Of a DNA stretch of 37,654 nucleotides, positions 1-37,654 are shown piece after piece. The first letter of the stretch is position 1. Each line of letters begins with the position of its first letter. The position numbers and the translations under genes are program-made. Origin of the DNA: Cohnella sp. (lineage in GTDB: Bacteria; Bacillota; Bacilli; Paenibacillales; Paenibacillaceae); assembly GCA_028287445.1 (NCBI GenBank), contig JAQBPQ010000162.1, positions 1-37,654 of the forward strand, written 5' to 3'. Under the pieces are notes generated by a model that had not been told where the DNA came from, did no database searches, and worked only from the letters and a program-made list of their open reading frames with translations.

Positions 1-575
1 GAGTAGCGCTGTTCTTGCCACGGATCGCCGCGGTTATGATAGCCGCGCACTTCCCAGTAGCCGGGCTTGTCGTCGCTGACGAACTCGACGCTCTGCAGCC
101 ACTTGGCGCTTTTCCAGAAGTACAGATGCGGTACGACCATGCGCACCGGGTAACCATGCTCCGGCGTTAACATCTCTCCATTATGCTTAAGGGCCAAAAA
201 CGACGTCTCCCGCATGAAATCCTCCAGCGGCAGATTCGTCGTCCAGCCATGTTCGGCGTGGAGCATGACGAACTTCGCCTCTGGCGAAAGCTTGACCTTC
301 TCCATCACGGTCGGTACCGCTACGCCTTCCCACACGTTGTCCAATTTGGACCAAGCGGTGACGCAATGAATATCGTTGCGGAATTCGCGTCGAGGAAGCT
401 TCAAGAACTCCGCATACGACCATTGTTTCTCCTCTTCCACGAGCCCGAACAGCCGCAGGTTCCATTTGCCCATGTCACGGTAATAAGCCACTTCGCCGTG
501 GTGCAGCACGGGAAACCCGGCCGTTACATATTGTCCCGGCGGCACTCGTTCTTCTTCCCGTTCTGGCGTGTTCAT
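1..575 (-). CDS. YuiH-like sulfite-oxidase-family molybdopterin oxidoreductase, 3' end outside window
   Basis: The minus strand reads open from an ATG at 575 to the left edge (191 whole codons). The product matches the small cytoplasmic sulfite-oxidase-like proteins of Bacillales (YuiH type, roughly 200 residues), so only a few C-terminal residues should be missing. The segment NDIHCVTAWSKLD around residue 70 holds the cysteine expected to bind the molybdenum cofactor, and HGYPVRMVVPHLYFWKSAKW near residue 150 is a family hallmark. No signal peptide is visible. An AAGGAG lies 13 bases before the ATG, inside the end of the MFS gene, whose stop is 8 bases upstream, so the two are probably co-transcribed. 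The natural substrate of this family is not established. moaB, another molybdenum-cofactor gene, lies far away at 25.8 kb. Confidence 0.9.
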   Translation of the reverse strand, partial: MNTPEREEERVPPGQYVTAGFPVLHHGEVAYYRDMGKWNLRLFGLVEEEKQWSYAEFLKLPRREFRNDIHCVTAWSKLDNVWEGVAVPTVMEKVKLSPEAKFVMLHAEHGWTTNLPLEDFMRETSFLALKHNGEMLTPEHGYPVRMVVPHLYFWKSAKWLQSVEFVSDDKPGYWEVRGYHNRGDPWQEQRY

Positions 576-583
576 CTGATCCG

Positions 584-1891
584 TCACGCTCCTTGATCGA
601 AGGTGGATGAATATGTTTTGCGACGGGGTCGGAATACGAGCGGCGCGACACCAATGGCCAATGCCATGAGCACGATGCCGGCGATCCCCGTCATCCCGTA
701 ACTTTGCAGCCATAACGGACCACCGGAGAACTGCTGATATAACCAACCGCCTGCAATCGGCCCCAAAAATCCGGCAAAGCCCGTACATGCCGAGAAAACC
801 GCGACATACATCGGACGCTCCGATTTCGGAGAATCGCCGATCAGGAAGTTGAACACAAGCAGGTTGTAGCCGCCTAATCCGATTCCGAGCAGCAGATGGG
901 TGACGATCAGAATGACCAATACCGGCAGCACGGCTATGCCCAGCCACACCACACAAGATGCCGCTATAAGAGGGAACGTCCATAGCAGGAGCGTCCGGGC
1001 CGGATACCGGCCGTTTAACACTCCCCAATAATAATAACTGACCATCATCACCAGATTCATGAACATCATAATCAAGGTGACTTCGCTATAGTTCATCTTC
1101 AAGATGTTCAACATCGCATAGGAAAAAAGCGGGACCACGATATTTTGGGCCAATACAAACACGGAAATGAACAGCGTAGCCGACAGGAACGCCTTATCCG
1201 CGAAAGGACGGTACAGCATTTTATGGCGTGATCCGCTCTCCGAAGGCTGGAACGGCGGATTCGTGTATCGGGATAGCGCCCAGCCGTTCCATATCACGCA
1301 GAGTGTACTGATCACGAACAATACCGTGAATCCCCGTCCGCCCGGCAGCCACTCCATAATCTGGCCTCCGGCGAGCAGAGTGATACATACGACTGCCCAG
1401 TGAACGGTATTTCGGATGCCGAAATATTTGCCCCTGACGGCGGGAGGTACGGTATCGGCCATCATGGAAGTCCAGATAACGCCGCTGGCCTGTCCCGAGG
1501 TGAAGGAGATTAAAAATAATACGATATAGATCGGTACCCAAACCGCATTCGGGAATAACAGCGGAATAAGACCTGTTATGACCCAGAGCGATCTGTGCAC
1601 CACGCCGAAAACCACGACATACAATCGCCGGTTCTGCCATTTTTGCATGGCAAATGCGATAATAATTTGAATGAGGAGGGTCAACGATGGAATAGCCAGC
1701 ACGATGCCGACCTGCTGCGAAGTAAACCCGAGATAAAGTAGATAGGCGGTCTGAAGCGGGCCTCCCAGCAAGTTGCCAAGAATGTTCGCCGGAATTCCTT
1801 CAATCAGTGAAATTCTTAATCCACGGCGAAATTCAGACTCAAATCTGCGGACTTCCATCGTTCGGCGAAAACTCTGTAACCAAACTTTCAT
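584..1891 (-). CDS. MFS transporter, 12 predicted membrane segments
   Basis: Polytopic membrane protein of 435 residues with about twelve hydrophobic segments in two halves, split by a hydrophilic loop near residues 215-230 (NPPFQPSESGSRHK). The segment MADTVPPAVRGKYFGIRNT in the first half resembles the MFS A-like loop, where charged residues follow an aspartate. Substrate cannot be told from sequence. An ATG 15 bases further upstream (1906) is in frame, but only the ATG at 1891 has a ribosome binding site (GGGGA, 7 bases before it), so the shorter form is preferred. The gene lies 31 bases after pepA and just before the YuiH-like gene, suggesting one transcript. Confidence 0.85.
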   Translation of the reverse strand: MKVWLQSFRRTMEVRRFESEFRRGLRISLIEGIPANILGNLLGGPLQTAYLLYLGFTSQQVGIVLAIPSLTLLIQIIIAFAMQKWQNRRLYVVVFGVVHRSLWVITGLIPLLFPNAVWVPIYIVLFLISFTSGQASGVIWTSMMADTVPPAVRGKYFGIRNTVHWAVVCITLLAGGQIMEWLPGGRGFTVLFVISTLCVIWNGWALSRYTNPPFQPSESGSRHKMLYRPFADKAFLSATLFISVFVLAQNIVVPLFSYAMLNILKMNYSEVTLIMMFMNLVMMVSYYYWGVLNGRYPARTLLLWTFPLIAASCVVWLGIAVLPVLVILIVTHLLLGIGLGGYNLLVFNFLIGDSPKSERPMYVAVFSACTGFAGFLGPIAGGWLYQQFSGGPLWLQSYGMTGIAGIVLMALAIGVAPLVFRPRRKTYSSTFDQGA

Positions 1892-1922
1892 CCCGTAGTC
1901 CCCCATGAGATGTTCTTAGTTG

Positions 1923-3464
1923 TCATTCCACGGTTGCCGATTCCCTTTCCAGCCATTCCAGCAGCGTACGAACCATCACGCCGGTAGCGCCTTTCGGTTC
2001 CAGATCCCGATCCGCCCACATCCAGGCTGTGCCGCCGATGTCCAAATGCACCCACGGCAGCTCCTCGGCAAAAGCACCGATGAACAGCCCGCCTGCAATC
2101 GCGCCGCCCCAAGCGCCGCCATGATTTTTCAAGTCGGCGACGTCGCTGCGCAACATGCGTTTATACTCCGGGTGAGCCGGCAACGGCCAGACGTATTCGC
2201 TTGAACGCTGTGATGCTTGCAAAATCTGTTGCAGCAACGGTTCATCGTTCGTGATGGCCCCTGTCGTGACGTCTCCCAGCGCATGCATCACCGCACCGGT
2301 GAGCGTCGCCACGTCCACCAGTCGCCGCGCTCCCTCGCGAATGGCGGTCGTCAACCCGTCTGCCAAGACGATGCGGCCTTCAGCGTCCGTGTTCAGCACT
2401 TCGACCGTCTGGCCGCTGAAAGTCTTAATGACGTCGCCCGGTTTAAACGCGCTGCCAGACGGCATGTTCTCCGCCGCAGGAACGACCGCCACCACATTCA
2501 CCCGCAGCTTCCTCTCCGCCATGCCTCTCATCGCGCCGAACACGGCGGCGGCACCGCCCATATCCGAAATAAACTCTTCGAGGCCCATCCCGTTCTTCAG
2601 GTTGATACCCCCCGCATCGAACGTGACGCCTTTGCCGATCAGTCCCGTCCAATCATCCGATTCCGGTCGCCCGCGATAGCGAAGCACGATCATCCTCGGC
2701 GCGTTGGCGCTTCCCATACCGACAGCCAGAAGGCCACCCATACCGGCAACTGCCGCTTCCTTCTCATCGTAAATCCGGCATTCCAAGCCGACCTGGACGG
2801 CCAGTGATTGCGCCTCCTCGGCGAAAACGGCCGGAGTCAGCCGGTTGCCCGGAAGGTTGGTCAGTTCACGGGCGTAACAGACGGCGTCCGCTGTCTGGAT
2901 ACCGACAAGGAAACCCTCCACCCATTCCTCCGAGAAATCTTCCGCATCGAATTCGAAACGTACGGCAAGCTTCGGCACCGCCCGTCCTTCCGACGCACTG
3001 GTATTCCGCGTGTACATGCCGAGCAGCAACCCTTCCGCGGCAGCGGCGGCGGCGACCCGAACACCATGCTCCGAAGCCATACCTGCAAGCCCTGGCGGCA
3101 TGCGCCATTGCAGCGAAGAAACGTTCAATCTGGCCAAGGCCCGGCCAATCCCTCCGGCCGCAATCCGGAAGCTTTTGGTTGTCCACGGCGCAGCTTCGTA
3201 TCCCGTGAATAAGGCATATTTTGCCGGTAATAGACCCATCGTGGGAAGGACGGTCGTTTCTCCCGGTTTCGCGCCAAAAGCCCCGCGGCGGGATAAGTCG
3301 CGGAGCGCGTCATCCAATGCCGGATGAAGCAGCCTATTCTCGCCTTTGAGGGTTGCAGGGTCTACAAAAACGACGATTACCTCAGCAGAAAATGCGGCTG
3401 TATTGTCAGCATCCGATCCCGTATTACCTGTCGTACACTGAACCTGCCATCCTGTCCATTGCAT
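1923..3464 (-). CDS. pepA: M17 leucyl aminopeptidase
   Basis: Cytoplasmic two-metal aminopeptidase that removes N-terminal residues from peptides. The 513-residue length is typical. The C-terminal catalytic domain shows the M17 metal-site motifs in order: GKGVTFDAGGINLK (lysine and aspartate ligands), FISDMGGAAAVFGAM, and the family signature NTDAEGRIVLADGL. The N-terminal domain, roughly residues 1-170, is the less conserved macro-like part. The ATG at 3464 follows a GGAG about 13 bases away, which is a long spacing. It lies 40 bases after the sensor-kinase gene with no terminator between and may be read from the kinase promoter. Confidence 0.95.
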   Translation of the reverse strand: MQWTGWQVQCTTGNTGSDADNTAAFSAEVIVVFVDPATLKGENRLLHPALDDALRDLSRRGAFGAKPGETTVLPTMGLLPAKYALFTGYEAAPWTTKSFRIAAGGIGRALARLNVSSLQWRMPPGLAGMASEHGVRVAAAAAAEGLLLGMYTRNTSASEGRAVPKLAVRFEFDAEDFSEEWVEGFLVGIQTADAVCYARELTNLPGNRLTPAVFAEEAQSLAVQVGLECRIYDEKEAAVAGMGGLLAVGMGSANAPRMIVLRYRGRPESDDWTGLIGKGVTFDAGGINLKNGMGLEEFISDMGGAAAVFGAMRGMAERKLRVNVVAVVPAAENMPSGSAFKPGDVIKTFSGQTVEVLNTDAEGRIVLADGLTTAIREGARRLVDVATLTGAVMHALGDVTTGAITNDEPLLQQILQASQRSSEYVWPLPAHPEYKRMLRSDVADLKNHGGAWGGAIAGGLFIGAFAEELPWVHLDIGGTAWMWADRDLEPKGATGVMVRTLLEWLERESATVE

Positions 3465-3504
3465 GATTCGAATTCCACTCCAAACCGACTGTTTTACCCC
3501 GATT

Positions 3505-4890
3505 CTACCCTTTCACATCGGCAAAAGGCAAATAGATCACAAATTCCGTGCCTTCATTCAAATGGCTATCGACATGAATCGTACCGCCGTGATTGCGAAT
3601 GATCCGGTAACTTACGGATAACCCGAGACCGGTGCCTTCTTCTTTGGTTGTAAAAAAGGGGTCGAAAAGCCGGTTTAGGGTGGCGCGCTCCATACCTTTG
3701 CCGTTATCGCGGATTGAAATCAACGCATATTTGCCTTCACGGCGCGCCGAAACGTCGATGCGTCCACGGCGGCTGTCTTCCACTTCATGGATCGCGTCCA
3801 TCGCATTCTTGATCACATTCAGCAGCACCTGCTTGATCTGCTTCACATCAATCGCCACGGTTAAATACGGATCGAAGATCTCACAGTTCAGCTCGCACCC
3901 CCGCATGTGCGCTTCGCTCTCGGAGAGCAGGATCATTTCCTTAAGCAATAGCCCGACCAAGACAATCTGCTTCATGGGCGCGGAAGGCTTGGACGAATTC
4001 AGAAATTCATAAATGATATCGTTCGCCCGGTCAATCTCCGATAGAATGATCCGGGCGTAATCTTGTTTGCCGATTTCCTGTAAATAGGGATGGAGCAGTT
4101 GGATGAAACCGCGGATCGAGGTCAAAGGATTGCGAATCTCATGCGCGATGGCTGCTGCGATCTTGCCGAGCATGGCGAGTTTGTCGTTCTGGAATGCCGT
4201 CTGCTCGATTTGCTTATATTCGGAGACGTCTTTGACACTCACCAGATAGTCGCCGTCCAGCTCTTCGATCTGAGAGATGCCAATGAGCAAGAACCGGCCG
4301 TCCGCGTCCTGATATTCGCCGTGGAACCGGCGGTACAGCTTCATTTCTTTGAACATTTGAACAATGAACTTGCGGACCGGACGGTCGAGATGGGGGTGAA
4401 AAAAAAGCTGTCGCAGCGTGCAGCCGATGAGCGAACGCCGGGGCGCTTGGAGAAACCGCGACATCTGAACGTTCAGGAAGCGCAGGTTCCCTGCCCCGTC
4501 GAACAAGGCAATGCCGCTGTCCATCAATTGAAGCACCGTTTCGAATTTGTTGGGACGCGGTTCATCTCCGATGGGAGCGGCATGGAGGGCTGCCGAACGG
4601 ATGGGCTCCTCGGAGGATTCCTCCCGGGCCGCCGCCTCCTCCGGCATGCGCACGGCGATAAGCAGTTCGGTCAAAAACAAAAGAGACCGGTGCACCAAGG
4701 TCATCCGGTCTTCGGGATCGGCATAGGAAAGCAGGAAGCGTACGCTTTCTTCATGATGTTTCAAAATGTCGTCTGTGTTCACTCCGTACAGTTCTTTCCG
4801 TAATTCGGCCGTCTGGCAGCGTATGTCCGCACCGCTGTTGCGAGCAAATTCGGCAAGCGCCGGAAAATAATGCGTTCTCCAATCTTCCAT
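3505..4890 (-). CDS. Soluble PAS-domain sensor histidine kinase, sporulation-kinase-like
   Basis: Histidine kinase of 461 residues without membrane segments. An all-helical N-terminal region (1-90) and a Glu/Ala-rich linker precede a PAS domain (about 115-235, starting FETVLQLMDSGIALFDGAGN). The H-box is AIAHEIRNPLTSIRGFIQLL, with the phospho-acceptor histidine near 256. The ATPase domain has the N-box NVIKNAMDAI, DNGKGM and GTGLGLSVSYRIIRNHGG. This H-box and architecture are typical of the Bacillus KinA/KinE group that feeds the Spo0 phosphorelay; no response regulator is adjacent, as usual for those kinases. AGGAGG lies 10 bases before the ATG. The promoter region has Spo0A-box-like sequences, which supports but does not prove a sporulation role. 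Confidence 0.9.
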   Translation of the reverse strand: MEDWRTHYFPALAEFARNSGADIRCQTAELRKELYGVNTDDILKHHEESVRFLLSYADPEDRMTLVHRSLLFLTELLIAVRMPEEAAAREESSEEPIRSAALHAAPIGDEPRPNKFETVLQLMDSGIALFDGAGNLRFLNVQMSRFLQAPRRSLIGCTLRQLFFHPHLDRPVRKFIVQMFKEMKLYRRFHGEYQDADGRFLLIGISQIEELDGDYLVSVKDVSEYKQIEQTAFQNDKLAMLGKIAAAIAHEIRNPLTSIRGFIQLLHPYLQEIGKQDYARIILSEIDRANDIIYEFLNSSKPSAPMKQIVLVGLLLKEMILLSESEAHMRGCELNCEIFDPYLTVAIDVKQIKQVLLNVIKNAMDAIHEVEDSRRGRIDVSARREGKYALISIRDNGKGMERATLNRLFDPFFTTKEEGTGLGLSVSYRIIRNHGGTIHVDSHLNEGTEFVIYLPFADVKG

Positions 4891-4940
4891 GGAGCCAAAT
4901 CCTCCTGTATGAACCTGACAAGCAGAACCGAATCATGTTC

Positions 4941-4969
4941 ATCATTTCAATTATTGGAATAATTGTCAA
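4941..4969 (-). promoter_or_regulatory. Candidate sigma-A promoter of the sensor kinase
   Basis: On the minus strand a perfect TTGACA (4964-4969) and AATGAT (4941-4946, 4 of 6) are separated by exactly 17 bases. The -10 ends about 50 bases upstream of the kinase ATG. This is the only good promoter between rsgI and the kinase. Confidence 0.65.
4948..4965. promoter_or_regulatory. 8-bp perfect inverted repeat filling the kinase promoter spacer
   Basis: CAATTATT-GG-AATAATTG is a perfect palindrome with a 2-base centre. It fills the spacer between -35 and -10 and overlaps the -35 by two bases, the classical place for a repressor operator. It matches no operator I can name: it is not a PerR or Fur box and fits the CodY consensus poorly. 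Confidence 0.45.
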
Positions 4970-4994
4970 CGGGAGAAGTTGTCGAAGAATTGTC
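4963..4994 (+). promoter_or_regulatory. Cluster of three TTGTC elements resembling Spo0A boxes
   Basis: TTGTCAA (from 4963), TTGTCGAAGAA (from 4979) and TTGTCGG (from 4990) lie in the same orientation just upstream of and over the kinase -35. The Spo0A box consensus is TTTGTCRAA. The middle copy matches well, the first matches TTGTCAA, and the third is partial. Confidence 0.45.
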
Positions 4995-5005
4995 GGGACA
5001 TGACG

Positions 5006-5029
5006 AAAAACGGCGGGAGTCCGTTTTTT
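5006..5029 (-). terminator. Rho-independent terminator after rsgI
   Basis: AAAAACGG, a 7-base loop and CCGTTTTT form a symmetric hairpin with A/T tracts on both sides. It lies 32 bases beyond the rsgI stop and may also work on the other strand. Confidence 0.7.
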
Positions 5030-5060
5030 AACGGTCGCCGCCGGTTTCGCGAATTTGATC

Positions 5061-6326
5061 TTAGTGATGGTTTCCCGATAAGTGACGGTCATTCCCCTGT
5101 GGCTCGCCGGAATGGGAATCCGACCCATCATGACTTTGGTTTGCGCCAGACACCCCGTTGTCATTGGGGGTGGCTTGCTTGTTCTGCTTATCGTTCTGCT
5201 TATCATTCTGCTTATCGTTGTGCTTATCGTTCTGATTATTGTTCTGATTATTGTTCTGATTATCGTTCTGATTGTTGTTCTGATTATCGTTTTGATTGTC
5301 GTCCTTGGACTTACGATTGTGATCGTCTTGGGCCTTTTTCTTGTCCCATGATTTTCCTTGGTACTTATCTCTCAGCTTTGAGTTATCGCGCTTTCCCTCG
5401 CTCGATACCGGTTTATCACTTTGCCTAGGTTGCGCGGGGGTCGGAGTCGGAGACGGTTTCTCCTCCTTATGCTGTTTTTTGTTTTGTTTTTGGTTGGCCA
5501 ACAGCTTTTTCCAAGCGTTTTGGTCCTGTTTATGGTCTTGACCGTCGCCTAGAACCTGTTTCAATCCTCCCCATGAAGAAGCGATCTTTTTCAGGGAATC
5601 TTTCTGCAGTGTGGATAATGGCACCCTATGCCCCTTGCTCTCCGCGGCCAGCCAGAAAGCCATTTTACCGGATGAGATTCCGTTCGCTTTGGCTTCGTCA
5701 CGCACCTCTACCGGCAAAAACAATTTCTCGATATCCAAGGCGGAAGATACAATCGCTCTATCTCCCGTTCCGGCATTAGCCTGCTGCAGAACCCGTTCCA
5801 TTTTATCCGTTACCCGAACTTCCCATTTCGTGTCGACCGACCTGAGCCGGACGCTGGCAATGACGATTTCCCCGTCGCCTCCGGTCAGAATATGGGCGTC
5901 CGTTAATTTTTTTGCCAAAATTTGCATTACGCTCTCGATCGGTTTACCTTGATAATCCATACCTGCTAGGAAAGGCGCCGCATCCTGGTTTACAGCCCGT
6001 AATTCGCGCACGCGCTCATGCGCGTCCAGTCCGAATTCAACGCTCGGGTTGATATCCATCGACACGTAGGCGACCACGGAAGGGGTGCGGAACGACCATA
6101 AACCCAACATCAGGAAAAGCACCGCCGCTGCGGAAATGGCGAAAGACATCCACCGGCGTCTACGGAAGACAGAACGCTTCCATACCGGCACAGAATCTGC
6201 GGCCGTCCATGAAATTTCGTCGCCTATCGCGACATCCGAGCGAACCTTGATTCGGATGAACTGTCCATCCGGCGTTAAGACAACGGCTTTATTATTCCCA
6301 GCTTCCATGACGGTTCCCCGGTTCAT
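5061..6326 (-). CDS. rsgI: RsgI-type transmembrane anti-sigma-I factor with disordered repeat tail
   Basis: Membrane regulator of 421 residues expected to hold SigI inactive. The N-terminal 55 residues (MNRGTVMEAGNNKAVVLTPD) are the cytoplasmic RsgI domain. One membrane segment follows (about 62-80, ISAAAVLFLMLGLW), then the conserved outer domain with YVSMDINPSVEFGLD; its Asn-Pro bond is the autocleavage site reported for RsgI proteins. From about residue 265 the chain is Lys/Gln/Asn/Asp-rich and without predicted fold, ending in ten four-residue repeats. In B. subtilis the outer disordered tail of RsgI is needed for sensing cell-wall defects, so this tail may do the same. A longer in-frame ATG exists at 6380, but AAAGGAGG lies 10 bases before the ATG at 6326, which overlaps the sigI stop as ATGA. 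Confidence 0.92.
   Translation of the reverse strand: MNRGTVMEAGNNKAVVLTPDGQFIRIKVRSDVAIGDEISWTAADSVPVWKRSVFRRRRWMSFAISAAAVLFLMLGLWSFRTPSVVAYVSMDINPSVEFGLDAHERVRELRAVNQDAAPFLAGMDYQGKPIESVMQILAKKLTDAHILTGGDGEIVIASVRLRSVDTKWEVRVTDKMERVLQQANAGTGDRAIVSSALDIEKLFLPVEVRDEAKANGISSGKMAFWLAAESKGHRVPLSTLQKDSLKKIASSWGGLKQVLGDGQDHKQDQNAWKKLLANQKQNKKQHKEEKPSPTPTPAQPRQSDKPVSSEGKRDNSKLRDKYQGKSWDKKKAQDDHNRKSKDDNQNDNQNNNQNDNQNNNQNNNQNDKHNDKQNDKQNDKQNKQATPNDNGVSGANQSHDGSDSHSGEPQGNDRHLSGNHH
5181..5300 (-). repeat. Ten tandem 12-bp repeats inside rsgI
   Basis: Ten consecutive 12-base units, on the plus strand variants of GTTCTGATTATC and GTTCTGCTTATC. On the coding strand each encodes Asp/Asn-Asn/Lys-Gln/His-Asn. 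Four DK(Q/H)N-type units follow six (D/N)NQN-type units along the protein. The array length is a multiple of three, so copy-number change would lengthen or shorten the tail without a frameshift. Confidence 0.95.
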
Positions 6327-7129
6327 GACGGCTTCTCCTCCTTTCCGCTGCTTTCTAAATTTATGTATTGCTGCAAACACGGATAAGGTCCAGCCGCGAT
6401 CAGCGAAACGGCGATCAAATATTTACGGTGACGCTCGACGGTCTTGCGTGATACGGCCTCGACGGTGCAAAGCTCTTTCACCGGAAGCTGCCGTTTCTCC
6501 AGTAAAATCCGGAACAACTCGGCCCTCTGGGCCAGTCTGTTTCCGATTTTCATCAGCACAAGGCGGGAATCCCGATGTCTCGGTGAATTTTCCACCAAGT
6601 CCGCAAAGTGTATGCCAAATAGAGCCAGCTGCTCCGTGAGCGCCGCGATTTCCGCCCTTCTGTCTTCCGCCACCCGCTGCTGTTCGTAAAGTTCCACAGC
6701 AGCCGCACTCTCTATACGGTGCAGGAAACCTTCTTCGTCCTCCTCGCCTTCTTTCAGAGAACTATAGGGAACAGAGACTGCGTGACGCCGCTCCTGCCGT
6801 GCATGATCGATGAGGCGCCGGGTAATGACGGTATCCGCAAACCCGAGGAACGAGGCTCCTGCATCCGAAGAATAGCGATTGATGGCCTCATCGAAAGCGG
6901 CCAGCGCCACGCTGAATTCGTCATCCCGCTCCGGATCGATGTATCGCCGGGTAAACCTGCCTGCCGTTTTGGCGATGAAGGGCCGATATTGGACGATGAA
7001 TGGTTCACGCTGCGATTCATCGCCGGCTTGTATGGCTGCCACCCGCTTCTCCGGAGTGTCTACCGGTCCTTCGGGAGAAACCGGGTCCGACACGGGGAAG
7101 AACCATTTCTTCCAAAGTACGAGAAGCAC
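6323..7129 (-). CDS. sigI: RNA polymerase sigma factor SigI
   Basis: Alternative sigma factor of 268 residues, a usual length for SigI. Region 2 is visible as FIVQYRPFIAKTAGRF and FSVALAAFDEAINRYSSDAG (core binding and -10 recognition). The C-terminal SigI-specific helix-turn-helix domain includes ELCTVEAVSRKTVERHRKYL near residues 215-235. SigI in B. subtilis responds to heat and envelope stress and controls cell-wall genes such as mreBH and bcrC. Translation starts at GTG, with GGGGTGA 4 bases before it. The gene overlaps rsgI by 4 bases, the standard sigma/anti-sigma arrangement. The acyl-glutamate-rich loop KEGEEDEEGF (about 127-136) is a variable insertion. Confidence 0.92.
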   Translation of the reverse strand: MLLVLWKKWFFPVSDPVSPEGPVDTPEKRVAAIQAGDESQREPFIVQYRPFIAKTAGRFTRRYIDPERDDEFSVALAAFDEAINRYSSDAGASFLGFADTVITRRLIDHARQERRHAVSVPYSSLKEGEEDEEGFLHRIESAAAVELYEQQRVAEDRRAEIAALTEQLALFGIHFADLVENSPRHRDSRLVLMKIGNRLAQRAELFRILLEKRQLPVKELCTVEAVSRKTVERHRKYLIAVSLIAAGPYPCLQQYINLESSGKEEKPS

Positions 7130-7152
7130 TTGCTCACCCCATATCTATAATA

Positions 7153-7181
7153 TTCGTCGGGGTTCTTCCCCTTTGGGGGGT
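7153..7181 (-). promoter_or_regulatory. Possible SigI-dependent promoter of sigI-rsgI
   Basis: On the minus strand ACCCCCC (7175-7181) lies upstream of CGAA (7153-7156), the core elements described for SigI promoters, and CGAA is 23 bases before the sigI GTG. The 18-base spacing seems longer than usual, so the call is weak. No good sigma-A promoter is visible here. Confidence 0.35.
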
Positions 7182-7213
7182 ACCCCGTGTAAGAAACCCT
7201 AAAAAGTAACGTG

Positions 7214-7259
7214 AAAAAAGGCTGCCTCGAAACGAAACGTTACCGTCTCGAGGGCAGCC
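7214..7259 (-). terminator. Terminator of the zinc-ribbon gene
   Basis: GGCTGCCTCGA (7220-7230) pairs with TCGAGGGCAGCC (7248-7259) with one bulged base. On the minus strand six Ts follow the stem. Confidence 0.8.
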
Positions 7260-7307
7260 TAGGCGTTTATTTCCATTGTTCCTATCCATTAAGCCACTTG
7301 GATCAAC

Positions 7308-7733
7308 TCAAATCGTGCCCCCGGATGTGCGTTTCTGCCGTAATTTGTGGCGACGTTGACTGAGAACCCCAAGCCGGCGTTTCAGCTGCTGTTCCCACTC
7401 GGCGTCCCCGATCTGCTTGGCGAACGAAAGCAAATCAAGCGCCATGTCGATTTGACTTTGCACGACGTGCATCGGTTCTTCGTTCTCATGATTCACGCAG
7501 TTCTCGACCAAAGCTTTGTCCGTTTCGTCCACGTAATCATGGAAGTCGACCTCGGAAGCGCCGTCGCCATGGGCGTACTCCGCCAAGATGTCATATTCAT
7601 TTTCCACCAAATAATGCACTTCCACCCGATGACATACAGGGCAGAACAGGATAGGCACGTTATGGATGCGTGTACGGTAATGCTTGAGCGTCCCTTTCGT
7701 TCCGATCATGCTGGCTCCGCAGCAAAAACTCAT
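7308..7733 (-). CDS. Small protein with N-terminal Cys-rich zinc-ribbon-like region, function unknown
   Basis: Protein of 141 residues. The N-terminus has CCGA, followed by FCPVCHRVEVHYLVENEYDIL near residues 30-50; a CC plus CPVC arrangement resembles YgiT-type zinc fingers. The rest is acidic and helical, ending in a strongly basic tail (RRLGVLSQRRHKLRQKRT). No membrane segment or signal peptide is seen. An in-frame start exists at 7802, but AAGGAGGGG lies 6 bases before the ATG at 7733, which fixes the start. The gene stands alone, with its own terminator and a long gap before the sigI promoter. I cannot name its role. Confidence 0.8.
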   Translation of the reverse strand: MSFCCGASMIGTKGTLKHYRTRIHNVPILFCPVCHRVEVHYLVENEYDILAEYAHGDGASEVDFHDYVDETDKALVENCVNHENEEPMHVVQSQIDMALDLLSFAKQIGDAEWEQQLKRRLGVLSQRRHKLRQKRTSGGTI

Positions 7734-7880
7734 CGGCTTCCCCTCCTTGCGCCCGCCGCCTGTGAAGTGTAAGATCACCAGCGACCAGTGAATGCTATTC
7801 ACTATATTCTCTACCGGCTATTCGAATTCCTGCCCCAAGCCGGTATGTAAAAAATGTTATTCCACAGCGTCCGGCCGCGA

Positions 7881-7916
7881 AGAAAAATGAACTCCCCGGA
7901 AGCAGCTTCCGGGGAG
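7881..7916 (-). terminator. Terminator of the peroxiredoxin gene
   Basis: CTCCCCGGAA (7892-7901), five loop bases and TTCCGGGGAG (7907-7916) form a perfect 10-bp stem, followed on the minus strand by TTCATTTTTC. Confidence 0.8.
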
Positions 7917-7947
7917 GTGTCGAGCGGATATGGCGTTCACATTGTTC

Positions 7948-8496
7948 TTATTTCGCGACCAGGGTTTTGTCGCCCGGCTTCCAGTTCATCGGACACAGCC
8001 CGCCGGATTGGAGCGCCTGCAGCACGCGAAGGGTTTCTTCCACGCTGCGGCCCACGTCGTTATGGTTGACGACTTGATATTTCAACTCGCCTTCCGGATC
8101 TACAATGAACAAGCCGCGTAAAGCAACACCTTCTTCTTCGATCAGCACGCCATAATCGCGCGCCACTTGCTTCGTCAAATCGGATGCAAGCGGGAAGTTC
8201 AACTGACCTAGACCGTTGTCGTCTCTCGGAGTGTTGATCCATGCACGGTGGCTGTGCTTGCTGTCCACGCTGACGCCGAGAATTTCGGTATCGAGCTTCT
8301 TGAACTCAGACGCAGCTTCGGACAAAGCCGTGATCTCCGTCGGACATACGAACGTAAAGTCCAGCGGATAGAAGAAAAGCACGAACCACTTGCCGCGATA
8401 ATCGGACAGCTGTGCCGCCCCAAAATCATTTCCGTTCCCAAGCGCCGTCTCCATGTTAAAGTTCGGTGCCGGACGACCTACCAAACGTTCTGCCAT
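7948..8496 (-). CDS. 2-Cys peroxiredoxin (AhpC/TSA family)
   Basis: Cytoplasmic thiol peroxidase of 182 residues that reduces hydrogen peroxide and organic peroxides. The peroxidatic cysteine lies in FYPLDFTFVCPTEI (about residue 52), and the resolving cysteine in the C-terminal GGLCPMNWKPGD, giving a typical 2-Cys enzyme. Length and C-terminus resemble the Bacillales group that works with thioredoxin or an AhpF-like reductase; no ahpF is adjacent. AGGAGG lies 9 bases before the ATG. A good sigma-A promoter and a perfect PerR box lie upstream, so peroxide-inducible expression is expected. Flanking terminators make it a single-gene unit. Confidence 0.95.
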   Translation of the reverse strand: MAERLVGRPAPNFNMETALGNGNDFGAAQLSDYRGKWFVLFFYPLDFTFVCPTEITALSEAASEFKKLDTEILGVSVDSKHSHRAWINTPRDDNGLGQLNFPLASDLTKQVARDYGVLIEEEGVALRGLFIVDPEGELKYQVVNHNDVGRSVEETLRVLQALQSGGLCPMNWKPGDKTLVAK

Positions 8497-8554
8497 GATG
8501 CATTACCTCCTGTAAATCCGGTCTCGTTGCCGGTTCATTTACTTCACGAAGAAA

Positions 8555-8583
8555 ATCGTACCATTCGCGCAGGACAAGGTCAA
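8555..8583 (-). promoter_or_regulatory. Sigma-A promoter of the peroxiredoxin gene
   Basis: TTGACC (8578-8583) and TACGAT (8555-8560) on the minus strand, 17 bases apart. The -10 is about 60 bases before the ATG. Confidence 0.65.
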
Positions 8584-8602
8584 GATTAAACTAATTCCTT
8601 TT

Positions 8603-8617
8603 TTATAATAATTATAA
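8603..8617. promoter_or_regulatory. Perfect PerR box upstream of the peroxiredoxin promoter
   Basis: TTATAATNATTATAA, the B. subtilis PerR consensus, is matched at every fixed position. It lies about 20 bases upstream of the -35, between the end of leuB and the promoter. Metal-bound PerR represses such genes until peroxide oxidises it. Confidence 0.8.
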
Positions 8618-8626
8618 ATTAAGAAC

Positions 8627-9706
8627 TTATCGTGACATCTCGGCCACGATGAGATCTCCCATCGCACGCGTACCGATCGATTTGCTCTTGTCGACGGCGA
8701 TATCCCCCGTGCGATGGCCGGCGTCCAGGACGTTTTTGACCGCACGCTCTATGACGTCCGCCGCTTCCGAATAGCCGAACGTCAGCCGGAACATAAGCGC
8801 CACCGACAAAATCGTGGCGATCGGGTTGGCGATGCCTTGGCCGGCGATGTCCGGCGCGGAACCGTGAACCGGCTCATACAGGCCGAAGCTGCCTTCGCCG
8901 AGCGACGCGGAAGACAACATACCGATCGAACCGGTCAGCATGGCCGCTTCGTCACTTAGGATGTCCCCGAACATGTTCTCGGTCACGATGACGTCGAAGC
9001 TGGACGGACGGCGCAGCAGTTGCATCGCGCAGTTGTCGACGAGCACATGCTCCACTTCCACGTCGGCATATTCAGGTGCGATCCGGTTCACCGTTTCCCG
9101 CCACAAACGGGACGTTTCCAGCACGTTCGCCTTATCGACGGAAGCCAGTTTCTTACGGCGCGTGCGGGCAATCTCGAACGCCTGCCGGACAATGCGTTCT
9201 ATTTCCTTCACATTGTAGACGCAAGTATCGACCGCCTCCTGGCCATCGGCGGTATCCCGGCGGAATTTCTCACCGAAATAAATGCCGCCCGTCAGTTCTC
9301 GCACGACGATTAGGTCGGTGCCTTCCAGCACTTCAGGCTTCAGTGTGGAGGCATCCTTCAGACAATCAAAAACGACTGCCGGCCGAATGTTAGAGAACAG
9401 GCCGAGCGCTTTGCGAATGCCGAGCAGGCCGGTCTCCGGACGTTGCTCTTTCGAATTGTTGTCCCACTTGGGACCGCCGACCGCGCCAAGCAACACGGCG
9501 TCCGCATTCTGGCACAGTTCCAGCGTTTCCTGCGGCAGCGGAGTCCCTTTCTCATCGATGGCAATTCCGCCAAACAGACCGTGCAACAAGTCAAACCGGT
9601 AGCCAAACAGCTCCTCGGTGCGTTTCAAAACCCTTTCCGCTTCTCCGACAACTTCCGGACCGATTCCGTCGCCGGCGATAACGGCAATTTTTTTCACTTC
9701 TGCCAT
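8627..9706 (-). CDS. leuB: 3-isopropylmalate dehydrogenase
   Basis: Third enzyme of leucine synthesis: NAD-dependent oxidative decarboxylation of 3-isopropylmalate in the cytoplasm. The 359-residue length is normal. Motifs: GDGIGPEVV at the N-terminus, [27 protein letters not shown] with the catalytic lysine, [26 protein letters not shown] with metal-binding aspartates, and the NAD site [21 protein letters not shown] start 60 bases upstream is in frame, but GGGGAG (12 bases before) and the family N-terminus favour the ATG at 9706. It ends the ilv-leu cluster and appears intact although leuA is broken. The PerR box and promoter of the next gene begin about 10 bases after its stop. Confidence 0.95.
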
Positions 9707-9884
9707 TTGACCGATACACTCCCCTATTGCGATTGTCCGTTTGGACCCTTCATTCAGTTGTAGCATATTTACCGGTCAGAGGCAAAATAGATAAAAGCTA
9801 TCAGTTCAATAGGCTGTTCCTCTCAAGGCGGTAACGGCGTACAACGATATGTCGTTCATGGTATGGCGCACAGCATCATGCGTT

Positions 9885-10766
9885 TCAGGGAGAAGCTTCG
9901 GGCGGCAGCGGCGGTGCGGCCGTCCAACTGCCTGTTTTCCCTTTCAATACTTGAGCGTATCCGAGAAAATCGGTATAAACACCATACACACCCGCTTGCT
10001 TGAGTTTTAAATAAGTGCGGTAATCGTTGATGGTGTGTACATATGTTTTGACGCCGATCTTTTTTAGGGCCTCGTTAAACGATGGTTTGGCACGGTATTC
10101 CACCATGGTGATTGCTTTGATTCTGGGGTTCGAACGGGCGAAGGCGATAACCTGGCCGTTCGTATCCTTGGACTGATACAAGGTGTAAATGTAAGATGGA
10201 AAACGATGGACGGAATCAATATATCCAAGCATCTTCTGGTTGTAAAGCTGAGGTACGATGCGGTCCAACAACGCCGGATCGATACGCTCCGCTTCGTCCG
10301 CCAACAGTCGATACTGCCGTTTGATGGTAGGCTCGTCCGTAAACTTGGTGTCCAGGACATAATATATATCCGGGTGCTGAACCATCAGATCCAACAGATC
10401 CGATAGTTCCATTCCTTGATAACGGTCCAGGATCGGCAGTTGTTTGAATTCTTCCAGCGACAGAGGGTTCCAAGCCTTAAGATCCGCTACGTATGGTTCT
10501 TGATGGAATTCCTCAAACATATTTTTCGCCCAATCGTGCCTGGCGACCAAGTGATCGTCCGTGGTGAGCATCAAATCCGTCTCGAACACGCGGAAACCTC
10601 GTGCGTAACTGGCTTCGAACGCTTCCCGGGAGTTCGTGCGGTCCGCTCCGTTAATGCCACCGAGGGCATGGGCGATCAAGAGATGATCCGACCAGTCTAG
10701 CATTTGACCGGGCGGCGCGCCGGAAAGCGACAGAAGACTCAGGAGCAGCAGCAAAGAAGGGAACAT
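9885..10766 (-). CDS. GDPD-family phosphodiesterase, probably exported
   Basis: Protein of 293 residues. A hydrophobic leader (FPSLLLLLSLLSLSGAPP) suggests a secretion signal. A TIM-barrel GDPD fold is indicated by AHALGGINGADRTNSREAFE, FETDLMLTTDDHLVARHDW and a late HTINDYRTYLKLKQAGVYGVYTD written here in parts: HTINDY, then GVYGVYTD. The usual HRG is AHALGG, a variant found in a distinct subgroup, so substrate (glycerophosphodiester or another phosphodiester) is uncertain. GGGAGG lies 5-6 bases before the ATG. It sits between an aminotransferase gene and leuB, with 61 bases upstream and 178 downstream, and has no known tie to leucine synthesis. Confidence 0.85.
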   Translation of the reverse strand: MFPSLLLLLSLLSLSGAPPGQMLDWSDHLLIAHALGGINGADRTNSREAFEASYARGFRVFETDLMLTTDDHLVARHDWAKNMFEEFHQEPYVADLKAWNPLSLEEFKQLPILDRYQGMELSDLLDLMVQHPDIYYVLDTKFTDEPTIKRQYRLLADEAERIDPALLDRIVPQLYNQKMLGYIDSVHRFPSYIYTLYQSKDTNGQVIAFARSNPRIKAITMVEYRAKPSFNEALKKIGVKTYVHTINDYRTYLKLKQAGVYGVYTDFLGYAQVLKGKTGSWTAAPPLPPEASP

Positions 10767-10827
10767 GATCTCCTCCCGTTTCCTATGTGGCTATGTGCTG
10801 TTATTTGTTTAGTAACCAGGAAGGAGG

Positions 10828-12024
10828 CTAACGAACCAGCACGCTCTCCATCGCTTGCGATAACCGTTTCATGCCGGAAATCGTGTGATGGACGTCGTTA
10901 TGCGTAAAATTGAGCCGCAATGTGTTGGTTTTGGGATTTTCCGCGAAAAAGGTACCGCCAGGTACGAACGCAACGCCGAGACTGACTGCGGTTTTCAGCA
11001 GCTCCGCCGTGTCCACCGCACTGGGCAGCTCCAGCCAGAAGAACATGCCGCCTTTGGGCTCGCGCCAAGAGACGCCCGGCCATTGCTGCTGTTTCAGCAA
11101 TTCGGCCATCTGTCGCATGCGTGCCTCATATTCCTTACGAACCAATGCAATGTGGTCGTCCAAATCGAAATGCTCCAACAACTGGTACAACGTCTGCTGA
11201 TCCAGCGAGCTGGAGTGCAGATCGGCGGCCTGCTTGGCCCGCGCCATGTTGCGGATGAGGTCCGGATCGCCCATCACCCAACCGGTGCGCAGAGCCGGCG
11301 CTACCGTCTTCGAGAACGTGCTCGTATACACGACGCAAGAGCCTTGGGGATGTTGATCCAGCGAAAAAATGGACGGGTATGTGACGGAGTTGTCGCCGAA
11401 CTTGAGTTCCCCGTACGGATCGTCTTCCAAGATCAGCGTATCCGAGCGGCGGCAAAGCTTGAGCACGCCTTTGCGGCGTTCCAAGCTCCAGGCCTGGCCT
11501 GTCGGGTTAGAGAACGTCGGAATGACATACACCATTTTGGGCCGGTATTGCTGCAGCTTGGCGGCCAGATCGTCAAGATCCATGCCGTCTCCGTCCCCGT
11601 TTACAGACACAAGCTTCGCGCCGTAGGAGCCGAACACTTGAAGCGCGGACAAATAGGTCGGTCTTTCCACGAGAATGACGTCGCCGGGATCGATATAGAT
11701 CCGGGTGAGTAAGTCAATCGCTTGCTGGGAGCCTGTCGTCAGCAGCATGTCGTCGGGGGTAACCCGGGCACCCTTCTTGGCCATACGACGGCATATGCTT
11801 TCACGTAGCGGCAAATAGCCTTCCGTAAGTCCGTATTGCAGCGCCCGATTGCCCTGCTCCAATACCCGCCGGAAAGCTTCGCTCACCGCTTGCACCGGAA
11901 AATGCTCCTCTGCCGGTAACCCGCCGGCGAATGAGATGATGGCATCGCCTTGCGTTAACTTCAAAATATCACGAACCGCCGACGAGGAAAACGTCCCCAT
12001 ACGCGCGGAGTATCGATAATTCAT
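10828..12024 (-). CDS. PLP-dependent class I aminotransferase (MocR/LysN-like enzyme)
   Basis: Fold-type I aminotransferase of 398 residues. Motifs: SFAGGLPAEEHFP at the N-terminus, LQYGLTEGYLPLRESI, TTGSQQAIDL, VIPTFSNPTGQAWS, LEDDPYGEL, and STFSKTVAPALRTGWVM containing the PLP-binding lysine (about residue 237). This subgroup includes 2-aminoadipate and aromatic or branched-chain aminotransferases and the enzyme half of MocR regulators; here no GntR-like DNA-binding part is present. Its position just after the leuA remnant suggests a branched-chain role (inference). AGAGGA lies 6 bases before the ATG, which is 22 bases after the old leuA stop. Confidence 0.9.
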   Translation of the reverse strand: MNYRYSARMGTFSSSAVRDILKLTQGDAIISFAGGLPAEEHFPVQAVSEAFRRVLEQGNRALQYGLTEGYLPLRESICRRMAKKGARVTPDDMLLTTGSQQAIDLLTRIYIDPGDVILVERPTYLSALQVFGSYGAKLVSVNGDGDGMDLDDLAAKLQQYRPKMVYVIPTFSNPTGQAWSLERRKGVLKLCRRSDTLILEDDPYGELKFGDNSVTYPSIFSLDQHPQGSCVVYTSTFSKTVAPALRTGWVMGDPDLIRNMARAKQAADLHSSSLDQQTLYQLLEHFDLDDHIALVRKEYEARMRQMAELLKQQQWPGVSWREPKGGMFFWLELPSAVDTAELLKTAVSLGVAFVPGGTFFAENPKTNTLRLNFTHNDVHHTISGMKRLSQAMESVLVR

Positions 12025-12046
12025 CGAGATTCCTCTTTTCGTCGGA

Positions 12047-12364
12047 TTAAATCAGTGTGACGTTGTCGCGCCGGCTGCGTGCCGGGCCTTGCCGCTTGTC
12101 GACAAGCCGGTTGAGCGCATCCACATAAGCGCGGGCCTGGCTTCGAGAATGTCGGTGCTGACTCCCCGGCCTTGAGCCGTCAGATCGCCTTGCTTGAGCA
12201 ACACATGCACTTCGCCCAATGCATCGGTGCCGTCAGTGACGGATTTGATCGTGTAATCGTCGAGCTCCACGGTTTCGCCCGTCAAAGCGTCGATCGCCTG
12301 ATAAATCGCATCCACGGTGTTCGCCGTCGCGGAGCGTCGTGTCGAAAAGATAAATTTTTCGCAT
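12047..12364 (-). pseudogene. leuA: leuA (2-isopropylmalate synthase) remnant: catalytic barrel deleted and frame broken
   Basis: An AGGAGGTG and ATG (12362-12364) start MRKIYLFDTTLRDGE, the standard LeuA N-terminus with the first metal/substrate motif. After codon 15 the sequence jumps, out of frame, into the C-terminal regulatory domain: TVDAIYQAIDALTGE, then DALGEVHVLLKQ and GRGVSTDILEA. From family length (about 510 residues) some 1.2 kb is missing. The start frame stops after 43 codons. A second lesion, one base lost after ILEA, shifts the tail; restoring it gives ARAYVDALNRLVDKR and a stop at 12047-12049. The enzyme should condense 2-oxoisovalerate with acetyl-CoA; this copy cannot. The junction is near 12318-12326. 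A mis-assembly is possible, but two separate lesions favour real decay. Confidence 0.9.
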
Positions 12365-12426
12365 GGCAGGGTATTCCCGCACCTCCTGAAGTTAGTGATT
12401 GAACGCTCAAAATGGGCCTTTTTCGA

Positions 12427-12435
12427 ATTATATCA
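12427..12435 (-). promoter_or_regulatory. Extended -10 promoter before the leuA remnant
   Basis: TGATATAAT on the minus strand combines a perfect TATAAT (12427-12432) with the extended TGn element; no convincing -35 is present. It lies between the ilvC terminator and the leuA start, so it probably still drives the aminotransferase, GDPD and leuB genes. Confidence 0.55.
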
Positions 12436-12484
12436 TAATGTTCCGGCGGCAGACGCCGTTATTTCGCCTTGTAAAAGGTTATAG

Positions 12485-12513
12485 AAAACCCCGGCTGTTG
12501 CGGCCGGGGTTTT
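12485..12513 (-). terminator. Terminator after ilvC
   Basis: AAAACCCCGGC (12485-12495) and GCCGGGGTTTT (12503-12513) form a perfect 11-bp hairpin with a 7-base loop. It separates ilvBNC from the leuA region, at least partly. Confidence 0.85.
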
Positions 12514-12529
12514 ATGGTGAAAGATCTGC

Positions 12530-13684
<1,155 letters not shown>

Positions 13685-13742
13685 TTAAAGCGAAGCGGCA
13701 AGTAAAACCGGCATCGTCGCGCTTATGAATCCTGAATGAAAA

Positions 13743-14225
13743 TTATCGGTTGCCCCTCGTCATCGCCGTCACGCCGGTACGCGACAGTTCGCGGATGCCG
13801 TACGGCTTGAGAAGTTCGATCATGGCGTCGATTTTATCCGAATCGCCCAACACTTGTACGATAAGGGTGGAAGGGCCGATATCGACGACCGCCGCCCGGA
13901 ACGTTTCTACGATTCCGAGCACTTCCGGACGGGCGGATGGCTCGGCGTTGACCTTGATCAGGCCGAGCTCCCGCGCCACCATCGGACTTCCGCTGATATC
14001 GACGACTTTGATGACATCAATCAATTTATACAACTGCTTCTGCACCTGTTCAAGTGTCCGGTCATCTCCTGATGTGACGATAACCATCCGGGAGAGACCC
14101 GGCTCTTCCGAAGCACCGACGGTGATGCTCTCGATGTTGAAGCCGCGGCGGCCGAACAGGCCGGAAACCCGCTGCAGAACGCCCGGCTGGTCGTTGACGA
14201 GGATGGAGATCGTATGTTTGCTCAT
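13743..14225 (-). CDS. ilvN: Acetolactate synthase small (regulatory) subunit
   Basis: Regulatory subunit of 160 residues (also called ilvH) that activates the large subunit and confers valine feedback inhibition. The N-terminal ACT domain reads [20 protein letters not shown] and [14 protein letters not shown]; a second ACT-like domain covers about residues 80-160 ([17 protein letters not shown]). Its ATG overlaps the ilvB stop as ATGA, so translation is probably coupled for balanced subunits. Confidence 0.97.
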
Positions 14226-15967
14226 TCGGAATCCCCCATGATCATTTGGTCGATCGTGCTTCCCTGCGTGACCATCGGATACACGTTCTCATGCTTGCGG
14301 ACAACGAATTCAACAACGGCCGGACCGGGATGACGCAGCGCTTCCTCCCAAGCTTGGCGTGCTTCTTCTTTGTTGGTAGCGCGGAAGGCTTTGACGCCAT
14401 AAGCTTCCGACAGCTTGACGAAGTCAGGGCTGCCGGACAGGTCGATATGGCTGTAACGGTTTTCGTAAATAAGCTCCTGCCACTGGCGGACCATGCCGAG
14501 CACCTGGTTGTTGATGATCGCCACTTTGACCGGAATGTTATTGATCGCGCAAACTGCCAGCTCTTGGGAGCACATCTGCATGCCGCCGTCGCCGTTGATC
14601 GAAACCACGGTGCGGTCCGGATTGCCCATTTGGGCGCCGATTGCGGACGGGAACCCAAAGCCCATTGTGCCCAAGCCGCCGGAGGTGACCCAGGAGCGCG
14701 GGTTCTTGAACGGGTAATATTGCGCAGCCCACATTTGATGCTGGCCAACGTCTGTGGTTACGATCGCGTCGCCGTTCGTCGTTTCATGGATCATCGAAAT
14801 AACCCATTGCGGCTTCAACTCGGTGTCGGAATCGATATACTTAAACGGCTTGGCAGCTTTCCATTCACGTATCTGCGACCGCCAGGCGTCCGCTTTATCC
14901 GCGCGTTTCGCGCCAGCATTGGCGATCTGCAGAACCGTCTTGGCGTCACCAACGATCGGAATATCCGTCGGCACGTTTTTGCCGATTTCCGCCGGATCGA
15001 TGTCGATATGGACGATTTTGGCCTTCGGCGCAAATCCATCCAATTTGCCCGTCACGCGATCGTCGAATCGCGCTCCGATGTTAATCAGCAAATCTGCATT
15101 TTGAATGGTGTTGTTCGCGGTCCAAGTTCCGTGCATGCCCGGCAGGCCCATGTGCAGGTCATGTCCGCTAGGGAAAGCGCCCAGCCCGAGAAGCGTTGTC
15201 GTGATCGGAATTTCCGTCTTGTTCACGAACTCAAGAAGTTCCTCATGCGCACCGGAGTAGATCGCTCCTCCGCCTACCAGCAGCACCGGACGCTCGGCCG
15301 TTTCGATGGCGCGAATCATTTTGTCCACTTGGTTGCGGTTCGGTTGAACCGTTGGATTGTATCCGCGCAGCTCGACGTCCGTTACCGGCTGAAACAGCGC
15401 CTTCTGGGCCGACACGTCTTTCGGAATATCGATGAGCACCGGACCTTTACGGCCGGAGTTCGCGATATGAAACGCTTCGCGGATAATACGCGGCAGCTCT
15501 TCCGCATCTCGTACGAGATAGCTGTGCTTGGTGATCGGCATCGTGATCCCGACAATATCGGCTTCCTGGAAAGCGTCGGTCCCGATCAGGCTGGTTGCGA
15601 CGTTGCCGGTAATGACGACCAGCGGCACCGAATCCATGTAAGCCGTGGCGATTCCGGTGACCAGGTTGGTCGCCCCCGGGCCGGAAGTGGCGATGCACAC
15701 GCCGACTTTGCCGGTAGAACGGGCATAACCGTCCGCCGCATGAATGGCGCCTTGTTCGTGACGGGTCAGCAGGTGATTGAAATCGGAGAAACCGTACATG
15801 GCGTCATAGATATAAAGAACGGCGCCGCCCGGGTAACCGAACACGCAGTCCACGCCCTCCAACAACAAACCGCGGAGCAGCATGTCGGAACCGGTAATGA
15901 CTTCCGGCTTGCTCCATTTCTCGATCAACTCTTCCTTGGATTTCAGAGTGGCACTATGTGCGCTCAT
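14222..15967 (-). CDS. ilvB: Acetolactate synthase large (catalytic) subunit
   Basis: TPP- and FAD-dependent enzyme, first common step of branched-chain synthesis: two pyruvates to acetolactate, or pyruvate plus 2-oxobutyrate. The 581-residue length is typical. The N-terminal TPP domain has [15 protein letters not shown] and the catalytic glutamate in [14 protein letters not shown], followed by [17 protein letters not shown]. The middle domain contains GLPGMHGT and [12 protein letters not shown] (FAD region). The C-terminal TPP-binding motif is [13 protein letters not shown]...INNQVLG with the usual GDG and NN. AAAGGAGG lies 7 bases before the ATG. It is first in the operon, directly behind the T-box terminator. 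Confidence 0.98.
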
Positions 15968-16000
15968 CCGTCATCCTCCTTTCAAGGATTCGTGGTAATA

Positions 16001-16052
16001 TAAAAAGCCTTCCGTCCCGAACGTCAAGAATGACGTTCTGGGACGAAAGGCT
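16001..16052 (-). terminator. Regulated terminator of the T-box
   Basis: AGCCTTTCGTCCC and GGGACGGAAGGCT form a 13-bp stem with one G-U pair around an inner ACGTCA/TGACGT hairpin, then TTTTTAT on the minus strand. Its 5' side begins next to the T-box sequence, so it competes with the antiterminator. Confidence 0.9.
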
Positions 16053-16332
16053 GTTCCTTCCGCGGTACCACCCGGATTTGCCGCTACTTTACAATGGCGG
16101 CCTCTGAAGGTCCGGCTTCCGCTTATGGGGCGGTCGACACGAACCTCGGGCGCTTTAACGTGCGCCAATCCGATTCCCCTTACTGGCCGCATAGCGGGGG
16201 TTCAGGCGAACAACTCCGAGGAGACCTTGCAGCAGGGATTTCGGCATCGGTCTCAGCGTTCCCGACGCTCTCTGAACAAAAGAGCCCTCTCGCTTATTCC
16301 TCATCATGGCTGTTGTCTTGTTCTCTTGATTA
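16001..16332 (-). ncRNA. T-box leader (leucine type) controlling ilvBNC
   Basis: This untranslated leader senses uncharged tRNA. The T-box sequence GGGTGGTACCGCGG is at 16060-16073. Stem I shows the conserved CAGAGAGC segment, and a GAGACC/GGTCTC helix closing a terminal region with GATGCC and GCTGCAA. Directly after that helix, CTC followed by G (16218-16220) is the likely specifier, a leucine codon; another CTC overlaps the helix. Uncharged tRNA-Leu should stabilise the antiterminator and let RNA polymerase reach ilvB. Boundaries come from the promoter and the terminator. Confidence 0.9.
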
Positions 16333-16338
16333 GGTATC

Positions 16339-16367
16339 ATTATATGCTTCAACAAACCATTCGTCAA
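16339..16367 (-). promoter_or_regulatory. Sigma-A promoter of the T-box/ilvBNC operon
   Basis: TTGACG (16362-16367), 17 bases, TATAAT (16339-16344) on the minus strand; nearly consensus. Transcription should start near 16332. Confidence 0.85.
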
Positions 16368-16532
16368 TATGCGAAACCGATGAAGTCCGGCCATTCATCA
16401 AGGCCCGTTTGAAGCGGACTCGGGCGATTCACCCTACAGGTCAATCGCTTGGACCGTGCGCGGCAACTAGCTCATACGATGATAACAAGAATCCGTCCTT
16501 GGCGGGATTCGGAGTATGGGGAGGTGCCGCCA

Positions 16533-16988
16533 TTGATACGTTGGAAAGAGCCGGGAGACGATTCCGGCATTGTCGATCTGGTCCGAACCGAATTGGTGCC
16601 GCTTTCGCCCCGCAATCATCCCCGCGACAGCCGGATGCGGTCCGATGTGCTCACTCGTCTGAGGCGCGGCGCTACATTGGTCGCTTCCCGAAGCCAGAGA
16701 AGCGAGCCGTTCGGCTTTCTTCACATGGAATTCAGGGATACAACGCTGTTCATCGATCTGCTTGCCGTCGATTCGTCTCGTCAAAATCGCCGCTGGGGTA
16801 CGGAATTGATGATGCAGGCGGAAAAACACGGACGAAGCAAAGGCTGCAAGGAAGCCCGATTATTCGTGGATGACACCAATGTACGGGGAATGCGGTTCTA
16901 TGACAAGCTGGGCTACTCGGTGGTGCGCCATATCAAGGCCATCCGTTCTTTCGAACTGGTGAAACCGCTTGTTCCGTTTCACGGATGA
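16533..16988 (+). CDS. GNAT-family N-acetyltransferase
   Basis: Acetyl-CoA-dependent acyltransferase of about 151 residues; substrate unknown. The core motif A region reads LLAVDSSRQNRRWGTELMM, although the usual R/Q-x-x-G-x-G/A pattern is only partly kept (RQNRRWGT). NVRGMRFYDKLGYSVV is the typical motif B end. Start choice: GGGGAGG at 16518-16524 lies 8 bases before an in-frame TTG at 16533, giving MIRWKEPGDDSGIVDLV; in-frame ATGs at 16449 and 16482 have no ribosome binding site. It is divergent from the T-box operon and ends at its own terminator. Confidence 0.75.
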   Translation: MIRWKEPGDDSGIVDLVRTELVPLSPRNHPRDSRMRSDVLTRLRRGATLVASRSQRSEPFGFLHMEFRDTTLFIDLLAVDSSRQNRRWGTELMMQAEKHGRSKGCKEARLFVDDTNVRGMRFYDKLGYSVVRHIKAIRSFELVKPLVPFHG

Positions 16989-16993
16989 CAAGG

Positions 16994-17022
16994 AAAGAAC
17001 CGGCCGCCACGGCCGGTTCTTT
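16994..17022 (+). terminator. Bidirectional terminator between convergent genes
   Basis: AAAGAACCGGCC (16994-17005) and GGCCGGTTCTTT (17011-17022) are a perfect 12-bp stem with a 5-base loop, followed by CTTT. It can serve the GNAT gene and the 83-residue gene on the other strand. Confidence 0.85.
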
Positions 17023-17050
17023 CTTTGCATTCATAACACCTGTCAGGTTA

Positions 17051-17302
17051 TCACCAAAAGCCGTCAAATCCGAAGCCGCCGAAGCCGAAGCCGAACGGTG
17101 ACGTGCCGATGGCCAGCAGGTCGAACAAGACAAGCGGAATGAACGCTTTCGTCTGCGCCTTGTTTCCATCCATCGGTTGCAACGACAATTGATCGCCGTC
17201 TACCTGGACCAACTTTCCCTTGACTACGGTGCCGTCTTTGCGAACCGCATAAATTTGCTGTCCGATAAGCTCTTGCGCTTGCGAGCGAGTGACGTGTGAC
17301 AT
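17051..17302 (-). CDS. 83-residue protein with Gly/Phe-rich tail, function unknown
   Basis: AAGGAGG lies 7 bases before the ATG at 17302 and fixes the start; the frame is open further upstream without a usable site. Residues 1-55 read like a small beta-barrel: LIGQQIYAVRKDGTVVKGKL followed by LSLQPMDGNKAQTKAFIPL, with alternating hydrophobics reminiscent of LSm/SH3-like modules. A hydrophobic stretch PLVLFDLLAIG follows. The C-terminus is GFGFGGFGFDGFW, a low-complexity aromatic-glycine tail as seen in some spore-surface or membrane-associated small proteins. I do not recognise a named family. It is convergent with the GNAT gene and has no close operon partner. Confidence 0.75.
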   Translation of the reverse strand: MSHVTRSQAQELIGQQIYAVRKDGTVVKGKLVQVDGDQLSLQPMDGNKAQTKAFIPLVLFDLLAIGTSPFGFGFGGFGFDGFW

Positions 17303-17605
17303 GCCGAATCCTCCTTTTCCGATGCGATCGAGATCGTGACTCCTGCGCTTTGGTTTGATCCGATCAGCGATTGGATCGACCGTATGACGCAATCGGCACG
17401 TTCTTTCGTCATCAACGGCACGACTGCCATGGCGGCGCTTCGTACGCCGCAGCGGTCGTGGGAACCGTTGTCCTTTACCGTATGAGAAAGGGGTCTTCAC
17501 GGATTGTACCTTTGTCTAGTGCCGGGAAAAGCGGGTATTTGGACGATCGCCACCGCTTCCGCCATTCGCCTTGACCCGTGCCTAACTTGGCTAGACACAG
17601 AACGT
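17303..17605. other. Intergenic stretch without a supported gene
   Basis: About 300 bases between the 83-residue gene and the rplT terminator. An open plus-strand frame (17300-17488) and a minus-strand frame (to 17430) exist, but neither has a start with a ribosome binding site. A minus-strand TACAAT near 17510 could be a -10 for the small gene, without a good -35. Confidence 0.5.
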
Positions 17606-17606
17606 T

Positions 17607-17632
17607 AAAAAAGCTCCGGTTGCCCGGAGCTT
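17607..17632 (-). terminator. Terminator of infC-rpmI-rplT
   Basis: AAGCTCCGG, four loop bases and CCGGAGCTT, followed on the minus strand by a run of Ts; 12 bases beyond the rplT stop. Confidence 0.9.
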
Positions 17633-17644
17633 GGCCTTAGTCGC

Positions 17645-18004
17645 TTATGCTTTGATTTTTTCTTTGGCTGCGCCGGCCAGCGAGTTGAACGCTTTGATGT
17701 CGTTCACGGCCAGATCGGCAAGCATCTTGCGGTTCACTTCGATACCGGCCAGCTTCAGGCCGTTCATCAGCTTGCTGTAGGACAGGCCGTTCTGGCGGGC
17801 TGCCGCATTGATCCGCACGATCCACAGCCGGCGGAAATTCCGCTTGGTCTGGCGACGGTCGCGGTATGCGTACCACAGGGATTTCATGACCTGTTCTTTG
17901 GCTTTCTTGAACAGGCGGTGTTTCGCGCCCCAGTATCCTTTAGCCAATTTCAACATTCTATTGCGACGGCGGCGCGTGACGAATCCGCCTTTCACTCTTG
18001 CCAT
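17645..18004 (-). CDS. rplT: 50S ribosomal protein L20
   Basis: Protein of 119 residues, highly basic, needed for early 50S assembly by binding 23S rRNA domain II. Family sequence is plain: [40 protein letters not shown] and [18 protein letters not shown]. In Bacillus L20 also represses its own operon through the leader RNA, which is present here. GGGAGG lies 8 bases before the ATG; the gene follows rpmI by 34 bases. Confidence 0.98.
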
Positions 18005-18038
18005 GATTCATTACCTCCCGGAAAATGTTCAGTTGCGA

Positions 18039-18239
18039 TTATTTCAGATTAGCGAGTTGTTGCCGCATACGGCGTACATCGCCTGCTGCCATTACGGGAT
18101 TACCCGCGAGCACACGCTTCTGGCGGCCGGATTTATGGGACAAAAGATGGTTTTTGTGAGCTTTGTAGCGCATGATTTTACCGGTACCGGTAACTTTGAA
18201 ACGACCTTTAATGCTGCTATGCGTTTTCATCTTAGGCAT
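18039..18239 (-). CDS. rpmI: 50S ribosomal protein L35
   Basis: Protein of 66 residues, basic, a standard length for bL35. It begins MPKMKTHSSIKGRFKVTGTG and contains HLLSHKSGRQKRVL. AGGAGG lies 8 bases before the ATG. Middle gene of the usual infC-rpmI-rplT operon, 16 bases after infC. Confidence 0.98.
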   Translation of the reverse strand: MPKMKTHSSIKGRFKVTGTGKIMRYKAHKNHLLSHKSGRQKRVLAGNPVMAAGDVRRMRQQLANLK

Positions 18240-18255
18240 TGGAATGTTCCTCCTG

Positions 18256-18774
18256 TCAGTGGCTCTGTTTGGGAGCCAAAATCATAATCATGGCGCGGCC
18301 TTCAAGTTTCGGCATGCGCTCGATAACGCAAATGTCGGCTACTTCCTTCATGACGCGCTCCAAAATTCTCTGGCCGATATTGGCATGTGCAATCTCGCGA
18401 CCGCGGAATCGCACGGAACATTTGACCTTGTCGCCTTCACCGAGAAACTTCACAACATTGCGAAATTTCGTCTGATAGTCGTGCTCCTCGATATTCGAAC
18501 GGAACCATACTTCCTTCAGGTCGACGATTTTCTGATTCTTGCGGGCTTCTTTTTCTTTCTTCTGACTCTCGTAACGGAACTTGCCGTAGTCCATAATGCG
18601 GCACACCGGCGGTTTCGCCTGCGGAGCCACGTTAACCAGGTCCATATTCGCGTCAATGGCCAACTGCATCGCTTCACGGAAAGGTTTGATTCCAAGTTGC
18701 TCGCCATCGGCGCCTACGAGTCTGACTTCTTTCGCCCGGATTTCCTCGTTAATTTGTTGATGATCCTTGCTAAT
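18256..18774 (-). CDS. infC: Translation initiation factor IF-3, starting at ATT
   Basis: IF-3 (172 residues) binds the 30S subunit, checks start-codon pairing and keeps subunits apart. No ATG/GTG/TTG fits the N-terminus: GGAGG lies 9 bases before an ATT at 18772-18774, giving an N-domain beginning SKDHQQINEEIRAKEVRLVG; the first in-frame ATG is 35 codons later and would cut off most of this domain. The C-domain ends AMIMILAPK. Rare AUU-type starts in infC are a known autocontrol device, because IF-3 itself rejects such codons. First gene of the operon behind the L20-type leader. Confidence 0.95.
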   Translation of the reverse strand: MSKDHQQINEEIRAKEVRLVGADGEQLGIKPFREAMQLAIDANMDLVNVAPQAKPPVCRIMDYGKFRYESQKKEKEARKNQKIVDLKEVWFRSNIEEHDYQTKFRNVVKFLGEGDKVKCSVRFRGREIAHANIGQRILERVMKEVADICVIERMPKLEGRAMIMILAPKQSH

Positions 18775-18836
18775 AGTGTTCCACCTCCGTAATGGAATTG
18801 CAATCCATCGGTAGCCAATCTACGATCCCGAAAAAT

Positions 18837-19016
18837 AAAAAAAGCGGGTCGCATAGACCCGCATCCTGCTCACTCGTCGGTTCGGCGCTGCGGGAGTTTC
18901 GTTCCCGTAATCCACCGTCTTCCGTCGGCTACGCGAACCCGTCAGCGTGAGCCGAGCAGGTGAGAAGCGGGGGCTTCTGCTTTGCGTACTGAAATCATCG
19001 TTGTTCCATCAGTCAC
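18837..19016 (-). ncRNA. L20-type ribosomal leader with attenuator
   Basis: About 180 untranslated bases precede infC. They include the paired segment AGAAGC/GCTTCT, ACGCTGACGGGTTCGC, and a final hairpin GCGGGTC-TATGC-GACCCGC (18844-18862) followed by seven Ts. In B. subtilis the leader of this operon binds L20 and favours such a terminator when L20 is in excess. The assignment rests on position, the terminator and remembered leader features; a covariance search was not run. Confidence 0.8.
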
Positions 19017-19022
19017 CCGAAT

Positions 19023-19051
19023 AATATATCATGCAGCCATAACGATGTCAA
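19023..19051 (-). promoter_or_regulatory. Sigma-A promoter of infC-rpmI-rplT
   Basis: Perfect TTGACA (19046-19051), 17 bases including an extended TGA, and TATATT (19023-19028) on the minus strand. This is the strongest promoter in the window. Confidence 0.9.
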
Positions 19052-19111
19052 CTCCGTAATGCGGCTGCGGCGTCGAAAGGAACGGACACATTAGGTCATG
19101 TCCGGGACCGG

Positions 19112-20356
19112 TCAATACATTTGTTTGCCCTGAACTTCTTCGAGCCGCAACACGCGCGTATGCTGCGTATGGCTCCAGGTTTTGTTGTTTTGCGTGAAAA
19201 ACGCGTAAATCGTGATCGGCCACCAAGACAGCAGGAACAGCGGGAACAGCAGCAGATACGCATATGTTTTCCAGGACTTCACTTTTTCCAAAATCATGGC
19301 GAACGGAAACTGGGCGCAGCTGACAAACAGAGATACCGCCGTGACCCAACCCGGCAAATAATAGTAGATAGATGTGAACATCGGTGCGCCCGGAGCTGCC
19401 TGGTCGAACCAGAGCACCAGCGTCAAAAGGGATCCGATCAGCACATTGTAAACCGTCACCGTATACAGAGCGGTATCGAATTTGGCCAAATTCCGTTCTT
19501 TAATGCTTTTCCACAGCAAAGGGAAGAAATAACGGCGGGCGACGCTGAAATGACCCTGCATCCAACGAAGCCGTTGGCGGGCCGAAGCCCGGAACGAGAG
19601 CGGTTTCTCGTCGTAGACCTTCGCCTCGTAGTTCATGGTCGGATAAATTCCGCGCAGTACGCAGCGTACCGTAAATTCCAAGTCTTCCACGAGGCTGGTG
19701 GCTCCCCAGCCCATTTCCTTCAGCAGTGCGGTCTCGAAGCACATCCCCGTGCCGCCCAGAAAGTTGGCCATTTTGAGCCGTGTCCGGGGCAGCTGCCAAA
19801 GGCGATTGCAGAACCAATAGGTAATGCCGTAAGCGGCGGTAACCCAGGAATCTTCGGGGTTTTTAGTGTCGAGGTAACCCTGCACCACTTGATGGCCTTC
19901 GCAAAGGCTATTATTCATGTGGCGGAGGAAATCCACATCAACCAAATTATCGGCATCCAACATGACGATTCCGTCATATTGGCGTTTTCGGCTCCATAAT
20001 TCTTTCAACATCCATTCAATCGCGAATCCTTTACCGCGCTGATGCTTGTCGACCCTTTCGCAAGCGAACACCCCATCATAACGCCGAGCGACAGCCGCCG
20101 TTCCATCCGAGCAATTGTCGCAGATGACAAAAACGTCAAACAGTTCACGGGGATAATTCAATTTAAGCAAGTTTTCAATGAGAGCGCCGACGACCTTCTC
20201 TTCGTTGTGCGCGGCAATCAGCACGGCGAAGGATTTTTGGGAGTCGTGAAATACGACGGCCTTTTTGGCTCCCCATCCGAAAATGGACAGAATGAACTGA
20301 TACACCCCGATTGCTCCAACGATGATTTGAACGACAAACAGAATACTGTTCAGCAT
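19112..20356 (-). CDS. Membrane-bound family 2 glycosyltransferase (processive type)
   Basis: Protein of 414 residues with an N-terminal membrane anchor (LNSILFVVQIIVGAIGVYQF), a cytosolic GT-A domain and three or four C-terminal membrane segments. Catalytic signs: VLIAAHNEEKVVGALIENLL, the metal-binding DAD in IVMLDADNLVDVDF, the base region LVEDLEFT, and the QRLRWMQGH motif (QxxRW) of polysaccharide synthases such as PgaC or cellulose synthase. It likely extends an envelope or exopolysaccharide chain; the sugar cannot be inferred. GGGGGA lies 9 bases before the ATG. It stands alone: the infC promoter lies downstream on the same strand and a PAP2 gene is divergent. Confidence 0.9.
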   Translation of the reverse strand: MLNSILFVVQIIVGAIGVYQFILSIFGWGAKKAVVFHDSQKSFAVLIAAHNEEKVVGALIENLLKLNYPRELFDVFVICDNCSDGTAAVARRYDGVFACERVDKHQRGKGFAIEWMLKELWSRKRQYDGIVMLDADNLVDVDFLRHMNNSLCEGHQVVQGYLDTKNPEDSWVTAAYGITYWFCNRLWQLPRTRLKMANFLGGTGMCFETALLKEMGWGATSLVEDLEFTVRCVLRGIYPTMNYEAKVYDEKPLSFRASARQRLRWMQGHFSVARRYFFPLLWKSIKERNLAKFDTALYTVTVYNVLIGSLLTLVLWFDQAAPGAPMFTSIYYYLPGWVTAVSLFVSCAQFPFAMILEKVKSWKTYAYLLLFPLFLLSWWPITIYAFFTQNNKTWSHTQHTRVLRLEEVQGKQMY

Positions 20357-20467
20357 ATGCGGTTGTCCCCCTAGACCCCTATTTTTCCTCTATGTTTATC
20401 TCTCTGTCTCTGTTTGCTCACGTAACGATCCCATTATTATCCTTAGACCGCCAGAGGCACTTCCTTG

Positions 20468-20496
20468 ATTTTCTTCGCTTTCGGCGTTTTTGTCAA
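20468..20496 (-). promoter_or_regulatory. Candidate promoter of the glycosyltransferase
   Basis: TTGACA (20491-20496), 17 bases, GAAAAT (20468-20473, 4 of 6) on the minus strand, leaving an untranslated leader of about 105 bases. Confidence 0.5.
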
Positions 20497-20863
20497 AACA
20501 GGATACATGCGTTATCCGGGATTATCGTCGGCATACCGGACTTAACGGAGGCTAAGCCCCCTTCATCACCCAAATATCTCGCCGCAAGGCAGAATTACAC
20601 CGTTTTCCATTCAAACCGGTCTTTCTTTGCCCCTCGTTCACAAGCCCAATTCGAAAGGAGCCGTATCCGTGCCAATCTCTCCATAAAAGTTTACCCATAC
20701 CCACTGCATTGTAAAACGGCTTTTTAGCAACTAATTTGCTCTGCTGAAGTTTACCGAAACATAGTCAGCATTTAATCCGGTGTTAATATTCGTGTACTAA
20801 AGTAGAACCAGATACACCGGAGCCGATTGCCCGGAGAGGGAACGGCCGGAAGGAGAGGACACG
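20497..20863. other. Divergent intergenic region, no supported gene
   Basis: Holds short inverted repeats (GGAGGCTAAGCCCCC near 20548, AGCAA-CTAAT-TTGCT near 20727) but no riboswitch class I recognise. The upstream signal for the PAP2 gene is unclear: TAGTCA and TAATAT, 16 bases apart near 20766-20793, are a weak candidate. Confidence 0.4.
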
Positions 20864-21388
20864 ATGAGCCGGATTTACCGCCTGCTGCTGCATGTCGACC
20901 GTCCGCTGTTTATGTACGTCAATATCCGTTGGAATCATGCCATCATGAATTGGCTTTTTTATACCCTTTCTCTTCTTGGAGGGGCCACGTTTACGCTTTG
21001 CTTGTCGCTTGCCGTAGGCTTGTTCGCTTCCGAGCCTTGGAGCACTGCGGGTTGGCAAGCGTTGGCCGCCGTAGCGCTCAGCCACTTGCCGGTGGCTGTC
21101 GCCAAACGAAGCGCGCCTCGATTGAGACCGCATCTGGAGTTTCCGGATATCAACACGAACCGCCGCCCCTTGAAGGATCCTTCGTTCCCGTCGGGCCATA
21201 CGACCGCGGCGTTCGCGATGCTGACGCCATGGATGCACGTCGAACCGATGCTCATTCCCGCTCTGCTGCCGGTTGCGATCGGAGTTGCACTATCGCGGAT
21301 TTATTTCGGGCTTCATTACCCCAGCGACACCATCGCAGGCGCCTTGCTGGGAAGTTCGACTGCGCTGTTGATGTCACTTTGGATCTGA
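20864..21388 (+). CDS. PAP2-family membrane phosphatase, possible undecaprenyl-diphosphatase
   Basis: Integral membrane protein of 174 residues with about five hydrophobic segments. The three PAP2 motifs are present: KRSAPRLRP, PSFPSGHTTAAF with the catalytic histidine, and SRIYFGLHYPSD with the nucleophilic histidine. Size and motif spacing fit BcrC/YwoA-type enzymes that recycle undecaprenyl pyrophosphate for cell-wall synthesis, although other lipid phosphates are possible. GGAGAGG lies 5 bases before the ATG. A link with the nearby glycosyltransferase through the lipid carrier is an inference. It is convergent with trmB; the 20-base gap has no clear hairpin. Confidence 0.9.
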   Translation: MSRIYRLLLHVDRPLFMYVNIRWNHAIMNWLFYTLSLLGGATFTLCLSLAVGLFASEPWSTAGWQALAAVALSHLPVAVAKRSAPRLRPHLEFPDINTNRRPLKDPSFPSGHTTAAFAMLTPWMHVEPMLIPALLPVAIGVALSRIYFGLHYPSDTIAGALLGSSTALLMSLWI

Positions 21389-21408
21389 TCCCCGGATTCC
21401 GTGATTGG

Positions 21409-22161
21409 TCACTCCGGAGCCGTCTCTTTCACACCGCCTCGGCGGGATTCCGCTTGACGCTCCTCCGCCACCTGTATCCGATAATCGTGGAGCGCCTTCT
21501 CACCGATTACGGCTTCCAGCCGATAAATGGGCTGCCCGAGTCCGACAAATTTGGTCTCGTATTCGGTCATGACCAAATCGTCGCGGATTCTCTCCCGATG
21601 CAAATGTAGGGAAATATTGCGCATCTGCAGACCGGTTTCCGAGAAACTATTCAGGGAAAACTCGAAAAGCGTCAGCGAGTCGGTCTTGAAATGAATTTCT
21701 CCGTAATCGTCCAACGCCTGCTTGTATTTCATCAAAAAGCGGGGATGCGTAAGCCGTCTCCTGCCGTGTTTGGATTTCGGCCATGGGTCGCTGAAATTCA
21801 AATAGATACGGGCAAGTTCGCCCTGATCGAACATGAGTTCCAAGTATTCGGCGTTCCCCCGGACAAGCGCCAAATTGGGCACCCGATCCTGACCCAATTC
21901 CTGCCACACCAACCTCGCCTTATCGCTTCCGCGCCGGAGCAGCTCGTCATAGATATCCATCCCGATGTAATTGATGTCCGGGTTGTTGCCGCTCATGCGG
22001 CTGATGAACTGGCCCTTGCCCATGCCGAGTTCCACATGAATCGGGCGGTCGTTGCCGAAAAACTCGTGCCAGTGCCCCTTCCATTGCTGCGGTTCGAGCA
22101 CCACCAGTTCCGGCTGCCGCTCTAGACTTTCCTTTATATTTTTTCTGCCTCTGAGCCGCAT
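21409..22161 (-). CDS. trmB: tRNA (guanine-N7-)-methyltransferase
   Basis: SAM-dependent enzyme that makes m7G46 in the tRNA variable loop. It has 250 residues; the first 200-odd match TrmB: RLRGRKNIKESLERQPELVV, the SAM site HVELGMGKGQFI, IGMDIYDELL, and the signature NFSDPWPKSKHGRRRLTHP. The final 30 residues (AEERQAESRRGGVKETAPE) are a polar extension beyond the usual end. Frames run upstream to 22236, but GGAGG is 8 bases before the ATG at 22161, the second of two close ATGs. It is read from the same strand as the 62-residue gene, with a terminator between them. Confidence 0.95.
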   Translation of the reverse strand: MRLRGRKNIKESLERQPELVVLEPQQWKGHWHEFFGNDRPIHVELGMGKGQFISRMSGNNPDINYIGMDIYDELLRRGSDKARLVWQELGQDRVPNLALVRGNAEYLELMFDQGELARIYLNFSDPWPKSKHGRRRLTHPRFLMKYKQALDDYGEIHFKTDSLTLFEFSLNSFSETGLQMRNISLHLHRERIRDDLVMTEYETKFVGLGQPIYRLEAVIGEKALHDYRIQVAEERQAESRRGGVKETAPE

Positions 22162-22217
22162 AGCCATGTCCTCCCGATGATCATATACCCGATTCCATCG
22201 AAGTTTATCATAACAAT

Positions 22218-22247
22218 AAAAAACCGGGACCCACAAGGTTCCCGGTT
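22218..22247 (-). terminator. Terminator of the 62-residue gene
   Basis: AACCGGGACC (22222-22231) pairs with GGTTCCCGGTT (22237-22247) with one bulge; on the minus strand a run of six Ts follows. Confidence 0.85.
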
Positions 22248-22268
22248 CGCCTGACTCGGTAAACGCTC

Positions 22269-22457
22269 TCAGTTGATTGGACTTTGATCTACCATGTGAT
22301 ACTGTCCTTCGAGTGCATGGTTCATTTTTTTCCTGGCGGAAACCTCGATATTATGATTATTGTGGAATTTGATCCCTGCGAGCGCCATAACCTCTTTAAT
22401 CGTCAATTCGACCTTCACCGTGTCGTCCCCTTGGGGAATGCGTACGACCGAATTCAT
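22269..22457 (-). CDS. 62-residue conserved-looking protein, function unknown
   Basis: Small soluble protein beginning MNSVVRIPQGDDTVKVELTI; TIKEVMALAGIKFHNNHNI follows, then a basic helical tail. GGAGAGGTGA lies 5 bases before the ATG at 22457; a longer in-frame start at 22478 would overlap that site. It has its own promoter and terminator, which supports a real gene. No named family is recognised. Confidence 0.75.
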   Translation of the reverse strand: MNSVVRIPQGDDTVKVELTIKEVMALAGIKFHNNHNIEVSARKKMNHALEGQYHMVDQSPIN

Positions 22458-22567
22458 GCGACTCACCTCTCCGATCAAGAATGGGTGTTCTTAAGGCTCC
22501 CTGCAAAAACAGACGTAATGGAGAAAAGCGGCGATGTCAGATATTTTTATTGACTTGACGCATTTTC

Positions 22568-22596
22568 AATATAACACTTCATGTTAGGTTTTGCAA
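22568..22596 (-). promoter_or_regulatory. Promoter of the 62-residue gene
   Basis: TTGCAA (22591-22596), 17 bases, TATATT (22568-22573) on the minus strand, about 110 bases before the ATG. Confidence 0.55.
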
Positions 22597-22715
22597 GCCG
22601 GCTGCGTTCGGAAATCCGCCCTTTTTTCCTTGGAGATGCGACCAAGAGCCCTTCTCGCAATTTACCGGGATATTCGCTACAATTAATACCGATTAAGTAA
22701 AAGGACGGATGAAGC

Positions 22716-23672
22716 ATGAACATAAGCACGCCAATCCTAACGGAGCGTCCCTTGCTTTGGGGGGACAAACGATTTCACACTTGGAATCATGAAATGAGGG
22801 ACACTTTCGGCACCAAAGTGTTCAAAGTGATGCTCGACGCCGGCTTTACCTGTCCGAACCGGGATGGGACAATTGCGGCGGGCGGATGCACATTTTGCAG
22901 TGCGCGCGGATCGGGCGACTTTGCCGGAAGCCGGCGGGACGAGCTTGTAACCCAATTCGAAACGGTAAGGGACCGGCAGCATCTCAAATGGCCCGAAGCG
23001 AAGTACATCGGCTATTTTCAAGCCTATACCAACACTTATGCTCCGGTTGAAACGCTGCGGGAATATTATGAAACGATCTTGCGGCAGCCTGGGGTTGTGG
23101 GCTTGTCCATCGCCACTCGTCCCGACTGTCTGCCCGACGATGTCGTGGACTATTTGGCGGAATTGAACGAGCGTACATACTTGTGGCTGGAAATGGGTTT
23201 GCAGACGGTGCATGAGTCAACTTCTGAGCTCATTAACCGCGCCCACGACACGGAATGCTTCCGCGATGCGGTGGCCCGCCTGCGCGGGCGAGGTATCCGG
23301 GTATGCGCGCACGTGATCTACGGGCTGCCCGGCGAGACGCCAGCAATGATGCTGGAAACAGGCCGCCAAACGGCGGCCATGGATGTGCAGGGCATCAAAG
23401 TGCACCTCCTGCATCTGATGCGCAAAACCCCCATGGTCCGCCAATGGCGTGAAGGGCTTCTGCAGTTTCTCGAACAGGACGAATATGTGAAGCTGGTGGT
23501 CGATACACTCGAGATGCTGCCTCAGGAGATGGTCGTACACCGGCTCACGGGTGACGCGCCCCGGGATTTGTTGATCGGCCCGATGTGGAGCCTTCATAAA
23601 TGGGAAGTGCTGAACGCGATCGATGCTGAATTGGTTCGCCGCAATAGCTGGCAGGGTAAATCGCTATTGTGA
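22716..23672 (+). CDS. ytqA: TIGR01212-type radical SAM protein (YtqA-like)
   Basis: Radical SAM enzyme of 318 residues in the cytoplasm. The cluster motif is CPNRDGTIAAGGCTFCS, with the long first spacing typical of this family. Other hallmarks are YFQAYTNTYAP, SIATRPDCLPDDVVDYL and HVIYGLPGETPAMMLETGRQ. In B. subtilis ytqA neighbours ytqB, whose product (MnmM) methylates the wobble uridine of tRNA, and YtqA has been linked to the same modification; here ytqB is not next door. AAGGA lies 10 bases before the ATG, and TACAAT (22678-22683) is a likely -10 with a poor -35. A VOC gene follows 33 bases after the stop. Confidence 0.9.
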   Translation: MNISTPILTERPLLWGDKRFHTWNHEMRDTFGTKVFKVMLDAGFTCPNRDGTIAAGGCTFCSARGSGDFAGSRRDELVTQFETVRDRQHLKWPEAKYIGYFQAYTNTYAPVETLREYYETILRQPGVVGLSIATRPDCLPDDVVDYLAELNERTYLWLEMGLQTVHESTSELINRAHDTECFRDAVARLRGRGIRVCAHVIYGLPGETPAMMLETGRQTAAMDVQGIKVHLLHLMRKTPMVRQWREGLLQFLEQDEYVKLVVDTLEMLPQEMVVHRLTGDAPRDLLIGPMWSLHKWEVLNAIDAELVRRNSWQGKSLL

Positions 23673-23705
23673 TTGCGCTGCAAGAACGATAGGAGGAGCA
23701 ATAGA

Positions 23706-24113
23706 ATGACAGTACGTAAAATCGAGCATGTTGGCATTATGGTGACTTCCCTGGAGAGATCGATTCCTTTTTATGAAAATACCGTGGGGATGAAGCATTT
23801 GGAGACGATTACCCATATGAACGGCGTAATTCGCTTAGCATTCCTTTCGTTCGCGGACAGCCCGGAAACCGAGGTAGAGCTCATCGAAGGGTTTACCGGC
23901 AGCTTGGCCGATGAGGGGCGTGTGCATCATATCGCCTTTGCGGTAGATAACATTGACTCCGAGTATACTCGAATCCGTTCATTAGATGTCACCGGAGTGG
24001 AGGACGAAATCACCGCATTGCCGAATGGCAGCCGTTATTTCTTCTTCCGTGGTCCCGACGGCGAGTCGATCGAATTTTTCCAATCCACACGAAGAGGCGG
24101 AGCGAAGGCATGA
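23706..24113 (+). CDS. VOC-superfamily (glyoxalase/dioxygenase fold) protein
   Basis: Metal-binding fold of 135 residues with two paired beta-alpha-beta-beta-beta modules. Likely metal ligands: His in KIEHVGIMV, Glu in VELIEGF, His in VHHIAFAV and Glu in SIEFFQ. The order H-E-H-E resembles glyoxalase I and methylmalonyl-CoA epimerase, but the substrate cannot be fixed. GGAGGAG lies just before the ATG at 23706; an earlier in-frame ATG at 23673 has no such site. Its stop overlaps the manA start as ATGA, so the two are translationally coupled. Confidence 0.88.
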   Translation: MTVRKIEHVGIMVTSLERSIPFYENTVGMKHLETITHMNGVIRLAFLSFADSPETEVELIEGFTGSLADEGRVHHIAFAVDNIDSEYTRIRSLDVTGVEDEITALPNGSRYFFFRGPDGESIEFFQSTRRGGAKA

Positions 24114-25081
24114 GCGTAAAACCATACCCGCTGCATTTTCGACCGGAGTTCAAAGAAAGAGTATGGGGCGGCCGCGCCCTGGAACGGTTTGGCTTTGACG
24201 TCCCTGCCGGCGCGATCGGCGAAGGCTGGATGATCGCCGATCATCCGAACGGCGTTTCGCACGTGACGAACGGCGAACTTGCCGGCCAAGGATTGGACGC
24301 CATCCGCGCCAATTATGGGAAAGCCTGGTTCGGCACACGAGGCGGCATTTCCGGTAACGGCCGCTTCCCGCTGCTCATCAAGCTGCTGGATTGTAACGAC
24401 GATTTGTCGGTGCAAGTGCATCCGAACGATAATTATCAGGGTCTTCCGAAGGGCGAGTTGGGCAAAACCGAAATGTGGTATGTGCTCGATGCTAAGCCGG
24501 ATGCCAAGATCATTTATGGCCTGAAGCCGGGTGTGTCGCGCGAAAAAATGGCGAAAGCGATCGCGGAAGGCCGGATTATGGACACGCTTCAGGAAGTGTC
24601 CGTGCAGGCGGGCGACACGTTTTATATCCCGGCCGGCACGGTGCATGCGCTGTGCGCCGGCGTACTGGTGGCCGAAATCCAGCAGAATTCCGACACTACC
24701 TATCGGTTGTATGACTATGATCGCCCCGGATTGGACGGCAAACCTCGGGAGCTTCACATCGAGGATTCCTTGAATGTCATCGCCTATGAAGGCGCCGGTG
24801 CGACCCGGATGACAACCGGCGGCCTGCGACCGGGCGAGTGGCTGACATTGGCCTCCTCTCCTTACTTTGTGACGGAGAAAGGTGTGGTCAGCGGGGAGTG
24901 GCAGCTGTCCACCTCCGAAGAGAGCTTCGACATCTTGATTATCGGACAAGGCGAAGGCTCCGTCGGTTGGCAGGATGGCGTTGTTCATGCGAAAGCCGGC
25001 GACTGTTTCCTGCTTCCGGCCAACTTGGGCGGCTATACGCTGGACGGCAATATGACGGCGCTTCGCAGCCGGGTGCCGTGA
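24110..25081 (+). CDS. manA: Mannose-6-phosphate isomerase, class I
   Basis: Zinc enzyme of 323 residues interconverting mannose-6-phosphate and fructose-6-phosphate, for mannose use or supply of GDP-mannose. Zinc ligands: Gln and His in LSVQVHPND, Glu in GKTEMWYVL, and His in FYIPAGTVHALCAG. QNSDTTYRLYDYDRPG is the conserved active-site segment. The C-terminal cupin domain is complete. The Bacillus-type short form is expected at about 315 residues. It is coupled to the VOC gene by a 4-base overlap. Confidence 0.95.
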   Translation: MSVKPYPLHFRPEFKERVWGGRALERFGFDVPAGAIGEGWMIADHPNGVSHVTNGELAGQGLDAIRANYGKAWFGTRGGISGNGRFPLLIKLLDCNDDLSVQVHPNDNYQGLPKGELGKTEMWYVLDAKPDAKIIYGLKPGVSREKMAKAIAEGRIMDTLQEVSVQAGDTFYIPAGTVHALCAGVLVAEIQQNSDTTYRLYDYDRPGLDGKPRELHIEDSLNVIAYEGAGATRMTTGGLRPGEWLTLASSPYFVTEKGVVSGEWQLSTSEESFDILIIGQGEGSVGWQDGVVHAKAGDCFLLPANLGGYTLDGNMTALRSRVP

Positions 25082-25174
25082 CCTCCCCTCAGAAGGAAAC
25101 GGATCATCTCCTGTCGAATGGGATAGTCGGATGATCACACCGCGCGAGAAGTGCCGCGCGAAAGGATGAGGTTC

Positions 25175-25675
25175 ATGCGCCAAGGATTGATTTTAACGGG
25201 GCTCGGCATTGTCGTATGGGCTGCCGCCACACTCTTTTTCCGGTTGTTTGGCAATTGGGTTCTGGTGGAAAAAGGAACCGCGCATTTCGGTTCTTCTTTG
25301 TTTTTGCTCGAAATGCTCACTTTACTGGTGTTGGTGGGACTTGCGCTGGTTGTACGGCTTCGGCTGTTTCCGGAGCGCGGTTCGGCCACGCGGTTCGGTT
25401 TTACCATTGCAGCGGTCGGTCTGCTGCTCGACACCTACTCGATTTGGAATCGGGAAGCTGTGTTCCCCGCTTTCACGGAAGGCCAATACCAGGCTTTTAC
25501 GGTATGGATGACGCTCGGTTACGCGCTAACGCTGATTGTTCCGGCGGCAGTGGACCGCCTGGTGAGAGAGCCGGCCGGGAAGCCGGCTGAGGTAGTTGAA
25601 TCGCCGGACGATCGGGAGGCAGATGCCGATCACGAAACGGCGACCCCACTTACGGATATGAGGGATATCGATTAA
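25175..25675 (+). CDS. Four-helix membrane protein, DUF5367-like
   Basis: Protein of 166 residues with four hydrophobic segments (starting LILTGLGIVVWAAATLFF) and a polar, acidic C-terminal tail of about 35 residues. It resembles the small DUF5367 membrane proteins of Bacillales, function unknown; the family name is from memory. AAAGGA lies 8 bases before the ATG at 25175; an in-frame GTG at 25151 lacks a site. It lies 93 bases after manA with no clear terminator. Confidence 0.75.
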   Translation: MRQGLILTGLGIVVWAAATLFFRLFGNWVLVEKGTAHFGSSLFLLEMLTLLVLVGLALVVRLRLFPERGSATRFGFTIAAVGLLLDTYSIWNREAVFPAFTEGQYQAFTVWMTLGYALTLIVPAAVDRLVREPAGKPAEVVESPDDREADADHETATPLTDMRDID

Positions 25676-25795
25676 TGCGTTGTGCTTACATACATTTATT
25701 CGTAGCGTTATCCAGTAATCTTGAGGTTCCGAGGATTATAAGTGTATTTTGGCGCTTAAGGATTCGCCGCCCTACTCGGAGGAGGTTCCCAGTCG

Positions 25796-26317
25796 ATGCT
25801 AACGCCCACCGAACAGCATAAGCGCGAAGCGCCTTCCAGCGTGGCGTGCCTGATCGTTACCGTGTCCGATACACGGACGACCGAAACGGACAAAAGCGGC
25901 ACGCTCATCCGGCAGCTGCTCGAAGAGCATGGACACAGCGTCGCCGCACACCGGATCGTTCCGGACGAATATGAGATTATTGCTGCAATGTTGCAGGAAG
26001 CAGCATCCGATCCCCAGGTAGAGGCTGTGCTTCTGAATGGCGGAACGGGCATTGCCTCCCGGGATGTCACCGTGGAAGCGGTACGGGCCGCCCTTCACAA
26101 AGAGCTGCCCGGCTTCGGCGAGATCTTCCGATACTTGAGCTTCACCGAGGATATCGGTTCGGCGGCGATCATGTCCCGGGCAATCGCCGGTACGATCGGG
26201 CACAAGGCTGTGTTCGCCATGCCGGGTTCTACAGGCGCGGTGCGACTTGCTATGACTAAGCTGATCCTTCCCGAGCTTGGGCATGTGATGCGGGAAATCT
26301 ATAAAGATCATTCATGA
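25796..26317 (+). CDS. moaB: MoaB/Mog-family molybdopterin biosynthesis protein
   Basis: Protein of 173 residues with the MoaB/MogA fold, which adenylylates molybdopterin in cofactor synthesis. Motifs: VTVSDTRTTETDKSG, the signature LLNGGTGIASRDVTVEAV, FRYLSFTEDIGSAAIMSRA and FAMPGSTGAVRLAM. GGAGGAGG lies before the ATG at 25796. It is isolated from other mo- genes in this window; the YuiH-like enzyme at the left edge would use the cofactor. Confidence 0.93.
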   Translation: MLTPTEQHKREAPSSVACLIVTVSDTRTTETDKSGTLIRQLLEEHGHSVAAHRIVPDEYEIIAAMLQEAASDPQVEAVLLNGGTGIASRDVTVEAVRAALHKELPGFGEIFRYLSFTEDIGSAAIMSRAIAGTIGHKAVFAMPGSTGAVRLAMTKLILPELGHVMREIYKDHS

Positions 26318-26332
26318 GTGGTGCCGACTTAT

Positions 26333-26384
26333 AAAAAACAGCCTTCCGGTTCATCCGCACAACGCGGACGCTCGGAAGGCTGTT
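26333..26384 (-). terminator. Long hairpin terminator between moaB and the aldo/keto reductase
   Basis: AACAGCCTTCCG (26337-26348) pairs perfectly with CGGAAGGCTGTT (26373-26384), enclosing a second TCCGC/GCGGA stem. Six Ts follow on the minus strand; on the plus strand the tract is weaker, so it serves mainly the reductase gene. Confidence 0.85.
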
Positions 26385-26387
26385 CCT

Positions 26388-27380
26388 TTATGACTTCAAG
26401 ATGGCTTCAATTCGCGAGAGTTCGTCGTCGCTAAATTCCAAGCGATGGATGATGGCCACGTTATCTTCCAATTGACTGACCTTGCTCGCGCCGATCAACA
26501 CACTGGTTACGCGACCGCGCCGCAGAACCCAGGCGAGCGCCATTTGGGCCAGTGTCTGTCCGCGTTGCTGAGCGACCTCGTTTAACCGGCGGATTTTGTC
26601 CAGACGTTCCGGCGTAATGCTGCTCTCGTTCAGGAAGATCGAAACGCCTGCGGCACGGGAATCGCTCGGAATGCCTGTGAGATATCGATTCGTCAACAAA
26701 CCTTGCTCCAACGGAGAAAACGCGATGGAACCCACTCCGTTCTCCTCAAGCACATCCAGCAGCCCATTTTCGACCCAACGGTCAAACATGCTGTACTTCG
26801 GCTGGTGGATCAGAAGCGGAGTGCCGAGTCGCTTGAGAATCGCAATGGCTTCTTTCGCCTCCGGTGCGCGGTAATTCGAGATCCCGATGTACATCGCTTT
26901 GCCGGAACGCACGATGTGATCGAGCGCGCCCATCGTTTCTTCGAGCGGCGTATCGGGGTCGGGGCGGTGGTGATAGAAGATGTCGACGAAATCGAGTCCC
27001 ATCCGCTGCAAGCTCCTGTCCAGGCTGGAGACCAAATACTTGCGCGAGCCCCATTCCCCATATGGGCCTTCCCACATGTAATAGCCGGCTTTCGTGGAGA
27101 TGACCATTTCGTCGCGGTAAGGCTTCATGTCCGTTGCCATCAGGCGGCCGAACATTTCTTCCGCGGATCCCGGAGGCGGTCCATAGTTGTTGGCCAGATC
27201 GAAATGGGTGATGCCTAAATCAAACGCCCGGCGCACCAACGCACGCCCGTTCTCGAAGGTGTCGTTCCCTCCGAAATTGTGCCACAGCCCCAGCGAAACC
27301 GCCGGAAGCTTCAAACCTGAACGCCCCACTCGATTGTACTGCATCGCAGTGTAACGATCCTTACCGGCCTTAAAAACCAT
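26388..27380 (-). CDS. YghZ-type aldo/keto reductase
   Basis: NADPH-dependent reductase of 330 residues. It carries the YghZ subgroup marks: QYNRVGRSGLKLPAVSLGLW, HFDLANNYGPPPGSAEEMFG with the catalytic Asp and Tyr, STKAGYYMW, and YHHRPDPDTPLEE with the catalytic His. E. coli YghZ reduces L-glyceraldehyde-3-phosphate and methylglyoxal, a reasonable guess for this protein. An open frame runs to 27551, but AAGGGGCAGG precedes the ATG at 27380. That start lies inside the end of the upstream radical SAM gene (11-base overlap), so the genes are co-translated. Confidence 0.92.
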   Translation of the reverse strand: MVFKAGKDRYTAMQYNRVGRSGLKLPAVSLGLWHNFGGNDTFENGRALVRRAFDLGITHFDLANNYGPPPGSAEEMFGRLMATDMKPYRDEMVISTKAGYYMWEGPYGEWGSRKYLVSSLDRSLQRMGLDFVDIFYHHRPDPDTPLEETMGALDHIVRSGKAMYIGISNYRAPEAKEAIAILKRLGTPLLIHQPKYSMFDRWVENGLLDVLEENGVGSIAFSPLEQGLLTNRYLTGIPSDSRAAGVSIFLNESSITPERLDKIRRLNEVAQQRGQTLAQMALAWVLRRGRVTSVLIGASKVSQLEDNVAIIHRLEFSDDELSRIEAILKS

Positions 27381-29160
27381 GTTCCTGCCCCTTCCCCGAT
27401 CCGAGAATTTGGTCTTTCTCTGCCGTAAGCCCGTCCGGCAACGGCAGTGCCACCAGCCTTGGCGGTGCTTCCTCTCCTGAATACAAGACGACCAGCGCCG
27501 TTCGGGCAGTGGAGTCGACCCTTCCTTCTTGCATCCACAACCCATAATCAAAGGGCAAACGGTCCAAAGCCGCTTTTTTCTGCAGCTCCCGTTCGTCCAT
27601 CCCCAACCGTTCTGCCGCCCATTTCAGGCCGCTTGTCCATTCCTTTTTGTCCAGCCGGTCTTCCCACCAGATTTTGCGGGGTTTGTATTTGTGTTGGAGA
27701 TAATAGTCGATCTTCAGCAGTCCGAACACCAAATCGCGATCCAGTTCCGAAGGTGATTCTGCCTGCAGGAAAGACCATAGTCTGACAAAAAGATCCTCGA
27801 GCTGATGCCCGATCCGGCTCCAACCCCGCGATTCCCAGTAATCGCCGAACCGTTGGAAAAAATCGAAAGGAGACGGATACACTTGTCCCACTAAATATTC
27901 CATGGTCCGATCCAACCTATGGGCGTTCCAATACTTTTCGAGCACATCTTCCACCCGTTTGATCCGGACGATATCGGCGAACGACATCAGGTCGTTGCCC
28001 AGCATCTCGTAGGGCGCCCGTTCCATGTAGATGTATCCGTATTTGTCGGCATCCCGGCGAAGCCCGGTCCCTCTCAGCATTTTCAGAAATCCGAGCTGGA
28101 GCTCCTCCGGACGGAGTGCAAACACCTCGTTAAACGTATTTCGGAACGTATCGTAATCTTCGTGCGGAAGCCCGGCAATCAGGTCGAGATGCTGGTCAAT
28201 TTTGCGGCTTTCCTTGATTTTCGACACCGTTCGCGACAGTTTGGTGAAGTTCTGTCTTCGTTGCACGGCCAGATTGGTCGGATCGTTCGTCGACTGCACA
28301 CCGATTTCGAACCGGAAAATGCCCGGAGGCGCATGCTCCGCAAGAAAATCCAACACTTCCGGCCGCATGATGTCGGCCGTTATTTCAAACTGGAATACGC
28401 AGCCTCTGTGATTGTCGATGAGGAATTGAAAGATTTCCATCGCATATTCCCGCTTGATGTTAAACGTGCGATCCACAAACTTGATCAGCTTGGCGCCGCT
28501 GTCGATCAGATAGGTGAGATCCGCTTTGACCCGCTCCATATCGAAGTAGCGTACGCCAACCTCAATGCTGGACAGGCAAAATTGGCAGTTGAACGGACAG
28601 CCCCGGCTCGTCTCGAAATAGACGACACGGTTGCGCAAGGAAGGCACATCTTCCGCAAAACGGTACGGCGTCGGAATGTCGTTCAACGTAAGCTTCGGAC
28701 GCGGCGGATTCAGCACGGCTTCGGCTTGTCCTTCCTTGCGGTAGGCGAGCCCGAAAACAAAATGAAACTTGCGCTCCCCGGCCAATTGTCGCAGCAGATC
28801 GCGGAACGTCTCTTCCCCTTCTCCCATCACAATGAAATCAACCGCCGGCAGGCGGGCCATCCATTCCCCGGTGTCGTACGATACTTCCGGTCCTCCCAGC
28901 ACGATCTTCACATCCGGCAGCACCTTCCCCAGCATATCTACCACCGCAATGGTTTCTTCGATGTTCCAGATGTAGCAGGAAAAGCCGATCACATCGGGCT
29001 TCTTCGAAAACAGATCGGCGGCAATGGTCATCGCCGGATCCTTGATCGTATATTCGGCCATTTCCATATCAAACTCGCCCGCGCTGAAAGACTTCAAATA
29101 GCGCAAGGCGAGCGAGGTGTGAATATATTTGGCGTTCAGCGTCGCGACGACGACGTTCAT
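27370..29160 (-). CDS. B12-binding radical SAM protein (DUF4080 type)
   Basis: Protein of 596 residues. The N-terminal half (about 1-150) is a cobalamin-binding Rossmann domain (VIGFSCYIWN, VLGGPEVSYD, FIVMGEGEETF). The radical SAM domain follows with the cluster motif SRGCPFNCQFCLSS, then FVDRTFNIKREYAMEI and GLPHEDYDTFRNTF. The last 200 residues form the helical DUF4080 region (EKYWNAHRLDRTMEY). Such proteins are presumed methylases or rearrangement enzymes; the substrate is unknown. The start at 29160 follows GAGAGGAAA, and the family N-terminus NVVVATLNAKYIHTSLALRY begins there, so an upstream extension to 29268 is rejected. Confidence 0.9.
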   Translation of the reverse strand: MNVVVATLNAKYIHTSLALRYLKSFSAGEFDMEMAEYTIKDPAMTIAADLFSKKPDVIGFSCYIWNIEETIAVVDMLGKVLPDVKIVLGGPEVSYDTGEWMARLPAVDFIVMGEGEETFRDLLRQLAGERKFHFVFGLAYRKEGQAEAVLNPPRPKLTLNDIPTPYRFAEDVPSLRNRVVYFETSRGCPFNCQFCLSSIEVGVRYFDMERVKADLTYLIDSGAKLIKFVDRTFNIKREYAMEIFQFLIDNHRGCVFQFEITADIMRPEVLDFLAEHAPPGIFRFEIGVQSTNDPTNLAVQRRQNFTKLSRTVSKIKESRKIDQHLDLIAGLPHEDYDTFRNTFNEVFALRPEELQLGFLKMLRGTGLRRDADKYGYIYMERAPYEMLGNDLMSFADIVRIKRVEDVLEKYWNAHRLDRTMEYLVGQVYPSPFDFFQRFGDYWESRGWSRIGHQLEDLFVRLWSFLQAESPSELDRDLVFGLLKIDYYLQHKYKPRKIWWEDRLDKKEWTSGLKWAAERLGMDERELQKKAALDRLPFDYGLWMQEGRVDSTARTALVVLYSGEEAPPRLVALPLPDGLTAEKDQILGSGKGQEHGF

Positions 29161-29196
29161 GGCACGGTTTCCTCTCTTCGCTAAGGCGTCTCTTCT

Positions 29197-29226
29197 ATTG
29201 TAACGGAAAAAGCTGCCGGATGACAA
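29197..29226 (-). promoter_or_regulatory. Promoter of the radical SAM / aldo-keto reductase pair
   Basis: TTGTCA (29221-29226), 18 bases, TACAAT (29197-29202) on the minus strand. Its -35 lies in the T-tract of the upstream terminator. Confidence 0.55.
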
Positions 29227-29262
29227 AACAAAAGACAGCCGGCGCAAGGCTCCCTGCTGTCT
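29224..29262 (-). terminator. Terminator of the lipoprotein gene
   Basis: AGACAGC (29233-29239) pairs with GCTGTCT (29256-29262) around an inner GGC/GCC stem; TTTTGTTTTG follows on the minus strand. Confidence 0.65.
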
Positions 29263-29280
29263 CGTCATGAAGCGAAACCG

Positions 29281-30303
29281 TTACATAGATTTCAGCGCTT
29301 CCTTGGCTTTGGTCCCTATTCCATCGCGGAATGTCTTTACTTCGGGAACATCCACTTGCATGCCGTCCTTGCCTTTTTTGAACACCGCACCCTTGGTCTT
29401 GGCCAGGATATCCAACAACTCGCTCGTCATTTTCGCGGTTACGGTACCGGGATGTTCAGCCACCGTTTGCTCAAAATCGCTTTTGACCTCGGGCAGCACC
29501 TGAAACGTATCGAAATTAAAAATCGGGGTGTTGTCCAACCCAACCAGATAGAGGTACAGGTAGTTGACGAATTTCTGCTCTACCTTGCCATGCTCGGGTG
29601 CATCCCGATATTGTTTGGCGTAAGTTTCCGTCGCGATAACTCGTTTCACGAGTTCCCCGCGCGTAATCACGAGCCCGCCATCACTGGTTGATTTGTGCTC
29701 GGATTCCGAAGCCATGATCGTGAGATAATCTTTCATCGCGGGTGAGGCTCCGCCGGCTAACGCCGCAAGCACGGCGTAATCCACGACGGGGAACACAGAA
29801 CCCTCTGTCGTCTCCAGTTTGTAGCCGCCTTCCATGGCGTGGAGAACCATATTTCGCAGCTCTTCGTTCTTCAATCCGCCGATCTTCTCTTTCGTAACCG
29901 GAAACTGGAGTGCGGATAGTTCCTTCTGCGCCTTGTCGTCCTGAAATTTCTTCTCGAGCTCAGGCAGATTGCGGACGTAATATTCATCCATCGCTCGGAA
30001 CATTTGGTCCACCTCGGATGGAGAGGCGCCGGCAACCGATCGGCCAAGTTGAGCCATCAATTGATCGGCTGCGATATCGGAAGACGCCTGTTGAACAAAT
30101 TCGTCGGCCAGCTTTTTGTTTGGCGATTCGGACGGCGAAGGGCTTGGCGATTCGGACGGCGAAACGGCAGAAGAAGATGGGCTGGCCGAACCGGACGGTG
30201 TCGGAATATCCGCGGAACCCTTGCGATCCCCACAGGCGCTTATGAGCATAACCGCGGCGAGTACAGCGATCCACCCTGACTTGTGCAAAAGACGGTTCGA
30301 CAT
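29281..30303 (-). CDS. Lipoprotein with Ser/Pro-rich linker, function unknown
   Basis: Protein of 340 residues. The signal peptide WIAVLAAVMLISAC ends in a lipobox whose cysteine (about residue 24) would be lipid-anchored outside the membrane. Residues 30-60 are a Ser/Pro/Glu linker made of repeated SPSESP units, encoded by a near-repeat in the DNA around 30121-30170. The remaining helical domain (LADEFVQQASSDIAADQLMA onward) resembles no family I can name; GTKAKEALKSM closes it. AGGAGG lies 7 bases before the ATG at 30303. A single-gene unit with its own terminator. Confidence 0.85.
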   Translation of the reverse strand: MSNRLLHKSGWIAVLAAVMLISACGDRKGSADIPTPSGSASPSSSAVSPSESPSPSPSESPNKKLADEFVQQASSDIAADQLMAQLGRSVAGASPSEVDQMFRAMDEYYVRNLPELEKKFQDDKAQKELSALQFPVTKEKIGGLKNEELRNMVLHAMEGGYKLETTEGSVFPVVDYAVLAALAGGASPAMKDYLTIMASESEHKSTSDGGLVITRGELVKRVIATETYAKQYRDAPEHGKVEQKFVNYLYLYLVGLDNTPIFNFDTFQVLPEVKSDFEQTVAEHPGTVTAKMTSELLDILAKTKGAVFKKGKDGMQVDVPEVKTFRDGIGTKAKEALKSM

Positions 30304-30572
30304 GGAAAAACCTCCTCTAACCTTTTGCTTACTCCGACGATTCATTCCGTCTTAAAGTTGCGGCAGGCCGAGCACACGATAGGTGCAACCAGTGTGAGGC
30401 GTTCGCGGCGGTGACGGAATCGAGGCATGCTTCGAGCAGCTTCGAGCAGTTTCATGCCGGTTACCGCATTCGATTGTCCACCATTTTAGTATATCGGCCT
30501 TATTTCCCACGCTGTTGCTTTTACGTTACAATGGAACGAATAATCGCTTACCGACTGAAAGGATGGACCTTC

Positions 30573-31376
30573 ATGCCCTACCGCCTTATCGCCGTGGATC
30601 TCGACGATACCCTGCTCACTGACGATCTGACTGTGACCGAAACCACCAAAGAGGCCATGAAGCAGACGATTGCGCGCGGCGCTCATTTGACGATTGCCAC
30701 CGGACGGATGTTCGATTCCGCGCAAAAGATTGCCCGGCAGGTCGGATTAAACGTGCCGATCATCACCTATCAAGGATCCCTTGTTAAAAACCTGATGGAC
30801 GAGCAAGTGCTCTACGAACGTTCCGTCCCGGCCGATGCCGCCGCCCGGCTGTACACGTATTGTCGTGAACATGGTCTTCACCTGCAAACTTACATAGACG
30901 ACAAGCTGCACACCGCAGAAGATAACGATAAAATCCGGGCTTATGCCAAACAATCCAACATTCCCTACACAGTTGTGCCGAATTTTGGATCGTTAGTCGC
31001 GTCAGCCGCCAAGCAAACCAAACTGATCATCATCGACGAACCCAATCGGCTGGACGCGATCCTGCCGGAATTGCGGGATCTGATGGGCCCTGAAGTGCAT
31101 CTGACCAAATCCAAGGCGAACTATTTGGAGTTTCTACACCGCGAAGGGACGAAGGGGCATGCCTTGCGGTTTTTGGCCGGCCATTATGGGATACCGATGG
31201 AGGAAACGATCGCAATCGGCGATGCTTGGAACGACCGTGAGATGATCGAAGCGGCCGGACTCGGGGTCGCCATGGCGAACGCTGTGCCCGGGCTCAAGGA
31301 GCTCGCCGACTATGTGACGCTCAGCAATAACGAAGATGGCGTACGGCACGTGTTGGAGAAATTCGTTTTGATCTGA
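30573..31376 (+). CDS. Cof-type HAD phosphatase
   Basis: HAD-superfamily IIB phosphatase of 267 residues, cytoplasmic. The four HAD motifs are seen: AVDLDDTLLTDD (nucleophile Asp), TIATGRMF, a later lysine in TKSKANYLEF, and IAIGDAWNDREMIEAAG (metal-binding Asp pair). The cap domain lies between motifs I and III (about 85-185). Members dephosphorylate sugar phosphates, flavin or PLP precursors; the substrate cannot be read here. GAAAGGATGG precedes the ATG at 30573; an upstream in-frame start at 30411 gives a non-family extension. TACAAT near 30530 is a possible -10 without a good -35. Confidence 0.93.
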   Translation: MPYRLIAVDLDDTLLTDDLTVTETTKEAMKQTIARGAHLTIATGRMFDSAQKIARQVGLNVPIITYQGSLVKNLMDEQVLYERSVPADAAARLYTYCREHGLHLQTYIDDKLHTAEDNDKIRAYAKQSNIPYTVVPNFGSLVASAAKQTKLIIIDEPNRLDAILPELRDLMGPEVHLTKSKANYLEFLHREGTKGHALRFLAGHYGIPMEETIAIGDAWNDREMIEAAGLGVAMANAVPGLKELADYVTLSNNEDGVRHVLEKFVLI

Positions 31377-31380
31377 TTTT

Positions 31381-31427
31381 AAAAACGCTGATCCTTCGGC
31401 TGCAACCGGCCTGGATCGGCGTTTTTA
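31381..31427 (+). terminator. Terminator of the HAD phosphatase gene
   Basis: AAAAACGCTGATCC (31381-31394) pairs with GGATCGGCGTTTTT (31413-31426), 14 bp with one G-U pair, ending in a T-run just after the stop codon. Confidence 0.9.
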
Positions 31428-31442
31428 TGTTTTTATATTTGA

Positions 31443-31570
31443 TAGTAGCGGTGTGCTACTTGGTCCCGTGGAATGTTTGAGTTTGCACGTCACATAGTAG
31501 CGGAGTGCTGCTTGGTCCCATGGACTGTTTGAGTTTGCACGTCACATAGTAGCAGTGTGCTACTTTTTTT
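31443..31570 (+). repeat. 52-bp tandem repeat, two full units and one partial, each with a hairpin
   Basis: Units begin at 31443, 31495 and 31547, exactly 52 bases apart. The first two differ at only a few bases; the third stops after 18 bases and runs into seven Ts. Each unit starts with a small inverted repeat, AGTAGC-NNNNN-GCTACT (one change in unit 2). The last hairpin plus the T-run looks like a terminator on the plus strand. Confidence 0.9.
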
Positions 31571-31594
31571 GTCCAAATCGTATCGTTAATGGTT

Positions 31595-33589
31595 CTAAGA
31601 CAGGGCGTTGCGCGTAGCCAAAATGTATTTAGCCTTGTCGAGCGGATTCACTCCCCTGCGAGGGAGTTCCGCTTGGACATCGGGCGGGCATTCCCGGTAA
31701 CCGGAGAAAAAGGCGGCGAGTGTGCCGCGTCCCTTGGTCAAAGCGCCGAGACGTGCCGGAAAATCAAGCGAGGTGGCGGCCGGTATCGTGCCTTCGATCT
31801 CCATACGATCTCCGCGCAGCATGGGCGGGTTGAACTCGGCCCTCATGACGACCAGCTCGCTCATCAGCTTGCCTCCGAACTCTTCCGGAGCCGAAAGGCG
31901 GAATTGCAGCATCGGCTCCAACAGCTTCGTGCCGGTACGGGACAAGCCGTCCATGATGCCCATAGGCGTCGCAACATAAAAATCGAGCGGGTGTGTATGC
32001 CATACATGATGCTCCCCTTCGACAAGCGTTACCTTCAGATCGGTGACTTGCCATCCGCGCAATCCTTGCTCCAATGCTTCCGGCAGCCTCCGCTCCACCT
32101 CGTTCTGATAACGTTCGAGCAAACGTTCCGGCCTCACGGCTGATGAATACTGCAGTCCGCTTCCACGCTCTCCCGGCTCAATATGGAACCGAAGGATGGC
32201 CCAACAAGGCTTCGGCATCGTGTACGCGACGAACCCTTCGCCTGAAGCGGCAGGCGTTTCCTTGTAAATGACCGATGGAGCGCCGAACGAAATCGGAAGT
32301 CCGTAACGGCTGAGAACGAATTGTTCCAGAACCTCCACCTGGATCGGCCCCATCACCTTCAAATGAAGCTCGCGCTCAGCAGGAAGCCAATGTGCGTCCA
32401 GATGCGGATCCTCCTCCGCCAACTCCTGAAACGCCGAGACTACCGCCGGATATTCGGCTTCCTTTCGGGGAAAAACACGAACCGTCAGAAGCGGCTCCGC
32501 TATCCGTTTTTCTCCCGGAACCCCGTCCGGGTCCCCGAGAATGTCGCCGATTCGCGCCTTGTTCCAGCCGCAAACAACGGCAATGTCTCCGGCCGTGAGC
32601 ACCCCTATGTCCTCGCTGCGTTGACCGTCCATTTTGCGGATCTGCGTGACCTTCTCCTCCACGTCACGTGAGTGGTTGCGCACAATGTCACGGTTGCGAA
32701 TGACCCCATCGTACAGCCGGACATAAGCCACCCGGCCCATCGTTTCGTCTTTTTCCAGCTTAAATACGATACCGGACACCGGTGCATCCTCCCGTCCGTT
32801 CGGCGGCGGAAGGAAGCGTACCATCGCGGTCATCAGTTGATCCACTCCCATTCCACGGCCGGCAGCGCCGAACAGGACGGGGAACAGCCGCGCTTCATGC
32901 GCCGCTGAGGTCAACGCCGAAAATAGATCTTCCTCCGACAGAGCGTCTTCATCCAGATAGCGGCCCAGCACGCGATCGTCTGACTCGGCCACCGTTTCGA
33001 TCAGGAGCTGTCGGAATGCCTCCTTCTGCCCGGATAGCGAAGCTTCCGCACCCGCATCCAAAATATCCTCAGATCCGGCATATTCTCCTTCCGATCCAAC
33101 GGGGGTTTGAATCGGAACAGCCCCCTGTGCGAGCAGTCGGCGAATCTGTTCCAGCACATTCGGGGCATCCGCACCTACACGATCCATTTTGTTGACAAAC
33201 AGCAGGGTTGGGATGCCCAGATCCCGTAAGGCCTGCCAAATGACCTCGGTTTGGGACTGCACCCCTTCTACAGCCGAAACGATCAGAACGGCTCCGTCCA
33301 TCACCCTCAAGGAACGTTCCACTTCCGACAGAAAGTCGACATGTCCCGGAGTATCAACCAGGTTCACTTGAACTCCATCCCATTCGAAACGGGTGACCAC
33401 AGAGCGGACGGAAATTCCGCGGGTCCGCTCCACTTCAAGCGAGTCCGTCTGGGCCGTCCCCTCATCAACACTGCCCGGCGATCGGATTTTTCCGCTGCGG
33501 AACAGCATCTGTTCGGTTGTCGTCGTTTTCCCGGCATCGACATGCGCGAAAATTCCCACGTTCCGACGATATTCTCGTTGCGGATTCAT
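31595..33589 (-). CDS. TetM/EF-G-like ribosome-associated GTPase (tetracycline-protection family)
   Basis: Translational GTPase of 664 residues, in the size range of TetM/TetO/OtrA proteins. G-motifs: AHVDAGKTTTTEQML, RTRGISVRS, DTPGHVDFLSEVERSL, LFVNKMDRVGA and PVLFGAA. Domain II, III, IV and V are present, ending ECPPDVQAELPRRGVNPLDKAKYILATRNAL. Ribosomal-protection proteins use a domain IV loop to push tetracycline off 16S rRNA; in TetM this carries SPVSTPADF. The matching position here reads HHVWHTHPLDF, so the drug-contact residues differ and resistance should not be assumed. GGGGAT lies 8 bases before the ATG. Possible role: chromosomal ribosome-protection or housekeeping factor. Confidence 0.88.
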   Translation of the reverse strand: MNPQREYRRNVGIFAHVDAGKTTTTEQMLFRSGKIRSPGSVDEGTAQTDSLEVERTRGISVRSVVTRFEWDGVQVNLVDTPGHVDFLSEVERSLRVMDGAVLIVSAVEGVQSQTEVIWQALRDLGIPTLLFVNKMDRVGADAPNVLEQIRRLLAQGAVPIQTPVGSEGEYAGSEDILDAGAEASLSGQKEAFRQLLIETVAESDDRVLGRYLDEDALSEEDLFSALTSAAHEARLFPVLFGAAGRGMGVDQLMTAMVRFLPPPNGREDAPVSGIVFKLEKDETMGRVAYVRLYDGVIRNRDIVRNHSRDVEEKVTQIRKMDGQRSEDIGVLTAGDIAVVCGWNKARIGDILGDPDGVPGEKRIAEPLLTVRVFPRKEAEYPAVVSAFQELAEEDPHLDAHWLPAERELHLKVMGPIQVEVLEQFVLSRYGLPISFGAPSVIYKETPAASGEGFVAYTMPKPCWAILRFHIEPGERGSGLQYSSAVRPERLLERYQNEVERRLPEALEQGLRGWQVTDLKVTLVEGEHHVWHTHPLDFYVATPMGIMDGLSRTGTKLLEPMLQFRLSAPEEFGGKLMSELVVMRAEFNPPMLRGDRMEIEGTIPAATSLDFPARLGALTKGRGTLAAFFSGYRECPPDVQAELPRRGVNPLDKAKYILATRNALS

Positions 33590-33608
33590 GCGTACACATC
33601 CCCTAAAT

Positions 33609-33746
33609 TCAATCCCCCACCGGCATCTCGATTTTCCAATACAGCAGTCGGGCTGAACGCAGTTTGGCCGGTGGAAGATGATGACGCAATGTTTCCTTCA
33701 ACCGCGGCCATACGCCGATGTCCAGTTTCGGGAGACATTCACGCAT
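33609..33746 (-). CDS. Possible 45-residue protein between the GNAT fusion and the TetM-like gene
   Basis: The frame reads MRECLPKLDIGVWPRLKETL, then RHHLPPAKLRSARLLYWKIE and a short end. Composition and codon use look protein-like. AAGGAG directly abuts this ATG, which is too close; a second ATG 8 bases on, at 33738, is better spaced but opens a different, less protein-like frame whose stop overlaps the TetM-like ATG. A real small gene, an upstream leader peptide or chance are all possible. Confidence 0.35.
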   Translation of the reverse strand: MRECLPKLDIGVWPRLKETLRHHLPPAKLRSARLLYWKIEMPVGD

Positions 33747-33753
33747 CTCCTTC

Positions 33754-34710
33754 TTATACAAGCAATTTTTTCTCCATTTTAATGGTTTTGACCGAACCGG
33801 CTGGCATAACCACCAGTTCCTGATCCACGATTTCATATCCCATATCCTGATACATCGCCACATTGTTCTGTACGGTTTGTCTGACTTTGCAGCGGCTGAT
33901 GTCGAGACCTTTACTTCGGCCCTGCTGCTCAATCCAACGGACAAGCTGCTTGGAGTACCCTCTGCGTCTGCGGGAAGGGATAACGGACAATCGGAAAAAG
34001 TAGATCGCGTCTTCCTGGGTTTCATAACGGACCATCGCGACCGGTCTCTCGTCTTCGTATAAAATCGCGGCTCTCTGCCCTGCCTCCAGCTTTTCGCGAA
34101 CGGATTCCACTGTTTCATCCAGCGCGCTTGAAGGGGGAACAGCGGCCCGGTATTCCTCGAACGCTTCCATCATCAGCGTATGTATGGTTGCGGCTTCGTC
34201 CGCTCCAGCAGGCCTAATCTGTACGGCAGGGTCGGTTCTCAGCCTCGTAACGGGACGTGTACTTGCCTGTTCCGAGGGACCCTCTTCCGTTGCGGCATCG
34301 GATTCCTCGTCTGTTATCTGTTCTGTCTGTGAAGTGAATGCTCCGGAGAAGTAAGCTTTGGACGAACGGGTGAAAAGCATAATCACAATAACCAATCCGA
34401 TGATCATTTGAACAAAGTTGCTTGTCGAGAAAAACAAGATGACAAGGGCGGCCAAAATCGCCGGTATCCGTTGCCGGCGGCGGATGAACCAAAGCGCCAA
34501 TACGGCAGTGGCCACCGGAATGAGCAGGAAGATAAAAGTTGTCGTAAGTTGGCTTGTCGTCAATTGATCCATATTGACTTTGTAACGCTGTTGCATGGAC
34601 GGAGAGACCATAATCATGATGTTCATCACGAGCGGGATCAGAGATAGTGCCAATTTCACATAAACGAGCCATTCGGCGGTTCGGATACTTCTGGGTTTCG
34701 GCAAAGCCAT
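33754..34710 (-). CDS. Fusion of a four-helix membrane domain with a GNAT acetyltransferase domain
   Basis: Protein of 318 residues. The first 120 residues form about four membrane segments (LVYVKLALSLIPLVMNIMIM; FIFLLIPVATAVLALWFI; IPAILAALVILFF; MIIGLVIVIMLF). A charged linker (about 130-170) joins a GNAT domain: IRPAGADEAATIHTLMMEAF, FFRLSVIPSRRRRGYSKQLV (acetyl-CoA loop RRRGYS) and NNVAMYQDMGYEIVDQELVV. The membrane anchor suggests acetylation near the membrane; the substrate is unknown. GGAGG is only 2 bases before the ATG at 34710, and an in-frame TTG 6 bases on has ideal spacing, so the exact start is open. The gene precedes the TetM-like one, 164 bases away. Confidence 0.85.
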   Translation of the reverse strand: MALPKPRSIRTAEWLVYVKLALSLIPLVMNIMIMVSPSMQQRYKVNMDQLTTSQLTTTFIFLLIPVATAVLALWFIRRRQRIPAILAALVILFFSTSNFVQMIIGLVIVIMLFTRSSKAYFSGAFTSQTEQITDEESDAATEEGPSEQASTRPVTRLRTDPAVQIRPAGADEAATIHTLMMEAFEEYRAAVPPSSALDETVESVREKLEAGQRAAILYEDERPVAMVRYETQEDAIYFFRLSVIPSRRRRGYSKQLVRWIEQQGRSKGLDISRCKVRQTVQNNVAMYQDMGYEIVDQELVVMPAGSVKTIKMEKKLLV

Positions 34711-34764
34711 GTCCTCCTCTTTCTCTTTCCAGAAGATTTCGTCTAAAACGGACGGATTCCCTTT

Positions 34765-34793
34765 ATTGTATGTATTTTCGGATCCAAACACAA
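34765..34793 (-). promoter_or_regulatory. Weak promoter of the membrane-GNAT gene
   Basis: TTGTGT (34788-34793), 17 bases, TACAAT (34765-34770) on the minus strand, directly after the sbp terminator. Confidence 0.4.
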
Positions 34794-34841
34794 AAAAGAC
34801 GCAGGCCCGCGCCGACCGGGAATGCCGGAGGGGCTGCGGGC
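34792..34841 (-). terminator. Terminator of the sulfate transport genes
   Basis: GCCCGCGCC (34805-34813) pairs with GGCTGCGGGC (34832-34841) with one bulge, around an inner CCGG/CCGG stem; a run of six Ts follows at 34792-34797 on the minus strand. Confidence 0.6.
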
Positions 34842-34852
34842 AAGCGCGCCTT

Positions 34853-35950
34853 TTACGTTCCTGCAAGCACCTGATACCAAACGCCTCTTTTGGAATAGAG
34901 AGAATCGCGAACTACGTCCCAACCTCCAAGATAACGGATATCGAATAACTGCGGCGGCTGGGGATATTGATCCTTGAGCTTGTCAGCCAGCTCCGGTAAC
35001 ACGGGCCGAAACCCGTGTTTGGCGAATAACTCCTGCGCTTTCTGCGCACGCAGGAATTCCACGAATGCTTCCGCCACTTGCCGTACACCATGACGATCCG
35101 CGTTGCGGTCGACCACCGCGGCAGGATTCTCGATCAGTATCGTGCTCTCCGGCACGACGATATCATAATGGACCCCTTGGGCGATCCGGGCCAGCAACTC
35201 GTTCTCATAGGTGACAATGACGTCACCTACCCCGTATTCGAAGGCAGCCATCGAAGCGCGGCCGCTTTTGTCCATCGATTCGATATTCCGGTGAACATCC
35301 GCCAGAAATTGTTTGGCCGCCGCGGCATCTTTGTGTCCGCTCTCCGCCTCCGACCGCTTCAATCCGGCGCCATAGATCGCGTTGATGTCCCACTGTGCGC
35401 CGCCCGATGTTTGCGGATTCGGATACAGCACCTTGATGCCGGGACGTTTCAAATCCTCGAAACCTTTGATGCCGAGCGGATTACCCGTACGAGTACCGAG
35501 AACGACAATGGAACGTGTGACCATCCCGGAGTACGGAGCCTGCTTCCAATCCTTGCGAAGGAGACCCGCTTTGGCGATTTTGTCGATGTCACCCTCCATG
35601 GCAAGCAGCACCACATCCGCTTCAAACCCTCCGACGATTGCCCGCGCCTGGGTACCCGAGGCTTCATAGGATTCCTGGAAGCTTACGGTCTGTCCGGTCT
35701 TGGCTTTCCAATCGGCCTTGAAGGCGGGGAGGATATCCGCGAGCGCGTCTTTGGCAACCGAATAGGCACCGATCACCAACGTGACTTCTTTCTTGCCCGG
35801 CAGAGACATGGAGTTGCTTGGAGCGGATTGCTGCGATTGGTTTCCACCGCTGCATCCGGCCATTGCGAGCAGCGCCGCGATCAGAACCGGGAGGCCGACA
35901 GCTTTGGCCAGCCGCTGAAAGGTAGTTTTCCTGCTGCCCGGCTTCACCAT
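34853..35950 (-). CDS. sbp: Sulfate/thiosulfate ABC transporter substrate-binding lipoprotein
   Basis: Periplasmic-type binding protein of 365 residues, anchored as a lipoprotein. The signal peptide VGLPVLIAALLAMAGC ends in a lipobox; a Gln/Ser-rich spacer follows. Sbp/CysP family marks: VTLVIGAYSVAKDALADILP, FQESYEASGTQARAIVGGFE, PNPQTSGGAQWDINAIYGAG and VIVTYENELLARIAQG. It captures sulfate for CysA/CysW. GGAGGGG lies 5 bases before the ATG at 35950, which fixes the start and excludes a longer frame to 36022 that would overlap cysA. It is the last gene of the run and ends at the terminator downstream. Confidence 0.95.
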   Translation of the reverse strand: MVKPGSRKTTFQRLAKAVGLPVLIAALLAMAGCSGGNQSQQSAPSNSMSLPGKKEVTLVIGAYSVAKDALADILPAFKADWKAKTGQTVSFQESYEASGTQARAIVGGFEADVVLLAMEGDIDKIAKAGLLRKDWKQAPYSGMVTRSIVVLGTRTGNPLGIKGFEDLKRPGIKVLYPNPQTSGGAQWDINAIYGAGLKRSEAESGHKDAAAAKQFLADVHRNIESMDKSGRASMAAFEYGVGDVIVTYENELLARIAQGVHYDIVVPESTILIENPAAVVDRNADRHGVRQVAEAFVEFLRAQKAQELFAKHGFRPVLPELADKLKDQYPQPPQLFDIRYLGGWDVVRDSLYSKRGVWYQVLAGT

Positions 35951-35970
35951 CGGTTCCCCTCCTGTCTGCG

Positions 35971-37035
35971 TTAAATGTGAATTGGCATCGGATCTTCCTT
36001 CATCCTGTTTTCCATGATCCAACTGTCGTTGTCGTTAAACAGATAAGCCCGATGTACGAGTACCTGAATAGGATCGCCCGGGTGCAGAACTTCTTTCTCT
36101 AACGATCGGTAGGTGACGAGGCGGGACGACCCGACGTCCACCTCCACCAGCCATTCGCTGCCCCGGAATTGCAGATGCCTCACTCGTCCGGTCTCCGTGG
36201 CGGATAATATCCGAAACTCGGCTGCTTTACCGATTTCGACGTACTCCGGACGGATCAATGCTTTGGTATCCGGCCAGGTAGACGCCTCCTCAAAGCCGCG
36301 GATCGACGCCACATCTTCCACGATGGTGGATTCTCCAATAAACCCTGCAACAAAGGGCGTCTCCGGGTTTTTGTAAATGTCCCAGGGCGTGCCTTTCTGC
36401 TCCAGATTACCTTTGTTGATGATCATGATTTCGTCGGCGACTTCGATCGCCTCGTCCTGATCGTGCGTGACGAAAATCGACGTAATGCCGAGACGGTCGA
36501 TCATCTCCCGGAGCCAAGAGCGAAGCTCCTGCCGGATTTTGGCGTCGATCGCCGCGAATGGCTCATCAAGCAGCAACAACTGCGGCTCCGGAGCAAGCGC
36601 CCGGGCGAAAGCCACCCGTTGACGCTGCCCACCCGACAACTGGTGCGGGTACCGTTTCTCAAATCCGGACAATCCCGTCAGCTCGATCAACTCCGCAACC
36701 CGCTGCTTGATCCGGGTTTTCGGCCATTTTTTCACCTCAAGGCCGAAAGAGATATTGCCTTCCACCGTCATGTGTTTAAAGAGTGCATAGTTCTGGAAAA
36801 CGAAGCCGATCCCGCGCTCTTGGGGCGGCAAGTCGTTGACCCGTTTGCCGTGGAATACGATATCGCCGGAATCCGGCGTTTCCAGACCGGCCAGCATGCG
36901 GAGAATCGATGTTTTCCCGCCGCCGCTTGGGCCTAGCAGCCCGATGAGCTGGCCTTTGGCAATCGTGAAATTCACATCATTGACCGCCTGGAATTCGCCG
37001 AATTTCTTCGTTAAACCGCCCACTTCCACATGCAT
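35971..37035 (-). CDS. cysA: Sulfate ABC transporter ATP-binding protein
   Basis: ATPase of 354 residues. Walker A LGPSGGGKTSILRML, Q-loop FVFQNYALFKHMTV, signature LSGGQRQRVAFARALAP, Walker B LLLLDEPFAAID and the switch histidine in FVTHDQDEA are all intact. A C-terminal TOBE-like region (from about 240) includes VRHLQFRGSEWLVEVDVG. Start: GGAG lies 3 bases from an ATG at 37041 and 9 bases from the ATG at 37035, so the second is favoured (HVEVGGLTKKFGEF). The stop lies 20 bases before the sbp start. Confidence 0.95.
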   Translation of the reverse strand: MHVEVGGLTKKFGEFQAVNDVNFTIAKGQLIGLLGPSGGGKTSILRMLAGLETPDSGDIVFHGKRVNDLPPQERGIGFVFQNYALFKHMTVEGNISFGLEVKKWPKTRIKQRVAELIELTGLSGFEKRYPHQLSGGQRQRVAFARALAPEPQLLLLDEPFAAIDAKIRQELRSWLREMIDRLGITSIFVTHDQDEAIEVADEIMIINKGNLEQKGTPWDIYKNPETPFVAGFIGESTIVEDVASIRGFEEASTWPDTKALIRPEYVEIGKAAEFRILSATETGRVRHLQFRGSEWLVEVDVGSSRLVTYRSLEKEVLHPGDPIQVLVHRAYLFNDNDSWIMENRMKEDPMPIHI

Positions 37036-37064
37036 CCCCATGCACTCCTTTTCGCTTTACCTTG

Positions 37065-37654
37065 TTATCCCTCTCGCCGTGATTTGGCCCATTCCATTAG
37101 AAGCAGAAGTCCGACCGAGCCGGCCGCCAGCACCAATGCCACCGCGTTCGCCGACGTCAGGTTGAAGTTTTCCACATCTTGATACACAAGCGTGGTCGCC
37201 GTCTGCGTCTTAAACAAGATGTTACCGGAAACCACGAGCACCGCGCCGAATTCCCCGATGGCCCGGGCGACCGTCAGCACGACGCCATACACCACGCTCC
37301 ACCGGATGGAAGGCCAAGTTACTTTCCAAAAGGTCGTCCAGCCGTACGCGCCCAAAGTCGAAGCCGCTTCTTCCTGCTGGCTGCCGATTTCCTGAAGCAC
37401 AGGCATCACCTCACGGATGACCAGCGGGAAAGTGACGAACAACGTCGCGAGGATCATCCCCGGCAGGGCGTAGGCGATATGGATACCGCCCCGTTCCAGC
37501 AACGCTCCGAGTGCCGTGTCCGGTCCGAGCATCAAGACGATCATCAATCCGCCGATCACGGGTGATACCGCAAACGGCAAATCGACGATGCTGTTGAGAA
37601 GCTGCTTCAACCGAGGCCCCAACCAGGAGGCTCTCACCAGATATAACGAAAACA
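37065..37654 (-). CDS. cysW: Sulfate ABC transporter permease, 5' end outside window
   Basis: The frame is open to the right edge, so about the first third is missing. The visible 196 residues hold four or five membrane segments: VDLPFAVSPVIGGLMIVLML, ALPGMILATLFVTFPLVIRE, VVYGVVLTVARAIGEFGAVLVV, and ALVLAAGSVGLLLLMEWA. The coupling (EAA) loop reads EEAASTLGAYGWTTFWKVTWP. These fit CysW. Only 29 bases separate it from cysA. Confidence 0.92.
   Translation of the reverse strand, partial: FSLYLVRASWLGPRLKQLLNSIVDLPFAVSPVIGGLMIVLMLGPDTALGALLERGGIHIAYALPGMILATLFVTFPLVIREVMPVLQEIGSQQEEAASTLGAYGWTTFWKVTWPSIRWSVVYGVVLTVARAIGEFGAVLVVSGNILFKTQTATTLVYQDVENFNLTSANAVALVLAAGSVGLLLLMEWAKSRREG

Follow-up and report, generated by a model that had tools for sequence, protein, structure and literature searches.

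A probable recent leuA pseudogene in the ilv–leu gene row of a Cohnella genome, and repeated loss of the same gene in genomes carrying a distant 2-isopropylmalate synthase type

The operon leuA (hereafter leuA1) of the analysed window, a contig of 37,654 nucleotides (C187) from a Cohnella sp. assembly, is reduced to its two ends. We regard it as probably a recent pseudogene in a lineage near Cohnella pontilimi, tolerated by the cell through other synthases and representing one case of a repeated displacement that is linked to a distant synthase type, here called LeuA4.

From its ATG at 12364 (minus strand), leuA1 keeps 15 codons in frame (MRKIYLFDTTLRDGE) before running out of frame into the C-terminal regulatory domain, so that the first 47 nt are joined to the last ~271 nt of the gene (12364–12047, minus strand) and translation from the ATG would give 43 amino acids, with a stop ending at 12233 (Table 1). 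Six relatives were aligned, their reference genes being 1,551 nt in length; after nt 47 the match resumes at leuA nt 1279 (C. pontilimi, G046), 1280 (Cohnella sp. CFH 77786, here G019, and G003) or 1282 (G010, G008 and G021). Relative to the closest three (C. pontilimi, G019 and G003), the gene is short by 1,232 bp, a length not divisible by three, and one further base is absent at about 12137/12136 compared with all six aligned relatives. The first-pass annotation, made from the letters alone, had described a leuA of two ends with about 1.2 kb missing and a second, single-base loss in the tail, and had proposed alignment with related leuA genes; that alignment bears out each of these points and places the breakpoints at nt 47 and nt 1279–1282.

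Table 1. Features of the leuA1 locus and of the surrounding ilv–leu gene row (window coordinates).
Feature	Coordinates	Strand	Remarks
5′ remnant of leuA1	12318..12364	−	First 47 nt; aligns to leuA nt 1–47 in C. pontilimi, G019, G003
leuA1 deletion junction	12317..12318	−	1,232 bp absent versus closest relatives; sides overlap by 1–2 nt at most
3′ remnant of leuA1, C-terminal regulatory domain to old TAA	12047..12317	−	223/269 columns identical to C. pontilimi leuA
1-bp loss in leuA1 tail	12136..12137	−	Gap versus C. pontilimi and five other aligned relatives
Frame readable from leuA1 ATG, stop included, 43 codons	12233..12364	−
Shine–Dalgarno-like AGGAGGT of leuA1	12381..12387	−	Read from sequence
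Terminator-like hairpin between ilvC and leuA1	12485..12513	−	11-pair stem, −18.9 kcal/mol, z −4.81 (folding)
ilvC, open, 330 aa	12530..13522	−
ilvN, open, 160 aa	13743..14225	−
ilvB, open, 581 aa	14222..15967	−
T-box leader of ilv operon	16036..16316	−	RF00230 E 5.5e-18, 81 bits (gathering score of 93 not reached); GUC (valine) read as the specifier
PLP-dependent aminotransferase, open	10828..12024	−	Best NCBIfam match PdxR-like, below its cut-off
Glycerophosphodiester phosphodiesterase-like protein	9885..10766	−	Weak family match, E 6.2e-5; syntenic in C. pontilimi
leuB, open, 379 aa	8627..9766	−	TIGR00169 506.7 bits versus cut-off 353.2

In profile searches the C-terminal piece corresponded to positions 420–485 of TIGR00973 (66 of 494; 53 bits, E 3.5e-14) and to positions 60–118 of LeuA_dimer PF08502 (59 of 131; E 1.9e-15), matches that lie far beyond chance, while the HMGL-like catalytic barrel (PF00682) had no match in the window. 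The score of 53 bits compares with a TIGR00973 cut-off of 598.7, and no single frame leads from the start to the regulatory domain. Set beside the bacterial type of LeuA (TIGR00973/NF002088, PRK00915), the window thus keeps the start, the first 15 codons and part of the regulatory domain, within the gene order ilvBNC–leuA–aminotransferase–leuB that is common to the relatives, but lacks the whole catalytic barrel and has its frame broken twice, which makes it a pseudogene and not an enzyme. The copy is accordingly predicted to be unable to make 2-isopropylmalate synthase, as the first-pass annotation had concluded. An intact leuA1 was detected in 31 of the 36 genus relatives (20/24 and 11/12 in two sets), including at the same place in G046, G019, G003, G040, G042 and G043. 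When frames of at least 90 amino acids were compared with C. pontilimi over window positions 3–35,200 (the last ~2.4 kb lying outside), four of the 39 listed came out divided over more than one reading frame. Going by position, leuA alone of these four is a real gene; the others lie over the ilvB leader, over the overlap of what we take to be rpmI and infC, and antisense to a further frame.

On the minus strand the T-box leader is followed by ilvB, ilvN, ilvC, the leuA remnant, the aminotransferase, the phosphodiesterase-like gene and leuB. The open frames of ilvB, ilvN, ilvC, the aminotransferase and leuB agree with the earlier description of the neighbours as intact. The hairpin between ilvC and leuA1 was found by eye and then folded, and has a similar counterpart in the corresponding gap of C. 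pontilimi. A pattern scan for promoters around leuA1 found none and did not list the hairpin. A single phosphodiesterase-like gene (9885–10766) was noted in the window, and two tandem matches stand there in C. pontilimi and G003.

The nearest genome on a tree of ilvN and ilvC is that of C. pontilimi CAU 1483 (G046), in a weakly supported pairing (82/37). With G019 as outgroup, the window branch of the leuA1 remnant carries 25 changes, 21 of them at third positions (five non-synonymous, 20 synonymous), and the C. pontilimi branch 2/21; with G003 as outgroup the counts were 4/16 and 3/18 respectively. The same ratio on the window branch was 18/52 for ilvC, 30/61 for the aminotransferase, 15/66 for leuB, 15/97 for ilvB and 10/27 for ilvN, so that the remnant, on small numbers, falls within the range of its intact neighbours and displays no clear relaxation. 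Judging by these substitution patterns, it behaved as a functional gene would over most of the window branch. Because the remnant shows little neutral decay, the loss looks recent when set against the divergence from C. pontilimi; the earlier claim of a recent and easily dated loss is thus retained as to recency, the dating being only relative to that divergence.

The same genome probably still makes leucine, to judge by its gene content. Both leuC and leuD are intact on contig C63 and score over their family cut-offs. A second synthase gene, LeuA2, spans two contig ends, C168 (TIGR00973 positions 1–381) and C172 (312–494), its parts being open to the contig ends; the C168 part alone reached 586.2 against NF002086, over the cut-off of 532, and stayed below the TIGR00973 cut-off. 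PF00682 matches in this genome lie on contigs C168, C263 and C276, the one on C263 being a citramalate synthase (TIGR00977, 753.2 bits), which we take as no backup for the 2-isopropylmalate synthase step. The leader of leuA2 on C168 contains two tandem T-box matches (L207 790–497 and 448–136), the better of which reads CUC (leucine) by alignment, with the specifier read by eye. Two such matches also precede leuA2 in G046, G003, G010, G014 and G019 (the upstream one cut by the locus end in four), and one T-box match each was found in the LeuA3 genomes G009, G017, G020 and G051. A c-di-AMP riboswitch was also detected near the end of contig C168 (L068 12707–12843).

Of a further synthase, LeuA4, the genome contains the initial 35 codons, which lie at one end of contig C96 and stay open up to its edge. 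Family searches missed this fragment; it came to light when the genome was searched at the DNA level specifically with the C. caldifontis locus, and the two are 85% identical across 40 aligned residues, of which five precede the likely start; the G+C content of C96 is 54.3% and that of the window 54.6%. LeuA2 and LeuA4, each cut by contig ends, are known in part, and their whole genes and activity are presumed. Since leuB, leuC, leuD and parts of LeuA2 and LeuA4 are encoded, auxotrophy is not implied. The first-pass annotation had offered leucine auxotrophy or a second leuA as the alternatives: the second leuA exists, whereas auxotrophy is not the likely outcome, and the search that it had suggested for an intact catalytic domain elsewhere in the genome recovered the LeuA2 part on C168 but no whole gene in one piece.

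Loss of leuA1 is not rare in the genus, contrary to what had been implied. The gene is absent from G009, G014 (C. caldifontis), G017 (C. phaseoli), G020 and G051 (C. terricola), that is five of the 36 relatives, and ilvC there adjoins the aminotransferase. Searches of the ilvC–aminotransferase gaps of these five genomes for traces of leuA1 gave short weak matches only (best E 0.018) and no clear remnants. Seven changes in leuA1 were reconstructed on the ilvN and ilvC tree of 41 genomes, of which supported branches force at least six; six fall within Cohnella, and the other is that of Paenibacillus athensensis, in which leuA is gone from the ilvC–aminotransferase slot outside Cohnella. The losses in G017 and G051 could be a single loss with a regain in G021. 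All 36 relatives encode LeuA2 or a third type, LeuA3, and G021 and G050 encode both. In G008, LeuA2 is split in two frames, which may be a sequencing error, since ilvB and ilvC, too, gave partial matches in this draft; the split gene was left out of the LeuA tree, which was built on frames chosen by BLAST. Outside the genus, the operon leuA of Gordonibacillus kamchatkensis (L119 4424–5683) gave a one-frame match over 420 of 516 residues and is possibly another broken copy.

LeuA4 first appeared in the relatives as TIGR00973 matches of 187–210 bits. It shares 25–28% identity with LeuA1 and is of the TIGR00970/NF002991 type (leuA_yeast, PRK03739), which is annotated with the same reaction; the LeuA4 of G020, for instance, scored 712.6 against TIGR00970 (cut-off 697.4) and 811.6 against NF002991 (cut-off 455), and the LeuA4 of all six Cohnella genomes without leuA1 belongs to this type, that of the window's genome as a fragment. 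Within Cohnella, LeuA4 was found in all six genomes without an intact leuA1 (our own by its fragment) and in 2 of the 31 with it (Fisher p 1.2e-5, kinship ignored); with our own genome excluded the counts were 5/5 and 2/31 (p 5.6e-5, kinship ignored). Across 52 genomes it was detected in 13 of 13 without leuA1 versus 3 of 39 with it (p 8.8e-10, or 2.9e-9 without our own genome, kinship again ignored), the genomes with both genes being G007 and G008 of Cohnella and G025. Search effort was uneven in these counts, the 31 keepers having been searched by family model only and our own genome also by targeted DNA search. Of the 16 LeuA4 genes, eight together with that of G028 and our own fragment were read as sequence, and those of G025, G030, G034, G035, G036 and G037 were assigned by the same HMM span and score.

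When kinship was taken into account, five independent pairs could be drawn on supported branches (p 0.0625), and none of them goes the opposite way; with only five pairs, the p value of this test cannot drop below 0.05. Over 200 random pairings the two traits agreed in all five pairs in 179 and in three or four of five in the rest (mean 4.9). LeuA3, tried in the same way as a correlate of leuA1 loss, went the same way in 1.0 of five pairs on average and does not follow the losses. The gene for LeuA4 lies between ilvC and leuB in G027, G066 and G028 (3 of 13 outgroup regions), as if the slot had been taken, and outside the ilv row in the seven Cohnella loci that were read. A LeuA4 tree of 10 rows is weakly resolved, with one outgroup sequence among Cohnella and G009 outside, and hints at transfer without making it firm.

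Several other explanations of the broken gene were weighed. The most serious is an effect of the assembly: an intact leuA1 would also exist in the population, the assembler having followed the deleted path or created the join itself, and the missing 1.2 kb would remain as a short unbinned contig. The source genome is indeed incomplete and fragmented (3,305,553 bases in 278 contigs, 78.07% complete), and the ends of C168 and C172 share a LeuA2 stretch in two versions, 224 of 234 bases (96%) being identical (C172 end, L067 5201–5434; C168 end, L068 2–235), so that either strains are mixed or two nearly identical copies exist. On the strength of these two versions the assembly probably mixes strains, at least at LeuA2, and an intact leuA1 allele could for that reason exist in the population. 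No leuA1 interior was found, however, by PF00682, TIGR00973 and PF08502 searches of this roughly four-fifths complete assembly, from which a short piece could escape as the C96 fragment did. The sides of the join have 1–2 nt in common, presumably too little for a k-mer collapse, the retained tail carries a second lesion, and relatives commonly lose leuA1. We hold an assembly effect to be unlikely. The deletion and the frameshift are present in the assembly, and two lesions, a join without a long repeat and no other broken gene over ~35 kb point to a real lesion. That the loss is real and the cell a leucine auxotroph seems very improbable: leuA1 is the copy inside the ilv–leuB gene row, and LeuA2 and LeuA4 are each seen in part only, but both parts of LeuA2 remain open as far as the contig ends (the larger one scoring above an equivalog cut-off for isopropylmalate synthase), the start of LeuA4 is open, leuC, leuD and leuB exceed their cut-offs, and all five relatives without leuA1 have LeuA2 or LeuA3 in addition to LeuA4. 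We give next to no credence to the idea that the remnant persists because it encodes a short functional product, e.g. a leucine-binding regulatory domain on its own. Starting at a GTG, the C-terminal piece has 87 open codons, and its changes are mostly silent. Such silence, however, is what the period preceding the loss would leave behind; the GTG corresponds to a valine codon inside leuA, the end of the domain is lost to the frameshift, 59 of the 131 LeuA_dimer positions are covered, and no C-terminal-only match stood at a comparable position in another genome among the matches listed.

A regulatory cause was also considered, namely that leuA1 became dispensable once the operon T-box had switched from leucine (CUC) to valine (GUC), the losses following the switch; the corresponding operon of Bacillus subtilis is reported to sense leucine tRNA (PMC12452182). 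GUC was read in the window, in the ilvB leaders of 10 of 10 Cohnella relatives scanned (their T-boxes all below the gathering score) and in P. athensensis, which also lacks leuA1; CUC was read in three Paenibacillus with leuA1 still in place and in Gordonibacillus, where leuA1 matches in part, and the LeuA2 and LeuA3 leaders read CUC in all 10 alignments inspected out of 16 matches. Over 149 genomes of the order, of which 118 carry the CUC pattern, the leuA1 type was nevertheless missing in 6 of 26 genomes with GUC versus 19 of 116 with CUC only (Fisher p 0.40). This count places G060 and G067, which carry both patterns, under GUC, and placing them under CUC gives 4/24 versus 21/118 (p 1.0); 28 genomes gave no leuA1-type match, eight of which were identified by subtraction, the regions of five of these eight showing no leuA1 match (one ends soon after ilvC). 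In genus g30, moreover, GUC occurs in 18 genomes and the leuA1 type is kept in 18 of 18. A specifier switch as the cause of the losses was rejected on the 149-genome count, and we consider it improbable.

Our preferred reading remains a recent pseudogene within a recurrent displacement. In the assembly, a 1,232-bp deletion with almost no end repeat and a 1-bp loss have removed the catalytic barrel, and the cell would tolerate this through LeuA2, which is preceded by leucine T-box leaders, and through LeuA4 of the TIGR00970 type; of both, parts are seen and the whole genes and activity supposed. On the reconstruction above, Cohnella has lost leuA1 about six times, always in genomes with LeuA4, an association observed on few events. 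Displacement is the most likely mechanism: once LeuA4 is present, leuA1 would become redundant and be deleted, while ilvBNC, the aminotransferase and leuB stay. More tentatively, and with somewhat less than even confidence, we suggest that leuA1 and LeuA4 may be near mutually exclusive in Cohnella, and probably across the order, the arrival of LeuA4 tending to precede the deletion of leuA1 with LeuA2 or LeuA3 kept. LeuA2 or LeuA3 alone would not replace LeuA1 despite their spread and leucine T-boxes, and the window would come from the one genome of the set sampled shortly after such an exchange, the old gene being still recognisable.

A search of a limited literature collection returned no paper naming both Cohnella and leuA. 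Two types of α-isopropylmalate synthase with separate origins are reported from different fungal lineages (PMC2904702), a likeness in that two distinct types of one enzyme are distributed across lineages of one group; the fungal case, as described there, concerns large groups, whereas Cohnella presents several losses inside one genus, with one remnant visible. Leptospira likewise has a genome with two leuA genes, and there, as reported (PMC12345160), both copies are intact and its LeuA2 lacks the regulatory domain, whereas in the window the operon copy is dead.

Gene decay is a well-known kind of event, and one broken leuA in a genome with other synthases is nothing unusual; what is of interest is the recurrence. 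In one genus, the committed step of leucine synthesis appears to have been dropped about six times from the same operon, each time with a distant enzyme type present, which may offer a small and clean setting in which to ask why two isozymes for a single step fail to coexist. It also serves as a warning that leucine auxotrophy should not be called from the operon alone.
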